A stretch of 64,000 nucleotides of DNA, taken from contig NZ_JAPEMC010000001.1 of NCBI RefSeq assembly GCF_026343115.1, positions 4,483,501 to 4,547,500 of the forward strand, in the 5' to 3' direction. This DNA comes from Streptomyces sp. NBC_00102. Lineage in GTDB: Bacteria; Actinomycetota; Actinomycetes; Streptomycetales; Streptomycetaceae. Of the stretch, positions 1 to 64,000 are shown piece after piece; position 1 is the stretch's first letter; each line of letters begins with the position of its first letter. Made by a program: the position numbers and the translations under genes. Below the pieces are notes generated by a model, which did not search any database, had not been told where the DNA came from, and saw nothing but the letters and a program-made list of their open reading frames with translations.

Positions 1-1253
1 GCGACCAGGTCGTAGAACTCGTGCGGTCCGTGCGGGTAGCGGTGGACGTACTTGCGGTCCCGGGTGCGGATCATGCGGACCGGGCCGTACTCGTCGTAGA
101 CGACGACCCGTTCACGGTCGGCACCGGCCGCGGTCTCCCCGCCCGCGGGGTCTGCGGAACCGTCCTCCGTGCCCGCCAGGATGTCCGCGAAGGAGCGGCC
201 CGGGAGGGCGGGGTCGTGGTGGTGGTCGATGCCGAGGTGTTCCACGAGCGTCGGCAGTACGTCGTACTGGGAGAGCAGCGCCTCGCTGTGCCGGCCCGCC
301 GGGATGCGGCCGGGCTGGGACATGAGGCAGGGGACGAGCACCGAGCTGTCGTACATGTTCTGCGGGAAGGTGCCGTTGCCCTTGCCCCAGATGCCGTGGT
401 GTCCGGCGTTGAAGCCGTTGTCGCTGGTGAATATCACCAGGGTGGATTCGGTGAGGCCGAGCGCGTCGAGCCGGTCGAGCACCCTGCCGATGGCGGCGTC
501 CATCGCGGTGGTGGCGGCGAAATAGCCAATCAATGCCTCGCGGGTGTCGCTCTCGCCGCCGACCGGAGCGCCGTTCTCGTCGACGGGCTGCCAGGGGTGC
601 GCGGGGCCCTGCGGGCAGCTGTCGAAGGCGCAGTCCTCGTACAACTCCGTGTACTCGGACGGGTGCTGGCCCTTCCACGGTTTGTGCGGGGCGGTGAAGT
701 GCAGGGAGAGATGGAAGGGCTCCGGGCGGTCGGACTCGGCGGTGAGGAACTCCCGCGCGTCGTCGGCGAGCGCGTCGGTGAGGTACGACGGCTCCTCGGT
801 GCGGACGCCGTCGCGGTAGAGCGGCGCGCCGTAGTACGGGCCGCCGCCGCTCTCGTGGGCGTACCAGTGCACGAACCCCTTGCGGGGGCGGTCGTTGGCG
901 CCCAGGTGCCACTTGCCGCTGAGGCCGAGGCGGTAGCCGGCGTCGGCGAAGACATCGGTGAAGAGGGTCCGGCCGGACAGGAAGTCGATGCCCGTCCGGC
1001 CCGCGTGATGGTACGAGAGCCAGTCGTGCACCCCGTGCTGGGACGGCAGTTCGCCGGTGAAGAGTGAGGCGCGGGCCGGTGAGCAGACCGGGGAGGTGCA
1101 GAAGAAGCGACTGAAACGGACCCCGCGGTCCGCGAGCGCGTCCAGGTGCGGGGTGCGGATCTCGTCGTTGCCCGCGCAGCCCATGGCCCACGGCCCCTGG
1201 TCGTCCGAGAGGATCAGCAGGACGTTGGGGCGGTACGGGTCACGACTGGCCAT
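1..1253 (-). CDS. Sulfatase (type I, formylglycine-dependent), 3' end cut by window edge
   Basis: Hydrolyses sulfate esters, here probably from a polysaccharide or its oligosaccharides. The protein opens with NVLLILSDDQGPWAMG, whose paired Asp residues bind the metal in this family. The active-site signature C-S-P-A-R lies at residues 57-61, so Cys57 should be converted to formylglycine by a maturase encoded elsewhere. Further family landmarks are GKWHLG, FTAPHKPW and FTSDNGFNAGHHGIWGKG. About 417 codons are visible and the C-terminus lies beyond base 1. The ATG at 1251-1253 has an AGGA-type ribosome site just upstream. I see no clear signal peptide, so it may act in the cytoplasm on imported sulfated sugars. 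It is divergent from the sugar ABC genes and about 10 kb from the lyase gene on the other side of them, which suggests one pathway. The substrate is inferred. Confidence 0.93.
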   Translation of the reverse strand, partial: MASRDPYRPNVLLILSDDQGPWAMGCAGNDEIRTPHLDALADRGVRFSRFFCTSPVCSPARASLFTGELPSQHGVHDWLSYHHAGRTGIDFLSGRTLFTDVFADAGYRLGLSGKWHLGANDRPRKGFVHWYAHESGGGPYYGAPLYRDGVRTEEPSYLTDALADDAREFLTAESDRPEPFHLSLHFTAPHKPWKGQHPSEYTELYEDCAFDSCPQGPAHPWQPVDENGAPVGGESDTREALIGYFAATTAMDAAIGRVLDRLDALGLTESTLVIFTSDNGFNAGHHGIWGKGNGTFPQNMYDSSVLVPCLMSQPGRIPAGRHSEALLSQYDVLPTLVEHLGIDHHHDPALPGRSFADILAGTEDGSADPAGGETAAGADRERVVVYDEYGPVRMIRTRDRKYVHRYPHGPHEFYDLV

Positions 1254-1386
1254 GGGGAGTCCTCCTCGGGCGAACCGAACGGGAGTGGGGTGGGCCGCCC
1301 TGGAGCCGGGCGGTCCGTCGGGGGAGTGGGGCGGGCCGCGGGAGTCGGGCGGACCGCCCGGGAGCGGAACCGGCGGTGGAACCCGG

Positions 1387-1428
1387 CCGTCCGGTCGCTC
1401 CCGCCGTCCGGTCGCTCCCGCCGTCCGG
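1387..1428. repeat. 17-bp tandem repeat, about 2.5 copies
   Basis: The unit CCGTCCGGTCGCTCCCG occurs at 1387-1403 and 1404-1420, followed by eight bases of a third copy. It lies upstream of the sulfatase gene and has no obvious coding role. Confidence 0.8.
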
Positions 1429-1633
1429 GCGCCGGGGGTGGGTGCCTCGCCGGGGTGGGAGTCCCGCCGGGCTGTGCAGAGCGTGGGCTCTGATGGCCGG
1501 ATAAGTCAACTGTTTCAGGCGCATGAATTGCTGATGTCTTTGGGTCCGGTTCGACTCCTGCTTCCCTGCTCGTCACCCGCAATCACCTGCTATTCAGCCG
1601 TTCTTGGAGAGGGGCAGGCGCGGATCCCGTGAA

Positions 1634-1682
1634 ATTCATAGGTGATTCATTCGCTCTGTAAGCGATTGACCGCTCTATGAAT
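1634..1682. promoter_or_regulatory. Candidate operator: paired ATTCATAG/CTATGAAT with inner TCGCT/AGCGA
   Basis: A perfect inverted repeat ATTCATAG (1634-1641) / CTATGAAT (1675-1682) encloses a smaller one, TCGCT (1651-1655) / AGCGA (1661-1665). It ends 62 bp before the ABC binding-protein gene in an AT-richer stretch. The likely ligand is the GntR/LacI-hybrid regulator encoded three genes downstream. The sequence is seen directly; the regulator assignment is inferred. Confidence 0.45.
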
Positions 1683-1744
1683 GGCTGGAAATCATTGGGC
1701 CACTTCGCCAGCCCCGCCTCAGACCCCCGTCTCCGAGGAGAGCC

Positions 1745-3079
1745 ATGCCCACCGACCGATCCGCGCGCCTCTCGCGCCGCACCGTTCTCGTCGTCGCCCT
1801 GGCGGCGACCCTCGGCCTCACGGCATCCGCCTGTTCGTCCGGCGCCTCCTCGGCCGGCGGGGGCGGCGACTCGTTCACCTACTGGTCGATGTGGAAGCAG
1901 AACGAACCGCAGGCCAAGGTGGTCCAGGCGGCGATCGACACGTTCACCAAGGACACCGGCATCAAGGTCAGCGTCCAGTGGAAGGGCCGGCAGGTCGTCC
2001 AGCAGCTGGCGCCGACCCTGAACACCTCCAACGTCCCCGCCGACCTGGTCGACTCCGCGGACCGCTTCGCCTACGCGCAGCTCCAGGCCACCGGCCAGGC
2101 GCTCGACCTCACCTCGGTGCTCGACCAGGAGATACCCGGCGAGAGCGGCAACACCGTCGGCAGCGTCGTACCGGCCGCCTACCGCGACCTGAGCACGGAG
2201 AAGGGCGCCCTCTGGCAGATCCCCTACGAGGTGCTGACCACCCAGGTCTGGTACGACGGCAAGGCCCTGCCCGACGTGGCCGCCGAGCCGCCGGCCACCT
2301 GGGACGAGTTCACCGCCCTGCTCGCGGACCGGAAGAAGGCGCGCGGCGACGGACCCCTCGCGCTGGACTCCGACATCGCGGACTACTCCGCCTACTGGAC
2401 CTACTACGCCGTCCTGCGCGCCCTCGGCCCCGGCGCCTTCGGCAAGGCCGCCGCCGACCCGACCGGGAAGGCCTTCGAGGCGCCGGAGTTCGTCGCCGCC
2501 CTGAAGCGGGTCCAGAACCTGGTCAAGGCCGGCGACTTCACCAGCGGCTACGACGGCTCCAAGTGGCCCGCGGTGCAGCAGAAATGGGCCAAGGGCAAGT
2601 CCGACTTCCTGCTGCTGGGCACCTTCGCGCCCAGCGAGACGTCGGAGTTCGCCTCGCCCGGCTTCAGCTACCGCTCGTTCCCCGTGCCGGCCGTGAACAC
2701 GGACGGCGGGAAGCAGGCGCAGGACATCTCGCTCATCGGCTTCTCCATCCCGAAGAAGGCGAAGAACACCACCGCCGCCAGTAAGTTCATCGCCTACTTC
2801 CTCGCCAAGCAGCAGCTCTCCGGCATCTCCACCGAGGCCAAGAACATCACCCCGCGCGCGGACATCCCCGCCCCGGCCGAACTCGCCGACGCGCAGAAGG
2901 CCCTGACCTCCGGCACGCCCGTGAAGACGCTCGACGGGGTGAAGGAGACCGCCGCCGAGTGGTACACCAAGGTCTTCCAGCCGCTCAACACCAGCTTCAT
3001 CACGGGCAAGCTGAGCGCCGAGTCGTTCGCCGGAAAGCTCAAGTCCGGCACCGCGGACTACTGGAAGAACGCCTCATGA
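1745..3079 (+). CDS. Sugar ABC transporter substrate-binding lipoprotein (family 1)
   Basis: Extracellular sugar- or oligosaccharide-binding lipoprotein that delivers its ligand to the two permeases encoded next. The N-terminus has SRRTVLVVALAATLGLTAS then Cys, a lipobox (TASAC) preceded by twin arginines, so Tat export is possible. The mature part carries the family-1 fold: SFTYWSMWKQNE opening, a hinge region, and a conserved FIAYFLA segment near the end. At 444 residues it has normal length. The ATG at 1745 follows GAGGAG. Its stop overlaps the permease start as ATGA, showing translational coupling. No ATPase gene is present in the operon, as is usual for Streptomyces importers that share an MsiK-type ATPase. 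The ligand is unknown; neighbours suggest a uronic-acid oligosaccharide. Confidence 0.92.
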   Translation: MPTDRSARLSRRTVLVVALAATLGLTASACSSGASSAGGGGDSFTYWSMWKQNEPQAKVVQAAIDTFTKDTGIKVSVQWKGRQVVQQLAPTLNTSNVPADLVDSADRFAYAQLQATGQALDLTSVLDQEIPGESGNTVGSVVPAAYRDLSTEKGALWQIPYEVLTTQVWYDGKALPDVAAEPPATWDEFTALLADRKKARGDGPLALDSDIADYSAYWTYYAVLRALGPGAFGKAAADPTGKAFEAPEFVAALKRVQNLVKAGDFTSGYDGSKWPAVQQKWAKGKSDFLLLGTFAPSETSEFASPGFSYRSFPVPAVNTDGGKQAQDISLIGFSIPKKAKNTTAASKFIAYFLAKQQLSGISTEAKNITPRADIPAPAELADAQKALTSGTPVKTLDGVKETAAEWYTKVFQPLNTSFITGKLSAESFAGKLKSGTADYWKNAS

Positions 3080-4071
3080 CGGCCACCGGCCTGGCAGTGG
3101 CCGAGACGACGGCCCCCGGCGCGACCGGTGGAACGCGCACCGGGAAGAAGCCGCCCGCCGCCCGCACGGCAGCCCCCCGCCCCAGCCCGCTCGCCGCCCG
3201 GCGTCGCAAGCTCTTCTGGCCTCTCCTCGCGCCGGCCGTCCTCGTCTACGTCGTCTTCTTCGCCGGTCCGTCGCTCTACACGGTGTGGCTCAGCTTCAAC
3301 AAGTGGGGCGGCGCCGGCCCCATGAGCTTCGTCGGGATCGACAACTACCGCCGCCTGCTCGACGATCCGACCTTCCAGCAGTCCTTCACCAACACCCTGT
3401 GGATCATTCTGGGCGTCGGCGGACTGACCTTCCTGGTCTCCTTCGGGCTGACGATGGTGCTGCGGGACATGAAGGGCCGCAAGGCCGCCCGTTCCATCCT
3501 CTTCTTCCCCAACATCGTGCCCAGCGTGGTCCTGTCGATCCTCTGGGGCTTCCTCTTCCAGCACGACGGACTCGCCGACGCGCTCGTGGGCGCGCTGGGC
3601 ATGGAGCACCCGCCGAACTGGCTCGGCCAGAGCAATATCTTTCGGGTCATCATGGTCGGCCTGGTCTGGACGTCCACCGGCTTCTACACCACCATCCTGA
3701 TGGCCGCCGTGGACCAGATCCCGCCGGAACTGTACGAGGACTGCGAGCTGGCCGGCGCCAACGCGCTGCAGAAGTTCCGCCATGTGACCCTGCCCCTGAT
3801 GTGGGAGGTCGTCGGGGTCTGCGCGGTGCTGTGGACCATCAGCGCCGTCAAGGTCTTCGAGTTCATCTACGCCTTCGCCGGTGCGGCCGGACAGATGCCC
3901 GACGCCGGGGTGTGGAACACCGCGCTCTACACCTACGGGGAGGCCTTCGCCTCCGGTGGCGTGCCCCGCTACGGCTCCGCCGCGGCGAGCGCCGTCGTGA
4001 TGGTGACCCTGGTCGGCGTGCTCGTCGTCCTGATCCGCCGCGTCATGCGGCGGGACACCGTGCAGTTCTGA
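3076..4071 (+). CDS. Sugar ABC transporter permease, MalF type
   Basis: First inner-membrane subunit of the sugar importer, 331 residues. After a polar Pro/Ala-rich cytoplasmic head (about residues 1-45) there are about six membrane spans, beginning with LFWPLLAPAVLVYVVFFAGPS. The EAA loop that contacts the ATPase is visible as ELYEDCELAGANALQKFRHV followed by TLPLM. The ATG at 3076 overlaps the binding-protein stop by four bases, which fixes the start. A 110-bp gap separates it from the second permease. Confidence 0.92.
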   Translation: MTATGLAVAETTAPGATGGTRTGKKPPAARTAAPRPSPLAARRRKLFWPLLAPAVLVYVVFFAGPSLYTVWLSFNKWGGAGPMSFVGIDNYRRLLDDPTFQQSFTNTLWIILGVGGLTFLVSFGLTMVLRDMKGRKAARSILFFPNIVPSVVLSILWGFLFQHDGLADALVGALGMEHPPNWLGQSNIFRVIMVGLVWTSTGFYTTILMAAVDQIPPELYEDCELAGANALQKFRHVTLPLMWEVVGVCAVLWTISAVKVFEFIYAFAGAAGQMPDAGVWNTALYTYGEAFASGGVPRYGSAAASAVVMVTLVGVLVVLIRRVMRRDTVQF

Positions 4072-4181
4072 CCGCACCACGCCCGATCCGCCGGAGCGCG
4101 ACGCCCACCGGGGCGCCCCGCGCGCCCCCGGAACACCCCGAGAAGCCCGCGCACAGACCCACCACAGGAGGCCCCGCCGCC

Positions 4182-5063
4182 ATGGCCGTCACCACGTCCG
4201 GTCGTCCCCCCGGCCGCCTCGCCCGCACGAGGAGCCGGCTCACCACCACCCAGGTCCTCGGCGTCCCGCTGGTCTGGATCGTCGCCGGCTTCAACATCCT
4301 CACCGGGCTGTGGCTGCTGCTCTCCTCGCTGAAGAGCGGCGACGAGATCTTCAGCTCGCCGTGGCATCTGCCGGGTGCCCTGCACTGGGACAACTACTCC
4401 CGGGCCTGGAGCGAGGGGAACTTCGGGGTGGCGGCGGTCAACACCGTCGTCGTGGTGGGCGGCACCGCCGTGATCACCCTCGTGTTCGCCGCACCCGCCG
4501 CCTACGTCCTCAGCCGGGTCACCACCCGGTTCAACGGCGGCTTCGTCCTCTTCTTCGCCCTCGGCCTCGGCATCCCGGCCCAGGTCGTGATGCTGCCGCT
4601 CTTCGTCGTCATGAACAAACTGCTCCTCGTGGACAGCCTGTTCGGTCTGATCGTGGTCTACGTGGCGACCTCGCTGCCCTTCGCCGTCTTCTTCCTCACC
4701 GGCTTCTTCTCGACCCTGCCGGTCGAGCTGGAGGAGGCCGCCGCGCTGGACGGGGCATCCGCCTTCCGTACGTTCTGGCAGGTCATGCTGCCGCTGGCGC
4801 GCGGCGGCCTGGTCACCGTGCTGATCCTCAACGTCATCCAGCACTGGGGGGAGACCGTGTTCGCCCTCGTCTTCATCCAGAACACCGACCACCAGACGCT
4901 CTCCCTGGCGCTCCTCGGGTTCCTCCAGCAGATGCAGTACAACGGCGCAGACTGGGGCGGCCTGTTCGCGGGCGTGGCCGTGGTCGTGCTCCCGGTCCTC
5001 GCCTGCTACGTATGGCTGGGCCGCCGGATCATCGAAGGCATGACCGTCGGCTCCGTCAAGTGA
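4182..5063 (+). CDS. Sugar ABC transporter permease, MalG type
   Basis: Second membrane subunit of the importer, 293 residues, with six predicted spans starting at VLGVPLVWIVAGFNILTGLWL. The EAA loop reads ELEEAAALDGASAFRTFWQV then MLPL. The ATG at 4182 follows a strong ACAGGAGG ribosome site. It would pair with the MalF-type subunit to form the channel; the energising ATPase must come from another locus. The next gene, a regulator, starts 17 bases after the stop. Confidence 0.92.
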   Translation: MAVTTSGRPPGRLARTRSRLTTTQVLGVPLVWIVAGFNILTGLWLLLSSLKSGDEIFSSPWHLPGALHWDNYSRAWSEGNFGVAAVNTVVVVGGTAVITLVFAAPAAYVLSRVTTRFNGGFVLFFALGLGIPAQVVMLPLFVVMNKLLLVDSLFGLIVVYVATSLPFAVFFLTGFFSTLPVELEEAAALDGASAFRTFWQVMLPLARGGLVTVLILNVIQHWGETVFALVFIQNTDHQTLSLALLGFLQQMQYNGADWGGLFAGVAVVVLPVLACYVWLGRRIIEGMTVGSVK

Positions 5064-5080
5064 TCTGCGAGGGAGACGAC

Positions 5081-6310
5081 ATGGCCGACAACATGCCCGC
5101 CGACGGGGCCCGCGAGACGCCCGGCCCCAGGGTCGTCGCGGCAGGACCCAAGGATCTCAAGTTCCGGCTGCTCGCGCAGGAGTTGCGACAGCAGGTGCGC
5201 GACGGGATCTGGCCGGTCGGTGGTCGGCTGCCCACCGAGAAGCAACTCGCCCTCGGCAGCGGCTCGTCGGTCTCCACCGTACGGCGCGCGGTGGACGAAC
5301 TGATCGCCGAGGGGCTCGTCGTACGGAGACAGGGCTCGGGCACCTTCGTGCTGGCACCCGACGCACCCCGCGCCGCCCGCGCGCTCATCGGCGTACTCGT
5401 CCCCGACACCACCTTCTACTACCCGCAGGTCCTCCAGGGCATCGAGGAGGGGCTCTCCGCCGCCGGCGCCCGCCTGCTGCTCACCTGCTCCGGTTACGAC
5501 CAGGAGCGCGAGGCCAGGGACGTGGCCGACCTGCTCGACGGGGGCGCGGACGGGCTGCTGCTCGTCCCCACCTTCAACGGCCCCGACCACCGGGCGGGTT
5601 ACCTGGAGCGGATCGCCGCCCTGCCGGTCCCGGTCGTCCTGATCGAGCGGCGCGGCACCTCGCTCGGCGACACCAGTGAGTACGTCTGCACCCACCACGA
5701 GGCCGGCGCCTACGACGCCGTACGGCACCTCGCCGGGCTCGGCCACCGCTCCATCGGCCTGGTGCTGCGCGCCCCCGCCCCGACCGCCCCGCCACTGATC
5801 GAGGGCTACCGCCAGGCGGCGGCCGAACTCGGCTGCCGTACGACGGAGTTCGAGGCGACCCGGCAGGAGTGGAGCCCGGCCACCGCGGACCGCGCCCTCG
5901 CCGCGCTCCGGGCGGGCGGCGCCACCGCCGCCGTCTGCTTCGGCGACCGGCAGGCCGCACTCCTGGAGGGCGCAGCCCGCCGGGCCGGGCTCACCGTCCC
6001 CGACGACCTCGCCCTCGTCGCCTACGACGACGAGATCGCCGACCTCGCCGACATCCCGCTCACCGCGGTGGCACCCCCCAAGCACCTGCTGGGCCGTACC
6101 GCCGCCGAGACACTGCTGCGGCGGCTGCGCGAACCCGGATCGGCCCGCCACCGCATCCTGCTGCGCCCCAGCATCACCATCCGCCAGTCCTGCGGAGCCA
6201 GGCCGCCCGCCGGACCGGGAGCGCCCACCACGGTCGTACCCACCGCGGCCCCCGGCCCGGCGAAGACCCCCTCCACCCCCTCACCCAAGCAACGGGAGAT
6301 CACCTCGTGA
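5081..6310 (+). CDS. GntR-type DNA-binding domain fused to LacI-type sugar sensor
   Basis: Probable local transcriptional regulator, 409 residues. A GntR-type winged helix (about residues 27-92) contains ELRQQVRDGIWPVGGRLPTE and SVSTVRRAVDELIAEGLVVR with the wing QGSGTFVL. The rest (about 105-375) is a LacI/periplasmic-binding-type sensor: IGVLVPDTTFYYPQVLQGIE opens it and LALVAYDDEIADLADIPLTAV lies near the end. Hybrids of this type usually bind a sugar or phosphosugar inducer. The ATG at 5081 has GAGGGAG upstream. The gene lies inside the operon it probably controls and overlaps the next gene as GTGA. The inverted repeat upstream of the binding-protein gene is the best operator candidate. 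The effector is unknown. Confidence 0.9.
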   Translation: MADNMPADGARETPGPRVVAAGPKDLKFRLLAQELRQQVRDGIWPVGGRLPTEKQLALGSGSSVSTVRRAVDELIAEGLVVRRQGSGTFVLAPDAPRAARALIGVLVPDTTFYYPQVLQGIEEGLSAAGARLLLTCSGYDQEREARDVADLLDGGADGLLLVPTFNGPDHRAGYLERIAALPVPVVLIERRGTSLGDTSEYVCTHHEAGAYDAVRHLAGLGHRSIGLVLRAPAPTAPPLIEGYRQAAAELGCRTTEFEATRQEWSPATADRALAALRAGGATAAVCFGDRQAALLEGAARRAGLTVPDDLALVAYDDEIADLADIPLTAVAPPKHLLGRTAAETLLRRLREPGSARHRILLRPSITIRQSCGARPPAGPGAPTTVVPTAAPGPAKTPSTPSPKQREITS

Positions 6311-7335
6311 CGGACATACGGCTCGGTCTGATCGGCGCCGGAGCGGTCGGCGTCCTGCACGCACAGGCCGCCGGGACCACCTCCGGGGTGCGCGTCACCG
6401 CCGTCTGCGACCTCGTGGAAGCGACCGCGCGCGGGGTCGCCGAGCCCCTGGGCGCCGCCGTTTTCGCCGACCACCGCGCGCTGATCGCCTCCGGCACCGT
6501 CGACGCCGTCGTGGTCAACACCCCGCACGCCCTGCACACCGCGATCGTGACCGACAGCGCGGCGGCCGGTCTGCACGTCCTGGTCGAGAAGCCGATGGCC
6601 ACCAACTCCGCCGAGTGCACGGTCATGGAACGGGCTTGCGCGGACGCCGGAGTGGTGCTCTTCGTGGGGCACATCCAGCACTTCCTGCCGCCGATGGTGG
6701 CGGCCCGCGCGGCGCTCGACGCGGACGCCATCGGCGAACTCCTCGCCGTCAGCGACTGGCGCTCCACCGACTACCGCCCGGGCAGCCGCCCCGACTGGTT
6801 CTTCGACCCGGCCGTCTCCGGTGGCGGCGTCTTCGTCAACATCGGTACGCACTGTGTGGACCGGCTCGTCTGGCTGGCCGGCCGCCGGGTCCGCGCGGTC
6901 AGCGCCAACGCCGTGCACCGGGCCGGTGCGCTCCCCGGCATCGAGACCGACATGATGGCCCGGCTGGAACTGGAAGGCGGCCTCGTCGGGCACATCGGGG
7001 TCACCAGCACCGGGCTGCCCTCCCGCGACGAGCTGATGCTGATCGGCGAGCGCGGCGCGATCCGGGTGGCGCGCGGCTCCGGCGCAACCCTGCACACCGA
7101 GCACGTGCCCGGCGCCACCCCCACCGTGCTCGCCGCCGAGTCCCCCCAGGACGTGCCCCGGGCCTTCGCCGCGCAGCTCGCCGCGTTCGGATCGGCGGTA
7201 CGCGGCGAGCGCGCGCCGGCCGTCACCGCGGACCACGGGCGGCACGTCATCGAGGTCATCGAGGCGGTCTACCGCTCCAGCGCCACCGGCGCCCGCGTCG
7301 AAACCCCGGCCCCGGTCGGCGCCCCCGCCGCCTGA
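6307..7335 (+). CDS. Gfo/Idh/MocA family NAD(P)-dependent sugar oxidoreductase
   Basis: Cytoplasmic sugar dehydrogenase of 342 residues. The Rossmann fold opens with IRLGLIGAGAVGVLHAQAAG, and the family EKP signature is in HVLVEKPMATNSAE. The C-terminal domain carries GGGVFVNIGTHCVDRLVWLAG, whose conserved His is typically catalytic. The GTG start at 6307 overlaps the regulator stop by four bases. It probably oxidises or epimerises a sugar released from the imported oligosaccharide. The exact substrate cannot be read from sequence, because the family includes inositol, glucose, rhamnose and uronate enzymes as well as glycosidases. Confidence 0.9.
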   Translation: MTDIRLGLIGAGAVGVLHAQAAGTTSGVRVTAVCDLVEATARGVAEPLGAAVFADHRALIASGTVDAVVVNTPHALHTAIVTDSAAAGLHVLVEKPMATNSAECTVMERACADAGVVLFVGHIQHFLPPMVAARAALDADAIGELLAVSDWRSTDYRPGSRPDWFFDPAVSGGGVFVNIGTHCVDRLVWLAGRRVRAVSANAVHRAGALPGIETDMMARLELEGGLVGHIGVTSTGLPSRDELMLIGERGAIRVARGSGATLHTEHVPGATPTVLAAESPQDVPRAFAAQLAAFGSAVRGERAPAVTADHGRHVIEVIEAVYRSSATGARVETPAPVGAPAA

Positions 7336-7358
7336 CCCGCCCGCCCCCGTAGCCGTAC

Positions 7359-7445
7359 CACCAGCACCGCCGGCACGGAAAGAGCAGCACCAGCACCACC
7401 GGCACGGAAAGAGCCGCACCAGCACCACCGGAACGGACAGCATCA
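7359..7445. repeat. 29-bp tandem repeat, three copies
   Basis: Three near-identical 29-bp units (7359-7387, 7388-7416, 7417-7445), each beginning CACCAGCACC and carrying a GGAACGGA or GGCACGGA core. They fill the gap between the oxidoreductase and the lyase and end 38 bp before the lyase start. The A-rich GGAAAGAG segments could affect mRNA structure or a local ribosome site, but nothing proves function. Confidence 0.85.
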
Positions 7446-7483
7446 CCGCACTTGTGGAAGCTCCGCCCCCCGAGGAGGATTCA

Positions 7484-10387
7484 GTGCACGAGATCACCGC
7501 TACACCGTTCGGCCGCCGCGGCTTCATGTCCGCGCTGGCGCTGGCCGTGGCCGGCGCGACGGGCGGCCTGCAGCTGCTGCCCGGCGCCACCCCGGCGGCC
7601 GCCGACGGCGACGCCTTCGACGTACTGCGCGAGGCGTGGGCGGCCCAGCTGACCGGCGGTGACATCGATGCCACCGACGCCGACTACGCCCCCGCGCTCG
7701 CCGTCCTGTCGGCCACCGCGACCGACCTGTGGAACACCATGGCGCCGGACGCGGCGGCCGGCTCCCTCTGGCCCGGCAAACCGCTCACCGTCCCCGCCAA
7801 CATCACCGCCGGCTACAAGGCCCTCGCCTCGCTCGCCACCGCGTACGCCACCGAGGGCACCACCGCCGCCGACGGCAGCGGGCGCGCCCTGTACGGCTCC
7901 GCGGAGCTCGGCGCCGACATCGTGGCGGGGCTCGACTTCCTGCACGCCCAGGCGTACCACGCCGGCGCCGTGGAGAACGGCAACTGGTGGGAGTGGGAGA
8001 TCGGCTGCCCCATCGCCCTGAACAACGCCGCGATCCTCGTACACCCCCTGCTCACCGAGGTCCAGCTCGCCGACTGGGCGGCGGCCGTCGACCACTTCGT
8101 GCCCGACCCCACCAAGAACCGGTACGGCGCCGACCGCACCACCTCCACCGGCGCCAACCGCGTCGACCTCTGCCAGGTCGTCGCCCTGCGCGGCGTCCTC
8201 GGCCGCAGCGACGAGCGCCTCGCCGCGGCCGTCGCCGGCCTCTCCGACGTGTTCCCGTACGTCACCTCGGACGACGGGCTCTACGCCGACGGCTCCTTCG
8301 TCCAGCACTCGTACATCCCCTACACCGGCACGTACGGAATGGTCCTGCTGCGCGGGCTCACCAACCTCTTCCAGCTGCTGCACGGCTCCGAGCACGAGAT
8401 CACCGACCCCGCCGCCGCGCACATCCACACCTCGGTGGACACCGCCTTCGCGCCGTGGATCTGGAACGGCCTCTGCATGGACGCGGTCCGGGGCCGGGCC
8501 GTCAGCCGGGCCACCGAGACCGACTTCAACGACGGCAACCTCACCGCCCAGGCGGTGCTGCGTGCCGCGCTCTCCGCGCCCACCGCCGAACAGGCCACCC
8601 GGTTCCAGGGCCTGGCGAAGGGCTGGATCACCCGGGGCGACGCGTACGCCCCCTACAGCGCCGGCGCCGGCATCGCGGGGGTCGCCCTCGCCGCCCCGGT
8701 CCTCGACGACCAGAGCCTGAAGGCCCTCCCCGAACCGGTCGGGCACGTGCAGTTCCCGAACATGGACCGGGCCGTGCACCGGGGCAAGGGCTGGGCGCTC
8801 GCCCTCGCCCTCTCCTCCGCGCGCATCGCCCGGTACGAGTCGATGAACGGTGAGAACCTGCACGGCTGGCACACCGGCGACGGCATGGCCTACCTCTACC
8901 TCGCGGGCGACCCCGGTCACTTCACCGACGACTTCTGGCCCACCGCCGACCCCAAGCGGATGCCCGGCACCACCACGGACGGCCTCGCCCTCGCCGACGC
9001 GGCCGGTACGGGCACCCGCCCCGCCGCCACCTGGGCGGGCGGCGCGAGCCTCGGCGGTACGTATGGCAGCGTCGGCCTCGACTTCCGCCCGTACGGCTCC
9101 ACCCTCACCGCGAAGAAGTCCTGGTTCTGCCTGGACGACTCCGTCGTCTGCCTCGGCGCGGGCATCACCGGCGGCAGCGGCGCCGAGGTCGTCACCACCG
9201 TCGAGCAGCGCAACCTCGGCGCCCCGGGCGCCCGCACCGCCCCGAAGCTGACCGTCGACGGCACCGCCCTGCCCTCCACCGCGGGCTGGTCCGACACCCT
9301 CGACGTCACCGGCTGGGCGCACCTGGCGGGGGTCGGCGGCTACCTCTTCCCCGGCGGCGCCACCGTCCGGGCCTCCCGCACCGACCGCACCGGCTCCTGG
9401 CACGACATCAACACGGGAGGCACCACCACCGCCACCACCCGGCGCTACCTCACCCTCGGCCTCTCCCACGGCACCGCCCCCGCGGGCGACGCGTACGCCT
9501 ACGTCCTGCTGCCCGGCGCCACCGCCTCCCGTACGGCGGCCCGTGCCGCCAAGCCCACCGTGGAGATCCTGGCCAACACCCCGGCCGTGCAGGCGGTCCG
9601 GGAGAACTGCTCCGGAGTCGTCGCCGCCAACTTCTTCGCGGCCGGCACGGCGGCGGGCATCACGGCCGGTGCCCCCTGCTCGGTGATCCTGCGCCGTACC
9701 CGGAACACCCTGACCGTGGCGGTCTCCGACCCCACGCACACCGCGACCTCGGTCACCGTGCGCCTCGTCCACACGGGTACCGCGGTGAGCGCCGACCCCC
9801 GGATCACCGTCGACACCGCCTCGCCCACCCTCGCCTTCACCGTGAACACCGCGGGCGCCGCCGGAGCCACCGCCGAGGCCGTCTTCACCGTCACCGGAGC
9901 GGCCCTCGCCCCCGTCGCGGACGGCTACGTCCGGGACGGGGCGTACGCCTCCACCTCCTACGCCGGCGCCACCACCCTCGTGGTGAAGAACGCCTCCGGC
10001 AGCGGCTTCACCCGCCAGTCCTACCTCGCCTTCGACACCTCGGGACTCACCGGCCGGATCACCTCCGCCACCCTCTCCGTCCACGGCTTCGTCTCCGACT
10101 CCGGCGGAACCGACGCCGTGGTCACCGCGTACGGGGTCGCCGACACCGCCTGGACGGAACCCGCCCTCACCTGGAACACCCGCCCCGCCCTCGGCCCCGC
10201 CCGCGCGGACGCCGCGGCCACCGCCGTACCGTCCTGGCTCGCCTTCGACGTCACCGCCCAGGTCGCGGCAGCCTCCCCGGGCCCGGTCTCCCTCGCCCTG
10301 GCCCAGTCCGCACCCGGACTCGCCGTGGTCCTCAACTCCCGCGAGAACAAGGCGTTCCCGCCCGTGCTGACGGTGAAGTTGGGCTGA
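7484..10387 (+). CDS. Secreted polysaccharide lyase family 8 (hyaluronate/chondroitin/xanthan lyase type)
   Basis: Extracellular eliminase that cleaves uronic-acid polysaccharides, 967 residues. The twin-arginine signal GRRGFMSALALAVAGATGG ends near PAAADGD. The alpha-toroid catalytic domain has NWWEWEIG at 167-174 and the PL8 pair His275 and Tyr284 in QHSYIPYTGTYG, with the expected spacing of nine. A beta-sandwich region follows with NGENLHGWHTGDGMAYLYL. The last about 160 residues (from VADGYVRDGAYASTSYAG) look like a DNRLRE/CBM96-type module, an unusual tail for PL8. The GTG at 7484 is chosen because GAGGAGG sits 7-13 bases upstream. Whether it acts on hyaluronan, chondroitin sulfate or xanthan cannot be decided here; the nearby sulfatase favours a sulfated glycosaminoglycan. 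Confidence 0.92.
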   Translation: MHEITATPFGRRGFMSALALAVAGATGGLQLLPGATPAAADGDAFDVLREAWAAQLTGGDIDATDADYAPALAVLSATATDLWNTMAPDAAAGSLWPGKPLTVPANITAGYKALASLATAYATEGTTAADGSGRALYGSAELGADIVAGLDFLHAQAYHAGAVENGNWWEWEIGCPIALNNAAILVHPLLTEVQLADWAAAVDHFVPDPTKNRYGADRTTSTGANRVDLCQVVALRGVLGRSDERLAAAVAGLSDVFPYVTSDDGLYADGSFVQHSYIPYTGTYGMVLLRGLTNLFQLLHGSEHEITDPAAAHIHTSVDTAFAPWIWNGLCMDAVRGRAVSRATETDFNDGNLTAQAVLRAALSAPTAEQATRFQGLAKGWITRGDAYAPYSAGAGIAGVALAAPVLDDQSLKALPEPVGHVQFPNMDRAVHRGKGWALALALSSARIARYESMNGENLHGWHTGDGMAYLYLAGDPGHFTDDFWPTADPKRMPGTTTDGLALADAAGTGTRPAATWAGGASLGGTYGSVGLDFRPYGSTLTAKKSWFCLDDSVVCLGAGITGGSGAEVVTTVEQRNLGAPGARTAPKLTVDGTALPSTAGWSDTLDVTGWAHLAGVGGYLFPGGATVRASRTDRTGSWHDINTGGTTTATTRRYLTLGLSHGTAPAGDAYAYVLLPGATASRTAARAAKPTVEILANTPAVQAVRENCSGVVAANFFAAGTAAGITAGAPCSVILRRTRNTLTVAVSDPTHTATSVTVRLVHTGTAVSADPRITVDTASPTLAFTVNTAGAAGATAEAVFTVTGAALAPVADGYVRDGAYASTSYAGATTLVVKNASGSGFTRQSYLAFDTSGLTGRITSATLSVHGFVSDSGGTDAVVTAYGVADTAWTEPALTWNTRPALGPARADAAATAVPSWLAFDVTAQVAAASPGPVSLALAQSAPGLAVVLNSRENKAFPPVLTVKLG

Positions 10388-10413
10388 CGCGAGGCCGGGC
10401 GGCGCCCGCTCCG

Positions 10414-10446
10414 CGCTCCGGCCGCCCCACCCGTGCGGCCGGAGCG
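10414..10446 (+). terminator. Hairpin terminator after the lyase gene
   Basis: Perfect 12-bp arms CGCTCCGGCCGC (10414-10425) and GCGGCCGGAGCG (10435-10446) with a nine-base loop, 27 bp after the lyase stop. There is no U-tract, as is common for Streptomyces terminators. Confidence 0.7.
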
Positions 10447-10592
10447 ATGTGACCAGAACATGACCCCGAACCGGTTCCTGATCGTTGGCCCGGGCATTTA
10501 ATCTGACCGTTGGCCACAGGTAACGCGTGAACGCGAAACCGCGGCACGAGGTGCACCACCAGGCGCACCCGCACGACGGGGGAGTACGAAAG

Positions 10593-10865
10593 ATGGCCAA
10601 GCGCATGCTGCGGTCCGGCACGGTGGTGCTCGGCGGCATGGGGCTGCTCGCGGTGACCCTCGCCGCGTGCGGCTCCGATCCCGACAAGCGCTGTGTGGAC
10701 CGGGTGACCCAGAAGACGCTGCCGAAGTACGAGTGCAAGAGCGGCGGCCACGGCACCTACTACTACGGTGGAACCGTCAAGAACGGCAAGGTCTCCGGCG
10801 GCAGCTTCGACAAGTCCTCCGTCACGCGCGGCGGCTTCGGCTCCGACCACTCCAGCGGCGGCTGA
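10593..10865 (+). CDS. Small lipoprotein upstream of glutathionylspermidine synthase-like gene
   Basis: A 90-residue lipoprotein: signal MAKRMLRSGTVVLGGMGLLAV, then lipobox LAAC. The mature part has two further Cys residues (RCVDRVTQKTLPKYECKSGG) and a Gly/Tyr-rich tail (GTYYYGGTVKNGKVSGG), suggesting a small disulfide-bonded envelope protein. The ATG at 10593 has GGGGAG upstream; an earlier in-frame start would put a charged, His-rich stretch before the signal and is unlikely. Only seven bases separate it from the next gene. The pairing resembles E. coli YgiB/YgiC, where a lipoprotein precedes a glutathionylspermidine-synthase-like protein. That similarity is recalled and inferred. No enzymatic function is known. 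Confidence 0.8.
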   Translation: MAKRMLRSGTVVLGGMGLLAVTLAACGSDPDKRCVDRVTQKTLPKYECKSGGHGTYYYGGTVKNGKVSGGSFDKSSVTRGGFGSDHSSGG

Positions 10866-10872
10866 TCCCGCC

Positions 10873-12060
10873 GTGGAACGCCGCACCATCGACCCCCGCC
10901 CCGACTGGCAGCGCATCGTCGAGGCGCAGGGAGTGATCTACCCGCTCGCCCGCTACCCGGACGGCTCGCTGCGCCCCTACTGGGACGAGAGCGCGTACTA
11001 CGTCTTCTCGCTGCCCGAGGTCGAGGCGCTGGAGGAGACCGTCGAGGAGTTGCACTCGATGTGCCTGGCCGCCGCCGCGCACATCGTGGAGCACGACCGC
11101 TTCGCCGACCTCGGCATCACCGACCCGCGGCTCGCCCGGCTCGTCGCCGAGTCCTGGCACCGCCGCGCCGAACTCCCGTCCGTGTACGGGCGGTTCGATC
11201 TGAGGTACGACGGTACGGGCCCGGCCAAGATGCTGGAGTACAACGCCGACACCCCCACCTCGCTGGTGGAGGCCGCGAGCGCGCAGTGGTTCTGGATGGA
11301 GGACCGCTTCCCGGGCGCGGACCAGTGGAACTCCCTGCACGAGCGGCTCGTCGAGACCTGGCGCCGGCAGGCCCCGCTCCTGCCGCCCGGGCCCCTGCAC
11401 TTCGCGCATTCGGACGGCGACGAGCTGGGCGAGGACCTGATGACGGTCGCGTACCTGCGAGAGACTGCCCAGCAGGCGGGCATCGACACCGAGGCGCTCT
11501 CCGTCGAACGCATCGGCTGGGACTCGCTGACCGGCCGGTTCGTGGACGAGCAACTCCGCTTCATCCGCAGCTGTTTCAAGCTCTACCCGTGGGAGTGGCT
11601 GAGCACCGACGCGTTCGGCGAACACGTCCTCGAAACGCTCGACAACGGCGGCGGCACCGGCTCCACCTGCTGGATCGAGCCCGCCTGGAAGATGCTCCTC
11701 TCCAACAAGGCCCTGCTGGCGATCCTCTGGGAGCTCTACCCGGGCCACCCGAACCTGCTGCCCGCCTACGTCGACGGGCCGCGCGAACTGGCCGGGACGA
11801 AGGGTGCCGGATACGTCTCCAAGCCGCTGCTCGGCCGCGAGGGGGCCGGTGTCGATCTGTACGGCCCCGGCAGCCCGCCGGTGCTGCGCCAGGAGCCTTG
11901 CTGCTACCAGGAGTTGGCGCCGCTGCCCGACTTCGACGGCAACCGTGTGGTGCTCGGCGCCTGGGTGGTCGGGGGCGAGGCGGCGGGCCTCGGCATCCGC
12001 GAATCGGCCGGACCGGTCACGGACGAGTACGCCCGCTTCCTCCCGCACGTGATCCTCTGA
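10873..12060 (+). CDS. Glutathionylspermidine synthase family protein (ATP-grasp amide ligase)
   Basis: A 395-residue ATP-grasp-type carboxylate-amine ligase related to the synthetase half of E. coli Gsp and to YgiC/YjfC. Landmarks are WDESAYYVFSLPEVEALE near the start, RFDLRYDGTGPAKMLEYNAD, WIEPAWKMLLSNKALLAILW, and GYVSKPLLGREGAGVDL in the nucleotide-binding part. There is no amidase domain. Streptomyces make mycothiol and not glutathione, so the substrate is probably something else, perhaps a peptide or polyamine. The GTG at 10873 lies seven bases after the lipoprotein stop, so the two genes form an operon. Family assignment is strong; substrate is unknown. Confidence 0.88.
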   Translation: MERRTIDPRPDWQRIVEAQGVIYPLARYPDGSLRPYWDESAYYVFSLPEVEALEETVEELHSMCLAAAAHIVEHDRFADLGITDPRLARLVAESWHRRAELPSVYGRFDLRYDGTGPAKMLEYNADTPTSLVEAASAQWFWMEDRFPGADQWNSLHERLVETWRRQAPLLPPGPLHFAHSDGDELGEDLMTVAYLRETAQQAGIDTEALSVERIGWDSLTGRFVDEQLRFIRSCFKLYPWEWLSTDAFGEHVLETLDNGGGTGSTCWIEPAWKMLLSNKALLAILWELYPGHPNLLPAYVDGPRELAGTKGAGYVSKPLLGREGAGVDLYGPGSPPVLRQEPCCYQELAPLPDFDGNRVVLGAWVVGGEAAGLGIRESAGPVTDEYARFLPHVIL

Positions 12061-12121
12061 CGGCGAGGGCCGGGCGGGCCGCCCCCCGCCCGCCCTTCGC
12101 CCCGCCCCACCGCCCGTCCGC

Positions 12122-12152
12122 CCCGCCGCCCGGCGGCGGGCCGTTTTCTTTT
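12122..12152 (+). terminator. Rho-independent terminator of the lipoprotein/ligase operon
   Basis: CCCGCCG / CGGCGGG arms (12122-12140) with a CCCGG loop, then CCGTTTTCTTTT. This is one of the few hairpins in the window with a clear T-tract. Confidence 0.82.
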
Positions 12153-12206
12153 CTGTCATGACCCTGGCGGAACCCTGCCGCCCGGCTCCAGAATGGGCCC
12201 CGCCCA

Positions 12207-12220
12207 TGGGAGCGCTCCCA
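12207..12220. promoter_or_regulatory. CebR operator (CebR box) upstream of the cellulase gene
   Basis: The 14-bp perfect palindrome TGGGAGCGCTCCCA matches exactly the operator of CebR, the LacI-family repressor of cellulose and cello-oligosaccharide genes in Streptomyces, released by cellobiose or cellotriose. It lies 81 bp before the GH9 start codon. The sequence is seen directly; binding here follows from knowledge of CebR. Confidence 0.92.
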
Positions 12221-12301
12221 CCAAGCGTTCGCTCCCCGCACCACCCGCCCGCGCTCCGTGCCCCCGCACCGCCCCGCAGCCCGCCGACGAAAGGTGTCCC
12301 G

Positions 12302-15013
12302 GTGAACGCCCCGCCCCCACGCCTCCGTACCTCGCGTCCCCTCCTGCCGCGCCCCCGCCCGCCGCACCTCCGTGCCCGGTCCGCCACGCGGTCCGCCTCC
12401 CGTCTGTCCGCCGCGGCGGCCGTCGCCGCCCTGCTCGCGGTGGGCCTCGCCGCACCCGGTGCGGCAGCGGACGAGCCCGCACCCGCCGAAGGCGCCGAGC
12501 AGATCACCAACGGAGACTTCTCCGCCGGTACCGCGCCCTGGTGGTGGACGGCGAACACCTCAGGGACGGTCGTCGACGGACGCCTCTGCGCCGATGTCCC
12601 GGCCGGCACGGCCAACGCCTGGGACGTGATCGTCGGGCAGAACGACGTCCCCCTCGTGGCGGGGGAGACGTACCTCCTCAGCTACACCGCGAGCTCCACC
12701 GTGCCGCTGACCGTGCAGACCCGCGTCCAGGAGGCCGTCGAGCCCTGGACCACCGAGCTCGCCACCGCCGACCCGGTCGGCACCGAAGCGGTCACGGTCA
12801 CCCACGCGTTCACCGCCACCGCCGACCGCCCCGGCGCACAGGTCGCCCTCCAGATCGGCGGCGGCGAGCGGGCCACCACCTTCTGCTTCGACGACGTGTC
12901 GCTGCGCGGCGGCGCCGAACCGCCCGTGTACGTCCCCGACACCGGCTCCCCGGTCCGGATCAACCAGGTCGGCTACCTCCCGTACGGCACCAAGGCCGGC
13001 ACCGTGGTCACGGACGCCGACGCGCCGCTGACCTGGACGGTGAAGAACGCGGACGGCACCGCCGCCGCCACCGGTACGACCGTCCCCGGCGGTGAGGACC
13101 CGACCTCCCGGCAGCGCGTCCACACCTTCGACTTCAGCGGACTGACCACGGTCGGCGACGGCTACACGGTGGACGTCGACGGGCAGGTCAGCGAACCGTT
13201 CTCGGTGCGCTCCGACCTCTACGACGGCCTGCGCTCCGACGCGCTGGCGTACTTCTACCACAACCGCAGCGGCATCCCGATCGAGGCGGACCTCGTCGGC
13301 GAGGAGTACGCGCGCCCCGCCGGACACGCGGGCACCTCCCCCAACCAGGGCGACACCGACGTGCCCTGCGTCCCCGGCGTCTGCGACTACCGCCTCGACG
13401 TCCGGGGCGGCTGGTACGACGCGGGCGACCACGGCAAGTACGTGGTCAACGGCGGTATCGCGGTGGCCCAGTTGATGGACACGTACGAGCGGACCCTGAC
13501 CGCCGCCGACGCCGAGGGCGCCCAACTCGCCGACGGGGCCCTGCGCGTCCCGGAACGCGGCAACGACGTGCCCGACATCCTCGACGAGGCCCGCTGGGAG
13601 CTGGACTTCCTGCTGCGCATGCAGGTGCCGGCCGGCGAACCGCTGGCGGGCATGGTCCACCACAAGGTGCACGACGCCGCCTGGACCGGCATCCCCACCC
13701 GCCCCGACCAGGACCCCCAGCCCCGGCAACTGCACGCCCCGTCGACCGCCGCGACCCTCAACCTCGCCGCGACCGGCGCCCAGTGCGCCCGCCTCTACGC
13801 CCCGTACGACCAGGAGTTCGCCGACCGCTGCCTGCGGGCCGCCACCACCGCCTGGAAGGCCGCGGTCGCGCACCCCGAGGTCTACGCCGACCCGGCCGAC
13901 GGCACCGGCGGCGGGACGTACAGCGACAACGACGTCTCCGACGAGTTCTACTGGGCCGCCGCCGAACTCTTCACCACCACCGGCGACCCGGCCTACCGCA
14001 CCGCGCTGCTCGACTCCCCGCTGCACGGCGACGCCGACAAGATCTTCAGCGCCGGCGGCGGCATCTCCTGGGGCTCCACCGCAGGGCTCGGTGTCCTCAC
14101 CCTCGCCACCGTCCCGAACGGCCTCACCGCAGCCGAACTCGCCGGTGTCCGCTCGGTCGTGACCGCCGGAGCCGACCGCTACACCGCGCAGTCGGCGGCC
14201 GAGCTCTACGGACTGCCCTACTCCCCGCCCGGCGAGGACTACGCCTGGGGCTCCAACAGCCAGGTGCTCAACAACATGGTCGTCCTCGCCGTCGCCCACG
14301 ACCTCACCGGCGAACCCGCCTACCAGGACGCGATCCTGCGCGGCGCCGACTACCTCTTCGGCCGCAACCCGCTGAACCAGTCGTACGTCACCGGGTACGG
14401 CGAGCGGTACTCCGAGAACCAGCACCACCGTTTCTGGGCCCACCAGAGCAACCCCGACCTGCCCCACCCGCCTCCCGGCACCGTCGCCGGCGGCCCCAAC
14501 CTGACCGCCGTCGCCGCCGGTGACCCGGCCGCCGCCGAGAAGCTCGGCGGCTGCGCCCCGGCCATGTGCTACCTCGACGACAACGGCTCCTGGGCCACCA
14601 ACGAGGTCACCATCAACTGGAACGCACCGCTCGCCTACATCGCCTCCTATCTGGACGACGCGGGCGACGGACGTGACGCGGCCGACCGGGCCGACCGGGT
14701 CTGCCAGGTGTCCTACGCCTCGCACGCCTGGACCGGCGGCTCCACCGTCACCGTGCGGGTCCGCAACACCGGCACCACCCCGCTCCGCTCCTGGCAGCTG
14801 AGCTGGCTCTTCCCGGGCGGGCAGCGGATCGGCCAGACCTGGAGCGCCGACCTCGCCCAGAGCGGCCGTACGGTCACGGCGAAGCCGCTGGAGTGGAACC
14901 GTGACCTCGCCCCGGGCGCGACCGCCGACTTCGGGTTCAACACCACCACCGCGAAGACCGGCCCCGATCCGGCCGTCTTCAAGCTCGGCGGACACGCCTG
15001 CACCACCGCGTAG
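12302..15013 (+). CDS. Secreted GH9 cellulase (endoglucanase) with CBM4 and CBM2
   Basis: Extracellular beta-1,4-glucanase of 903 residues. After an Arg-rich head and hydrophobic signal (AAAVAALLAVGLAAPGAAA) comes a CBM4/9-type module (ITNGDFSAG, about 67-200). Next are the Ig-like CelD_N domain (VRINQVGYLP, about 217-300) and the GH9 barrel (about 305-795). The barrel holds the Asp pair in GGWYDAGDHGKYV, the His motif NQHHRFWAHQ, and the general-acid Glu in WATNEVTINWNAPL. A CBM2 cellulose-binding module (CQVSYASHAWTGG to the end, about 800-903) completes it. The GTG at 12302 follows GAAAGG; an upstream in-frame start would precede the CebR box and is rejected. Induction by cello-oligosaccharides through CebR is expected. 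Confidence 0.95.
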   Translation: MNAPPPRLRTSRPLLPRPRPPHLRARSATRSASRLSAAAAVAALLAVGLAAPGAAADEPAPAEGAEQITNGDFSAGTAPWWWTANTSGTVVDGRLCADVPAGTANAWDVIVGQNDVPLVAGETYLLSYTASSTVPLTVQTRVQEAVEPWTTELATADPVGTEAVTVTHAFTATADRPGAQVALQIGGGERATTFCFDDVSLRGGAEPPVYVPDTGSPVRINQVGYLPYGTKAGTVVTDADAPLTWTVKNADGTAAATGTTVPGGEDPTSRQRVHTFDFSGLTTVGDGYTVDVDGQVSEPFSVRSDLYDGLRSDALAYFYHNRSGIPIEADLVGEEYARPAGHAGTSPNQGDTDVPCVPGVCDYRLDVRGGWYDAGDHGKYVVNGGIAVAQLMDTYERTLTAADAEGAQLADGALRVPERGNDVPDILDEARWELDFLLRMQVPAGEPLAGMVHHKVHDAAWTGIPTRPDQDPQPRQLHAPSTAATLNLAATGAQCARLYAPYDQEFADRCLRAATTAWKAAVAHPEVYADPADGTGGGTYSDNDVSDEFYWAAAELFTTTGDPAYRTALLDSPLHGDADKIFSAGGGISWGSTAGLGVLTLATVPNGLTAAELAGVRSVVTAGADRYTAQSAAELYGLPYSPPGEDYAWGSNSQVLNNMVVLAVAHDLTGEPAYQDAILRGADYLFGRNPLNQSYVTGYGERYSENQHHRFWAHQSNPDLPHPPPGTVAGGPNLTAVAAGDPAAAEKLGGCAPAMCYLDDNGSWATNEVTINWNAPLAYIASYLDDAGDGRDAADRADRVCQVSYASHAWTGGSTVTVRVRNTGTTPLRSWQLSWLFPGGQRIGQTWSADLAQSGRTVTAKPLEWNRDLAPGATADFGFNTTTAKTGPDPAVFKLGGHACTTA

Positions 15014-15022
15014 TTCCCCGGC

Positions 15023-15053
15023 GGGGGTGTCCGGCGAACCGCCGGACACCCCC
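15023..15053. terminator. Bidirectional terminator between cellulase and rocD
   Basis: Perfect 13-bp arms GGGGGTGTCCGGC (15023-15035) and GCCGGACACCCCC (15041-15053) around GAACC, exactly between two convergent genes. Confidence 0.85.
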
Positions 15054-15059
15054 GGCCCC

Positions 15060-16268
15060 CTACTTCTCGTCCAGCACCGCGCGCAGCCGGTCGAGCCCCC
15101 AGTCCAGGTCCTCCCGCTCGATGACCAGCGGGGGCGCGATCCGGATCGTGGAGCCGTGGGTGTCCTTCACCAGCACGCCCCGCTCCATCAGCCGCTCCGA
15201 GATCTCCCGGCCGGTGCCCAGCGCCGGGGCGACGTCCACCCCCGCCCACAGCCCCCGGCCGCGCACCGCGTCCACCGCGCCGCCGCCCACCAGCCGGCCC
15301 AGCTCGCGGTGGAGATGGGCGCCCAGCTCCGCCGCCCGCTCCTGGTACTCGCCGGTGCGCAGCATCGCGAGCACCTCCAGCGCCACCGCGCACGCCAGCG
15401 GGTTGCCGCCGAAGGTCGAACCGTGCTCGCCCGGCCGGAACACCCCCAGCACCGCCGCCGAGGACACCACCGCCGACACCGGCACCACCCCGCCGCCGAG
15501 CGCCTTGCCCAGGACGTACATGTCCGGCACCACGCCCTCGTGTTCGCAGGCGAAGGTCCGCCCGGTGCGGCCGAGGCCCGACTGGATCTCGTCCGCGACG
15601 AAGAGCACGTTCCGCTCGCGGGTCAGCTCACGGACCCCGGCGAGATAGCCCTCCGGAGGCACCAGCACCCCGGCCTCGCCCTGGATCGGCTCCAGCAGCA
15701 CCGCCACGGTGTTGTCCGTCATCGCGTCGCGCATCGCGGTGAGGTCGCCGTACGGCACGATCTCGAAGCCGGGGGTGTAGGGCCCGTAGTCCGCCCGCGC
15801 CTCCGGGTCGGTGGAGAAGCTGACGATCGTGGTGGTCCGGCCGTGGAAGTTGTCCGCCGCCACGATGATCTTGGCCATGCCGTCCGGGACGCCCTTGACG
15901 GTGTAACCCCACTTCCGCACGGTCTTCACGGCGGTCTCCACCGCTTCCGCGCCGGTGTTCATCGGCAGCACCATCTCCATGCCGCACAGCTCGGCGAGTT
16001 CCGTGCAGAACGCGGCGAACCGGTCGTGGTGGAACGCCCGTGAGGTGAGCGTCACCCGGTCCAGCTGCGCCTTCGCCACGTCGATCAGACGGCGGTTGCG
16101 GTGGCCGAAATTGAGCGCCGAGTACCCGGCCAGCAGATCGAGATAGCGGTTCCCCTCCACGTCGGTCATCCAAGCCCCGTCCGCCGTCGCGACGACGACG
16201 GGCAGCGGGTGGTAGTTGTGCGCGCTGTGGGCCTCCGTGGAGGCGAGGGCGTTCTCCGTGATCGACAC
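15060..16268 (-). CDS. rocD: Ornithine-oxo-acid transaminase (ornithine aminotransferase)
   Basis: PLP enzyme moving the delta-amino group of ornithine to 2-oxoglutarate, giving glutamate semialdehyde, a step in arginine/ornithine catabolism and proline formation. It has 402 residues. The class-III fold shows HNYHPLPVVVATADGAWMTD near the start, NFGHRNRRLIDVAK, the FVADEIQSGLGRTG motif with the PLP-ring Asp, and the Schiff-base Lys255 in DMYVLGKALGGG. The GTG start (complement of 16266-16268) follows ACGGAG; a longer Arg/Gly-rich frame upstream looks non-coding. The gene stands alone, convergent with the cellulase, and is preceded by a strong hairpin in its leader region. Confidence 0.93.
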   Translation of the reverse strand: MSITENALASTEAHSAHNYHPLPVVVATADGAWMTDVEGNRYLDLLAGYSALNFGHRNRRLIDVAKAQLDRVTLTSRAFHHDRFAAFCTELAELCGMEMVLPMNTGAEAVETAVKTVRKWGYTVKGVPDGMAKIIVAADNFHGRTTTIVSFSTDPEARADYGPYTPGFEIVPYGDLTAMRDAMTDNTVAVLLEPIQGEAGVLVPPEGYLAGVRELTRERNVLFVADEIQSGLGRTGRTFACEHEGVVPDMYVLGKALGGGVVPVSAVVSSAAVLGVFRPGEHGSTFGGNPLACAVALEVLAMLRTGEYQERAAELGAHLHRELGRLVGGGAVDAVRGRGLWAGVDVAPALGTGREISERLMERGVLVKDTHGSTIRIAPPLVIEREDLDWGLDRLRAVLDEK

Positions 16269-17630
<1,362 letters not shown>

Positions 17631-17762
17631 GTCGAAGGACCCTGGCGGGAGCACGGGGCGGCGCGGCACACTTGCGGCGACGGCCCCGCGCGACCGCCGG
17701 TGCCGCGGCGCCCGGCGCGCGCGGTCATCGAGCATCATCGATCGACGACAGAGGAGAACGAC

Positions 17763-18359
17763 GTGGGGACCGTAACGCTCGGCGTTTCGATCGCGGTCCC
17801 GGAGCCCTTCGGCACCCTGCTCCAGCAGCGCCGGGCCGGCTTCGGGGACCCGGCCGCGCACGGCATCCCCACGCACATCACCCTGGTACCGCCGACCGAG
17901 GCGGAGGCCGGCGACGTGCCCGCCGTCGAGGCGCACCTCGCCAGGATCGCCGCAGACTGCCGGCCCTTTCCGATGCGGCTGAGCGGGACCGGAACCTTCC
18001 GCCCGCTCTCGCCCGTCGTCTACGTCCGGGTCGCCGAGGGTGCCTCCTCCTGCGCCTGGCTCCAGAAGCGGGTCCGTGACGCGTCCGGCCCGCTCACCCG
18101 CGAGCTCCAGTTCCCCTACCACCCGCACGTCACCGTCGCGCACTCCATCGACGAGGCCGCGATGGACCGGGCGTACGAGGAACTCGCCGCGTACGAGGCC
18201 GACTGGACCTGCACCTCCTTCGCGCTCTACGAACAGGGCGGCGACAGCGTCTGGCGCAAGATCAACGAGTTCCCGTTCGGCACGGGCGGCGGCACTCCCG
18301 CCGTTCCCGTCCAGAGCGGGTTCGCCGCGGACGAGCCCTCACTGCACGGCCTGTCCTGA
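17763..18359 (+). CDS. 2'-5' RNA ligase family protein (2H phosphoesterase)
   Basis: A 198-residue two-histidine phosphoesterase. The paired HxT motifs are visible as HITLVPP near residue 39 and HVTVAHSI near residue 122, giving the two catalytic His/Thr pairs. Family members act on 2',5'-linked or cyclic phosphates in RNA or nucleotides; the natural substrate here is unknown. The GTG at 17763 follows GAGGAG. The last about 30 residues are Gly/Pro-rich and look like a disordered tail. It follows trpS in the same direction, matching recalled Streptomyces gene order. Confidence 0.88.
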   Translation: MGTVTLGVSIAVPEPFGTLLQQRRAGFGDPAAHGIPTHITLVPPTEAEAGDVPAVEAHLARIAADCRPFPMRLSGTGTFRPLSPVVYVRVAEGASSCAWLQKRVRDASGPLTRELQFPYHPHVTVAHSIDEAAMDRAYEELAAYEADWTCTSFALYEQGGDSVWRKINEFPFGTGGGTPAVPVQSGFAADEPSLHGLS

Positions 18360-18511
18360 CCCGGGGCGTCGCGGGGGCGGCGTCGGGAACGCTTCCAGGC
18401 GGTTTCCCGGCCGGAGGGACAGTGGGCCGTTCGAGTGGGAAAATTTTCCACAGGTAAGGCCGACGGCATGCCGCCGTCCCGTCATCCGTCCCTGTCGCGG
18501 AGGTGGTCCGC

Positions 18512-19048
18512 GTGGTCCCGCTCTCCAGCCGTGAACGCCAGATACTGGCGCAACTGGAAGCCTCGCTCGCCCGGGACTTCCCGGACGATCCCGCGGTCCA
18601 GTTCGGGCGCGACGTCGAGGGCGAGCGTGATGTCCGGGGCGAGCGCGACACTCTGGAGAAGCCGCCGGGGGAGGACCCCGGCGGTTCCGGCAGCCCCGGG
18701 AAGCCCCCGGCCTCCGGCAGGGAGCGCCACCGCAGGAGGGGCCCCGCCGGCCGGGAACCCCTCGCCGAAGAGCCCCCGGCGCCCCCGCCGCCTTCGGCCC
18801 CGCGTGGTCCCGCACCCGACGGGCTCGCCGACGTCCCGGGTGCCCCGCACCGCCCCGGCCCGTTCGGCCGGCTGATCCGGTCCCGCCGGACGTTCGCCCT
18901 GCTGGCCGTCGTCTCGTTCGTCCTGCTGGGCACCGGCATGGTCACCGGGAACCTCTGGGTGGTGGTCGCCTTCGTGGTGACCTGGGCGGCGACCTTCCTC
19001 ATCGGCGCGGCCCGGATGCTCTCCTGGTCCCGCAGACAGGGGTACTGA
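18512..19048 (+). CDS. DUF3040 membrane protein
   Basis: A 178-residue protein opening VPLSSRERQILAQLEASLAR, the hallmark of DUF3040. A long Gly/Pro/Arg-rich and probably disordered segment follows (about 30-120). Near the C-terminus are two adjacent membrane spans, FALLAVVSFVLLGTGMVTG and LWVVVAFVVTWAATFLIGAA, then a basic tail. The GTG at 18512 is chosen over the GTG nine bases earlier because GGAGG lies at a proper distance from it. The family is common and uncharacterised in actinobacteria. Confidence 0.83.
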   Translation: MVPLSSRERQILAQLEASLARDFPDDPAVQFGRDVEGERDVRGERDTLEKPPGEDPGGSGSPGKPPASGRERHRRRGPAGREPLAEEPPAPPPPSAPRGPAPDGLADVPGAPHRPGPFGRLIRSRRTFALLAVVSFVLLGTGMVTGNLWVVVAFVVTWAATFLIGAARMLSWSRRQGY

Positions 19049-19081
19049 CCCCGTACCCGGCCCCCGTGCTCCGCCCCGCCC

Positions 19082-19852
19082 TCAGCCCGCCCGGTCCGCG
19101 GCGGGGAGCCGGCGGAAGAGCGGACGCGGCACATGGCGCAGGACCGACATCACCACCCGCAGCGCGCCGGGCACCCACACCGTCTCCGAGCCCCGCCGCA
19201 GCCCCGTGACGATCGCGTCCGCGACCTCCTCCGGGGTGGTCTCCAGGGGTGACCCGGGCGCTCCCGCCGCACGCGCGTTCCGTACGGCCCCGGGGCGCAC
19301 CACCAGCACCTGCACCCCGGTGCCGTGCAGTGCGTCGCCCAGCCCCTGCGCGAACACGTCCAGGCCCGCCTTGCTGGAGCCGTAGATGAAGTCCTCGCGG
19401 CGGGCGCGCTCGGCGGCGACCGAGGAGAGCACCACCAGCGAACCGTGGCCCTGCGCCTGGAGCGCGCCCGCGCACACCAGACCGGCGGAGACCGCCCCCA
19501 CGTAGTTGGTACGGGCGACGAGCGCGGCGGCCGCCGGGTCGTCCTCGTCGCGCGCCTGGTCGCCCGAGACGCCGAAGGCCAGCAGCACCGCGTCCACGTC
19601 CCCCTCCGCGAACACCTTGCCGAGCACCTGCTCGTGCGCCTCCGGGTCCAGCGCGTCGAACTCCACCGTGGAGACCTGGGCGCCCAGCTCCCGCAGTTCG
19701 TCGGCGGCCGCCTCCAGCGCGGCCGACGGCCGGCCCGCGAGACGGACGGTCCTGGTGCGCAGGCCGATCAGCCGGCGCGCGGTGGCCAGTCCGATCTCCG
19801 AGGTGCCGCCGAGGACGAGCAGGGACTGCGGGGCACCGAAGGCGTCCTTCAC
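19082..19852 (-). CDS. dprE2: Decaprenylphospho-beta-D-erythro-pentofuranosid-2-ulose reductase (DprE2)
   Basis: Short-chain dehydrogenase of 256 residues. The NAD-binding motif is LLVLGGTSEIGLATARRLIG and the catalytic Tyr/Lys pair is in YGSSKAGLDVFAQG, preceded by VVLSSVAAERAR. In mycobacteria DprE2 completes the epimerisation of polyprenyl-phospho-ribose to the arabinose form by reducing the 2-keto intermediate made by DprE1. The DprE1-like gene lies directly upstream on the same strand, 70 bp away, which supports the assignment. The product would be a polyprenyl-phospho-arabinose donor; which Streptomyces polymer uses it is unknown. Confidence 0.88.
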   Translation of the reverse strand: MKDAFGAPQSLLVLGGTSEIGLATARRLIGLRTRTVRLAGRPSAALEAAADELRELGAQVSTVEFDALDPEAHEQVLGKVFAEGDVDAVLLAFGVSGDQARDEDDPAAAALVARTNYVGAVSAGLVCAGALQAQGHGSLVVLSSVAAERARREDFIYGSSKAGLDVFAQGLGDALHGTGVQVLVVRPGAVRNARAAGAPGSPLETTPEEVADAIVTGLRRGSETVWVPGALRVVMSVLRHVPRPLFRRLPAADRAG

Positions 19853-19922
19853 GGGAACACTCCTGGCTGGCGGGGTTGCGTGGGGAAGGGTTCTGGTTGC
19901 TTCTCGCGGGGCGTCGGGCGCC

Positions 19923-21278
19923 TCAGAGCCCGAGCCGGCGGGCGAGGTCGGAGCGGAACGCGCCGGTGGGGTCGGTCTCCGCCCGCAGCGCGCGGAACTC
20001 CGCCACCCGGGGGTACATCACGGTCAGCAGTTCCGGCCGCAGCCGGGAGTCCCGGGCCAGGCCGACGCGCCCCCCGGCTGCGGCCACCTCGTCGTCCAGC
20101 CCGTCCAGGAAGCGGCCGATGCCCGGCAGCCCGGCCGGTAGGTCCAGGGCGAGGCACCAGCCGGGCGCCGGGAACGACAGCCAGCCGGGCCCGTTCGCGC
20201 CGAGCCGTTCGAGCACCGCGACCGAGGACGGGCAGGCCCGGGTGGAGAGCCGGCGCACCACCCGGTGCAGGGTCTCCTCGCGGCCCGGGCCGACCGTGAA
20301 CTGGTAGCGCACGAAGCCGCCCCGCCCGGCCGGCGAGGGCGTCCGGGGCAGTGCGTCGGGGGAGCGGAAGAACGCGTCGAAACTCCGCAGCACTCCGGTG
20401 GCGGCGCGGGGCGCCGCCCGGTGGCGCACCTCGTTGACCAGCCCCATCGCGGTGCGGCCGAGCAGGCTCGTCGGCGCGAAGGCGGGTACGGCCGGCAGCG
20501 GCGGCAGCAGCGCGGGCGCACCCAGTGGGGCCCGCCGGTCGCGCACGGGCAGCGCGTCGAGCGGGGCGTGCACGCCCCTCACCAGTACCGAGCGGCCGGT
20601 GGCCCGCCCGCGCGCCATCAGGTCGATCCAGGCGCTCTCGTAGGGCAGACGGGTGCCGTACCCCGCCATCCGGGCGAGCAGATCGTCGAGGTCCGCCGCC
20701 CGCTCGGTCGCCGCGGCGATGAGCGAGGTGGCGATCCGGCGGCAGCGCAGGGTGGCGGCGAGCACGATCCCGGTCAGCCCCAGACCGCCCGCCGTCGCCT
20801 CGAAGAGCGGGGAGCCCGGCAGCACCGTGACGACCGAGCCGTCCGCCGTCAGCAGTTCCAGCGACGTCACGTGCCGGGTGAAGGAACCGGCCGTGCGGTG
20901 GTCGTGGCCGTGCACGTCGGAGCCGATGGCCCCGCCCACGGTGATCCGGCGGTCGCCGGGCACCACCGGGAGGTACCAGCCGGATGGCCGCAGTGTTTCG
21001 GCCAGCCGGTCCAGCCGCGTCCCCGCCTCGCAGACGACGGTGCCGGTGGCCGCGTCGAAGGAGCGGACCCGGTCCAGCGCGCCCATGTCGAGCACGGAGC
21101 CGCCGGCGTTCTGCGCCGCGTCCCCCGGTGCGCGCCCGAGTCCCCGGGCGATCGCGCCCCGGGGCCCGCGCCCGCGCACGACGTCGGCCGCCTCCTCGTA
21201 CGTACGCGGACGAAACCGTACGGCGGTGGTCGGGGCGGTGCGGCCGGAGCCGCTCAGGGTCACCGTGTCGACGGACAT
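19923..21278 (-). CDS. dprE1: FAD-dependent decaprenylphospho-beta-D-ribose 2-oxidase (DprE1)
   Basis: Flavoprotein of 451 residues (vanillyl-alcohol-oxidase fold) that oxidises the 2'-hydroxyl of polyprenyl-phospho-ribose. Landmarks: ARGLGRAPGDAAQNAGG, VPGDRRITVGGAIGSDVHGH with DHRTAGSFTRHV for FAD binding, and the C-terminal MYPRVAEFRALRAETDP. M. tuberculosis DprE1 has GRSYGD where this protein has GRAPGD. Aligned by eye, the benzothiazinone-reactive Cys387 corresponds to Ala377 here (GWCLALDLP). It is the first gene of a two-gene operon with dprE2 and divergent from the YihY gene. An ATG at 21276-21278 starts it. Confidence 0.88.
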   Translation of the reverse strand: MSVDTVTLSGSGRTAPTTAVRFRPRTYEEAADVVRGRGPRGAIARGLGRAPGDAAQNAGGSVLDMGALDRVRSFDAATGTVVCEAGTRLDRLAETLRPSGWYLPVVPGDRRITVGGAIGSDVHGHDHRTAGSFTRHVTSLELLTADGSVVTVLPGSPLFEATAGGLGLTGIVLAATLRCRRIATSLIAAATERAADLDDLLARMAGYGTRLPYESAWIDLMARGRATGRSVLVRGVHAPLDALPVRDRRAPLGAPALLPPLPAVPAFAPTSLLGRTAMGLVNEVRHRAAPRAATGVLRSFDAFFRSPDALPRTPSPAGRGGFVRYQFTVGPGREETLHRVVRRLSTRACPSSVAVLERLGANGPGWLSFPAPGWCLALDLPAGLPGIGRFLDGLDDEVAAAGGRVGLARDSRLRPELLTVMYPRVAEFRALRAETDPTGAFRSDLARRLGL

Positions 21279-21448
21279 GCGGATGACCGTATCGCCCGAG
21301 AAAACCCCTTTGGGGCATTTATTACAGTGCTCACCGGAATGGGTGACGGAGCGAGTGTCAGCACCGCCGGGCGTCGAACTTCTCCCGCCGCACGGAAGTG
21401 TGCGTCCCGTCCACAGGTTTCCCGGGTCCCGGAGGGTACGCGTACGTC

Positions 21449-22414
21449 ATGGACTGGCTGAAGAAACTTCCCGTGGTCGGCCCCCCGCTCGCCCGGCTGA
21501 TGGAGACGCACGCCTGGCGCTCCTACGAGACGCTGGAGCGGGAGCACTGGGCACGGCTCGCGGCGGCCATCACCTTCATCAGCTTCCTGGCGCTCTTCCC
21601 GCTGATCGCGGTCGGCGCCGCCATCGGCGCCGCGCTCCTGACCGACGACCAGCTCGACACGATCGAGCGGAAGACCGCCGAGCAGGTGCCCGGCATCTCC
21701 GACCAGCTCGGCATCGACAACCTCGTCGCGCACGCCGGGACGGTCGGGGTCGTCGCCGGTGCGCTGCTGCTCTTCACCGGAGTCGGCTGGGTCGGCTCGC
21801 TCCGCGACTGTCTGCGCGCGGTCTGGGGGATCGACGACCAGCCCGAAGGCAACCCGGTCGTCCGCAAGCTCAAGGACGCCGTCCTGCTGGTGGGCCTCGG
21901 CGGCGCCGCGCTGCTGACGCTCGTCCTCTCCTCCGTGGGCTCCGTCGCCGTCGGCTGGACCGCGGACCGGATCGGCATCCCCGAGGACGGCGCGGGCGGG
22001 CTGCTGCTCCAGACCGCCGCCATCGCGGTCGCGGTGGTGGCCAACTTCCTGCTGCTGCTCTACCTGCTGACCCTGCTCCCCGGAGTGGAGCCGCCGCGCC
22101 GCAGGCTGGTGGTGGCCTGCCTGGTCGGCGCGGTCGGCTTCGAACTCCTCAAGCTGCTGCTCGGCAGCTACATGAGCGGCGTCGCGTCCAAGAGCATGTA
22201 CGGCGCCTTCGGCGTGCCCATCGCGCTGCTCCTCTGGATCAACTTCACCGCCAAGCTGCTGCTGGTCTGCGCCGCCTGGACCGCCACCGGCAGCAAGGAG
22301 GAGGACGCGAAGAGGGAAGCGGCGGAAGCGGCCGAGGCGGCGGACGAGGCGGGCGGCGGCCCGGACGGGCCGGCCGCTACGGGCGGGGGCGGCGCAGCGG
22401 CCACCGGCGGTTGA
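21449..22414 (+). CDS. YihY/virulence factor BrkB family membrane protein
   Basis: Integral membrane protein of 321 residues with about six spans, opening after an amphipathic head at LAAAITFISFLALFPLIAVGAA, the most conserved BrkB segment. The C-terminal tail is Glu/Ala then Gly-rich and cytoplasmic. YihY was once thought to be RNase BN but is not; function remains unproven. The ATG at 21449 has GGAGGG about 12 bases upstream. Its 3' end overlaps the end of the convergent dacA gene by 38 bp. Confidence 0.87.
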   Translation: MDWLKKLPVVGPPLARLMETHAWRSYETLEREHWARLAAAITFISFLALFPLIAVGAAIGAALLTDDQLDTIERKTAEQVPGISDQLGIDNLVAHAGTVGVVAGALLLFTGVGWVGSLRDCLRAVWGIDDQPEGNPVVRKLKDAVLLVGLGGAALLTLVLSSVGSVAVGWTADRIGIPEDGAGGLLLQTAAIAVAVVANFLLLLYLLTLLPGVEPPRRRLVVACLVGAVGFELLKLLLGSYMSGVASKSMYGAFGVPIALLLWINFTAKLLLVCAAWTATGSKEEDAKREAAEAAEAADEAGGGPDGPAATGGGGAAATGG

Positions 22415-23690
22415 CCAGGAACACTCCGGCCGCGAGCACCACCAGCACCCCGCCGATCAGGGCCAGGGCGATGCCGACACCACCGGAGGACGCCTCGTTG
22501 CGGGCGGCCGCCTTCGCCGCGGTCTTCTGCGGCTTCGCCCCGGCGGCGGCCTGGGGACCCTTGCCCGTGGCGCTGCCGGTGTCGGTCCCGCCGTCCGTGG
22601 CGCTGCCGGTGTCCGCCGACTTCGGCGGCACCAGCTCGCCGACCGGGGTCACCTTGCCGCTCGCCGCGAAGCCCCAGTCCAGCAGCGAGGCCGCCTCCTT
22701 GTAGACGGCGTGGCTCGCGTCCGAGGACGGGTTCATGACGGTGACCAGCAGCACCCGCCCGTCGCGCTCGGCGATCCCGGTGAAGGTGTTGCCCGCGTGG
22801 CTGGTGTAGCCGTTCTTTACGCCCGCGATGCCCTTGTACGGCGAGATGCCCGCGTCACCGGTGAGCAGCCGGTTGGTGTTCTGGATCTCGAAGGTCTCGC
22901 GCTTGCCGTCGTCCTTCTCCTCGCCCGGGAAGTCGGCCGACGCGGTCGCCGCGTACTCGCGGAAGTCCTTCTTCTGCATCCCGCTGCGGGCGAAGAGCGT
23001 GAGGTCGTACGCGCTGGACACCTGGTTCTCGGCGTCGTAGCCGTCCGGCGTGACCACGGTGGTGTCGAGGGCCTGGAGCTCGACGGCGTGCTCCTGCATC
23101 GCGGTCACGGTGTTCGCGACGGCGGTCTTCTCGTCCACCTCGGCGCCCGCACCTGCCTGCTGGGCGCCGTACATCGAGGCGAGTACGTGCACCGCGTCGT
23201 TGCCGGAGCGCAGGAAGACGCCGAGCCAGAGGTCGTGGACCGTATAGGTCTGGTCCTCCTTGACGCCCACCAGGCTGCTGCCGTCGCCGAGGTCCGCGAG
23301 TTCGGCGTCGGTGACCTTGTGGGTCGTCGAGGAGGGCTGGAGCGCCGGAAGCACGGTGTCCGCGAAGAGCATCTTCAGCGTGGACGCCGGCGGCAGCCGC
23401 CAGTGGGAGTTGTGCGCCGCGAGGACGTCCCCGCTCTCGGCGTCCGCGACGATCCAGGAGCGGCCGGTCAGCTCCGCGGGAAGCACGGGGGCGCCCGGCC
23501 CCAGGTTCACCTGGGTGCCCTCCTTCGCGAGCTGCGGTCCGCCGACGCTCGACATCGGCAGGACGGGCCGCGGCTGCTTGTCGTCGCTCTTGTCCTTGTC
23601 CGCCGCGAAGGCCGGCGCGGGACCAAAGACAAAAGCGGACATCAAGGTGGCGCAGATGGCTGTCAGTACGGTCTTTTTCAGAGCAGGCAC
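22377..23690 (-). CDS. dacA: D-alanyl-D-alanine carboxypeptidase (PBP5-like, S11)
   Basis: Membrane-anchored penicillin-binding protein trimming the terminal D-Ala of peptidoglycan stem peptides; 437 residues. It has a signal peptide (KKTVLTAICATLMSAFVFGPAPAFA), the SxxK serine at Ser103 with Lys106 in PASTLKMLF, and SGN at 162-164. The third motif, usually KTG, is KNG at 292-294 in GVKNGYTSHAGNTF. A Thr/Ala/Gly-rich linker leads to a C-terminal span (GIALALIGGVLVVLAAGVFLV) and a basic tail. The start is GTG (complement of 23688-23690); no strong ribosome site is visible. The recalled orthologue is SCO4847. Confidence 0.9.
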   Translation of the reverse strand: MPALKKTVLTAICATLMSAFVFGPAPAFAADKDKSDDKQPRPVLPMSSVGGPQLAKEGTQVNLGPGAPVLPAELTGRSWIVADAESGDVLAAHNSHWRLPPASTLKMLFADTVLPALQPSSTTHKVTDAELADLGDGSSLVGVKEDQTYTVHDLWLGVFLRSGNDAVHVLASMYGAQQAGAGAEVDEKTAVANTVTAMQEHAVELQALDTTVVTPDGYDAENQVSSAYDLTLFARSGMQKKDFREYAATASADFPGEEKDDGKRETFEIQNTNRLLTGDAGISPYKGIAGVKNGYTSHAGNTFTGIAERDGRVLLVTVMNPSSDASHAVYKEAASLLDWGFAASGKVTPVGELVPPKSADTGSATDGGTDTGSATGKGPQAAAGAKPQKTAAKAAARNEASSGGVGIALALIGGVLVVLAAGVFLVNRRWPLRRPRP

Positions 23691-23919
23691 GGTCGGAAAC
23701 GTACAGGGCGTTCGTGCGGATGGGGACCCGGAGCCCCTGACCCGCCGTGCGTACCGCCAGGACAGCCCACCTCGGCCACGGGTACCGCCAGGAACGCCGA
23801 TCCTGGCGAATCGCCAGGATCGGGACACGCCCCGTTCCGCGGTCCGGACCGCCGGGGGAGCCGTCCGGGCCGGGGCACCCCCTGCGGGGGAACGGTAGCC
23901 GGGTGGCGATACTGGGTCC

Positions 23920-24165
23920 ATGAAGCTCAGCCGTCCCGTCTCCTGGTTCCTGCTCGTGTTCGGTGCGTGGTCCTGGGTGATCTGGGTAACTTTCGCCAAG
24001 AATCTGTGGCAGGACAGCAGCGGACTCGCCTTCGACGACGCGGGCGGTCCGACCGCCTACTTCTGGGTCCACCTGCTCCTCACCATCACCTCCTTCCTTC
24101 TGGGGACGGCCGTGGGCGTCATCGGGTTCCGGGGAATCCGGGCGCTGCGCACCGAGCGCTCGTAA
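23920..24165 (+). CDS. SCO4848 family small membrane protein
   Basis: An 81-residue protein with two membrane spans: VSWFLLVFGAWSWVIWVTFAKNL and a second around VHLLLTITSFLLGTAVGVIGF, with a basic tail (RGIRALRTERS). It matches a family known only from actinomycetes by the name SCO4848. The ATG at 23920 lies 230 bp from the divergent dacA start, as in S. coelicolor from memory. No function is known; envelope work beside dacA is a guess. Confidence 0.85.
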   Translation: MKLSRPVSWFLLVFGAWSWVIWVTFAKNLWQDSSGLAFDDAGGPTAYFWVHLLLTITSFLLGTAVGVIGFRGIRALRTERS

Positions 24166-24299
24166 GGTCTCCGGCCCGGATCGCGCCGGGCCGCTCCGCC
24201 GCAGTCGGGGGCCCTCTCGCCGGTGATCGCCGCACCCTTAGCATGCGGGGGCGGGCCGCGCCGCATACGAGGCGCGGCGGCACGGGGCGGGGAGTACCG

Positions 24300-25601
24300 G
24301 TGGTCGTGGTGTTCGCGGTGGTTCTGATCGTGGTGGTGGCGCTGCTGGCCGGCGTGCACCGCTATCTGTGGCGCCGGTTCGTCGGCGACACCACCGCCCC
24401 GGGGAGCGCGCTGCGGCGCGTCGGCACGGTCGCCGCCTTCGTACTGCCGCTGCTCAGCATCGGCGCGCTCGTCTCCGGCCAGGCCGGTGCGCCCTTTTGG
24501 CTGCAACAGGTGCTCGCCTGGCCCGGATACCTCTGGCTCGCCTGTCTGCTCTACCTGACGCTCGCACTGCTCGTCGGCGAGGCGGTCCGGCCGCTGCTCC
24601 GCCGGGCGCTCGACCGCCGCCGACCGGAGCGGGCGGCGCCGGCCGGGGGTACGACGGCGGCCGGGCGCACGTCGGTGGGCGCCCCTGCGGAGGAGCGCGC
24701 CGGGGCGCTCGTGCCGGCCGGCGCCCCGGTCCGTACGACCCCCGCAGCGGTCTCCGAGGCCCCCACCGCCGCCGCGACCTCGCGGCGCGTCTTCGTCGCG
24801 CGGGCGGTCGGCGGTGCGGCGGCCGTCGCCGGGTTCGGGACGGTCGGGTACGGCACCTACGGCGTGCTGCGCGGCCCCCGTACCAAGCGGATCACCGTGC
24901 CGCTGGCCAAACTGCCGCGCTCCGCGCACGGGTTCAGGATCGCGGTCGTCAGCGACATCCACCTCGGACCGATCCTCGGCCACGCCCACACCCGGCGCGT
25001 GGTCGACGCGGTCAACGCGACCCGGCCCGACCTGATCGCGGTCGTCGGTGACCTGGTGGACGGTTCGGTCGCGGATCTCGGTCACGCCGCCGAACCCCTG
25101 GCGGACCTGGAAGCCCGGTACGGCAGCTTCTTCGTCACCGGCAACCACGAGTACTTCTCCGGCGCCGCCGAGTGGGTCGACCACGTGCGCGAACTGGGGC
25201 TGCACCCGCTGGAGAACGCCCGGGTGGAGATCGACGGCTTCGACCTGGCCGGGGTCAACGACGTGGCCGGGGAGAGCGAGGGGCAGGGGCCCGACTTCGA
25301 CCGCGCGCTCGGCGACCGGGACCCGGCGCGGGCCGCCGTCCTCATGGCCCACCAGCCCGTCGTCATCGACGACGCCGTCGCGCACGGGGTGGACCTCCAG
25401 CTCTCCGGCCACACCCACGGCGGCCAGCTCTGGCCCGGCAATCTCGTCGCGGAACTCGCCAACCCGACCGTCGCCGGTCTCGAACGGTACGGCGACACCC
25501 AGCTCTACGTCTCGCGCGGTGCGGGCGCGTGGGGTCCGCCGGTCCGGGTCGGAGCGCCCTCCGACATCACCGTGGTGGAACTGGCCTCCCGGCAGGCATG
25601 A
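24300..25601 (+). CDS. Membrane-anchored metallophosphoesterase
   Basis: A 433-residue protein. The N-terminal half is membranous, starting VVVVFAVVLIVVVALLAGVH, with two more spans around AAFVLPLLSIGALVSG and YLWLACLLYLTLALLVG. An Ala-rich linker and a signal-like RRVFVARAVGGAAAVAGFGT segment follow. The C-terminal calcineurin-like domain has all metal motifs: DIHLGP (about 219), GDLVDG (about 250), GNHEY (about 281) and GHTHGGQLWPGN (about 370). This order suits a YkuE/YaeI-type enzyme acting at or outside the membrane on a lipid or phosphodiester; the substrate is unknown. The GTG at 24300 has GGGGAG at good spacing. Confidence 0.88.
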   Translation: MVVVFAVVLIVVVALLAGVHRYLWRRFVGDTTAPGSALRRVGTVAAFVLPLLSIGALVSGQAGAPFWLQQVLAWPGYLWLACLLYLTLALLVGEAVRPLLRRALDRRRPERAAPAGGTTAAGRTSVGAPAEERAGALVPAGAPVRTTPAAVSEAPTAAATSRRVFVARAVGGAAAVAGFGTVGYGTYGVLRGPRTKRITVPLAKLPRSAHGFRIAVVSDIHLGPILGHAHTRRVVDAVNATRPDLIAVVGDLVDGSVADLGHAAEPLADLEARYGSFFVTGNHEYFSGAAEWVDHVRELGLHPLENARVEIDGFDLAGVNDVAGESEGQGPDFDRALGDRDPARAAVLMAHQPVVIDDAVAHGVDLQLSGHTHGGQLWPGNLVAELANPTVAGLERYGDTQLYVSRGAGAWGPPVRVGAPSDITVVELASRQA

Positions 25602-25973
25602 CGCGTTCCCGATCCGTCCCTGATCCGCACCTTTTCGTGTGATCTCTCCGCTGTGTCCACCCGGTGGGGTTCTTCCTGGGTTCTCACCGGTGAAGTCCGT
25701 TGCGTGAAAGTCGATATGGCGATCCATCGGCACGCTCACCAACCCTCGCCCGCACCCGATTTTCGTCACTGCGCGTGATGGCTGTCCCACTCAATGGACA
25801 GGTGTGCCGGGGCTCTTGACGGCTTGGGGTTCAAGTGTCAATCAAAAGTCCATCGGTCACCCGTTTGGGCTTCCAGATGCGAAAATCGTGTGATTGAGTG
25901 AGCGCGAACATGCGGTGATGTGCGTGTATGGCGTGCGTTGACCGCAGTGGGGCTGGTAAGGGAGAGCACGGCA
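25602..25973. other. Intergenic region upstream of solute-binding protein gene
   Basis: This 372-bp region is less GC-rich than its surroundings and carries no convincing gene. TTGAC at 25816-25820 followed by GTCAA at 25836-25840 gives a short inverted repeat that could be a promoter -35 or an operator. No -10 box of good quality is at the right distance. A ribosome site AGGGAGAG precedes the next start. Confidence 0.4.
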
Positions 25974-27527
25974 ATGCGTTCGATCCGGGTACGGATTCTT
26001 GCGATATGCGCGGTACTGATCGTCGCAGGGGTCGGGGCCTGGCAGCTTCTCCCCTCCGGCGAGGTGGGTGGCAAGCCGATTACTGTGGGTACTGTCGACG
26101 AGGTCACCTCGCTCGACCCGGCAGGTGCGTACGACGCGGGATCCTGGGCCCTCTTCAGCAACCTGTACCAGACTCTGATGACCTTCAAGTCCGGAGCCAT
26201 CGTGCCCGAGCCGGACGCCGCGGAGAGCTGCGAGTTCATCGGCCAGAAGCTCACGACGTACCGCTGCAAGCTGCGCGACGACCTGACCTTCTCCAACGGT
26301 CACAAGATCACGGCGAAGGACGTCAAGTACTCCTTCGACCGAATGATGAAGATCAATTCCGATGTCGGTCCGGCGATCCTCTTCCCGGGCCTGCGGAACG
26401 TGGTGACCGAAGGCCGGGAGATCACCTTCAACCTGTCCGCCCGTGACGCGACCTTCCCCGCGAAGCTCGCCACCGGTGCCGGAGCGATCGTCGACCCGGC
26501 GACGTACCCGAAGGAAAAGCTCCGTACGGACAACAAGGTGGACGGCTCAGGGCCGTACACCCTGAAGTCCTACGAGGACGGCGTCAAAGCCTCGATGACG
26601 CCGAACGCCCGCTACAAGGGCGTGATCAAGAACGTCAACGCGGCGATCGACGTCCGGTACTACGACACCTCCGACAAGCTGCTCGCCGCCTGGAAGGCGG
26701 GCGACCTGGACGTGACGCACCGCCAGCTGCCGCCGGCCGAGATCGCGAAGATCAACCCGGCCGACCCGAACGTGCAGATCACCGAGATGGACAGCGCGGA
26801 GATCCGCAACCTGGTCTTCAACGTCCGTCCGGGCGCGACGCTTTCGGACAAGCGCATCCGGCAGGCCATCGCCTGGACGATCGACCGCGGGCCGCTGGTC
26901 GGCGACGTGTACGACTCCACCGTCGAGCCGCTCTACTCGCTGATCCCGCAGGGCTTCATCGGTCACTCGACGCCGTTCTTCGACACCTACCCGCAGCCCG
27001 ACGTGAACAAGGCGAAGGAACTGCTGCAGGAGGCCGGGGTAGAGACCCCCGTGGCGATCACCTACGCGTTCCGCCCGGACGGCGCGACCACCGTCGAGGC
27101 CGCCGAGCTCAAGCGCCAGCTGGAGAAGGACGGGCTCTTCAAGGTCACCGTGAAGCCGACGGAGTGGCAGGCGTTCCAGAAGGGCTACGCGGCCGGCAAG
27201 TACGACGCGTACACCGTCGGCTGGCTCCCCGACTTCCCGGACCCCGACACGTTCGGCCAGCCGCTCGTCGGCACCGACAACAGCCTCCACAACGGCTACT
27301 CCAACTCCAGGCTGGACGCGCTCGTCACCGACACCCAGGGGTTCGAGGACCGCAGCCGCACCTCGAACGACTTCAAGGAAATCCAGAAGATCGTCGGCGA
27401 GGACGTGCCGCTGGTGCCGCTGTGGCAGAAGAAGGACTACGTCATCGCCAAGACCGGGATCTCCGGTTCGCAGTACCTCTCCGACGGCACCGGCCTGTGG
27501 CGCCTCTGGGAGCTGAAGCGGATCTGA
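25974..27527 (+). CDS. ABC transporter substrate-binding protein, family 5 (peptide/nickel type)
   Basis: Extracytoplasmic solute-binding protein of the OppA/DppA family, 517 residues. The N-terminal hydrophobic segment (RILAICAVLIVAGVGAW) lacks a lipobox Cys, so it is either a cleaved signal or a membrane anchor. The family opening PITVGTVDEVTSLDPAGAYD and the LRDDLTFSNGHKITAKDVKY motif are clear, and AYTVGWLPDFPDPDTF is a typical late motif. The ATG at 25974 follows AAGGGAGAG. No permease or ATPase genes are adjacent, so it is an orphan binding protein. The ligand is unknown; oligopeptides are most common for the family. Confidence 0.92.
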   Translation: MRSIRVRILAICAVLIVAGVGAWQLLPSGEVGGKPITVGTVDEVTSLDPAGAYDAGSWALFSNLYQTLMTFKSGAIVPEPDAAESCEFIGQKLTTYRCKLRDDLTFSNGHKITAKDVKYSFDRMMKINSDVGPAILFPGLRNVVTEGREITFNLSARDATFPAKLATGAGAIVDPATYPKEKLRTDNKVDGSGPYTLKSYEDGVKASMTPNARYKGVIKNVNAAIDVRYYDTSDKLLAAWKAGDLDVTHRQLPPAEIAKINPADPNVQITEMDSAEIRNLVFNVRPGATLSDKRIRQAIAWTIDRGPLVGDVYDSTVEPLYSLIPQGFIGHSTPFFDTYPQPDVNKAKELLQEAGVETPVAITYAFRPDGATTVEAAELKRQLEKDGLFKVTVKPTEWQAFQKGYAAGKYDAYTVGWLPDFPDPDTFGQPLVGTDNSLHNGYSNSRLDALVTDTQGFEDRSRTSNDFKEIQKIVGEDVPLVPLWQKKDYVIAKTGISGSQYLSDGTGLWRLWELKRI

Positions 27528-27555
27528 TCCGCCGGTACTTCGCACGCCGTACACA

Positions 27556-27597
27556 CGAGGGCCCGCCCGCGGAAGTGATTCCGCCGGCGGGCCCTCG
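27556..27597. terminator. Bidirectional terminator between binding protein and MFS gene
   Basis: Perfect 12-bp arms CGAGGGCCCGCC (27556-27567) and GGCGGGCCCTCG (27586-27597), with an inner GGAA/TTCC pairing, between convergent genes. Confidence 0.85.
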
Positions 27598-27627
27598 TCG
27601 TCCGCACGGGCGCCGGTGCGCCCCGTT

Positions 27628-29214
27628 TCAGTGCGGGGTGCTTCCCCGGCGCAGGCCCGCCGCCGCGACGACCGCGCCGGCCAGGCAGAGGACGCCGGTG
27701 ACGGTGACGGCGGTGTGCACGCCGTTCATGAACGCCTGGCCGCTGCCCTCCACGACGGCCGCACGCAACGGGGCGGACATCGAGGCGGAGACCGGGGCGA
27801 CACCCATCGACACCGCGTCCCCGGCCCCGGCCAGGCCGTCCGCGATCTGCGCGGGTACCCCCGCACCGGTCAGTTCGCCGACGAGCGTGGAACCGACCCG
27901 GCCGCTGATCAACGAGACCAGCACCGAGGTGCCGAGCGCGCCGCCGATCTGCAGCGCGGTGGCCTGGAGGCCGCCCGCCACACCGCCGTCCCGGACCGGA
28001 GCCTGTCCGACGATCGCGTCCGAGGAGGCGGAGAGCACCATGCCGACCCCCAGCCCGAGCGCGACGAACGGCGGCCACATCGTCGCGTACGACGAATCGG
28101 TGTCCCAGGTCAGCATGGTGAAGGCCGCCGCCGCCTGGAGCACCATGCCCAGCGGCATGGTCAGACGCGGACCGAAGCGACCGGTCAGCGCGGCCCCCAG
28201 GGGCGCGGCCACCAGCGAGGCGAGGCTCAGCGGCAGGATGCGTACCCCGGCCTCCACCGGTGAGAAGCCCCGCACGTTCTGGAGGTAGAGCATCACGAAG
28301 AAGAGCACGCCGAGCATCACGAAGAAGTTCAGCGCGGTGACGACCGCACCGATCGTCAGGGAGCGGATGCGGAACAGCCGCATCGGCAGCAACGGGTGCT
28401 CCTGACGCGTTTCGTGGAAGCCGAAGCCCACCAGGACCAGCACGCCGGCGAGGATCGTGCCGAGCGTCCCGGCCGAACCCCAGCCCCAGGTCTCGGCCTT
28501 GACCACACCGAAGATCACGCAGATCAGGCCGGCCGCCAGCAGCACCACTCCGGGCACGTCGAAGCGATGGTGACCCGTGGAGTCCTTGCTCTGCGGCAGC
28601 ACGAACGCGCTGACCAGTACCGCGATCACGCCGATGGGCGCGTTGACCCAGAAGACCGACTCCCAGCTGACGTTCTCGACCAGCAGGCCGCCGACGATCG
28701 GGCCGAGCGCCGTGGACACGGTCGAGACCATCGCCCACAGACCGACCGCCATACCGAACTTGCGCGGCGGGAAGACCGCGCGGAGCAGACCCAGGGTGTT
28801 CGGCATCAGCAGACCGCCGAAGAAGCCCTGGAGCACGCGGAAGACGACGACACTCCCGATCGAGCCCGACAGCCCGATGGCGACGGACGCGAGCGTGAAG
28901 CCGACGACCCCCGCCAGATAGTAGGTGCGCCGGCCGAACCGGTCGCCGAGCTTGCCGCCCAGGATCAGCGAGGCGGCGAGGGCCAGCAGGTAGGCGTTGG
29001 TCACCCACTGGAGCCCGGCCGTGGACGCGTCGAGGTCGCGGCCTATCTCGGGGTTGGCGATGGCCACCACCGATGCGTCGAGCTGGACCATGAACAGGCC
29101 GAAGGAGACGGCCACCAGCGTCAGCCAGGGGTTCGCGCGGCGCCCCGCCGACGTGGCCGCCGGAGGTGGGGAGGAAGCGGGCAGGGGTGAGGAATCCACG
29201 GTGGTGGACGACAT
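27628..29214 (-). CDS. MFS drug exporter, DHA2 family (14 spans)
   Basis: Proton-driven efflux protein of 528 residues. It opens with LTLVAVSFGLFMVQLDASVVAIANPEIGRDL, the DHA2 motif containing the membrane-embedded Asp. Motif A lies in LGGKLGDRFGRRTYYLAG and the antiporter motif C in VSTALGPIVGGLLVENVSW. Length and hydrophobic segments fit 14 spans. The ATG (complement of 29212-29214) is preceded by AAGGAC-like sequence. A MarR regulator gene lies just upstream on the same strand, so a drug-induced regulator/exporter pair is likely. Confidence 0.92.
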   Translation of the reverse strand: MSSTTVDSSPLPASSPPPAATSAGRRANPWLTLVAVSFGLFMVQLDASVVAIANPEIGRDLDASTAGLQWVTNAYLLALAASLILGGKLGDRFGRRTYYLAGVVGFTLASVAIGLSGSIGSVVVFRVLQGFFGGLLMPNTLGLLRAVFPPRKFGMAVGLWAMVSTVSTALGPIVGGLLVENVSWESVFWVNAPIGVIAVLVSAFVLPQSKDSTGHHRFDVPGVVLLAAGLICVIFGVVKAETWGWGSAGTLGTILAGVLVLVGFGFHETRQEHPLLPMRLFRIRSLTIGAVVTALNFFVMLGVLFFVMLYLQNVRGFSPVEAGVRILPLSLASLVAAPLGAALTGRFGPRLTMPLGMVLQAAAAFTMLTWDTDSSYATMWPPFVALGLGVGMVLSASSDAIVGQAPVRDGGVAGGLQATALQIGGALGTSVLVSLISGRVGSTLVGELTGAGVPAQIADGLAGAGDAVSMGVAPVSASMSAPLRAAVVEGSGQAFMNGVHTAVTVTGVLCLAGAVVAAAGLRRGSTPH

Positions 29215-29439
29215 GGGTGTGCCTTGTCCTTCTGAGGGAGGGGTTGCGGGGTTGCCGGAAGAGCCCGAAGTTCCCCGGGAGTACGGGGAGAGAACGGGTG
29301 TGCGCCGCGCGGGCGGTACACGGAGAACGCCGGGGACCACGGCGCCGGAAGGCGCGCGGGTGGGCCGGGAGGTGTCTCCGGGGTGTGCCAGGATCTCCAG
29401 GGATCGATCCCCGGGGATCTTCCGGCAGGGGGGGAGGTG

Positions 29440-29916
29440 CTACTCGGCCGCGGGCGCCGGGTGCAGCGCGTCCGTCAGCGCGTTCAGCGCGCCGAGGGCT
29501 GACCCCAGCGCGTCCTGCTCGCCATCGGTGAGGGACTCCAGCGCGCGGGCGAGGTGGACGCCCTGGAGGCGCCGTACCTCTGCCAGTTCGCGCCTGGCCC
29601 GGGAGGTCGGGTACAGATGCGCGACACGCTTGTCCGCGGGGTCGGGGCGGCGTTCCAGCAGCCCTGCCACGGTGAGCCGGGAGACCAGGGCGCTCACGTT
29701 GTTCGGCCGCATCAGCAGCGCGTCGGCCGCCTCGCGGACGGTGGAGCCCTCGTACTGCGACACGAAACGCAGCAGCGCGAGCTGCCCCTCCGGAGGCTTG
29801 GGGCCCGGGAAGTCCTGGGCGATCCGGCGGTCGAGTGCCCGGTTCAGCGCGGGCAGGACGGACGCGAGCGCGGAGGCTCGGGGGTCGTCCTGCGCGGACG
29901 CGCGGGTGGCGGGCAT
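29440..29916 (-). CDS. MarR family transcriptional regulator
   Basis: A 158-residue winged-helix repressor: LALLRFVSQYEGSTVREAAD then MRPNNVSALVSRLTVAGLLERR, the wing PDPADKRVAHLYPT, and dimer helices at both ends. It precedes the DHA2 exporter gene on the same strand by 225 bp and probably controls it. The promoter just upstream puts the start codon at or next to the transcript 5' end. The ATG (29914-29916 complement) has no ribosome site, consistent with a leaderless mRNA. Confidence 0.9.
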   Translation of the reverse strand: MPATRASAQDDPRASALASVLPALNRALDRRIAQDFPGPKPPEGQLALLRFVSQYEGSTVREAADALLMRPNNVSALVSRLTVAGLLERRPDPADKRVAHLYPTSRARRELAEVRRLQGVHLARALESLTDGEQDALGSALGALNALTDALHPAPAAE

Positions 29917-29923
29917 GGTCCGG

Positions 29924-29953
29924 ACTTTAGGTCTGGTTCGATAGGTATGTCAA
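29924..29953 (-). promoter_or_regulatory. Sigma-HrdB-type promoter of the marR gene, leaderless
   Basis: On the minus strand TTGACA (complement of 29948-29953) and TAAAGT (complement of 29924-29929) are 18 bp apart. Transcription should start about seven bases on, at 29916-29918, coinciding with the ATG. Confidence 0.7.
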
Positions 29954-29997
29954 AAGAGGTGATGGGGGGTGCGGGGCGTGTGCCGCCGGGACGGACG

Positions 29998-30828
29998 TCA
30001 GCTCTTCTTGTTCGCGACCGCCGCCGAGGCCATCCCCGGCAGGAAGTCCGTGAACAGCTCGTGCACCTCGCGCACCAGCGGACGCAGCACCCGGAAACGG
30101 GCGAGCGCGACGCCCCGGGTGGTGAGCCGGGCGCCCCGGAGGGCGAGCCGCCGGGTGCGTTCCCGGTCCGGGGTGCGGTCGAACACCCAGTAGAGGACCA
30201 GGCCCATCTGGGAGAGCCACATCAGCTCCGGCAGGGCGTCCGCCAACTCCTCGGGGACCTTCGCCTTCGAACCCGCCAGCACCTCGCGGTGCAGGGCGAT
30301 CGCCGCTTCGCGGGCGGGCTCCGACTCCGCGGAGAACGGGCTCAGCGGACTGTCCGGGTCGGCCGCGTTCTTGAAGAACTGCGCCGCGAACTCGTGGTAC
30401 GGCGTGGCGACGTCGAGCCAGGCGGTCAGGACGCCCGCGAGGCGGGCCTCCAGATCGGTCTCGCGCTCCAGGACGACCCGGGCGGCGGCCCGGTGGTCGG
30501 CGCCGATGCGGTCGTAGAAGCCCTGGACCAGGTGTTCCTTGCCGGCGAAGTAGTAGTACGCGTTGCCGACCGAGACGCCCGCCTCCTGGGCGATGGCCCG
30601 CATGGTCGTCTTGTCGTAACCGCGTTCCTGGAAGAGCCGCAGAGCCGTCTCCAGGATGACCGTGCGGGTCTGCTCGCTCTTCGCGGAGCCACGGCCGGCG
30701 GCCTTCGACTCGGCGCCCGCCGCTTCGGACGCCACTTCCCCGCCCGCAGGCACCGTCACTGCCTCGCCGGGCCGCCGGCCGTCCGCCGCGCCGTCCGCGC
30801 CCCTGGTGTCCATCTCGTCCTTCGCCAC
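29998..30828 (-). CDS. TetR family transcriptional regulator
   Basis: A 276-residue regulator with an unusually long Gly/Ala/Glu-rich head (about 1-45) before the TetR helix-turn-helix: ILETALRLFQERGYDKTTM, AIAQEAGVSVGNAYYYFAGKEHLV. The remaining helices form a ligand-binding domain with no recognised ligand. The GTG at 30826-30828 (complement) is used here; an ATG 15 bases later is equally possible. It is the last gene of a tight operon (10-bp and 5-bp gaps) whose promoter carries two TTGAAC-N2-GTTCAA palindromes, the natural candidate sites for this protein. Confidence 0.9.
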   Translation of the reverse strand: MAKDEMDTRGADGAADGRRPGEAVTVPAGGEVASEAAGAESKAAGRGSAKSEQTRTVILETALRLFQERGYDKTTMRAIAQEAGVSVGNAYYYFAGKEHLVQGFYDRIGADHRAAARVVLERETDLEARLAGVLTAWLDVATPYHEFAAQFFKNAADPDSPLSPFSAESEPAREAAIALHREVLAGSKAKVPEELADALPELMWLSQMGLVLYWVFDRTPDRERTRRLALRGARLTTRGVALARFRVLRPLVREVHELFTDFLPGMASAAVANKKS

Positions 30829-30838
30829 GGGCCCAAGG

Positions 30839-31303
30839 CTATCCGTCCGTCACCTTCGGGGAGACCGCGCAGGCGGCGGACGGATCGCAGGGGGCGGCCC
30901 CCGTCACCGACCGGTACTTCGCGGCGGCCAGCACCGTCGCGCGGGCGAGCGGACGGCCCGCCGGGGTGGTGAGCCAGTGAGCCTTCGGCCGGTGGCCGGC
31001 GAGCGCCCAGAGGCAGACGATCCACGCCGCCGTCCCCCGGTACACCTGCCCCCGGTCGCCGACGACGGTGATCTCCTCCAGCGTCGCCGAGTGGTCCAGA
31101 TCCGGGAACCGCCGGTGGGCCTCCTCGGACGCGGCGGGCACCAGGTCCAGCGGGACGATCTGACGCTGCCCCCGCAGCCAGTGGCGCAGGTGGACGCAGA
31201 GCGGGCACTGGGCGTCGTACAGCACGGTGAGCCGGCGGACCGCCGTCCCCACGGCCGGGGTGCCCGCCCCCGTGGTGGGCACCCCGGTTCCTTCGTGGGA
31301 CAT
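30839..31303 (-). CDS. DCC (DUF393) family thiol-disulfide oxidoreductase-like protein
   Basis: A 154-residue protein with the DCC signature: LTVLYDAQCPLCVHLRHWL, a CPxC pair following an Asp. The family is predicted to have a thioredoxin-like fold, but its activity is largely untested. A second Cys pair near the C-terminus (PCDPSAACAV) is also present. The ATG (complement of 31301-31303) gives MSHEGTGVPTTG. It is the middle gene of the operon between a four-span membrane protein and the TetR gene. Confidence 0.82.
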   Translation of the reverse strand: MSHEGTGVPTTGAGTPAVGTAVRRLTVLYDAQCPLCVHLRHWLRGQRQIVPLDLVPAASEEAHRRFPDLDHSATLEEITVVGDRGQVYRGTAAWIVCLWALAGHRPKAHWLTTPAGRPLARATVLAAAKYRSVTGAAPCDPSAACAVSPKVTDG

Positions 31304-31308
31304 GCCGC

Positions 31309-31737
31309 TCACCTTCCGGCGGCGGGTGCCGTCCACGGGCCCTGCGGGCCGGTCCAGCCCTGCGGCGGTACCGGCGGGGTCTGCTCACGCTCCATCAGGC
31401 CCCGGCGGCGCATCCTGTTGAGGACGAAGACGTTGCCCAGGTGCATGGCGCCGAGCACCAGGAGGACGACGCCGATCTTCGGCGAGAGTGCGTCGAAGAG
31501 CGCACGGGCGTCCGCGATGTCGTCGGTGTTGCGCAGATAGAGCGTCACGAAGCCCAGGTTCACCAGGTAGAAGCCGACCACCAGCAGATGGTTCACGGCG
31601 TCGGCGAGCTTCTCGTTCCCCTTCAGGACGTCCGCGATGAAGATGCGCCCGTTGCGGCTCAGCGTGCGCGCCACCCAGACGGTGAGCGCCACGCTGACGA
31701 CCAGATAGATGACGTACGCGACCACGGTGAGATCCAT
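31309..31737 (-). CDS. Small integral membrane protein, first gene of the TetR operon
   Basis: A 142-residue protein with about three or four spans: VAYVIYLVVSVALTVWVARTL, LLVVGFYLVNLGFVTLYL and IGVVLLVLGAMHLGNVFVLN, then a Pro/Gly-rich cytoplasmic tail. I do not recognise a characterised family; it resembles uncharacterised actinobacterial membrane proteins. The ATG (complement of 31735-31737) follows AAGGGGGCTGGGG. Five bases separate it from the DCC gene. The palindrome 13 bases upstream of the start suggests tight repression by the operon's own TetR. Confidence 0.78.
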   Translation of the reverse strand: MDLTVVAYVIYLVVSVALTVWVARTLSRNGRIFIADVLKGNEKLADAVNHLLVVGFYLVNLGFVTLYLRNTDDIADARALFDALSPKIGVVLLVLGAMHLGNVFVLNRMRRRGLMEREQTPPVPPQGWTGPQGPWTAPAAGR

Positions 31738-31749
31738 GCCCCAGCCCCC

Positions 31750-31763
31750 TTGAACGTGTTCAA
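31750..31763. promoter_or_regulatory. TetR-type operator 1, TTGAACGTGTTCAA
   Basis: The palindrome TTGAAC-GT-GTTCAA sits between the predicted transcription start (about 31773 on the minus strand) and the start codon of the membrane protein, at about +10 to +23. Confidence 0.75.
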
Positions 31764-31779
31764 AAACCCGTTGCCATGG

Positions 31780-31816
31780 ACTGTAGACCTCTTCTTGAAC
31801 ATGTTCAAGAAGAGGT
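31780..31816 (-). promoter_or_regulatory. Promoter of the TetR operon embedded in a 30-bp perfect palindrome
   Basis: The palindrome at 31787-31816 has the half-site ACCTCTTCTTGAACA and a core TTGAAC-AT-GTTCAA. On the minus strand TTGAAC (31803-31808) acts as -35, followed 17 bp later by TACAGT (31780-31785) as -10. The palindrome also covers the last codons and stop of the upstream MFS gene. Repressor binding would cover the -35 box directly. Confidence 0.75.
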
Positions 31817-33061
31817 CCGGGTCTGCGTCGGCGCCACCTCGGGGGCACGGGGCGCGCCGGGGCCCGGTGCGGTCTCGAAGTGCCGGACGCCCGGCAGTGC
31901 GGCCGTGGCCAGGCAGCTCACCAGCACCGCCGCGGCGGCCACCCCGAGCGGGAGTCCGGGCCCCACCGCCGAGGCGGCCAGTGGGGCGAGTACGTACCCC
32001 AGAGGCATCGCGGCGATCGAGATCAGCCAGTCGTACGAGGTGACCCGGGCCAGGGTCTTCTCCGGGACGGCCGACATCACCGAGGTGTCCCAGACCGGGC
32101 CGAGGTACCCCAGGCCGGTGAGGGCGAGTCCGTACGCGGCGGCGGTCGCCCAGGCGGGCGCGGAGGCGGCGAGCAGTGCCAGGGGCAGGGCGTACGTCGA
32201 GAGGCCCAGGGTGGAGACCAGCACCGGGCGGCGCGGCCGGGCCCGGCCGGCCAGCAGGGAGCCTGCCAGCACTCCGGCGGAGCCGACCTGCATGAGGGTG
32301 ACCCACGTGCCCTCCCCGTCGCCGTGCGTGCCGACGGTCATCGCCGGGCCGAGGGTGGCCAGCACCGCCGCGGCGCCGTTCCAGACACCGTGCGCGATCA
32401 GGGTGGACCAGTACCAGTCGCGGGCGCGCACCTCGCTCCAGCCCTCCTTGAGGTCCGCGAGGACCGGGGAGTGGAGTATCCGGACGCGCCGTACCCGGAT
32501 CGCGGCCAGCAGCGCGGCGCACGCCGCGAAGCTCGCGCCGTCGAGCAGGAACGCCCACCCGGCTCCCACGGTCAGGACCAGGGTGCCTCCGAGGGCGGGT
32601 CCGCCGAGCCTCACCGCCCCGTTGACCGAGGCCATCAGGGCATTGGCGCGCAGTAGTTGGGAGTCGTCCACCGTGCCCCGGACCAGCGGGGCGGCGGTCG
32701 GCAGGGAGAAGGCCCCCGCGACGCCCCCGACCGCCTCGGCGGCCGCGATCTGCCAGAGGTGGGGGTGTCCGCCGAGGAGTTGCAGGCCGACGAAGATCTG
32801 GCCCGCCGCCCGTACCGCGTTGGTCACGAGCGCGACGGTCCTCGGGTCGAACCGGTCGCCGATCACCCCGCCGAGCGGCAGCAGTAACACCTTGGGGACC
32901 AGCGCGCAGGTCAGCACGAGAGCGAGGGCGCCGCTCGATCCGGTGGCCCGGTAGACGGCGAGGGTGAGCGCGACCGGCACGGCGGCGTCGCCGGCCAGGG
33001 AGAGGGTCTGGCCGGCGAAGAGCAGCGCGAAGGAGCGAGTGCGCAAGGGGTGGGAGGGCAT
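31805..33061 (-). CDS. MFS transporter (12-span, EntS/MFS_3-like)
   Basis: A 418-residue exporter-type MFS protein. It opens LRTRSFALLFAGQTLSLAGDAAVPVALTLAV, with motif A in PLGGVIGDRFDPRTVALVTN, and has 12 predicted spans followed by a Pro/Thr-rich tail. The ATG is at 33059-33061 (complement); TAGATT lies six bases upstream, so the mRNA may be leaderless. It is divergent from a MarR gene with a shared operator-like repeat between them, which suggests the MarR protein represses it. The substrate is unknown. Confidence 0.88.
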   Translation of the reverse strand: MPSHPLRTRSFALLFAGQTLSLAGDAAVPVALTLAVYRATGSSGALALVLTCALVPKVLLLPLGGVIGDRFDPRTVALVTNAVRAAGQIFVGLQLLGGHPHLWQIAAAEAVGGVAGAFSLPTAAPLVRGTVDDSQLLRANALMASVNGAVRLGGPALGGTLVLTVGAGWAFLLDGASFAACAALLAAIRVRRVRILHSPVLADLKEGWSEVRARDWYWSTLIAHGVWNGAAAVLATLGPAMTVGTHGDGEGTWVTLMQVGSAGVLAGSLLAGRARPRRPVLVSTLGLSTYALPLALLAASAPAWATAAAYGLALTGLGYLGPVWDTSVMSAVPEKTLARVTSYDWLISIAAMPLGYVLAPLAASAVGPGLPLGVAAAAVLVSCLATAALPGVRHFETAPGPGAPRAPEVAPTQTRTSS

Positions 33062-33067
33062 GAGCGT

Positions 33068-33086
33068 AATCTATTTCGGTTCCGAA
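33068..33086. promoter_or_regulatory. Divergent promoter/operator between MFS and marR
   Basis: TTCGGTTCCGAA (33075-33086) is a perfect inverted repeat about a TT centre. Next to it, on the minus strand, is the -10-like TAGATT (complement of 33068-33073) of the MFS gene. A wider pair ATTTCG (33073-33078) / CGAAAT (33098-33103) overlaps it. It is a natural MarR site, by inference. Confidence 0.55.
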
Positions 33087-33176
33087 TAATTCGCCATCGA
33101 AATGGGGGAGTTCGTGAGCGCCCCCGCGAGAACGGACGCAGTAGGGCGCGCGCCTGCGCGGGCGTACCATTCCGCC

Positions 33177-33692
33177 ATGCAGCCACGCGACCGGGTCGAC
33201 AGCCATATAGAGCGGTGGAAGCCGGTACTTCCCGGACTCGATCCGCACGTCGAGGGTGCGGTGACCCGGATGCAGAAAATCACCGCGCATCTGCGCCGGG
33301 TGCGGGAGCAGTCGCTCGCCGACGCCGACCTGGACCGCCCGGAGTTCGAGACCCTCCACGAGCTGGCCGGGCGCGGGGGCGCCGCCGCCCCGTCCGAACT
33401 GGCCGCCGCCCTCGATCTGGCGCCCGCCTCCGTCACCGGGCGGCTCGACGTGCTGGAGGGCCGAGGCTACGTACGCCGGACCCCCTCCACCACCGACCGG
33501 CGCAGGGTCGTCGTGGAACTCACCCCGCTCGGCCGGGCCACCTGGATGGGCTCCATGGACTACCTCGGCCACGAGGAGACCCGGCTGATCGACGTGCTGG
33601 ACGCGGAGGAGCGCGTCCTGCTCAACTCACTGCTGCGGCGCGTCCTGCTGGCCGCCGAACACCGCCCGGAGCCGGAGGGCTCCCGCTCCTGA
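33177..33692 (+). CDS. MarR family transcriptional regulator
   Basis: A 171-residue regulator. It has a winged helix with FETLHELAGRGGAAAPSELA, AASLDLAP-like LDLAPASVTGRLDVLEGRGY, and the wing RRTPSTTDRRRVVVELT. A long N-terminal helix (HIERWKPVLPGLDPHVEGAV) and C-terminal helices form the dimer interface. The ATG at 33177 gives MQPRDRVDSHIERW; an earlier in-frame start would overlap the operator and is less likely. It is divergent from, and probably represses, the MFS gene. Confidence 0.9.
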   Translation: MQPRDRVDSHIERWKPVLPGLDPHVEGAVTRMQKITAHLRRVREQSLADADLDRPEFETLHELAGRGGAAAPSELAAALDLAPASVTGRLDVLEGRGYVRRTPSTTDRRRVVVELTPLGRATWMGSMDYLGHEETRLIDVLDAEERVLLNSLLRRVLLAAEHRPEPEGSRS

Positions 33693-33699
33693 GCGGTGG

Positions 33700-33720
33700 C
33701 CCGGCGGCGGGGCCGCCGGG
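33700..33720. terminator. Short hairpin between convergent marR and membrane-protein genes
   Basis: Nine-bp arms CCCGGCGGC and GCCGCCGGG with a three-base loop, directly after the marR stop and before the convergent stop at 33731. Confidence 0.7.
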
Positions 33721-33730
33721 GCCGGGTCGT

Positions 33731-34324
33731 TCAGACGCTCATCGCGCGCGCGGAGTTGACCTGCGCCATGACCATCGGGAACGTGCTCATGTCCCGCGCC
33801 GGGATCATCGTCGAATGGTGACGGCCGCCGCTGGTCACCGTCACCTGTATGAAGCCGGTGGTCCGCTTCTCCTTCATCAGCAGAAAGAGCAGACCCACCA
33901 GGCAGAGCAGCGCGAAGATGATCGCCAGCACGATCGCCACCGTCGGGATCTTCTCCTCGGTGCGCGACATGTCCGTCGCCGTCCACACCGCGCCCTTGAG
34001 GGGCATCGTCCCCGACGGGGTGACGACCGAGTCGTTCGTGATCGCTATGTCGCCTATGCTCAGCATCTGCCCGCCGCCATAACCCTGGTGCGGGGCAGGG
34101 GGGTTGGCGCCCAGAGTCGGCTGCTGCCCGTGCGCCGGGTAGCCGTACGCCGGGCCCGGCTGGGCCGCCGACTCGGGCAGCGGCTGCGGATAGCCGTACG
34201 CGGGCGGGCCGCCGGCCGGGTACCCGTATCCCTGACCGTCCGCCATCGTGGGCTCGTGGGAGCCCTGTTGGGGCGGACCCCACGTGTAGGGATCGTCCGC
34301 GTACGGATTCGGCTTGCTCACCAT
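33731..34324 (-). CDS. Pro/Gly/Tyr-rich single-span membrane protein
   Basis: A 197-residue protein with a disordered head (about 1-85) rich in Pro, Gly, Tyr and Gln, with repeated GYP turns such as GYGYPAGGPPAYGYP. A conserved-looking segment (MLSIGDIAITNDSVVTPSGTMPLKGAVWTATD) follows, then one span (VAIVLAIIFALLCLVGLLFLL) and a beta-rich C-terminal domain (FIQVTVTSGGRHHSTMIPARD). It resembles a common, unnamed actinobacterial family. The ATG (complement of 34322-34324) has GGGGA upstream. Function unknown. Confidence 0.75.
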   Translation of the reverse strand: MVSKPNPYADDPYTWGPPQQGSHEPTMADGQGYGYPAGGPPAYGYPQPLPESAAQPGPAYGYPAHGQQPTLGANPPAPHQGYGGGQMLSIGDIAITNDSVVTPSGTMPLKGAVWTATDMSRTEEKIPTVAIVLAIIFALLCLVGLLFLLMKEKRTTGFIQVTVTSGGRHHSTMIPARDMSTFPMVMAQVNSARAMSV

Positions 34325-34407
34325 GTTCCCCGATTCTTCTGTCCGGCACTGCGCCCATGACCGTACCGTTCCGGACCCGCGCACCGCAGGGCGTGTCGTC
34401 CCAGCAA

Positions 34408-34452
34408 GAGGCCCCGCCCACCGCCGCTTTCGCGTGCGGTGGACGGGGCCTC
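34408..34452 (-). terminator. Terminator of the sdhCDAB operon
   Basis: Arms of 17 bp, GAGGCCCCGCCCACCGC (34408-34424) and GCGGTGGACGGGGCCTC (34436-34452), paired except for one mismatch, just downstream of sdhB on the minus strand. Confidence 0.85.
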
Positions 34453-34469
34453 CCGTCGGGGCGTCCGGG

Positions 34470-35237
34470 TCAGAAACGACGCGTGATCAGCGCGCGCTTC
34501 ACTTCCTGGATGGCCTTGGTGACCTCGATGCCGCGCGGGCAGGCGTCCGTGCAGTTGAAGGTCGTACGGCAACGCCACACGCCGTCACGGTCGTTGAGGA
34601 TCTCCAGCCGCTGTTCGCCGGCCTCGTCGCGCGAGTCGAAGATGAAGCGGTGCGCGTTGACGATCGCCGCCGGGCCGAAGTACTGGCCGTCGTTCCAGAA
34701 CACCGGGCACGAGGACGTGCACGCGGCGCACAGGATGCACTTGGTGGTGTCGTCGAAGCGCGCGCGGTCCTCGGCGGACTGCAGGCGCTCGCGGGTCGGC
34801 TCGTTCCCCTTGGTGACCAGGAACGGCATGACGTCGCGGTACGCCTGGAAGAACGGGTCCATGTCGACCACGAGGTCCTTGAGGACCGTGAGGCCCTTGA
34901 TGGCCTCGACCGTGATCGGCTTCTCCGGGTTGATGTCCTTGATCAGCGTCTTGCAGGCGAGCCTGTTCTTGCCGTTGATCCGCATCGCGTCGGAGCCGCA
35001 GATGCCGTGCGCGCAGGAACGGCGGAACGTCAGCGTGCCGTCCTGCTCCCACTTGATCTTGTGAAGGGCGTCGAGGACACGCTCCTTCGGGTCGATCTCG
35101 ATCTGGAAGTCCTGCCAGACCGCCGCGTCGGAGACCTCCGGGTTGAAGCGGCGGATCCGGATCGTGGCCGTGATGTACGGGGTGTCGGCGAAGCCGGGCT
35201 CGGGAGCGCTCGTCTTCTCCAGGGTCGGGGTAGCCAT
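34470..35237 (-). CDS. sdhB: Succinate dehydrogenase iron-sulfur subunit
   Basis: Carries electrons from the flavoprotein to quinone in complex II; 255 residues. The three cluster sites are intact: RRSCAHGICGSDAM with LACKTL for [2Fe-2S], CILCAACTSSCP for [4Fe-4S], and CRTTFNCTDACPRGI for [3Fe-4S]. The ATG overlaps the sdhA stop by one base (TGATG), so translation is coupled. It is the last gene of the operon. Confidence 0.97.
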   Translation of the reverse strand: MATPTLEKTSAPEPGFADTPYITATIRIRRFNPEVSDAAVWQDFQIEIDPKERVLDALHKIKWEQDGTLTFRRSCAHGICGSDAMRINGKNRLACKTLIKDINPEKPITVEAIKGLTVLKDLVVDMDPFFQAYRDVMPFLVTKGNEPTRERLQSAEDRARFDDTTKCILCAACTSSCPVFWNDGQYFGPAAIVNAHRFIFDSRDEAGEQRLEILNDRDGVWRCRTTFNCTDACPRGIEVTKAIQEVKRALITRRF

Positions 35238-36997
35238 CAGTACTTACGCTCCATCGGCTGGTAGCGGGTCTGGACGACCGGCTTGTAGTCGAGCCGGATC
35301 GACTCGGTGCCGTCGGCCGCGACCTCGCGGTACGCCATGGTGTGGCGCATGAAGTTGACGTCGTCGCGGTTGGGGAAGTCCTCGCGGTAGTGACCGCCGC
35401 GGGACTCCTTGCGGGCCAGCGCGGACGTCGCCATGACCTCGGCCAGTTCGAGCAGGTTGCCCAGCTCGACGGCCTCCAGCAGGTCCGTGTTGAACCGCTT
35501 GCCCTTGTCCTGGATGGACACGTCTCGGTAGCGCTTGCGCAGCTCGGCGATCTTGTCGACCGCCGTCTTGATCGTCTGCTCGGTGCGGAACACCATCACG
35601 TTGGCGTCCATGCACTCCTGGAGCTCCAGGCGGATCGCCGAGACGCGCTCGGTGCCGGTGGAGTTCCGCAGGCGCTCGACCTGGTCCACGACCATCTGCG
35701 CCGGGTTCTCGGGAAGCTCGACGAAGTCGTTCTCCGCGGAGTACTCGGCGGCGGCGATGCCCGACCGGCGTCCGAAGACGTTGATGTCGAGCAGCGAGTT
35801 GGTACCCAGACGGTTGGCACCGTGCACGGACACGCACGCGACCTCGCCCGCGGCGTACAGGCCCGGGACGACGGTGGTGTTGTCCGCGAGGACCTCACCC
35901 ATGACGTTGGTCGGGATGCCGCCCATGGCGTAGTGCGCGGTCGGCTGGATCGGGATCGGGTCCGTGTAGGGCTCGATGCCGAGGTACGTACGCGCGAACT
36001 CCGTGATGTCCGGGAGCTTCGCGTCCAGCTGCTCCGGCGGGAGGTGCGTGAGGTCGAGGTAGACGTGGTCGCCCTCGGGACCGCAGCCGCGGCCCTCACG
36101 GATCTCCGTGTAGATGGAGCGGGACACGACGTCACGGGACGCGAGGTCCTTCATGACCGGCGCGTACTTCTCCATGAAGCGCTCGCCGTCCTTGTTGCGG
36201 AGGATGCCGCCCTCACCGCGGGCGCCCTCCGTCAGCAGGATGCCCATGCGCCAGATGCCCGTCGGGTGGAACTGGAAGAACTCCATGTCCTCCAGCGGCA
36301 GCCCGCGACGCCACGCGGCGGCCTGGCCGTCGCCGGTCAGGGTGTGCGCGTTCGACGTCACCTTGAAGAACTTGCCGGTGCCGCCGGAGGCGAAGATGAT
36401 CGCCTTCGCCTGGAAGACGTGGATCTCGCCCGTGGAGAGCTCGTACGCGACGACGCCCGCGGACTTCTTCACGCCGGTCTCGGGGTCCTCCTGGAGCAGG
36501 AGGTCCAGGACGTAGAACTCGTTGAAGAACTCCACACCCTCCTTGACGCAGTTCTGGTACAGCGTCTGGAGGATCATGTGGCCCGTACGGTCCGAGGCGT
36601 AGCAGGACCGGCGGACGGGGGCCTCACCGTGGCTGCGGGTGTGCCCGCCGAAACGGCGCTGGTCGATACGGCCCTCGGGCGTGCGGTTGAACGGCAGGCC
36701 CATCTTCTCCAGGTCGAGGACCGCGTCGATGGCCTCCTTCGCCAGGATCTCGGCGGCGTCCTGGTCGACCAGGTAGTCGCCGCCCTTGATCGTGTCGAAG
36801 GTGTGCCACTCCCAGTTGTCCTCCTCCACGTTCGCCAGCGCGGCGGCCATGCCGCCCTGCGCCGCGCCCGTGTGGGAGCGGGTGGGGTAGAGCTTCGTCA
36901 GCACCGCGGTGCGGCTGCGCTTCGTGGACTCGATGGCCGCGCGCATACCGGCGCCGCCGGCACCGACGATGACGGTGTCGTACTTGTGGATCTGCAT
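35237..36997 (-). CDS. sdhA: Succinate dehydrogenase flavoprotein subunit
   Basis: FAD-bearing catalytic subunit of complex II, oxidising succinate to fumarate; 586 residues. It opens with the dinucleotide-binding fold [20 protein letters not shown] and carries the covalent-FAD histidine in [15 protein letters not shown]. The HPTGIW and [11 protein letters not shown] segments are typical of the active site. Codon use is less extremely GC-rich at some sites than in flanking genes, as expected for a highly expressed enzyme. It lies between sdhD and sdhB. Confidence 0.97.
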
Positions 36998-37026
36998 GAT
37001 TTCCTCTGGTCCTCTGGCCCGGTGCC

Positions 37027-37503
37027 CTAGCGGATGTTCGGGTCGAAGGTGAAGATCACCAGCGTGCCCAGCAGGACGGTGAAGACCGTGGCGGTGTACA
37101 GGAGCATCTTGAGCCAGAAACGGGTGTTCGCCCGCTCGGCGTAGTCGTTGATGACCGTACGGAGGCCGTTGGAGCCGTGGAGCATGGCGAGCCAGAGCAT
37201 CGCCAGGTCCCAGACCTGCCAGAACGGAGAGGCCCAGCGGCCCGCCACGAAGGCGAAGCCGATCTTGGACACGCCACCGTCGAGCACCAGCTGGATCAGC
37301 AGGTGGCCGATGACCAGGACGACCAGCACGATGCCCGACAGGCGCATGAAGAGCCAGGCGTACATCTCGAAGTTGCCGCGCGTCGACTTCGGGGACTTGC
37401 CGGTCCGCTTGCGCGGGGGCTCGATCACCGGGGCCGGGTGGTCGACGTCGTAAAGGCTCACGCCTTCGACGTCACCGATCGCGGAAGAGGTCTCGGTCGA
37501 CAT
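37027..37503 (-). CDS. sdhD: Succinate dehydrogenase hydrophobic membrane anchor subunit
   Basis: Membrane anchor that binds quinone and heme; 158 residues. A polar head ([19 protein letters not shown]) is followed by three spans: [40 protein letters not shown] and [21 protein letters not shown]. His residues in GHLLIQ and LHGSNG are candidate heme ligands. The ATG (complement of 37501-37503) lies five bases after the sdhC stop. Confidence 0.95.
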
Positions 37504-37508
37504 GGGCC

Positions 37509-37889
37509 TCAGCTCCCGAAGATGACGCGGACGGCGTGACCGAGGACGGGGTAGAGAGCCCCCACCATCAGCACGATCCAGATACCGAGCACGGTCCAGA
37601 GCATCTGCTTCTGGAAACGCGGGCCCTTGGACCAGAAGTCCACGGCGACGATCCGGAGACCGTTCAGCGCGTGGAACAGGATGGCGGCGACCAGGCCGTA
37701 CTCGAGCAGCGAGACGATCGGGGTCTTGTAAGTGGCCACGACGTCGTCGTACGCCTCGGGGGAGACACGGACGAGAGCGGTGTCCAGGACGTGTACGAAC
37801 AGGAAGAAGAAAATGAGGACACCGGTGACTCGATGAGCCACCCAGGACCACATGCCTTCCCGGCCGCGGTACAGCGTTCCAGCCGGCAC
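37509..37889 (-). CDS. sdhC: Succinate dehydrogenase cytochrome b556 subunit
   Basis: First gene of the operon, 126 residues, three spans: WVAHRVTGVLIFFFLFVHVLD, SLLEYGLVAAILFHALNGLRI and MLWTVLGIWIVLMVGALYPV. The heme-ligand region is around RVTGVLIFFFLFVHV and LFHALNGLR. The GTG (complement of 37887-37889) is chosen over a longer frame because GGAGGG sits seven bases upstream and homologues begin PAGTLYRGREGMWSWVAHR. Confidence 0.94.
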   Translation of the reverse strand: MPAGTLYRGREGMWSWVAHRVTGVLIFFFLFVHVLDTALVRVSPEAYDDVVATYKTPIVSLLEYGLVAAILFHALNGLRIVAVDFWSKGPRFQKQMLWTVLGIWIVLMVGALYPVLGHAVRVIFGS

Positions 37890-38024
37890 GGAAGAACCCT
37901 CCGGGAGCGGGGATTGGGGTCGGCCGGCTTGACTGTCGGTCTGACCCGGCCGGGTACGGTCCACCGGCCCCGGCCATGGTAGCGACGCTTTGTCGGTTCG
38001 TTCGCGCCGGGGCCCTCGCTGTGA

Positions 38025-38729
38025 TCAAAGAGGCAATCGATCAGCCACGGACGGGCTAGGGGTTTCCCGGCCGCGGGCCGTGTCCGGGGAGGGTCCCGTC
38101 ACCAGCTCGATGATGCGTCCCCGGGCGAGCCGCCGCATTTCCTCCGCCGTGAGCGAGCGCTCCTCGTCCGGATCGTGCGTCAGCCGGGCCCTGATGCCGG
38201 CCAGCACCTGGTCCAGCTGGCGGGAGGGCGGATGCCCGTCCAGGCAGATCACGAACGCGTGCCCGAACTTCGTCACGTACGCCGCGTGCGCGGCGTCCAG
38301 CGCCAGCCGCGCCGCGTGGGGCGCGTCCTCGCGCAGCGAGGGGGCCGCCTCGCCGGCGAGCGCCTCGGCGACATCCGTGGGAGACAGGTCGTAACCCGCT
38401 TCGTCCGAGGCGGCGAGCAAGGAGTCCAGATCGGGATACGGGCGGTGCGAGGCCATGCGGTGCGCCCAGCGGGTGCTGCCGCAGCACTCCAGCAGGGCGG
38501 CCTCGGCCACGGCGGACGGGGCCTCGTTGAACCGGGTGAGGCCGGTCCGTTCCGCTGGTTCGCTGCGTGCCGGCGGTCCGGTGCGTGCCGGTGGTCCGGT
38601 GCGTGCCGGTGTTCCTGTTCGTTCCGCTGGTTCGGTCCGGTCGGCTCGTCCGGTGTCCGGAGTGGGCGCGGACGCGGGCGCGGGGACGCGGTCGCGGACG
38701 GGACGGGCCGTCCGGCCGGTCTGCCGCAC
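38025..38729 (-). CDS. OHCU decarboxylase-like protein with repeat-encoded N-terminus
   Basis: The C-terminal about 165 residues match the 2-oxo-4-hydroxy-4-carboxy-5-ureidoimidazoline decarboxylase family of uric acid breakdown: LTRFNEAPSAVAEAALLECCGSTRW, HRPYPDLDSLLAASDEAG, and FGHAFVICLDGHPP with the likely active-site His. No other ureide gene is nearby. The N-terminal part is low-complexity (ARTGPPARTGPPARSEPAER), encoded by an 18-bp DNA repeat. The start is uncertain: GTG at 38727-38729 (234 residues) is given, but its GGAG site is only three bases away; a GTG at 38924 would give 299 residues through DNA that looks non-coding. The extension may not be conserved. Confidence 0.72.
   Translation of the reverse strand: MRQTGRTARPVRDRVPAPASAPTPDTGRADRTEPAERTGTPARTGPPARTGPPARSEPAERTGLTRFNEAPSAVAEAALLECCGSTRWAHRMASHRPYPDLDSLLAASDEAGYDLSPTDVAEALAGEAAPSLREDAPHAARLALDAAHAAYVTKFGHAFVICLDGHPPSRQLDQVLAGIRARLTHDPDEERSLTAEEMRRLARGRIIELVTGPSPDTARGRETPSPSVADRLPL
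38563..38616. repeat. 18-bp coding repeat, three copies
   Basis: Units 38563-38580, 38581-38598 and 38599-38616 share TGCGTGCCGG and keep frame with the OHCU decarboxylase-like gene, giving RTGPPA-type hexapeptides. A second motif, GTTCCGCTGGTTCG, flanks the array on both sides. Confidence 0.8.
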
Positions 38730-39276
38730 CTGCTCCGGCAGACCGGTGGTGGGCTCGCTGGACCTGGACAGCGTGAACTCCTCGGACGAATGAACATCTC
38801 CGGCCCTGGAAAGGCGCCGGAAGGCAGCGAGGTCGCACGGGGGACGAAAGTGAAGGGAGTGGCGTATGTGCCGCAACGGTAGCGAGAACAGGCGACACCC
38901 GTCCGGCGGAACCCAGAAAACCACTCGAACGAGAGAGTTTCGGAACGTTTGACTGACAACGCGCCCGGTCAGCCGATCGCTCGATCGGGCTAAGGGCTGT
39001 CCCGTGATCCGTGGTGGATCAGTGCGCGGCGTCAGATGCGGTGCATCGCAAGGCGGAGGAGCGTCCGCATACTGGATGTATGTGGACGTTCCGACGACGC
39101 GGCGAGGTGCCGTAGCTGTCGTCGCGCACCCACCAGGGATTGCGGGACAGCCCTTGAGTGTCGGTCAGGGACCGGATTTCCCGGCTTGCCGCGCGTATCT
39201 CTGCGGCGTGCGCTTCTCCCTCACGTCCCTCCTGTCCCGCCCTCCACGCCCCCCACGCCCCGGAGGTATTCACTCC
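38730..39276. other. Intergenic region between OHCU-like gene and GH20 gene
   Basis: About 550 bp. The left part (38780-38990) is of lower GC and holds the unclear 5' end and promoter of the minus-strand gene; the right part is the MITE-like element followed by 120 bp with the GH20 promoter. The ribosome site CGGAGG (39261-39266) belongs to the GH20 gene. Short frames inside the element are not credible genes. Confidence 0.5.
38992..39155. mobile_element. 164-bp MITE-like element with 13-bp terminal inverted repeats
   Basis: AAGGGCTGTCCCG (38992-39004) is the perfect reverse complement of CGGGACAGCCCTT (39143-39155), and similarity continues inward for several bases. The interior has no transposase. 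From memory, elements with AGGGCTGTCCCG ends recur in many Streptomyces genomes and are sometimes annotated wrongly as small proteins. It lies in the gap before the GH20 gene. No convincing target-site duplication is seen, and the mobilising transposase family is unknown to me. Confidence 0.72.
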
Positions 39277-40899
39277 ATGTTCCCCCCACGCGGTTCCCTC
39301 GTCACCGGAGCGGCCCTCACCGCCGCCGTGATGGCCCTCGTCTCCTGCGGCTCGGGCGACGGCGGCGGCTCCGAGCCCACCGGGGACGCCGCCTCGTCAC
39401 CCGCCATATCCCCGTCGAGCCCGGACGCCGACCCGCCCTCCCCGTCCCCCACCCGCAGCTACCCCCTCTCCTCGGCGCCCCGCACCATCCCGGCGGTACG
39501 CGAGCACACCGCCGCACGGGGCCCCGGGTGGAAGCCGTCCTCCTCCGGCGGAGTGGTCCTCGCGGACGGCAGCGGGGCCCTCGCGGACGAGGCCCGGCTG
39601 CTCGCCAAGGAGCTGCGGCTGCACTACCGGGGCGAAGAGACCCCCCGTTCGGGTGACGTCGAACTCTCCCTGGACAAGGGAGCGAAGAGTGGGGCGGAGT
39701 CGTACACCCTCACCACGCGGGACGGCCGGGTGACCATCAGTGGACCCGACGAGGCCGGTGTCTTCTGGGGCACCCGCACCCTCAAGCAGGCCGTCGCCGC
39801 CGACGGCACTTTCCCCGAGGGGGTCGTCAACGACCGACCGGACCGGCCGCAGCGGGGGTTCAACCTGGACATCGCGCGCAAGCCGTACAGCGTCGACTGG
39901 ATCGAGGACCGGCTCCGCGAGATGGCCGACCTCAAGATGAACCAGTTCGGCCTGCACTTCTCCGACGACCAGGCGTTCCGCATCGAATCCCGCACCCACC
40001 CCGAGGTGGTCTCCCAGGACCACCTGAGCCAGGCCCAGGTGAAGGAGATCCTGGCGCTGGCGAAGAGCCTGCACATCGAGGTGGTCCCCGAGATCGACTC
40101 GCCCGGACACCTCGGAGCCGTACTCCGGGCCCACCCCGACCTCCAGCTCCACAGCGTCTCCGGGACGGCGTCCAAGGGGTCCCTCGACATCTCGAAGCCG
40201 GGAGCGGCGAAGCTGATCGACGAACTGCTCGACGAGTTCACCGGCCTCTTCGGCGGGAAGTTCTGGCACCTGGGCGCCGACGAGTACCAGGCGCTCACCG
40301 TCCCGGACCCCGGCGCCTCGTACCCGCAACTCCTCGCCGCCGCGCGGCGGAAGTACGGCGACGGAGCCACCATCGAGGACCTCGCCACCGGCTGGCTCAA
40401 CGACCGCGCCGCCGTGGTCCGCCCCGAGGGGATGACCGCGAAGGCGTGGAACGACGGCCTCTTCAGCGGCGGCTCCGTCCAGGCGGACAAGCGGATCGAG
40501 ATCGAGTACTGGACGGGCAAGGAGATCGGCGCCCGCGAACCGGAGGCGTACCTGGCCGAGGGACGCCCGGTGGTCAACCTCAACGACGAGTTCCTCTATT
40601 ACGTACTCGGCCAGCCGAACACCTTCGTCTACCCGACCGGCAAGCGGATCTACGAGCAGTGGACCCCGCTCGTGCTGCGCGGCACCCGGCCGGTCCCGGC
40701 GAAGTACTCCGACCAGATCCTCGGCGGACGGTTCGCCGTCTGGGGCGACTTCCCGAACGCCCAGACGCAGACGGAGGTGGCCGCGGGCATCCGGCTGCCC
40801 CTGGCGGCCACGGCGCAGAAGCTCTGGGTACCGGGGAAGCCGGCACTGAGCTGGGCGGAGTTCACCGCTCTCGCGGCGGAGATCGACGGCTGGGGGTGA
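39277..40899 (+). CDS. GH20 beta-N-acetylhexosaminidase lipoprotein
   Basis: Cell-surface exo-glycosidase removing terminal GlcNAc or GalNAc; 540 residues. The signal GSLVTGAALTAAVMALVSC ends in a lipobox Cys, followed by a Ser/Pro-rich linker (about 24-65). A GH20b domain (about 70-185) precedes the GH20 barrel from RGFNLDIARKPYSVDWI. The catalytic Asp-Glu pair is in FWHLGADEYQ. Other barrel landmarks are LHFSDDQAFRIES, VVPEIDSPGHLGAVL and AVWGDFPNAQTQTEV. The ATG at 39277 has CGGAGG ten bases upstream. It probably serves chitin or peptidoglycan turnover; the recalled orthologue is SCO4860. Confidence 0.93.
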   Translation: MFPPRGSLVTGAALTAAVMALVSCGSGDGGGSEPTGDAASSPAISPSSPDADPPSPSPTRSYPLSSAPRTIPAVREHTAARGPGWKPSSSGGVVLADGSGALADEARLLAKELRLHYRGEETPRSGDVELSLDKGAKSGAESYTLTTRDGRVTISGPDEAGVFWGTRTLKQAVAADGTFPEGVVNDRPDRPQRGFNLDIARKPYSVDWIEDRLREMADLKMNQFGLHFSDDQAFRIESRTHPEVVSQDHLSQAQVKEILALAKSLHIEVVPEIDSPGHLGAVLRAHPDLQLHSVSGTASKGSLDISKPGAAKLIDELLDEFTGLFGGKFWHLGADEYQALTVPDPGASYPQLLAAARRKYGDGATIEDLATGWLNDRAAVVRPEGMTAKAWNDGLFSGGSVQADKRIEIEYWTGKEIGAREPEAYLAEGRPVVNLNDEFLYYVLGQPNTFVYPTGKRIYEQWTPLVLRGTRPVPAKYSDQILGGRFAVWGDFPNAQTQTEVAAGIRLPLAATAQKLWVPGKPALSWAEFTALAAEIDGWG

Positions 40900-41225
40900 G
40901 GGCCGGCGGCGGGATACGGGTGGAGGCGGGGCTGGGTGCTTGCGGGAGTGGGGCGAGGAACAAACGGAATCAAGCCATCCGGCGGGAGGGATACGGGCCT
41001 GCGTCCTTGAACCCCTCCCGGGTTTCTCCCGGTTCTCTCCCGGCTCTCTCCCGGATTCCTCCCTCAACATCACGCCGAACCGGAGTCATTTTTCCTACTT
41101 TCTGGGATTGTTGTGGCCGGTGGGGCGCTTTGGCGGCGCCCCGGCGCGCGTGTACCAGCGGGCGTGCGGTGACGAATTCGCGCCAACCGGCGCTGTAAGC
41201 GACAAAGAAGACCTGGGGGTACGTC
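40900..41225. other. Intergenic region before orphan gene, with phased repeat
   Basis: A 326-bp region. It has an 11-bp repeat (41015-41063), then a relatively AT-rich stretch (CATTTTTCCTACTTTCTGGGATTGTTGTGG region, 41086-41115) that looks like a promoter zone. GACAAAGAAGACC lies just before the next start. No gene is visible. Confidence 0.5.
41015..41063. repeat. 11-bp tandem repeat, about 4.5 copies
   Basis: CTCCCGG followed by four variable bases is repeated at 41015, 41026, 41037 and 41048, with a final CTCCCTC. The period is one helical turn, so all copies face the same side of the DNA. Confidence 0.8.
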
Positions 41226-41882
41226 ATGAACCTGTGGGATCTCATCGCCCGCGCCGACGCGCGTGCACTGGCCGCGAGCGGGCTCGCCTGCCTCGACCGC
41301 TGTCTGCCCCCGGCCCCGGAGGGCGAGGGCCCGGAACCGCTGCGACCGCTCTGGGCGAGCTGCGAGGACGGCACCGCCTGGGCCGCCCGCCTCACCGCCG
41401 CACGCGGGACCGTCGCGGCCCTGGACGAGCCGGCCGGTGCCGGAGAAGCCCCCGGAGAGCCCCTCGCACGCATCCGCGCGGTGCTGGACGCGGCCCCGGA
41501 GACCTTCGAGGCGGGCCCTCTGCGCGCCTGGGCCGACGCCTGCTCCCTCCTCTCCCTGGAGATCCACCGCCGCGCCGACCAGCCGCCCGCACCGGAAGCG
41601 GGTGCCCCGGCGACGGACGCGGCGGGTCCGTGGGAGGCGCCGGAGGGCGGCGAACGGGAGGCGCTGGAGCTGCTGAGGATCGGCTCCGCCGGGGCCGAGG
41701 CCGACGCGGGCCCGCTCGTCTCGGGCGAACTGCGCCGCCAGCGCGAGCTGCTGGAGATCCTCGCCGAGACCGCCGGCTCGCCCGGCAGCGGCGCCGGGCT
41801 GCGGCGGGCCCTCGACCACTCCACGGAGGGCCGCCGGGTGCTGCGCGCGGTCATGTCCCGCAGGGCGCGCCACCAGGCGTGA
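41226..41882 (+). CDS. Uncharacterised Ala/Glu-rich soluble protein
   Basis: A 218-residue protein opening MNLWDLIARADARALAASGLACLDRCLP. No signal peptide or membrane span. It is predicted mostly helical, with a Pro/Ala-rich linker (about 125-150) separating two helical parts; the end (LRRALDHSTEGRRVLRAVMSRRARHQA) is basic. I do not recognise a family. The ATG at 41226 has no strong ribosome site. Codon third positions are strongly GC-biased in this frame, supporting a real gene. It stands alone between the GH20 and the next orphan gene. Confidence 0.72.
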   Translation: MNLWDLIARADARALAASGLACLDRCLPPAPEGEGPEPLRPLWASCEDGTAWAARLTAARGTVAALDEPAGAGEAPGEPLARIRAVLDAAPETFEAGPLRAWADACSLLSLEIHRRADQPPAPEAGAPATDAAGPWEAPEGGEREALELLRIGSAGAEADAGPLVSGELRRQRELLEILAETAGSPGSGAGLRRALDHSTEGRRVLRAVMSRRARHQA

Positions 41883-42084
41883 CGGCGTCCGGGTGAGCGG
41901 CCGGTCCGGTCAGGAGCGCCGGACCGGCTGACGGGCGGCGGCCCGCGGGCCGCCCCGCCGCAGTGGATTCGGCCGCTCCCCGGGAAACCGCGTCGACGCC
42001 GTCGTGGCCCGGCCGCTACTCTCCGCCGGGGGCTGGAACGACCACGCCGCCGGAAATCGGCCGTCGTACCGGAGCGGAGAAGAC

Positions 42085-42735
42085 GTGGAGTTGCCCGTAG
42101 CGATCCACCGGGTCCGGGCAGGGGCCGAGGAGTTCAGGGTCGTCCGGCCCGGCCGGCCACCGACCCACGCCGTTCTCCTCGACCACGACCGGCATCTCGA
42201 CCTGTACCTCGACGCGAGTGCCGCCCGGACCCTTGCCGCACTGTGGATGCTCGCCGCCCGCTCGCCGCACTCGCTGATCCACCTCCCGGTGCGGGCCAAC
42301 CGCCTGCCGGCCCACGGGGTACCGGACGACGTCGGCTTCCCGCTCGACCTCGTACTCCTGCACCACTCGCTCCAGTTCGCCCCCGCGCGATGGAAGGGAC
42401 TGCGGCGCCGCCTCGGTCCCGGTCTCCCGCAGACCGCGAGTCTGCCCGAAGTCGAGCGCGAGCAGACCGCGGTGGCCGGCGCGGCGCGCCACCACCGGGA
42501 GAACCACGATCTGTTCCACCAGCACCTGCACGCCGAGACGCTCTTCATGACCGGCAGCGCGAAGGTGTTCCGGGAGACCGCGCGACACTTCCTCGACGTC
42601 GCCCGCGAGGGGCCGGTATACGTCCCGACCCATCCCCGTCGACCGTGCTACGAAACGGTGTTCCACTCCAACGACGGCATTCTCGGCAACGCCCGCGAGA
42701 TCCGTGTCGAGTACTGCGACCAGTGGCTCCCCTGA
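42085..42735 (+). CDS. Uncharacterised 216-residue protein
   Basis: Begins VELPVAIHRVRAGAEEFRVV and contains VLLDHDRHLDLYLDASAARTLAALWMLAAR, LDLVLLHHSLQFAPARWKGL, and an unusually His-rich segment (AARHHRENHDLFHQHLHAETLFM) that could bind metal. The C-terminus reads YETVFHSNDGILGNAREIRVEYCDQW. There is no signal peptide or span. I cannot assign a family. The GTG at 42085 is chosen because GGAG lies five bases upstream. It ends near a hairpin that probably terminates the transcript. Confidence 0.7.
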   Translation: MELPVAIHRVRAGAEEFRVVRPGRPPTHAVLLDHDRHLDLYLDASAARTLAALWMLAARSPHSLIHLPVRANRLPAHGVPDDVGFPLDLVLLHHSLQFAPARWKGLRRRLGPGLPQTASLPEVEREQTAVAGAARHHRENHDLFHQHLHAETLFMTGSAKVFRETARHFLDVAREGPVYVPTHPRRPCYETVFHSNDGILGNAREIRVEYCDQWLP

Positions 42736-43039
42736 GCCGCATCCGCGCGGCGGGGGCCCGGGAGCGCACGGTCGGGGCCTAGCGGGAAAAGGAAAACGAC
42801 CGGGGCCGCCACCCCCCACAGGAGAGGCCCCGGCCGTCTTCCGCGAAGCCGCAGTGCGGCCCCGTATCTCACTCAGCGCCGTGACATCGTTTTCTGTCAC
42901 ACCGGCATGTGCCGACGGTTTGTTGCGACTTGTACAAGCCATGGACGCGACACCCGCCGAGCACGTAGCGTGCTGATCGCGCAGGGTGGCGCAAGCGGCG
43001 GTGACCAGCCGCGATTCAGGACAGCAGGGCGGTTGAGGG
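42736..43039. other. Intergenic region before the ECF sigma gene
   Basis: A 304-bp region holding a terminator hairpin (42800-42833) and, closer to the sigma gene, three separate inverted repeats: GTGACA (42881-42886)/TGTCAC (42895-42900), the palindrome CTTGTACAAG (42929-42938), and AGCACG-TAG-CGTGCT (42960-42974). An AT-richer stretch around 42886-42930 is the likely promoter zone. An autoregulated ECF promoter is expected here but its -35 could not be read with confidence. Confidence 0.5.
42800..42833 (+). terminator. Hairpin after the 216-residue protein gene
   Basis: CCGGGGCC (42800-42807) pairs with GGCCCCGG (42826-42833) across an 18-base loop, about 65 bp after the stop. Confidence 0.6.
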
Positions 43040-43792
43040 GTGCTGGGGGACGACGCGGAGCTGACCGCCGCGGTGCTCGCGGCACAGGGCGGGAGCGAGG
43101 AAGCCTTCCGCGTTGTGTACCGCGCTGTGCAGCCGCGGCTGTTGGGGTACATACGCACACTGGTGGGGGAGGCGGACGCGGAGGACGTGGCGTCCGAGAC
43201 GTGGTTCCAGATAGCCCGTGATCTGGGCCGGTTCAGTGGTGACGCCGACCGGTTCCGGGGGTGGGCCGCCCGGATCGCGCGCAACCGGTCCCTGGACCAT
43301 CTGCGGATGCGCGGCCGGCGCCCCGCGATCGGCGGTGACGAGACCGAGTTGACGGGGCGTCCGGCCGAATCGGACACCGCGGGCGAGGCCCTGGAGTCCA
43401 TGGGGACCGACCGGGCCATGGCGCTCATAGCGAGGCTTCCGCAGGACCAGGCCGAGGCGGTCGTGCTGCGGGTGGTCGTCGGCCTCGACGCCAAGAGCGC
43501 CGCGCAGACGCTGGGGAAGCGGCCCGGTGCCGTACGCACCGCCGCGCACCGCGGGCTCAAGCGGCTCGCGGAGGTGCTGGGCGGGGAGCAGCGGGAAGCG
43601 GAATGGGCCGGTACGGTCCCTCAGGGGCCGCGGAACGACGGGACGGAGCGCGGTGCGGGGGTCCGGGACGGGCCCGGACCGGAACTCGGTGCCGTACCCG
43701 CGCAACGCCTGGGGCGGGGTGGTGTGGCGGCACCCGCGGGAGGGGTTCCCGCAGTGACGCATTCGCGTCCGTGGACGCAGAAGGACATGTGA
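43040..43792 (+). CDS. ECF-type RNA polymerase sigma factor
   Basis: A 250-residue sigma-70-family regulator with only regions 2 and 4. Region 2 spans VVYRAVQPRLLGYIRTLVGE, EDVASETWFQIARDLGRFSG and FRGWAARIARNRSLDHLR. Region 4 is ALIARLPQDQAEAVVLRVVV, GLDAKSAAQTLGKRPGAVR and TAAHRGLKRL. The last about 65 residues are a Gly/Pro-rich tail not typical of the family. The GTG at 43040 follows TTGAGGGG. The stop overlaps the start of the next gene, a probable anti-sigma factor, as TGATG. Target promoters are unknown; autoregulation is common in this class. Confidence 0.9.
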   Translation: MLGDDAELTAAVLAAQGGSEEAFRVVYRAVQPRLLGYIRTLVGEADAEDVASETWFQIARDLGRFSGDADRFRGWAARIARNRSLDHLRMRGRRPAIGGDETELTGRPAESDTAGEALESMGTDRAMALIARLPQDQAEAVVLRVVVGLDAKSAAQTLGKRPGAVRTAAHRGLKRLAEVLGGEQREAEWAGTVPQGPRNDGTERGAGVRDGPGPELGAVPAQRLGRGGVAAPAGGVPAVTHSRPWTQKDM

Positions 43793-45177
43793 TGGCCGAC
43801 GAGCAGGACGAGTGGCTCGACAGGGACGCGGCGGAGAAACTGCTCCGCGGCGAACCGGTCGTGCCTCCCGGGGCTCAGGCACGTTCGACCGCACGGAGCC
43901 TCGCAGAGACGCTGGACGCGGCCCGGTCGGCGCCGCCGTCCGAGAATGAACTCGCAGGTGAGGAAAGCGCGTTGGCGGCCTTCCGGCAGGTCGGCCCGGC
44001 GCGCGGGGCGGCCGGTACGGGGCGCCACCGGCGGCCCGTCGGGTCCGCCGCGGAAGCCGGTACGGACGCGGATGCGGGCACCCTCGATCCGGTGCGGCTC
44101 GGTACCCCGCCCTCTTTGCCCCGCCGCCGGGAGCGCCCGCGCTTCGGCCGCCCGGTGCGCATCGGCCTGGTGGCCTCGCTCGCGGGCTGCGCGCTCGGCG
44201 GCGTCGCGGTGGCGGCCGGTACGGGTGCGTTGGCCGGGGCGTTCGGCGGCGCGGAACACGGTCCCGCGAACACCGTCTCGGTGGCCGCCTCGCCCGATGC
44301 CTCCGCCTCCCGGCCGTCCGGTACGGGCGGCCCTTCCGGCACTCCGGAGGGTACCGGTGCCCCCTCCGGCTCGGGCGCCGGCACGACCTCCGGGGCGGAG
44401 GGCGACGGGAAAGCCACCCCGGGCACCGGCGTACCGGACGGCCACGACGGTACCGGCGGCGCGGGCGGCTTTGACGGCCGCACGGGCGGATACGGGTTCT
44501 CCGACCGGGGTGCGTCCGGCGCTCCGGACGGTTACGGCGACTCCGCCTCCGGCAGCGGCTGGTTCGCCGCCGTGGTGGAGGACTGCCACGACTACCGGGA
44601 CGGGCACCTGGGCGACCGGGAGCGTCGCCGCCTGGCCCAACTGGCCCGGGGCGAGAGGAACATTCCGGAGTACTGCGCGACTCTCACGGACTCGTCCTCC
44701 AAGGGGTCCGGTGCGGGCGACGGACCGGACGGGGCGGACACCAACGGCGCGGGCGACGGTTCCGGCCGCACCGGTGGCGGCACGTACGAGGGGGACCAGG
44801 ACACCGATCAGCCGGGCCAGTTCTCGTCCTCTTCGCTCCGGAAGGCACCTGCGGACGGTGCCGGGGGCGACAGGGGGGCCGGTCCTGCGGTGGGTCCTGT
44901 CACCACCTTGGCCGCGGCCTCGGGGCCCGCGCCGGCCACCACCCCGGCCGCGACCCCCGCGAAGAGCGCGACGAAGTCCACGGCGAAGTCCGTGACGACG
45001 GCGGACGTGCCCGGTGGGGCGTGGTCGACGGCCCCCGGCGCGGGAGCCCCCACCCCGGCGGAGGCCGGGCGGGACGGGCTGACCGTGCGGGGCGGAACGG
45101 GCAGCCACTGCGGTTTCGCCGGGTACGCGGCGCCCGCTGAGGGGACCTCCGATCCGGCCGCTTCCGGCTGGATCTGA
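43792..45177 (+). CDS. Single-span membrane protein, probable anti-sigma factor
   Basis: A 461-residue protein translationally coupled to the sigma gene. The cytoplasmic N-terminus (about 1-115) begins MADEQDEWLDRDAAEKLLRG and includes SLAETLDAARSAPPSENELAGEESALAAFRQ. A span (RIGLVASLAGCALGGVAVAAG) is followed by a long Gly/Ser/Thr-rich extracellular part. That part contains one ordered segment, FAAVVEDCHDYRDGHLGDRERRRLAQLARG with two Cys residues nearby. No HxxxCxxC zinc motif is seen, so it is not a ZAS-type anti-sigma. Position, topology and coupling support an anti-sigma role; this is inference. An alternative GTG lies three bases earlier. Confidence 0.75.
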   Translation: MADEQDEWLDRDAAEKLLRGEPVVPPGAQARSTARSLAETLDAARSAPPSENELAGEESALAAFRQVGPARGAAGTGRHRRPVGSAAEAGTDADAGTLDPVRLGTPPSLPRRRERPRFGRPVRIGLVASLAGCALGGVAVAAGTGALAGAFGGAEHGPANTVSVAASPDASASRPSGTGGPSGTPEGTGAPSGSGAGTTSGAEGDGKATPGTGVPDGHDGTGGAGGFDGRTGGYGFSDRGASGAPDGYGDSASGSGWFAAVVEDCHDYRDGHLGDRERRRLAQLARGERNIPEYCATLTDSSSKGSGAGDGPDGADTNGAGDGSGRTGGGTYEGDQDTDQPGQFSSSSLRKAPADGAGGDRGAGPAVGPVTTLAAASGPAPATTPAATPAKSATKSTAKSVTTADVPGGAWSTAPGAGAPTPAEAGRDGLTVRGGTGSHCGFAGYAAPAEGTSDPAASGWI

Positions 45178-45451
45178 CCGTTGGTCCGCCGGGCCGCCTG
45201 TGGGGCCGGTCACATCCGGCCGCCCGCTGTGACGTTTTTCGGGCCGGCGGCGCAGTAGGAAGTGAGCCGACTGGTCATCGGCGGCGCATCGAGCCGGGGT
45301 TCCCCCCGTACCTTCGGCTCCGCGCATCGGCGCGGGCGGGACTCGTTCCCCCCGGTCCCGCCCGCGCCCCTTCCACCTTCACCTCCCTCGCCGGTGCGGC
45401 CCCCGGTCCCGGGCCCCGGTGCGGCTTCCCGGACGGCTCGCGCACGGCGCC

Positions 45452-46462
45452 TCAGTGGTAGATCACGACCTTGTCGCCGTTCTTCACCTGCTCGTAGAGC
45501 GCGGAGATCTTCTTCTCGTCGCGGACGTTGACGCAGCCGTGGGACGCGCCTCCGTAGCCGCGCGCGGCGAAGTCGGCGGAGTAGTGCACCGCTTGTCCGC
45601 CGCTGAAGAACATCGCGTACGGCATCGCGGAGCCGTACAGCGTGGAGACGTGGTGGCGCGACTTCCAGTAGACGGAGAAGACGCCCTCGCGCGTCGGCGT
45701 GTACTCCGAGCCGAACCGCACGTCCATCACCGAGACCACCCGGCCGTCGATCATCCACGCCAGGGTCCGGCTCTCCTTGCTGACGCAGAGCACCCGGCCC
45801 TTCAGGCAGCGCGGATCCGGTGCCGCCACCGGGAGTTCGGTGGGCGGGTCGAGTTCGGACGCCGTGGGCGTACGGGTGGCGGCCAGCAGCCGCTGCCAGG
45901 TGACCGTGTCCGTACGGCCCGTCGCCTCGATGCCCAGCCCTCGCTGGAACGCCTCCACCGCCTGGGCGGTGAGCGTCCCGTAGTAGCCGGTGGGGTTGCG
46001 GGCGAAGTGCTTCGTCTGCCGCAGCCGGGCCTGGAGTTCGCGCACCCGCGCCCCCTCCGAGCCGACCTTCATCAGGACCCGGGCGGACGGCGAGGGCGCC
46101 GGAGCCGCCGGGGAGGTGCGCGTCGGGGCCGGTGCCGCCGGCTTGTCGTCGGAGGACCGGGACGGCGAGGGCGAGGACGGTGCGACGGGCGCCGTGGGCG
46201 TGGTGGGTGCGGTGGTCACGCGGGGTACGGGCGAGGCGCCCGTACCGCCGGTCGCCTCCACCGGCTCGCACCCGGTCGCCAGGACCGCCCCGACGAGCAG
46301 CACGGCGACGGAGCCGCCCAGTCTCCGCGCGGACCGGCCGCGTCCGGAGGCCGGGAGTGACCGAGGAGTCGGTGGAGTGGTCGATGCCGGATCCGGAGCC
46401 GATGCCGGACCCGGTCGTGGAGTCGTCGTCGAGGGTGAACGTGTCGCTCGTGTACGTCTCAC
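45452..46462 (-). CDS. L,D-transpeptidase lipoprotein with peptidoglycan-binding domain
   Basis: Cell-wall enzyme forming 3-3 crosslinks; 336 residues. A Pro/Thr/Arg-rich head (about 1-45) precedes the signal RRLGGSVAVLLVGAVLATGC with its lipobox Cys. A Thr/Pro/Ser linker follows, then a PG_binding_1 domain (LMKVGSEGARVRELQARLRQ to TVTWQRLLAA) and a YkuD domain (CLKGRVLCVSKESRTLAWMI onward). The active-site motif is HYSADF ... GASHGCVNV, with Cys310. The GTG at 46460-46462 (complement) has GGGAGG five bases upstream, supporting the long head despite its odd composition. Confidence 0.9.
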   Translation of the reverse strand: MRRTRATRSPSTTTPRPGPASAPDPASTTPPTPRSLPASGRGRSARRLGGSVAVLLVGAVLATGCEPVEATGGTGASPVPRVTTAPTTPTAPVAPSSPSPSRSSDDKPAAPAPTRTSPAAPAPSPSARVLMKVGSEGARVRELQARLRQTKHFARNPTGYYGTLTAQAVEAFQRGLGIEATGRTDTVTWQRLLAATRTPTASELDPPTELPVAAPDPRCLKGRVLCVSKESRTLAWMIDGRVVSVMDVRFGSEYTPTREGVFSVYWKSRHHVSTLYGSAMPYAMFFSGGQAVHYSADFAARGYGGASHGCVNVRDEKKISALYEQVKNGDKVVIYH

Positions 46463-46606
46463 TTCGGCCTCCCCGTGGCCCGTGAGGCAGGCGTGGCCCG
46501 CAATGCCCCGCGTACCGTGTCACTGGGGACGCGTTCCCGCCCCGCGCGGTTGCCGAACCCTCGCACGGCTGGACAGGGCCCCGACAGCGCGTGCGAAACT
46601 CCGTCC

Positions 46607-47281
46607 ATGCTGGGTGTCACTGATCTGCCGACCTACCTCGTCGGCCTCGTTCTCATCGTTCTGCTGCCGGGGCCGAACTCGCTCTACGTGCTCTCCGTCG
46701 CCGCCCGTCGGGGCGTGCGCACCGGATACGTCGCGGCGGCCGGGGTCTGGACCGGTGACACGGTCCTGATGACCCTGTCCGCCCTCGGCGCCGCCTCCCT
46801 GCTCCAGACGACGCCGCTGCTCTTCGCCATCGTCAAGTACGCGGGCGCCGGCTATCTGACCTGGCTGGCGTTCGGGATGCTCCGCACCGCCCGTGAGCTG
46901 TGGCGGGAGCGCACCCGGCGGGTCGCCGAACTCACCGCGGACGCCCCGGCCGACGGGGTGCCGGGGACCGAGGGGGTGCGCGAGCGGCCCTACCGCCGGG
47001 CGCTGGTCGTCAGCATCTTCAACCCGAAGGCCATTCTCTTCCTGATTTCGTTCTTCGTTCAGTTCGTGGATCCCGACTACGCCTACCCGGCAGTGTCGTT
47101 CCTGGTGCTGGGCGGGCTCCTGCAGCTGGCGAGCTTCCTCTACCTCTCCGCGCTGATCTTCGGCGGCACCCGCCTCGCCGCCGCCTTCCGCCGCCGCAAG
47201 CGGCTCTCGGCCACCGCCACTTCGGCAGCCGGCCTGCTCTTCCTCGGCTTCGCCGCGAAGCTCTCGCTCAGCGGGATCTGA
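46607..47281 (+). CDS. LysE family amino-acid exporter, LeuE-like
   Basis: Membrane exporter of 224 residues with about six spans. It opens LPTYLVGLVLIVLLPGPNSLYVLSVAARRG, the LysE/RhtB/LeuE signature with the PGPN turn, and has SIFNPKAILFLISFFVQFVDP in the second half. The length and FVDPDY segment are closest to LeuE, the leucine efflux protein. The ATG at 46607 gives MLGVTDLPTYLVG. No regulator is adjacent. The exported amino acid is inferred only. Confidence 0.88.
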   Translation: MLGVTDLPTYLVGLVLIVLLPGPNSLYVLSVAARRGVRTGYVAAAGVWTGDTVLMTLSALGAASLLQTTPLLFAIVKYAGAGYLTWLAFGMLRTARELWRERTRRVAELTADAPADGVPGTEGVRERPYRRALVVSIFNPKAILFLISFFVQFVDPDYAYPAVSFLVLGGLLQLASFLYLSALIFGGTRLAAAFRRRKRLSATATSAAGLLFLGFAAKLSLSGI

Positions 47282-47306
47282 GGCGCGTACGGGCGCCGGC
47301 CCCCTC

Positions 47307-47374
47307 GTCCGGCGCCCGTACCGCGTCAGGGGCGTACCGCGTCCGGCGCCCGTACCGCGTCAGGGGCGTACCGC
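47307..47374. repeat. Exact 34-bp tandem duplication
   Basis: Bases 47307-47340 and 47341-47374 are identical 34-mers beginning GTCCGGCGCCCGTACCGCGT. They lie between two convergent genes and end one base before the monooxygenase stop codon. Confidence 0.9.
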
Positions 47375-47375
47375 G

Positions 47376-48905
47376 TCAGAGGGCGTCGGGCTCCGGGAGC
47401 GTGATGCCCAGCCGGGCGGCATAGTCGCCCAGGCCCTCGGCGGTGGTGGACGCCCAGCCGACGCACCCGTCCGGGCGGACCAGGAACAGCCCGGCGCCGT
47501 ACGCCTCCGAGAGCGGCGCGCGGTGCACCCGGACCATGACGTTGTCCGGCACCGGCAGCGGGGCGTCCGTGCCGACCGCCAGCAGGGTGAAGTGCGGGCC
47601 CCGGAACACGTCGAAGAGCCGTCGGCCGTCTCCCGCGTCCCCGTCGGGCGCCCGGTCGCCCGCCCGCAGGACACCCGCCGCGCCCTCGGAGAGCGGACTC
47701 TCCCGGTACCCGATCCCCAACTGCTGTGCTTCCTTGCCGCGTTGCTGCTCACCCCGGTGGACGCGGGTGGAGAAACCGAGCATGTCGGCCGCGATCGGGC
47801 GGCGTTCCTGCTCGTACGTCTCCAAGAGGGCTCCGGGCGCGCCGTGCAGCAGTACCTGGCCGAGCTTCCAGCCGAGGTTGTAGGCGTCCTGGACGCTGGT
47901 GTTCAGCCCCTGGCCACCCGCGGGGGAGTGCACATGGGCGGCGTCCCCGGCGAGCAGCACCCGCCCCTGGGCGAAGCGGTCGGCGAGCGCCGCGCGGGGG
48001 CGGAAGTCCGAGGCCCAGCGCACCTCGGTCACCGCGTCGGGCCCGAGCGGGGTACGGGCGGCGACGAGCGCGCGGACGCCCTCGGCGGAGGTGTCGAAGG
48101 CGGGGGTGTCGAAGGCGGAGGCCTCGGCCGTGGGAGCGTCGGCCGGGGCCGTACCGGGAACGGCGGAGGCGAAGAGCTGGAAGTCCTCGGTACCCGGGAG
48201 CGGGCAGAGCGAGGCCATCGCGGACCCGCCCACGAAGACGTGCCAGTGATCGCGGCCGAGCGAGCCGGGGGCCAGCGTCACGTCGGCGACGAGCGTCGGC
48301 GCCGGGTCCAGCGTCTCGCCCGCCATGTCGATGCCCAGTGCGCGGCGGACGGTGGAGCGTCCGCCGTCCGTCGCGACCAGGTGGCGGGCGCGGACCGGCC
48401 CGGTGGAGAGGTGCGCGGTGACGCCCCCGTCGTCCTGGGCGAGGCCGGTGAGGGCGGTGGAGAACGCCACCGAGCCGCCCAGCTCCCGCAGCCGGGCGAG
48501 CAGGATCTCCTGCGTCCGCCACTGCGGCAGCAGCCAGGGCTCTCCGTACGGCTCCGCGTCGGTCGGCGCGGCCCGGTGGAACATGTCCCGCTCGCCCTGT
48601 TCCGCACCGTCCACCACGAGGAGCCCGACCGGTGCCGGGCCGCCCCACTCCCGCACGGCGTCGCCGACGCCGAGGTCGTCCAGCACCTCGCGGGTACGCG
48701 GCTGGATGCCCTTGCCGCGGGAGCCGGTGAAGAGAGCCTCGGAGCGTTCGACGAGGAGGTGGCTCACCCCGCGCCGGGCCAGGTCGCAGGCGAGCGCGAG
48801 CCCGCAGGGCCCCGCCCCGACGATCAGCACGTCCACGTCCACGTCCACGTCCGCGGCCGCCTTCTCGTCCTCGGGGGCACTTTCCTTAACGCTGTTAAGT
48901 TCCAT
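47376..48905 (-). CDS. FAD-dependent aromatic monooxygenase (PHBH type)
   Basis: Flavin hydroxylase of 509 residues. The FAD fold begins VDVLIVGAGPCGLALACDLARR and the second FAD motif is VLLAGDAAHVHSPAGGQGLN. A DG-like motif is present in HLVATDGGRSTVRRALG. A C-terminal thioredoxin-like domain (about 390-509) is typical of this clade, which includes antibiotic-inactivating and polyketide-tailoring enzymes. The head carries a DVDVDVDV run coded by a short GTGGAC repeat. The divergent TetR gene and two shared operators suggest induction by an aromatic or antibiotic-like ligand. Substrate unknown. Confidence 0.92.
   Translation of the reverse strand: MELNSVKESAPEDEKAAADVDVDVDVLIVGAGPCGLALACDLARRGVSHLLVERSEALFTGSRGKGIQPRTREVLDDLGVGDAVREWGGPAPVGLLVVDGAEQGERDMFHRAAPTDAEPYGEPWLLPQWRTQEILLARLRELGGSVAFSTALTGLAQDDGGVTAHLSTGPVRARHLVATDGGRSTVRRALGIDMAGETLDPAPTLVADVTLAPGSLGRDHWHVFVGGSAMASLCPLPGTEDFQLFASAVPGTAPADAPTAEASAFDTPAFDTSAEGVRALVAARTPLGPDAVTEVRWASDFRPRAALADRFAQGRVLLAGDAAHVHSPAGGQGLNTSVQDAYNLGWKLGQVLLHGAPGALLETYEQERRPIAADMLGFSTRVHRGEQQRGKEAQQLGIGYRESPLSEGAAGVLRAGDRAPDGDAGDGRRLFDVFRGPHFTLLAVGTDAPLPVPDNVMVRVHRAPLSEAYGAGLFLVRPDGCVGWASTTAEGLGDYAARLGITLPEPDAL
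48884..48898. promoter_or_regulatory. TetR-type operator A, CTTAACGCTGTTAAG
   Basis: Perfect 6-bp arms CTTAAC/GTTAAG around GCT, lying inside codons 3-7 of the monooxygenase gene, just after its predicted transcription start. Confidence 0.8.
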
Positions 48906-48918
48906 GGGGCGAGTGTGC

Positions 48919-48933
48919 GCTTAATGCCGTTAA
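48919..48933. promoter_or_regulatory. TetR-type operator B, CTTAATGCCGTTAAG
   Basis: A second copy with one mismatch, 35 bp from operator A centre to centre. It lies in the spacer downstream of TTGACT (complement of 48935-48940), the likely -35 of the monooxygenase promoter. It also lies near the -35 position for the divergent TetR gene, whose -10 may be TACAGT at 48945-48950. Confidence 0.8.
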
Positions 48934-48958
48934 GGAGTCAAGCGGTACAGTCGGCCGG

Positions 48959-49603
48959 GTGGGCACGACGAAGATCGACCGGACGAAGGTCGCGGAGACC
49001 GCGCTGCGGCTGCTGAACGAGACGGGGCTGGACGGGCTGACGCTGCGCGCCATCGCCCGGGAGCTGGACGTCAAGGCGCCCGCTCTCTACTGGCACTTCA
49101 AGAACAAGCAGGAACTGCTCGACGAGATGGCCACGGCGATGTACCGCCGGATGCTGGTCGAGGAGACGGCGGACCTCGTCGGCCGGAGCTGGCGGGAGCG
49201 GATCGTCGCTTCGCAGACCGCCCTGCGGACCGCCCTGCTGCGCTACCGCGACGGCGCGAAGGTCTTCGGCGGGGCACGCTTCACCGGCGTCGACCACGCG
49301 CCGGGCATGGAGGAGCACCTGCGCGTGATGGTCGACGCCGGATTCGACCTGCGGCAGGCCGCACGCGCCGCCGCCACCGTCAACGCCTACACGATGGGCT
49401 TCGTCACCGAGGAACAGGGCGTCCAGCCCATGCCCGGCGAACGCCGCGACGGCTACGACGTGTCCGAGCGGGCCGCGCGGATGGCGGACTTCCCGCTGGT
49501 CGCCGCGTCCGGCGCCGAGCTCTTCACCGGCTACGACGAGTTGTTCGCGGAAGGGCTCGCGATCCTCGTCGCGGGCATCGGCGCGCGCTACGGAGTGGAG
49601 TGA
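48959..49603 (+). CDS. TetR family repressor (tetracycline-repressor-like C-terminal domain)
   Basis: A 214-residue regulator. The DNA-binding domain is VAETALRLLNETGLDGLTLR, AIARELDVKAPALYWHFKNK, and QELLDEMATAM. The ALYWHFKNK recognition-helix region and C-terminal part resemble the class of the tetracycline repressor TetR. The GTG at 48959 lies eight bases after TACAGT, so a leaderless mRNA is likely. It is divergent from the monooxygenase and probably represses both genes through operators A and B. Its own stop codon is the first TGA of a 13-bp tandem array. Confidence 0.92.
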   Translation: MGTTKIDRTKVAETALRLLNETGLDGLTLRAIARELDVKAPALYWHFKNKQELLDEMATAMYRRMLVEETADLVGRSWRERIVASQTALRTALLRYRDGAKVFGGARFTGVDHAPGMEEHLRVMVDAGFDLRQAARAAATVNAYTMGFVTEEQGVQPMPGERRDGYDVSERAARMADFPLVAASGAELFTGYDELFAEGLAILVAGIGARYGVE

Positions 49604-49704
49604 CCGGACTGGGTGACCGGGCGGAGTGACCGGACGGGGCGACCGGGCGGGGTGACCGGGCGGGGTGACCGGGCGGGGTGACCGGGCGGGGTGACCGAGT
49701 GGGT
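49601..49704. repeat. 13-bp tandem repeat, eight copies
   Basis: Eight units of TGACCGGGCGGGG type run from 49601 to 49704; the central three are identical and the outer ones carry one to four changes. The first TGA is the stop codon of the TetR gene. Every unit begins with TGA or CGA. Confidence 0.92.
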
Positions 49705-49742
49705 CGACCTTCCGCCCGCGCCCGGTGTGCCGGAACACGGGA

Positions 49743-49799
49743 ACGGCGGGCCGTCCCGTGCCCCGGACACATCGTCCGGGAGAGGGAACGGCCCGCCGT
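49743..49799. terminator. Compound hairpin between tetR and acyltransferase gene
   Basis: Outer arms ACGGCGGGCCGT (49743-49754) and ACGGCCCGCCGT (49788-49799) enclose an inner hairpin CCCGGAC (49762-49768) / GTCCGGG (49774-49780). It lies between convergent genes. Confidence 0.78.
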
Positions 49800-49838
49800 C
49801 CGGGCCGGGTTCGGGGCCTTCGGCGAGGCCCGGGCCCG

Positions 49839-51032
49839 CTACAGCTTGGTGAGCAGCACGTTGCGCAGCTTCGGGGTGAAGGGCCGCTCGACCAGGCGGT
49901 GGATGATCCACGCGAGGACGAGCATCGACACGATGGTCAAACCCATGGTGGCCGCGGACGGGATGCCCAGGTGCCGGTGGAGGAAGTCCACCTCCACCCA
50001 GCCCAGATGCTCGTGGACCAGGTAGAACGGATAGGTCAACGCCCCCGCCACGGTCAGCCACTTCCAGTTCATCCAGTTCAGCAGCCCGAGACCGATCGCC
50101 GCCACGGCGACGAAGCCGAACGCGACGATGAGCACGATGACCAGCGCCGAGCGGTTGGAGAAGGCATCGGGGTTGGACGGGCGCCAGAGGTCCGCCACCG
50201 CGTAGTGCTGGCCGAGCAGCAGGCTCACGCCGGCGATGCCCCAGCCCAGGGCGTCCCGGCGGTCGCGGTGGACGAGGTAGAGCCCTACGCCGCCGATGAA
50301 GAACGGGGCGTATTCGGGCATGAGCACCACGTCGAGGAACGAGGCGTTGGCCGCGTCCGTCATCACCGCGGCCATCGTCCACACCGCGCAGAAGAGCACC
50401 ACCCGGCGGCGGGTGGCCCCGGGGAGCACGACGAAGAGGGCGAAGAGAGCGTAGAAGCGGATCTCGGCCCAGAGGGTCCAGCAGACCCCGAGCACCCGGT
50501 CCGCGCCGACCGGCATCTGGAACAGCGTCATGTTGAGCAGGGCGTCACTGAGGGAGACCGTCTTGTACGCCACCATCGGCAGCGCGAACACGGCCGTCAC
50601 CAGGATCACCGCGAACCAGTACGCGGGCATCAGCCGGGAGACCCGGGAGGCGAAGAACGAGATCAGCGGGCGGCCCCAGCCGCTCATGCAGATCACGAAC
50701 CCGCTGATCACGAAGAAGACCTGCACCCCGAGGCAGCCGTAGGCGAACCAGTGGTGGGCGGTGGGGAACTGGCCCTGGGCCGAACCGCCCCACGCCTTGG
50801 TGATGTCGCCGCCACGCCCGCCGTAGTGGTAGCAGGCGACCATCAGCGCGGCCACCAGACGCAGCCCGTCCAGGGCGCGCAGCCGCACCTTCGGCGCGGG
50901 CTTGGAGCCGGTCGGAACCTCGGGAGCGACCGCCGGCGCGTGCGGGCCGGCCTCCTCGGGGAGCGACGGGCTGGGTATCGGGGAGACGCGGGAGGCGTGA
51001 TCCGCGTCCGCTGGGGTAATGGTCAAGGCCAC
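49839..51032 (-). CDS. Acyltransferase 3 family membrane protein (OafA/YrhL-like)
   Basis: A 397-residue integral membrane O-acyltransferase with about ten spans. It opens, after a Pro/Ala-rich head (about 1-48), with VRLRALDGLRLVAALMVACYHYGG, the family motif containing the His thought to be catalytic. FVISGFVICMSGW and SRLMPAYWFAVI are further landmarks. It may acetylate the surface glycopolymer made by the flanking genes, but free-standing members modify many molecules. The GTG start (51030-51032 complement) lacks a well-placed ribosome site. A GTG at VRLRALDG would also give a complete domain, so the head is uncertain. Confidence 0.87.
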   Translation of the reverse strand: MALTITPADADHASRVSPIPSPSLPEEAGPHAPAVAPEVPTGSKPAPKVRLRALDGLRLVAALMVACYHYGGRGGDITKAWGGSAQGQFPTAHHWFAYGCLGVQVFFVISGFVICMSGWGRPLISFFASRVSRLMPAYWFAVILVTAVFALPMVAYKTVSLSDALLNMTLFQMPVGADRVLGVCWTLWAEIRFYALFALFVVLPGATRRRVVLFCAVWTMAAVMTDAANASFLDVVLMPEYAPFFIGGVGLYLVHRDRRDALGWGIAGVSLLLGQHYAVADLWRPSNPDAFSNRSALVIVLIVAFGFVAVAAIGLGLLNWMNWKWLTVAGALTYPFYLVHEHLGWVEVDFLHRHLGIPSAATMGLTIVSMLVLAWIIHRLVERPFTPKLRNVLLTKL

Positions 51033-51221
51033 TCCAATTCGGCATGTGCGCCGCGTCAGCGTAGGCGCGGGAAAACCCGGACACGGCCGGGAACGCGAGG
51101 TGTTCGCCCCTGCTTCGGCTGGAATTCACCGAGCGGGCGCCGGCCCCGCGCGCTCCGGAGCCTCGCGGGTGACGGAGGTCCCGCCCGGATCCGAGACCGC
51201 GGGCGGGACCTCCCGGAACGA

Positions 51222-52598
51222 CTACCGCGCCACGCTCCGCCGCAGCGAGCGCGCCCGCTTCGCCACCCTGCGGACCGTCGTGTTGCGCGGCAGGAACGCG
51301 AACTGGGCCGGCACACCGCCCGGCAGGCCGAGCGAGGTCAGCCGGCGCCGCTTGAAGTACCGCCAGGTCGTCCGGTTCAACCGGGCCGAGAGGTACGCCT
51401 CGGCCTGGGAGCGCAGGGCCGGGTAGATCTTCGGCTGCATGGCGAAGCCCACCGCCCTGACCAGCGCGGAGATCTCGGTCTCGGAGCCCTCGCCCGGCCG
51501 CCCGGCCTTCACGGCCTCGGTGTCCGTGAGCTCCGGGAGCAGCGCGTCCACCAGGGTCACCGGGACCCGGTTGCTGTTCTCGTACGGGGTGAGCCGCTCC
51601 AGCAGCAGTTCGGTGCCGACCCGCGCCGCCGGCAGCCCGTAGAACGCCGAAGCGGTCAGCAGGGCGGTCGAGAAGCAGCCCACGACGAGGGCCGGCCGCA
51701 TCCGCTCGTAGAGCACCTCCGCGAGCACCGGTGCGGTGAGCAGGCCGTCGTCGAGGACGGTCAGTTCGGCGCCGAGCTTCCCGGCCTGCTCCCGCATGGC
51801 CTGCGACCACTGCGCGGGAGCCGTCGGGTGCGGCTTGAAGACCAGCCGGGTGTGGCCGAGGGCCACCGCGCCCCGCATCATCCGCAGGTGCAGTTCCTCC
51901 TCCTCGGCCGCCGAGATCAGGCCGAGCGCGGAGAGGTACTGGCCGAGCAGCAGGGCCGGGGACTCCACGGCGGGCACCGAGGGCGCCGCGTCCGAGAGCT
52001 CGCCGAGCACCTTCCGGAAGGCCTCGGTACGCACGATCTCGGGTTTCACGCCGAACTCGGAGAGCAGCACGGGCTCCAGGCCCGGCACCAGGTCCAGGTG
52101 GAGCAGGCGCCGCACCCGGGTCCCGATCAGCGGGTCGATCTTGTTGCGGGTGGGGCCGTAACTCATCAGCCCGTCCGCGTAGACGTCCACCGTGGCGCCG
52201 GTGAAGACGGTGGCGATCGCCTGGGCGGGGTTGACCTGGATCGACTCCACCGTGAGTTCGATCTGGTCGTCGCCGAGCTTCCACAGGAGGCGCAGGTAGC
52301 GCTCCCACAGGGGGGCGTCGTCCGGGCGAGGGGCCCAGCCGCTCGGGTGGAAGGGCGCGATGGTCTCGTTCCACGAGATCACGTCGTCGAACCGGTCGCG
52401 GAGTCGCTCGAACCCGGGCATCCGGTCGAGGGACACGGTCGTTTCCGGGACGCCCGCGTTGTTGCAGACGAGCAGGATGCGGCGGTCGGCGGGGCCGTAG
52501 CAGTCGGTGTCCAGGGCCGCCGCGAGAGTGGCCACTCCGTAGAGGGTGGAGGCCACGAAGATCTGCGTGGTGCGCCGCGGGGTGGGGAAGGTCCTCAT
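51222..52598 (-). CDS. Polysialyltransferase family protein (alpha-2,8-polyST-like)
   Basis: A 458-residue putative nonulosonic-acid polymerase. It opens TTQIFVASTLYGVATLAAAL, as in the bacterial polysialyltransferase family. It carries VDVYADGLMSYGPTRNKI (nucleotide-sugar region), HTRLVFKPHPTAP with the HP motif used for CMP-sugar binding, and VVGCFSTALLTASAFYGLP resembling the second conserved block. The C-terminus is basic (RRVAKRARSLRRSVAR) and may bind membrane. The ATG at 52596-52598 (complement) overlaps the upstream GT2 stop as ATGA. With CMP-sugar genes close by, it probably polymerises a sialic-acid-like sugar in the cell wall. Confidence 0.85.
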   Translation of the reverse strand: MRTFPTPRRTTQIFVASTLYGVATLAAALDTDCYGPADRRILLVCNNAGVPETTVSLDRMPGFERLRDRFDDVISWNETIAPFHPSGWAPRPDDAPLWERYLRLLWKLGDDQIELTVESIQVNPAQAIATVFTGATVDVYADGLMSYGPTRNKIDPLIGTRVRRLLHLDLVPGLEPVLLSEFGVKPEIVRTEAFRKVLGELSDAAPSVPAVESPALLLGQYLSALGLISAAEEEELHLRMMRGAVALGHTRLVFKPHPTAPAQWSQAMREQAGKLGAELTVLDDGLLTAPVLAEVLYERMRPALVVGCFSTALLTASAFYGLPAARVGTELLLERLTPYENSNRVPVTLVDALLPELTDTEAVKAGRPGEGSETEISALVRAVGFAMQPKIYPALRSQAEAYLSARLNRTTWRYFKRRRLTSLGLPGGVPAQFAFLPRNTTVRRVAKRARSLRRSVAR

Positions 52599-53578
52599 GC
52601 TGCCGTCTTCTCCTTCGAGGTCGCCGGCCGGCGCCGCAGACGGCGGAGCAGCGTGGCGCGTTCCAGGTCCATGGAGTCGAGTGCGTCGTCCAGCACCTGC
52701 TGGGGCATCCGGCGCAGCGCGGCGCCGCTCATCGACTTCAGGGCACGTGCGACGGGCGGCTCGAACCGCTCGATCGACTTCATGTGGTGCGAGATGATGG
52801 CGCAGTAGGTGCGCACGGCCTTCGGCAGCAGCGCGTCCGCGTCCTTGTCCTCTGCCGTCTCCCGGACGACCTGGTCGAAGGAGCGGATGAAGTCCAGCTG
52901 GCGCACGTCGCCGATCTGGGTGAGCGAGGACGTGACCCCGCGCCGGTAGAAGAGCCCCAGGATGTCCAGCACGGCGAAGGACTCCGCCTCGCGGTGGAGG
53001 CGCCAGATCCAGGGCCGGTCCTCCGCGGTGCGCAGCCCGTCGGTGAAGTGGAGGAGCCCCTTGTCCAGCAGGCGGCGGTGGTACACCCCCGCCCAGGCGT
53101 ACGGGTAGTCCACCGAGGTGGACCGCTCGGCGGGCAGGATCGCGTCCCGGGGGTTCATCACCTCGTCGCGCCGGCCGTGCGGGACCCGGCGCACGGTGCG
53201 TGCCGCACGCTCCGACTCGACGTGGTCCGTGCGGACGAAGTCGCAGCCCAGCGCCTCGGTGCGGGAGACGAGCTCCTCGTAGTAACCGGGCGCGAGCCAG
53301 TCGTCGCCGTCCAGGAACGTGACGTACTCGCCGCGTGCGGCGTTGAGCCCCGTGTTGCGGGCAGTGGCCAGTCCACCGTTCTGCTCGTGTCGGAGTACGA
53401 CCACCCCGGGAATGTCCTCCTGGGCTCGGTCGAGAATTCTCGCGGTTCCGTCCGTCGAGCAATCGTCGACGAGAAGGAACTCGAAATCCTCGCGGGTATT
53501 GGCCCGCAGACTTCTGAGGGTGTCGGGCGCGTATGTCTGCACGTTGTAGAACGGCACGATGACGGAGAGCTTGACCAC
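52595..53578 (-). CDS. Family 2 glycosyltransferase
   Basis: A 327-residue inverting GT-A enzyme. Landmarks: KLSVIVPFYNVQTYAPDTLRS at the start, LLVDDCSTDGTARIL, ARNTGLNAARGEYVTFLDGDDW with the metal-binding DGD, and a TAEDRPWIWRLHREAE segment like the ED catalytic-base motif. It is the first gene of a two-gene transcript with the polysialyltransferase-type gene and probably adds a sugar to the same glycopolymer or its linkage unit. Donor and acceptor are unknown. The GTG is at 53576-53578 (complement). Confidence 0.9.
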   Translation of the reverse strand: MVKLSVIVPFYNVQTYAPDTLRSLRANTREDFEFLLVDDCSTDGTARILDRAQEDIPGVVVLRHEQNGGLATARNTGLNAARGEYVTFLDGDDWLAPGYYEELVSRTEALGCDFVRTDHVESERAARTVRRVPHGRRDEVMNPRDAILPAERSTSVDYPYAWAGVYHRRLLDKGLLHFTDGLRTAEDRPWIWRLHREAESFAVLDILGLFYRRGVTSSLTQIGDVRQLDFIRSFDQVVRETAEDKDADALLPKAVRTYCAIISHHMKSIERFEPPVARALKSMSGAALRRMPQQVLDDALDSMDLERATLLRRLRRRPATSKEKTAA

Positions 53579-53784
53579 GTCGTCACGCTAGATGCGGTCC
53601 CGTCCCATTCCTCGTCCAGAGGGAGTACAGGGGGTGAACGCCGCGTGTCGAGACCATGAATGGCGCCGATTTGCACGGGAGTTCGGCCGCATGCGGATCA
53701 CGCCCCCAAGCGGCTCCCCGCTGTTAACCATCTGTTGCACGCGTGTTGGGCCGCTGAACGAAATGGCTTCCTACCTTCTAGGAC

Positions 53785-55167
53785 GTGCCTCCTCGTACCA
53801 ATGACCCGGCCGAACCCGCCGCAGCCCCCGCGAATTCCGCGGCGCTCCGGGTGGCCGTCCTCGCAGATTCCGACACCCGGTGGAAATGGGGTGCGCTCAC
53901 CGCGCGCCGGCTGACCGCCGCGGGCGAAACCTCCGTCGCGGAGCGCCCCGTCGAGATCAGCGGGCTCCTGCTGCGCGGCCGGGCCACCCCCACCGCGCGC
54001 CAGCTCGCCGAGGTCGGCGACGTCGGCGTGGACGCCGGACGGGTCCGCGAGGTCACGGCCGTCGAGTTCCTGCACACCGTGCGCGAGGAGAAGTACGACG
54101 TCGTCGTGCTCGCCCTCGTCGGCGGCGGCGTCCAGGCGATGCTGCACGGCCTCGCCGCCCTCGACCTGCCCCGCAGGCCCGTCGTCGTCACCGGCTACGT
54201 CGGGGTCGTCTACGAGAAGCTCGCCGACGGACTGCTGCTCCGCCACGGCGCGGACGTCGTCCTCGCCAACTCGGCCCACGACGCGGAGCGCTTCCGCGCC
54301 GTGTACGAAGGGGTCGGCGCCGACGCGGGCGCCGTCACCGAGGCGGCGCTGCCGTTCCTCGGCGGCGCCCCGCACACCCCCGAACCCGGGCGCGACACCG
54401 TCGTGTTCGCCGCGCAGCCCTCCGTACCTGCGTCCCGCGCCGACCGTACGTACCTGCTGCGCCGGCTCGTCGAGCACGCCCGCAAGCACCCCGACCGCGA
54501 GGTGCTGCTCAAGCTCCGCTCCAAGCCGGGCGAGCACACCACGCACATCGAGGAGCTGCCCTACCAGCGCCTCGCCGAGCGGCTGCCCGGCGGACTGCCC
54601 GCCAACTTCCAGCTGGTGTACGGGCACATGGGTGAGGTGCTCGACCGCACCGACCTGCTCGTCACCGTCTCCTCCACCGCCGCACTGGAGTCGCTGCACC
54701 GGTCCATCCCGACCGCGATCCTCAGCGACCTCGGCGTCCGCGAGACGCTCGGCAACCACCACTTCGTCGGCTCCGGTCTCATCACCTCCTGGGACCGGCT
54801 GGACGACGGGCTGCACCCCGTGCCGGACCCCGAGTGGCTGGCCGGCCAGGGCGTCGCCGCCGACGGCACGTACGCCACCGCCTACGACGGCGCCCGCGAC
54901 AAGGTCGGCGCGCTGCTCTCGGCGGGCGAACTGCCGCCGCTGGCCCCCTACTACACCCCCGCCACCGCGCCGGGATACCTCCCCGGCATCCTCGCCCGCC
55001 ACCACCTCGGCCCCGACGGCCGGCCGCTGCCCGGTGCGGCGGCCCCGGTCGCCACCGGCCGCATCAGGGGCGCGGTGCGCGAGACCGTCCGCAACGCCGC
55101 GCGCGGCGCCTACCGGCAGGGCGTCCAGCGCGTCGCGCCCGTGATCCGGCGGATGGGCGAACTGTGA
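53785..55167 (+). CDS. DUF6716 putative glycosyltransferase
   Basis: A 460-residue protein beginning, after a Pro/Ala head, with LRVAVLADSDTRWKWGALTA. Later segments include VVVTGYVGVVYEKLADGLLL, the basic LLKLRSKPGEHTTHIEELPY and LLVTVSSTAALESLHRSIP, which fit a GT-B-type fold. The C-terminus is basic. The family is found next to NeuA/NeuB-type genes in Streptomyces and is named only from its domain. The GTG at 53785 lies seven bases after TACCTT (53772-53777), compatible with a leaderless mRNA. It overlaps or abuts the next gene, so they are co-transcribed. Confidence 0.85.
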   Translation: MPPRTNDPAEPAAAPANSAALRVAVLADSDTRWKWGALTARRLTAAGETSVAERPVEISGLLLRGRATPTARQLAEVGDVGVDAGRVREVTAVEFLHTVREEKYDVVVLALVGGGVQAMLHGLAALDLPRRPVVVTGYVGVVYEKLADGLLLRHGADVVLANSAHDAERFRAVYEGVGADAGAVTEAALPFLGGAPHTPEPGRDTVVFAAQPSVPASRADRTYLLRRLVEHARKHPDREVLLKLRSKPGEHTTHIEELPYQRLAERLPGGLPANFQLVYGHMGEVLDRTDLLVTVSSTAALESLHRSIPTAILSDLGVRETLGNHHFVGSGLITSWDRLDDGLHPVPDPEWLAGQGVAADGTYATAYDGARDKVGALLSAGELPPLAPYYTPATAPGYLPGILARHHLGPDGRPLPGAAAPVATGRIRGAVRETVRNAARGAYRQGVQRVAPVIRRMGEL

Positions 55168-55187
55168 CCACCACTTCAGGAGCATCG

Positions 55188-56468
55188 ATGCCGACACCCA
55201 CCGTCCTCGCGGTCATCCCCGCCCGGGGCGGATCCAAGGGCGTACCCGCCAAGAACCTCGCCCAGGTCGGCGGCGTCCCGCTGGTGTCCCGCGCGGTCCG
55301 CGCCTGCCTCGGTTCCGCCGAGGTCACCGACGTCGTCGTCACCACCGACGACGCGGCCATCGCCGAGGCCGCCCGGCTCGCCGGCGAGAGCGCGGGCGCG
55401 GCCGGCCGGGTGCACGTCGTGCAGCGCCCCGCGGACATCTCCGGGGACACCGCGACGAGCGAGGCCGCCGTGCTGCACGCGCTCGACGCCTACGAGGCGC
55501 TGCGCGGCGCCGCCGCCGACGTGGTGCTGCTCGTCCAGTGCACCAGCCCCTTCCTCTCCCGCGAGGACGTCGACGGGGTGGCCCGCGCGGTCGCCCGCGA
55601 AGGCGCCGACACGGCCGTCACCGTCGCCCCGTTCCACGGCTTCGTGTGGCGCGACGGCGAAGCGGTCGAGGAGAGCAGCTACGGCGTCAACCACGACAAG
55701 GCCGTCCGCCCCCGCCGCCAGGACCGTCCGCAGGACCTGCTGGAGACCGGCGCCGCGTACGCCATGGACGTGGCCGGCTTCCGTACCCACCGCCACCGCT
55801 TCTTCGGCCACACCGCCCTGGTCCGCACGGACCCGGCGCGGGTGCTGGAGATCGACGACCCGCACGACCTGGCCCGCGCCCGCGCGCTCGCCCCGCTCCT
55901 CGACCCGTCGGCGCTGCCGACCCTCGCGGACGTGGACGCCGTGGTGCTCGACTTCGACGGCACCCAGACCGACGACCGCGTCATGGTCGACCAGGACGGC
56001 CACGAGACGGTCTCCGTCCACCGCGGCGACGGCCTCGGCATCGCGGCCATGCGCCGTGCCGGACTGGACGTCCTCATCCTGTCGACCGAGCAGAACCCGG
56101 TGGTCGCCGCCCGCGCCCGCAAGCTCCAGGTCCCCGTGCTGCACGGCATCGACCGCAAGGACCTCGCGCTCAAGCAGTGGTGCGACGAGAACGGCGTCAG
56201 CCCCGACCGGGTCCTCTACGCCGGCAACGACGTCAACGACCTGGCCTGCTTCGCCCTGGCGGGCTGGCCCGTCGCGGTGGCGAGCGCCCACGACGCGGTA
56301 CGCACCGCGGCGCGAGCCGTCACCCGTACCCCCGGCGGCCTGGGAGCCGTCCGCGAGATCGCGGGCTGGCTCCTGGGCCCCGAACTGACCCGCACCCGGG
56401 GCGGTTCGGCTCCGGCCCCCACCAGCACCACCCCCGCTGTCAACACCCCCACGATCACCACCAAGTAA
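55188..56468 (+). CDS. neuA: CMP-nonulosonate synthetase fused to HAD phosphatase
   Basis: Bifunctional 426-residue protein. The N-terminal part (about 1-225) is an acylneuraminate cytidylyltransferase: VLAVIPARGGSKGVPAKNLA, VVVTTDDAAIAEAARLAGES, QCTSPFLSREDVDGVARA and VLEIDDPHDLARARALAP. It activates a sialic-acid-like sugar to its CMP form. The C-terminal part (about 250-390) is a KdsC-type HAD phosphatase: VVLDFDGTQTDD, LILSTEQNPVVAARARKL and YAGNDVNDLACF. The latter probably removes the phosphate from the 9-phosphate made upstream. The ATG at 55188 is chosen because CAGGAG lies six bases upstream; a GTG at 55164 overlapping the previous stop is possible. A Thr/Pro tail ends it. Confidence 0.9.
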   Translation: MPTPTVLAVIPARGGSKGVPAKNLAQVGGVPLVSRAVRACLGSAEVTDVVVTTDDAAIAEAARLAGESAGAAGRVHVVQRPADISGDTATSEAAVLHALDAYEALRGAAADVVLLVQCTSPFLSREDVDGVARAVAREGADTAVTVAPFHGFVWRDGEAVEESSYGVNHDKAVRPRRQDRPQDLLETGAAYAMDVAGFRTHRHRFFGHTALVRTDPARVLEIDDPHDLARARALAPLLDPSALPTLADVDAVVLDFDGTQTDDRVMVDQDGHETVSVHRGDGLGIAAMRRAGLDVLILSTEQNPVVAARARKLQVPVLHGIDRKDLALKQWCDENGVSPDRVLYAGNDVNDLACFALAGWPVAVASAHDAVRTAARAVTRTPGGLGAVREIAGWLLGPELTRTRGGSAPAPTSTTPAVNTPTITTK

Positions 56469-56482
56469 GGAACACCCTCATC

Positions 56483-57415
56483 ATGAGCGACTCCCGTCTG
56501 CGCCAGTTCGGTACCCGCACCGCAGGCCCCGGCCAGCCCGTGTACATCACCGGCGAGATCGGTATCAACCACAACGGCGAGCTGGACAACGCCCTCGCCC
56601 TGATCGACGTCGCCGCCGACGCCGGCTGCGACGCCGTCAAGTTCCAGAAGCGCACCCCGGAGATCTGCACCCCGCGCGACCAGTGGGACATCGAGCGTGA
56701 CACCCCCTGGGGCCGGATGACGTACATCGACTACCGCCACCGCGTCGAGTTCGGCGAGGACGAGTACCGCACCATCGCCGAGCACTGCGCCAAGCGCGGC
56801 ATCGACTGGTTCGCCTCCCCGTGGGACACCGAGGCCGTCGCCTTCCTGGAGAAGTTCGACGTCCCGGCCCACAAGGTCGCCTCCGCCTCGCTCACCGACG
56901 ACGAGCTGCTCCGCGCCCTGCGCGCCACCGGCCGCACGGTCATCCTCTCCACCGGAATGTCGACCCCGAAGCAGATCCGCCACGCGGTCGAGGTCCTCGG
57001 CAGCGACAACATCCTGATGTGCCACGCCACGTCGACGTACCCGTCGGTCGCCGAGGAGCTCAACCTCCGCGTCATCAACACCCTGCAGGCCGAGTACCCG
57101 AACGTCCCGATCGGTTACAGCGGCCACGAGACCGGCCTCCAGACCACGCTGGCCGCGGTCGCGCTCGGCGCCACGTTCGTCGAGCGCCACATCACCCTGG
57201 ACCGCGCCATGTGGGGCTCCGACCAGGCCGCTTCCGTCGAGCCGCAGGGCCTCGCCCGCCTCGTCCGCGACATCCGCACCATCGAGGCCTCCCTCGGTGA
57301 CGGCGTCAAGAAGGTCTACGAGTCGGAGCTCGGCCCGATGAAGAAGCTCCGCCGCGTCGCGGGCGTCGTCGCCGAGACCGAGAGCGCGACGGCCGCCGAG
57401 CCGGCCGCGGTCTGA
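56483..57415 (+). CDS. neuB: NeuB-type nonulosonic acid (phosphate) synthase
   Basis: Condenses phosphoenolpyruvate with a hexose(-phosphate) or ManNAc to make a nine-carbon sialic-acid-like sugar; 310 residues. Landmarks: ITGEIGINHNGELDNALALI, AVKFQKRTPEICTP, VILSTGMSTPKQIRHAVE, CHATSTYPS, YSGHETGLQTTLAAVALGA and VERHITLDRAMWGSDQAAS. The usual C-terminal SAF (antifreeze-like) domain is missing, so the protein is short. Related Streptomyces loci are known to make Kdn-containing teichulosonic acid, so Kdn is a plausible product. The ATG at 56483 begins 14 bases after the neuA stop. Confidence 0.9.
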   Translation: MSDSRLRQFGTRTAGPGQPVYITGEIGINHNGELDNALALIDVAADAGCDAVKFQKRTPEICTPRDQWDIERDTPWGRMTYIDYRHRVEFGEDEYRTIAEHCAKRGIDWFASPWDTEAVAFLEKFDVPAHKVASASLTDDELLRALRATGRTVILSTGMSTPKQIRHAVEVLGSDNILMCHATSTYPSVAEELNLRVINTLQAEYPNVPIGYSGHETGLQTTLAAVALGATFVERHITLDRAMWGSDQAASVEPQGLARLVRDIRTIEASLGDGVKKVYESELGPMKKLRRVAGVVAETESATAAEPAAV

Positions 57416-57426
57416 GACGACATCCG

Positions 57427-58476
57427 GTGAACCTCGCCTTCGTCGAGAGCCCGGTCCAGCTCCTGAACGTCCTGGAGTGGACCCACGCCAAGGGGGAGGA
57501 GACGCCGGCCGTCACCACGGTCGTCGTCCTCCCCCCGGTCGACCCGATGTCGCGCGGCCAGCTGCGAAGGATGGCCGACCTGGCCCGCGACGAGGGCATC
57601 ACCGTGCGCTGGCAGGAGGCGCGCGGCGAACAGGGCACCCCGCTCAAGACGCTGCGCGCCCTGGTGGCGCTGGTGCGCAGGGCCGACCACGTCGTGATCG
57701 GTGACCCGTTCTCGCGCTACGTCCAGCTCCTGCTGAGTATCGTGCGCACCGGCGGCCTCACGGTGGTCGACGACGGCACCGCCACGATGGAGTTCGTGGC
57801 ACAGCTCGCCCGCGGCGAGCGTCTGGTGCGCTGGCACCGCAAGGGGAACAAGGGGCCGCGCGAGCTGCTGCTCGCACCGGTCACCGCCGCCGCCCGCCGC
57901 CGGTTCGTCCCGTCGGCCGGGCGCCGCGTCGAAGTGTTCACCGCGATGCCGGTGGAGGCCCCCGAGGGGGTCGAGGTCACCGCCAACACCTTCTCCTGGA
58001 CCCGTGCGCGCTTCGGCCCGCCCCGTCTCACCAAGGGCGCCGACATCGTCGGCACCTCCCTGGTGGAGACGGGCGTGGTCGAGCCGGCGCCGTATCTGGA
58101 AGCGGTGGCGGCCCTCGCCCGTACGCACGGCGCCACCCGTTACTTCGCGCACCGCCGCGAGGCGACGGACAAGCTCCACGCCCTGGAGGCCGCCACCGGT
58201 CTGGAGATCGTCCGGCCGGACCTGCCGCTGGAGCTCATCGCCCGGCGTGGCCCCATCGGCCGTACCGTGCTGAGCTTCCCCTCCACCGTGGTGCACACGC
58301 TGCCCCTCGCGCTGGCGGGCACCGGGGTCAAGGTCGCGGTCTGCGACATCGACCCCGAGTGGCTGCGGGACACGGCGTCCTCGCGTGCGCAGGGGTTCCT
58401 CTCCGGGGTCACCGAGACCGCCCGGGACGTGCACCGGCTGGCCTTCGCCCCGCTGGCCCCGCCCGCGGGGTCCTGA
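57427..58476 (+). CDS. GT52-like putative nonulosonic-acid transferase
   Basis: A 349-residue protein opening LAFVESPVQLLNVLEWTHAK, much like the start of GT52 and capsule sialyltransferase-like proteins. TVVDDGTATMEFVAQLARG, RYFAHRREATDKLHALEA and VLSFPSTVVHTLPLALAGTG match the later motifs (His-Arg pair for CMP binding, and the SP/ST block). It has no signal peptide. It ends the neuA-neuB transcript and is followed by a terminator. A CMP-sugar transferase is inferred from motifs and context; I have no direct homologue of known activity in mind. Confidence 0.72.
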   Translation: MNLAFVESPVQLLNVLEWTHAKGEETPAVTTVVVLPPVDPMSRGQLRRMADLARDEGITVRWQEARGEQGTPLKTLRALVALVRRADHVVIGDPFSRYVQLLLSIVRTGGLTVVDDGTATMEFVAQLARGERLVRWHRKGNKGPRELLLAPVTAAARRRFVPSAGRRVEVFTAMPVEAPEGVEVTANTFSWTRARFGPPRLTKGADIVGTSLVETGVVEPAPYLEAVAALARTHGATRYFAHRREATDKLHALEAATGLEIVRPDLPLELIARRGPIGRTVLSFPSTVVHTLPLALAGTGVKVAVCDIDPEWLRDTASSRAQGFLSGVTETARDVHRLAFAPLAPPAGS

Positions 58477-58487
58477 CCGGGAGCACG

Positions 58488-58585
58488 GAGCCGGACGGAT
58501 CGAGCCGGACGCACGGAGCCGGACGCACCGAGCCGGACGCACCGAGCCGGACGCACCGAGCCGGACGCACCGAGCCGGGAGGCCC
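58488..58585. repeat. 14-bp tandem repeat, seven copies
   Basis: Units of GAGCCGGACGCACC start at 58488, 58502, 58516, 58530, 58544, 58558 and 58572. The four central ones are nearly identical and the last merges into the left arm of the terminator. Confidence 0.92.
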
Positions 58586-58621
58586 GGGTCCCGCGGCGAA
58601 GTCCGCGCGACCCGGGCCTCC
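58578..58621 (+). terminator. Terminator of the neuAB operon
   Basis: Perfect 13-bp arms GGAGGCCCGGGTC (58578-58590) and GACCCGGGCCTCC (58609-58621) with a further inner CGCG pairing. Confidence 0.85.
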
Positions 58622-58792
58622 GTGCGTACGGCCCGAACACCCCACCCGTACGGCGCAGTCGGGAAAAACGGCGCAGTCTACCCACCGTGCGTACGCCCCA
58701 CACGTTTCGGCGCCGTTTCATGTTCATCCGAGGTGCTGAAGTTTTGTTGATCCATGTCCGGTCGGGGGGTCCGTAGGCATACCCTTCGATGG

Positions 58793-60052
58793 GTGAACCA
58801 GTTGAAGTCCCGCGCGTCCCTCGTCCACGCCGACGGTGAACCGGCCGGTCGCTCACCGGCCCGGGCGGTCTCCCTGCCCGGCACCCTCTCCGAAGAGCTC
58901 CGGGCCGAGCTGATCGCCTTCCGCCGCGATCTCCACATGCACCCCGAGCTCGGCAACCAGGAGTTCCGCACCACCGCCGCCATCAAGGCCCGGCTGGAGC
59001 AGGCCGGACTCGCCCCCCGGGTCCTCTCCACCGGCACCGGCCTGATGTGCGACGTGGGGCGGTGGGACGGGGAGACGCCGATGCTGGCGCTGCGCGCGGA
59101 CATCGACGCGCTGCCCATCCCGGACGTCAAGACGGGCGTTCCCTACCGCTCGACCGTCCCCGACCGCGCGCACGCCTGTGGCCACGATGTGCACACCACC
59201 ACGGTCCTCGGCGCGGGGCTGGTCCTCGCCGAGCTCGACCGCCGGGGCGAGCTTCCGCACGCCGTCCGGCTGATCTTCCAGCCCGCCGAGGAGGTACTGC
59301 CCGGCGGCGCCCCCGACGCCATCGAGTCCGGGGTCCTGGAGAACGTCGGCCGGATCATCGGCGTGCACTGCGACCCCAAGGTGGACGTCGGCAAGATCGG
59401 GCTGCGGGTCGGGGCCATCACCTCCGCCTGCGACCGGCTGGAGGTCACCCTGGACGGGGCGGGCGGCCACACCGCGCGCCCGCACCTCACCACGGACCTG
59501 GTCACCGCCGCCGCCCGGGTCGCCGTCGACGTGCCCGCGCTGCTCGCCCGCCGGGTGGACGCGCGCTCCGGCCTCGCCGTCACCTGGGGCCGGCTGCACA
59601 CCGGCCACGCCTGCAACGTGATCCCGCAGCACGCGGAGATGTCCGGCACGGTCCGCTGCCTCGACCTGAAGGCATGGCGGGACGCCCCCGACCTGGTGCA
59701 CGCGGCCGTCGACGAGGTCGCGACCACGCACGGCGCCAAGACCGTCATCAACTACGTCCGGGGCGTGCCGCCCGTCGTCAACGACGCGGCCTCCATCGGC
59801 CTGCTCGACGCCGCCATGACCGAGCGCCGCGGACCGTATGCGATCGAGGACACCGAGCAGAGCCTCGGCGGCGAGGACTTCTCCTGGTACCTGGAGCACG
59901 TGCCGGGCGCCATGGCCCGCCTCGGGGTCCGGGCGCACGGTGACACCCGCGGTCTCGACCTGCACCGGGGCGACTTCGACGTGGACGAGGAGGCCATCAC
60001 CGTCGGGGTCGAGCTGTTCACCGCCGCCGCCCTGCTCAACGGCGCGAGGTAG
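58793..60052 (+). CDS. M20 family amidohydrolase (hippurate hydrolase-like)
   Basis: Zinc peptidase-type amidohydrolase of 419 residues. Landmarks: FRRDLHMHPELGNQEFRTTA, MLALRADIDALPIPD with metal-binding Asp, AHACGHDVHTTTVLGAG with HxxxCGHD-type ligands, QPAEEVLPGGAPDAIESGVL containing the catalytic Glu pair, and the dimer domain with GGHTARPHL. It releases an acyl group from an amino acid or related amide; the natural substrate is unknown. The GTG at 58793 follows promoter-like TAGGCATACCCT by a few bases, so a leaderless mRNA is plausible. An ATG 39 bases earlier would lie upstream of that motif and is rejected. Confidence 0.88.
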   Translation: MNQLKSRASLVHADGEPAGRSPARAVSLPGTLSEELRAELIAFRRDLHMHPELGNQEFRTTAAIKARLEQAGLAPRVLSTGTGLMCDVGRWDGETPMLALRADIDALPIPDVKTGVPYRSTVPDRAHACGHDVHTTTVLGAGLVLAELDRRGELPHAVRLIFQPAEEVLPGGAPDAIESGVLENVGRIIGVHCDPKVDVGKIGLRVGAITSACDRLEVTLDGAGGHTARPHLTTDLVTAAARVAVDVPALLARRVDARSGLAVTWGRLHTGHACNVIPQHAEMSGTVRCLDLKAWRDAPDLVHAAVDEVATTHGAKTVINYVRGVPPVVNDAASIGLLDAAMTERRGPYAIEDTEQSLGGEDFSWYLEHVPGAMARLGVRAHGDTRGLDLHRGDFDVDEEAITVGVELFTAAALLNGAR

Positions 60053-60073
60053 TGATCGCGGGCGCCGCCCCGG

Positions 60074-60105
60074 GGGGACGTGAGGCTCGTGCCACGTCCC
60101 CTTTT
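60074..60105 (+). terminator. Rho-independent terminator of the amidohydrolase gene
   Basis: GGGGACGTG (60074-60082) pairs with CACGTCCCC (60093-60101), followed by TTTT. Confidence 0.85.
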
Positions 60106-60303
60106 CGGGGGTGTTACCCCCTGATGTCCGCCATGGAGGACATCGGATGCCGGGCGGAGGCGCCAGGGAGGCCGGGCACAGGCCGCACACGGACCGGACG
60201 CAGTACCTCCGCCCGAAATGTGGCGGAGTGTCAGGTGGTGCGATGTGACCAAAACTCTTCACGACGATCCGATAACGACTGGTGAACGTGTCTTTAACTG
60301 ACA

Positions 60304-60318
60304 TCTACGCGCGTTACG
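60304..60318. promoter_or_regulatory. Shared operator motif 1 (TCTACGCGCGTTACG) at the BMP gene promoter
   Basis: The motif overlaps the -10-like TACGAT (60315-60320) and lies 60 bp before the lipoprotein start. A similar site, in reverse orientation, lies upstream of the ATPase gene. This is seen directly; the regulator is unknown. Confidence 0.55.
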
Positions 60319-60377
60319 ATCGCGGCGAACCCAGCGCCGGAGTGGCGCTTTCGGTCAGGTTTTTAAGGAGCCTCCCA

Positions 60378-61445
60378 GTGCGCCGGATCACCAGGATCGC
60401 CACCGTGGGCATTGCGTCCGCGGCTTTCGCGCTGTCCGTCACGGCTTGTGGCGGTAAGACGTCCTCCGAGGGCAGCAGCAGCGACAGCAGCAGCAGCTCG
60501 TCCTCCGGCGGCAAGACCGCCCTCGCCTACGACATCGGTGGCCGCGGCGACCAGTCGTTCAACGACGCCGCCTACGCGGGCCTGGAGAAGGCCACGAAGG
60601 AGCTCGGCTACAAGGGCGTCGAGGCGGAGCCCTCCGAGGGCGAGAGCGACGCGGACAAGATCCAGCGCCTGACCGAGCTCGCGCGCGGCGGCAACAACCC
60701 GGTCATCGGTGTCGGCTTCGTCTACGCCAACGCCATCGCCGAGGTCGCCGCGAAGTTCCCGAACACCACGTTCGGGATCATCGACGACAGCTCGAAGCCC
60801 ACCAAGAACACCGCGAACCTGGTCTTCAGCGAGGAGCAGGGCTCGTACCTCGCCGGCGTCGCCGCCGCCAAGGTCACCAAGACCGACACGGTCGGCTTCA
60901 TCGGTGGTGTCGAGACCCCGCTGATCAAGAAGTTCGAGGCCGGCTTCGTCCAGGGCGTCAAGGACACCAAGGCGGGCGTCAACGTCAAGGTCCAGTACCT
61001 GACCCAGCCGCCGGACTTCACGGGCTTCTCCAAGCCCGACCTCGGCAAGGCCGCCGCGCAGGGCCAGCTCGACGCCGGCGCCGACGTGATCTACTCCGCC
61101 GCCGGTCTCGCCGGTTCCGGCGCGATCGAGGTCACCTCGAAGGCCAAGAAGTGGTCCATCGGCGTCGACTCCGACCAGTACAACCAGGCCGGCCTCGCCG
61201 ACTACAAGGACTACATCCTGACCTCGGTCACCAAGGACGTCGCCGACTCGGTCTTCAACCTGATCAAGTCGGTCAAGGACGGCAAGCCCGAGACCGGTGA
61301 GATCCGCGCCGGCCTGGACACCGACGGTGTCGGCCTCGCGACCTCCAACCCGGCCTTCACCGCGATGACGGACGTCACCGCCGCGATCGACAAGGCCAAG
61401 GCCGCCATCATCGCCGGCACGATCACGGTCAAGACCGCCCCGTAA
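60378..61445 (+). CDS. BMP family lipoprotein (nucleoside-type ABC substrate-binding protein)
   Basis: Surface lipoprotein of the PnrA/Med/BMP family, 355 residues. The signal VRRITRIATVGIASAAFALSV ends in a lipobox Cys (VTAC), followed by a Ser-rich linker. The mature domain has LAYDIGGRGDQSFNDAAYAG, GENPVIGVGF-like NNPVIGVGFVYANAIAEVAA, and WSIGVDSDQYNQAG. Members bind purine or other nucleosides and feed ATP-driven importers. The GTG at 60378 follows AAGGAG. A strong terminator follows, and the ATPase has its own upstream region with a matching operator motif. The recalled S. coelicolor orthologue is SCO4885. Confidence 0.92.
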   Translation: MRRITRIATVGIASAAFALSVTACGGKTSSEGSSSDSSSSSSSGGKTALAYDIGGRGDQSFNDAAYAGLEKATKELGYKGVEAEPSEGESDADKIQRLTELARGGNNPVIGVGFVYANAIAEVAAKFPNTTFGIIDDSSKPTKNTANLVFSEEQGSYLAGVAAAKVTKTDTVGFIGGVETPLIKKFEAGFVQGVKDTKAGVNVKVQYLTQPPDFTGFSKPDLGKAAAQGQLDAGADVIYSAAGLAGSGAIEVTSKAKKWSIGVDSDQYNQAGLADYKDYILTSVTKDVADSVFNLIKSVKDGKPETGEIRAGLDTDGVGLATSNPAFTAMTDVTAAIDKAKAAIIAGTITVKTAP

Positions 61446-61454
61446 CACCCCACC

Positions 61455-61491
61455 CCCGTGAGGGGCGGCGGCCTCCGCCGCCCCTCACGGG
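61455..61491 (+). terminator. Strong terminator after the BMP gene
   Basis: Perfect 17-bp arms beginning CCCGTGAGGGGCGGCGG (61455-61471) and ending at 61491 with only CCT as loop. It separates the lipoprotein gene from the ATPase gene. Confidence 0.88.
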
Positions 61492-61608
61492 TGCGGTCGC
61501 GGGTACCCGGACGCGGAACCCTATGATTCCGGGACCAGGGAGAACGGCCTACGCCGAACTCCCCGGTCCCGGACGGTGTTCCGCCGTCTGGTTCTTTCTA
61601 TTCGGCAA

Positions 61609-61623
61609 CGCTACGCGTGTAGA
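61609..61623. promoter_or_regulatory. Shared operator motif 2 (reverse: TCTACACGCGTAGCG) upstream of the ATPase gene
   Basis: Read on the minus strand it matches motif 1 at 12 of 15 positions. It lies about 100 bp before the ATPase start, after TTCTTTCTATTCGG, a possible -35 region. Confidence 0.5.
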
Positions 61624-61720
61624 GGCCCCTCGGGCGCGGTAGCTTCGCCCCGGCCCCTGCTCGTACGGCCCCATCCCCGGCAGCCGTGCTCCGCTCCTTC
61701 CCCGCCAAGGAGAGTGCGTC

Positions 61721-63298
61721 ATCAACGCGTCCAGCCCTCCTGCCGTAGAAATCCGCGGCATCACCAAGCGCTTCCCCGGCGTCGTCGCCAACCACGACAT
61801 CGACATCACCGTCGCCAAGGGCACCGTGCACGCGCTCATCGGCGAGAACGGCGCCGGCAAGTCGACCCTGATGAAGATCCTCTACGGCATGCAGAAGCCG
61901 GACGAGGGCACCATCACGATCGACGGCGAGACCGTCACCTTCGCCAGCCCCGCCGACGCCATCGCGCGCGGAGTCGGCATGGTCCACCAGCACTTCATGC
62001 TCGCCGACAACCTCTCCGTCCTGGAGAACGTCGTCCTCGGCGCGGAGAAGCTGCACGGCATCGGCGGCGCGGCCCGGAAGAAGATCCTGGAGATCTCCGA
62101 CGCCTACGGTCTCGGCGTCCGCCCCGACGTCCTCGTCGAGGACCTCGGCGTCGCCGACCGCCAGCGTGTGGAGATCCTCAAGGTCCTCTACCGCGGCGCC
62201 CGCACCCTCATCCTCGACGAGCCCACCGCGGTGCTCGTCCCGCAGGAGGTCGACGCGCTCTTCGACAACCTCCGCGAGCTCAAGGCCGAGGGCCTGACCG
62301 TCATCTTCATCTCGCACAAGCTCGGCGAAGTGCTCTCCGTGGCCGACGAGATCACCGTCATCCGCCGGGGCACCACCGTCGGCACCGCCGACCCGCGCAC
62401 CGCGACGACCAAGCAGCTCGCCGAGCTGATGGTCGGCAGCGAGCTGCCCTCGCCGGAGACCCGCGAGTCGACCGTCACCGACGTGCCCATGCTCACCGTG
62501 GACGCGCTGCGCCTCACCGCGACCGACTCCGACGGCGTCGTCCGCGAGGTCCTCGACGGCATCGGCTTCACCATCCACAAGGGCGAGGTCCTCGGCATCG
62601 CCGGTGTCGAGGGCAACGGCCAGAGCGAGCTGATCGAGGCGCTCACCGGCCTGCGCGACCCGGACGGCGGCACCATCTCCCTGGACGGCGCGGACATCTC
62701 GCACGTCTCCACCCGCAAGCGCCGCGAGGGCGGCCTCGGTGTCATCCCCGAGGACCGTCACCGCCACGGGCTGCTGCTGGAGTCCCCGCTCTGGGAGAAC
62801 CGCATCCTCGGCCACGTCACCGAGAAGCCCAACAGCCGGGGCGTGTTCCTCGACCTGAAGGCGGCCCGCGCCGACACCGAGCGGATCGTGCGCGAGTACG
62901 ACGTCCGCACCCCCGGGATCGACGTCACCGCGGCCTCCCTCTCCGGCGGCAACCAGCAGAAGCTGATCGTCGGCCGCGAGATGAGCCACAAGCCGAAGCT
63001 GCTCATCGCCGCCCACCCCACCCGGGGCGTGGACGTCGGCGCGCAGGCGCAGATCTGGGACCAGATCCGCGAAGCGCGCCGCGAGGGCCTCGCCGTGCTG
63101 CTCATCTCGGCCGACCTGGACGAGCTGATCGGCCTGTCCGACACGCTGCGCGTCATGTACCGGGGCCGGCTGGTCGCGGACGCCGACCCCGCGAGCATCA
63201 CGCCGGAGGAGCTGGGCACCGCCATGACCGGCGCGGCCTCCGGTCACATCGCGCACGACGACACCAGCGCGCACGACGAGAACGGTGAGAGCCGATGA
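61721..63298 (+). CDS. Nucleoside-type ABC transporter ATPase, two NBDs, probable ATC start
   Basis: Cytoplasmic ATPase of the BMP importer, about 525 residues with two ABC domains, as in ribose and nucleoside systems. Domain 1 has Walker A GENGAGKST and Walker B LILDEPTAVL. Domain 2 begins TVDALRLTATDSDG, with a degenerate P-loop VEGNGQSEL, signature LSGGNQQKLIVGRE and Walker B LLIAAHPTRGVD. The frame is open back to a stop at 61640, but no ATG, GTG or TTG precedes the GTG at 61826, which would delete the essential first strand. The ATC at 61721, beginning NASSPPAVEIRGITKRFPGVV, has AAGGAG eight bases upstream and is the best start. The stop overlaps the permease as ATGA. Confidence 0.85.
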   Translation: MNASSPPAVEIRGITKRFPGVVANHDIDITVAKGTVHALIGENGAGKSTLMKILYGMQKPDEGTITIDGETVTFASPADAIARGVGMVHQHFMLADNLSVLENVVLGAEKLHGIGGAARKKILEISDAYGLGVRPDVLVEDLGVADRQRVEILKVLYRGARTLILDEPTAVLVPQEVDALFDNLRELKAEGLTVIFISHKLGEVLSVADEITVIRRGTTVGTADPRTATTKQLAELMVGSELPSPETRESTVTDVPMLTVDALRLTATDSDGVVREVLDGIGFTIHKGEVLGIAGVEGNGQSELIEALTGLRDPDGGTISLDGADISHVSTRKRREGGLGVIPEDRHRHGLLLESPLWENRILGHVTEKPNSRGVFLDLKAARADTERIVREYDVRTPGIDVTAASLSGGNQQKLIVGREMSHKPKLLIAAHPTRGVDVGAQAQIWDQIREARREGLAVLLISADLDELIGLSDTLRVMYRGRLVADADPASITPEELGTAMTGAASGHIAHDDTSAHDENGESR

Positions 63299-64000
63299 AG
63301 AAGTTCGACAGGGACCGGCTGCTCCTGGGCGCCGCCGGCCCGGCACTCGCCCTGGTGGTGGCGTTCCTGCTCACCGCGGTGGTGCTGCTGCTCTCCGGCA
63401 ACAGCCCCTTCGAGCCGTTCCGGCTGATGTTCGACAACGCCCAGTACGTCGACGTACAGGTGCTGATCGTCAACCAGACCGGCACGTACTACCTTGCCGC
63501 GCTCGCCGTCGCGGTCGGGTTCCGGATGAACCTGTTCAACATCGGCGTCGACGGTCAGTACCGGCTCGCCGCGATGATCGCGGCCGTGGTCGGCGCCTCC
63601 GTGACGCTGCCGGGCCCGCTGCACGTCCTGCTGATCCTGGTCACCGCGATGGCGGTCGGCGCGTTCTGGTCCGGCATCGCCGGTCTGCTGAAGACCCTCC
63701 GGGGTGTCAGCGAGGTCGTCTCCACGATCATGCTGAACGCCATCGCGACCAGCCTGATCGCCTGGCTGATCCTGACGGACAACTTCGGTGTCCAGCCGGC
63801 GGGTTCCAACGACCTCAACACCGGCGAGATCGCCTCCTCCGGCTGGTTCCCCGGCCTGGACGCCGGTGACGGCGGCACGATCTACGGCTTCACCTTCGTC
63901 GCCTTCGCCCTCGGCATCGTCTACTGGTTCACCCTGGGCCGCACCCGCTTCGGCTTCGACCTGCGCGCCACCGGCGCCAGCGAGTCCGCCGCCCGGGCCA
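63295..64000 (+). CDS. Nucleoside-type ABC transporter permease, cut by window end
   Basis: First membrane subunit of the BMP importer; about 235 codons are visible and the gene runs off the window. The start is MKKFDRDRLLLGAAGPALAL. Spans include VVAFLLTAVVLLLS, a conserved GFRMNLFNIGVDGQYRLAAM (substrate-path and GxxGQ motif of this permease family), LLILVTAMAVGAFWSGIAG and LKTLRGVSEVVSTIMLNAIA. The ATG overlaps the ATPase stop by four bases. A second permease gene normally follows. Confidence 0.93.
   Translation, partial: MKKFDRDRLLLGAAGPALALVVAFLLTAVVLLLSGNSPFEPFRLMFDNAQYVDVQVLIVNQTGTYYLAALAVAVGFRMNLFNIGVDGQYRLAAMIAAVVGASVTLPGPLHVLLILVTAMAVGAFWSGIAGLLKTLRGVSEVVSTIMLNAIATSLIAWLILTDNFGVQPAGSNDLNTGEIASSGWFPGLDAGDGGTIYGFTFVAFALGIVYWFTLGRTRFGFDLRATGASESAARA

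Follow-up and report, generated by a model that had tools for sequence, protein, structure and literature searches.

Ostash reportedly described in 2014 the teichulosonic-acid region of Streptomyces coelicolor, SCO4873-SCO4882. In the available parts of other published accounts, this teichulosonic-acid locus (SCO4873-SCO4882 in PMC13011467; SCO4873-81, with neuAB, in PMC2267785) is PhoP-dependent, and the S. coelicolor walls contain Gal plus Kdn, with GlcNAc or methyl often added (PMC11481543, PMC7831098). As far as these accounts go, most of the locus genes besides neuAB are hypothetical, glycosyltransferase or putative transferase genes, and the descriptions of SCO4880 differ, being a sialic acid synthase in the accessible part of PMC8269224 and a putative transferase in that of PMC2267785.

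The window analysed here is a stretch of 64,000 nucleotides from Streptomyces sp. NBC_00102. We consider it quite probable that its block 49839-58476 is the Streptomyces phosphate-starvation teichulosonic-acid locus, with the roles proposed below; the gene set would probably make a phosphate-free cell-wall sugar chain containing Kdn. Both the locus type and the polymer are already known from S. coelicolor; here a testable role is assigned to each conserved gene. The overall interpretation given in the initial annotation is partly supported; it had spoken of a related S. coelicolor region making a Kdn-containing teichulosonic acid, a statement to be corrected in that, judging from its genes, the block looks like that very locus type (SCO4873-SCO4882).

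Organization and limits of the locus

The seven genes of the initial annotation are all open reading frames, correctly placed, and each is picked by a gene call based on codon use (Table 1). The labels assigned to the polysialyltransferase-family, DUF6716, GT2 and O-acyltransferase proteins agree with their Pfam matches. No Rfam match was found in 49000-60500.

Table 1. Features of the locus, in positions of the window
Feature	Position	Strand	Basis
AT3, acyltransferase-3 membrane O-acyltransferase	49839..51032	-	PF01757 (Acyl_transf_3) 90.6 bits
PST, polysialyltransferase-family protein	51222..52598	-	A-2_8-polyST PF07388 103.8 bits (cut-off 23.3)
GT2, family-2 glycosyltransferase	52595..53578	-	PF00535 (Glycos_transf_2) 123.6 bits; 4-base overlap with PST
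Candidate PHO box, GT2-PST direction	53618..53639	-	GTTCACC unit, then second 11-nt unit
Candidate PHO-box-like element upstream of DUF6716	53723..53755	+	three 11-nt units GTTAACCATCT GTTGCACGCGT GTTGGGCCGCT
DUF6716, NeuE-family protein, predicted GT-B	53785..55167	+	PF20471 364 bits
NeuA-HAD fusion	55164..56468	+	CTP_transf_3 70.7 bits and HAD segment Hydrolase_3 32.1 bits; 4-base overlap with DUF6716
NeuB, SAF-less nonulosonate synthase (310 aa)	56483..57415	+	PF03102 270.3 bits (residues 40-276)
X57, unannotated protein, predicted GT-B with GT38-like fold	57427..58476	+	predicted structure, motifs

The divergent promoter harbors two candidate PHO boxes: on the DUF6716 side, GTTNACNNNNNGTT occurs in 74/77 homologous intergenic regions, compared with 0.57% of Markov shuffles, and on the GT2-PST side GGTGAAC occurs in 67/77. 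PhoP would turn on this promoter under phosphate scarcity.

Among 121 Streptomyces genomes, NeuB was found in 111, DUF6716 in 115, X57 in 116 and PF07388 in 113, and all four marker families are absent from five; for four family pairs, the shared absences have hypergeometric probabilities from 3e-8 to 1.3e-6, kinship among genomes being ignored. The flanking genes abut in four of the five locus-free genomes, and three other genes occupy the gap in the fifth. These empty sites delimit the genetic unit, and their structure indicates that the genes from AT3 through X57 form a single one. The gene clusters recur across 88 loci (87 fetched plus that of the window), i.e., NeuB in 87, NeuA-HAD in 86, X57 in 84, DUF6716 in 83, GT2 in 79 and PST in 78, so that their grouping is not due to chance. 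The 80 named loci, the best 80 of at least 583, bear Streptomyces names throughout, with the only exception of one titled [Kitasatospora] papulosa; some contigs of the locus set end early, one locus is counted twice (L024 and L068), and L027 is an additional DUF6716 site that lacks NeuB. NeuA-HAD, NeuB, X57 and two DUF6716 also occur together in Ilumatobacter fluminis, in a stretch where PST was not seen.

The AT3 slot is a variable position of the locus. The same AT3 cluster as in the window is present in 35/88 loci, and the gene adjoining the proximal PST belongs to this cluster in 31 of the 75 loci (out of 78) with a gene called there; the slot is otherwise held by GT8-pyruvyltransferase fusions (8), another AT3 (7), PF13578 methyltransferases (9) or GT29-like genes (3). 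AT3 is probably a decorating enzyme that would act on the chain, and the polymer might be a surface receptor, with decoration genes differing between species. A GT29-like gene was also considered as a core transferase and dropped, since it is present in only 20/88 loci and absent from the window.

As the initial annotation had noted for export and linkage genes, none lies between the empty-site borders. Export and attachment would rely on genes located elsewhere, e.g., a wall-teichoic-acid exporter and LCP ligases. A group of LCP, GT4, IspD-like and TagF-like genes exists in the genome away from the locus; no exporter was found near (30 kb) the TagF-like and LCP genes among the proteins scanned (11/13 of L133 and 8/9 of L135), where the permease of the sole ABC pair seen is of import type, nor among 8 of the 15 called proteins scanned in a five-LCP stretch (L134). 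The absence of an exporter and a ligase from the unit would also be explained if the product were a short chain on wall teichoic acid or on a glycolipid instead of a peptidoglycan-linked polymer. This explanation, which we regard as somewhat unlikely, agrees with the empty-site borders, with the LCP and TagF-like group mentioned above, with the teichuronic-acid-like chains that the available part of PMC13274773 describes as joined to polyol-phosphate wall teichoic acid in S. griseus and S. antibioticus, and with the up to seven repeats given for the S. coelicolor polymer in that of PMC11481543. However, attachment to either carrier is conjecture, and many polymers use unlinked export genes.

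Predicted transferases

PST displays the motifs Y-A-D142-G, K-P-H257-P and S310-T311; the HP motif is therefore present as KPHP, and in the first motif (A-D-G, for D/E-D/E-G) the acid adjoining Gly is kept and the preceding one is not. ADG is found in 77/85 members of the cluster and PHP in 81/85. A PST profile of 30 sequences, E. coli NeuS itself among them, matches MhPST (5wc6/5wcn) with a whole-sequence E of about 5e-7, two stretches taken singly reaching only E 0.06-0.08, and KPHP, LAE and FST fall in register. PST is a probable CMP-Kdn transferase of the backbone, and GT2 a probable galactosyltransferase, its sugar being a guess. A second GT2 exists in 10/88 loci and a second PST in seven, all of which fall within those ten. 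On the basis of this pairing and co-duplication, and of the published S. coelicolor Gal-Kdn polymer, GT2 and the GT38-type PST would work as a pair, adding galactose and Kdn by turns to give a short backbone.

X57 has no credible Pfam or NCBIfam match, PF07388 remaining unmatched at E up to 1, and a PDB sequence search with its profile retrieved no relative. Its model has a GT-B fold whose nearest solved counterpart, among the matches listed, is a CMP-sialyltransferase of GT38, and GT52 chains do not appear in the 50 structure matches listed; the label "GT52-like" was close but imprecise, since X57, as modelled, is nearer GT38 than GT52 among these matches. X57 and MhPST (GT38) share the GT-B fold, with 13% identity over the structural alignment, and DDG, His, the P-x-E glutamate and the S/T motif follow the same order as in the PST family; the differences are HRR in place of HP and the lack of PF07388. 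DDG is invariant in 46 aligned sequences and in 84/84 cluster members; of the HP motif, the His is kept and the Pro replaced, and one known sialyltransferase carries HA instead of HP, according to the accessible part of PMC2169525. The comparison with the PST profile, in which NeuS is one of 30 rows, gave a weak match (hhalign E 0.022, probability 2%). X57, already proposed as a CMP-nonulosonate transferase, is probably a second, non-redundant CMP-Kdn transferase, which probably forms either the initial Kdn linkage or a special one, and the catalytic hypothesis now names residues D116, H242 and E269.

Structure prediction, suggested by the initial annotation for X57 and DUF6716, yielded GT-B models for both; no model without a GT fold was obtained. 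The solved folds nearest to the DUF6716 model (pLDDT 74) are for the most part those of UDP-GlcNAc 2-epimerases and of GT-B enzymes that use NDP-sugars, with no CMP-sialyltransferase among the matches listed. In E. coli UTI89, the gene located between neuC and the polyST gene encodes a PF20471 protein (56.6 bits, cut-off 27), aligned by BLASTP with DUF6716 at 18% over 242 aa (E 3e-10) and called NeuE here by position, the gene name being absent from the record. DUF6716 is now tied to NeuE; it is a NeuE-family protein, GT-B by its model, and probably acts as a priming or polymerase-partner protein.

It had been proposed that DUF6716 is a new CMP-nonulosonate transferase like X57; each transferase would then make one linkage. 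X57 remains a likely CMP-nonulosonate transferase; for both proteins together this view is now distinctly unlikely, because D/E-D/E-G and HP were not found at the catalytic positions of DUF6716. At the expected HP site there is an LRSKPGE stretch (exact in 74/83), and D/E-D/E-G occurs in just 36/83, the window copy being found at about residue 340, C-terminal to the SST motif and outside the N-terminal domain. HP at residues 235-236 was rejected as a catalytic motif, since it precedes the strand; the K1 protein shares it, and neither has HP after the strand. No relative emerged from a PDB sequence search with the DUF6716 profile, matches at E 0.09 and above looking like chance, and nothing was found on comparing this profile with those of PST and X57. 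Moreover, NeuE is reported, in the part of PMC2408645 at hand, as not obligatory for polymer synthesis and of unclear exact function. No paper naming DUF6716 was found in the literature searched; nor did the matches listed, in a coverage that leaves out most subscription journals, include a description, for Streptomyces walls, of DUF6716, of NeuE or of polysialyltransferase relatives. As the Gram-positive counterpart of NeuE, DUF6716 would prime the chain or hold the polymerase at the membrane; a C-terminal membrane anchor is reported for NeuE, and a conserved basic C-terminal tail is seen in DUF6716.

Proposed synthesis and activation of the sugar

The proposed synthesis, activation and transfer of a nonulosonate are supported, as is a NeuB-type synthase in which no SAF domain was matched (Pfam). 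GEIGINHN and RHITLDR are found in 87/87 members of the NeuB cluster (lengths 297-331), and the score against the N-acetylneuraminate synthase TIGR03569 (249.3 bits) is below the equivalog cut-off of 399.65. NeuB is probably a Kdn-9-phosphate synthase, which would use mannose-6-phosphate and PEP.

NeuA-HAD, with an alternative start at 55188, joins an N-terminal CMP-nonulosonate cytidylyltransferase to a C-terminal KdsC-like phosphatase (HAD at about 55908-56390), confirming the fusion seen earlier; KdsC-type NCBIfam matches fall on residues 255-404. The HAD half aligns over 159 residues with the solved structure 3mmz (E 3.7e-85, 286.8 bits). Its active site looks intact, DFDGxxTD and GNDx[ND] being present in 86/86 members of the cluster and LSTE in 78/86, and the Lys of the HAD motif set was seen in the alignment to 3mmz only. 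The score against the KDN-9-phosphate phosphatase equivalog NF058599 is 70.3 bits, the curated cut-off being 180. KdsC, the KDN-9-phosphate phosphatase BT1713 and 3mmz resemble this half in their intact HAD motifs and differ in that here it is fused to a cytidylyltransferase. The HAD half would strip the 9-phosphate and the cytidylyltransferase half would make CMP-Kdn.

No PF02350 epimerase was found in the 99.99% complete genome, a search covering the PF02350 route to ManNAc only, and a mannose-6-phosphate isomerase is present. These two observations, together with the lack of a SAF domain, the fused phosphatase and the published S. coelicolor Gal and Kdn, make Kdn rather than Neu5Ac the likely sugar. 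A sugar of the Neu5Ac type instead, i.e., an N-acetylated nonulosonate for which DUF6716 would replace NeuC and supply ManNAc or its 6-phosphate, is very improbable; the DUF6716 model does resemble UDP-GlcNAc 2-epimerases.

Comparison with known systems

Two poorly understood proteins of the locus resemble builders of the E. coli sialic-acid capsule. We see evenly balanced prospects for the idea that X57 founds a new CMP-Kdn transferase family sharing GT38 ancestry and that DUF6716-PST is the Gram-positive counterpart of NeuE-NeuS, within one ancient nonulosonate-polymer machine. If true, a single machine would underlie both the polysialic capsule of E. coli and the polymer that nearly all Streptomyces place in their wall under phosphate starvation, and the role of NeuE could be settled in a soil bacterium that is harmless and tractable.

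As in the S. coelicolor-type locus, neuA, neuB and glycosyltransferase genes are clustered here; in the available parts of PMC2267785, PMC8269224 and PMC13011467, that region is a PhoP-dependent block in which neuAB likewise lie with a GT2 and with hypothetical genes. The locus broadly agrees with the published gene descriptions of SCO4873-4882 (PMC2267785, PMC8269224), on which a presumed orthology rests, S. coelicolor being outside the fetched loci. The difference lies in the decoration genes, which vary among the species examined, with AT3 here and methyltransferases or others elsewhere.

In E. coli K1, neuC, kdsB and an ABC exporter lie close by, as do two proteins of capsule synthesis, which we take to be KpsC and KpsS, and NeuB is presumably ManNAc-dependent; unlike K1, the Streptomyces unit has GT2, X57 and a phosphatase fused to NeuA, and no exporter within it. 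The UTI89 cytidylyltransferase protein is long enough for a C-terminal extension, and capsule region 2 of this strain, like the Streptomyces locus, brings together NeuB, a cytidylyltransferase, a DUF6716 protein and a polymerase matching PF07388 (NeuS).

Limits and distribution of the block

The seven genes listed below form, with high confidence as to the type of locus, a real wall-polymer locus of a type already known, near-core in distribution and present or absent as one block; the roles of the individual genes are assigned with moderate confidence. Two under-described transferase-like families are now tied to the polysialic-acid machinery.

Features of the wall-polymer locus and of its surroundings
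Feature	Coordinates	Strand	Remarks
Tandem array	49600-49697		14-bp unit x6.9, score 164; just beyond one end of the gene unit
AT3 (acyltransferase-3)	49839-51032	-	first of seven in window order
PST, polysialyltransferase-family	51222-52598	-	PF07388
GT2	52595-53578	-	between PST and divergent DUF6716
GTTCACC element, candidate PHO box	53618-53639	opposite	sequence
Candidate PHO-box-like repeats GTTAACCATCT GTTGCACGCGT GTTGGGCCGCT	53723-53755		divergent intergenic region; sequence
DUF6716	53785-55167	+	starts divergent rightward set
NeuA-HAD, CMP-synthetase fused to KdsC-like HAD domain	55164-56468	+	
NeuB	56483-57415	+	
X57, unannotated protein	57427-58476	+	
Tandem array	58483-58578		13-bp unit x7.5, score 161; just beyond the other end

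In the window, PST shares four bases with GT2, as does DUF6716 with NeuA. A domain scan places a TetR gene on the left and an M20 peptidase gene on the right; the other neighbours are read as flavin monooxygenase and LysE-type transporter genes (left) and as BMP lipoprotein and ABC transporter genes (right). At the empty sites of five block-free genomes the flanks abut in four and are parted by other genes in the fifth, which fixes the genetic unit as AT3 through X57: TetR adjoins M20 in G193 and G300, and LysE does so in G242; in G023 the gene adjoining M20 is a putative methylmalonyl-CoA mutase gene; in G286 three other genes separate LysE from M20 (the two scanned being nitroreductase-like and a universal stress protein). 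Neither exporter nor ligase lies within these borders, in agreement with the initial annotation, which had placed such genes elsewhere. The two tandem arrays, the top-scoring ones of the window, are possible hot spots for gain or loss of the block.

Among 121 evenly sampled genomes of the genus, NeuB was found in 111, DUF6716 in 115, X57 in 116 and PF07388 in 113, all four being missing in five. Partial sets in G246, G267, G293 and G303 come from broken assemblies (480-1770 contigs); the missing PST of G257 (120 contigs) and the fragmented X57 of G272 (410 contigs) are harder to blame on assembly. The best 80 of at least 583 confirmed NeuB loci from named genomes all carry Streptomyces titles, except one, [Kitasatospora] papulosa. 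Together with seven other stretches and the window they make a set of 88, where cut contigs lower the counts, one locus is counted twice (L024 and L068) and L027 is a second DUF6716 place: NeuB 87, NeuA-HAD 86, X57 84, DUF6716 83, GT2 79, PST 78 and window-type AT3 35. The second DUF6716 gene (L027, G182:C10:431001-451000; 54% identity) is far from the NeuB locus, and the 20 kb fetched around it contain no NeuB match.

Probable sugar and candidate phosphate regulation

As had been proposed, NeuB lacks a SAF domain, consisting of the barrel domain only, and a KdsC-like phosphatase is fused to the CMP-synthetase. Within the 88-locus set, the NeuB signature stretches are invariant (87/87) and the HAD half keeps DFDGxxTD and GNDx[ND] in 86/86; it matches the solved entry 3mmz (E 3.7e-85), presumably an S. 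avermitilis protein. No UDP-GlcNAc 2-epimerase family member was found in the window's genome (99.99% complete) by a search positive in 11/14 controls, and a mannose-6-phosphate isomerase is present (110.8 bits). PMC11481543 and PMC7831098 describe S. coelicolor walls with Gal and Kdn. Taken together, these data favour a route from mannose-6-phosphate through Kdn-9-phosphate and Kdn to CMP-Kdn, with putative substrates; as to sources of ManNAc, the search covered the 2-epimerase family.

In S. coelicolor, SCO4873-SCO4882 are described as a PhoP target set in PMC13011467, as are SCO4873-81 in PMC2267785; in S. lividans, the SLI_5146-5156 proteins are up in a pptA mutant, interpreted there as phosphate-limited (PMC8003754). 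A PHO box is built of direct repeats, 11 nt each, that contain GTTCACC (PMC6283541). GTTNACNNNNNGTT occurs once per strand in the entire window and is kept in 74/77 homologous intergenic regions versus 0.57% of shuffles; GGTGAAC was found in 67/77. These 77 (the doubled locus counting twice) are the 88 loci minus 11 with a gene cut or uncalled, or a gap outside 80-700 bases; since the loci are related, the conservation is partly due to descent.

Variable genes and related loci

The gene beside PST, called in 75 of 78 PST loci, is AT3 in 31, another AT3 in 7, a GT8-pyruvyltransferase fusion in 8, a PF13578 methyltransferase in 9, GT29-like in 3 and something else in 17. This variation is consistent with a backbone that stays the same and a decoration that differs between species. 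Extra GT2 genes occur in 10/88 loci and extra PST genes in 7/88, all seven inside the ten; these counts refer to the fetched stretches, past whose ends more pairs are possible. A motif of the GT29 family (animal-type sialyltransferases) marks an accessory gene (L092:3422-4705, minus strand, and relatives) that scores just below the PF00777 cut-off (21.7 versus 23 bits) and is found in 20/88 loci, the GT8-pyruvyltransferase fusion also being present in 20/20.

In 11 of the 113 genomes with PF07388 (G171, G223, G225, G248, G249, G252, G260, G261, G276, G284, G305; loci L025, L066, L087, L100), the NeuB-adjoining PST is weak against the family (<60 bits), and all 11 harbor a second, stronger copy. 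Both copies were fetched for ten: the strong ones retain ADGLM[ST]YGPT in 10/10, and the resident ones have varied motifs and long open frames. Such pairs may be read as polymerase replacement with the divergent copy retained.

Elsewhere in the window's genome, ten LCP-family matches were found, five of them ligases within about 10 kb (L134, G000:C1:2406134-2415559). At L133 (G000:C1:6045001-6065000), LCP, GT4, an IspD-SDR fusion and a TagF-like gene adjoin a PF21311 5-bladed beta-propeller protein, a set recalling the wall-polymer genes beside a UmbA lectin gene described in PMC13274773.

Across 198 genomes sampled from the phylum, those with X57 and those with above-cut-off DUF6716 are the same seven, six of this genus; two further genomes have sub-cut-off DUF6716 matches. 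The seventh is, by protein identity, Ilumatobacter fluminis: like the window locus, it has NeuA-HAD, NeuB and X57 (29%); PST was not found in the 20 kb fetched, which include two DUF6716 genes and, past three other genes, an LCP ligase, a methyltransferase and GT2.
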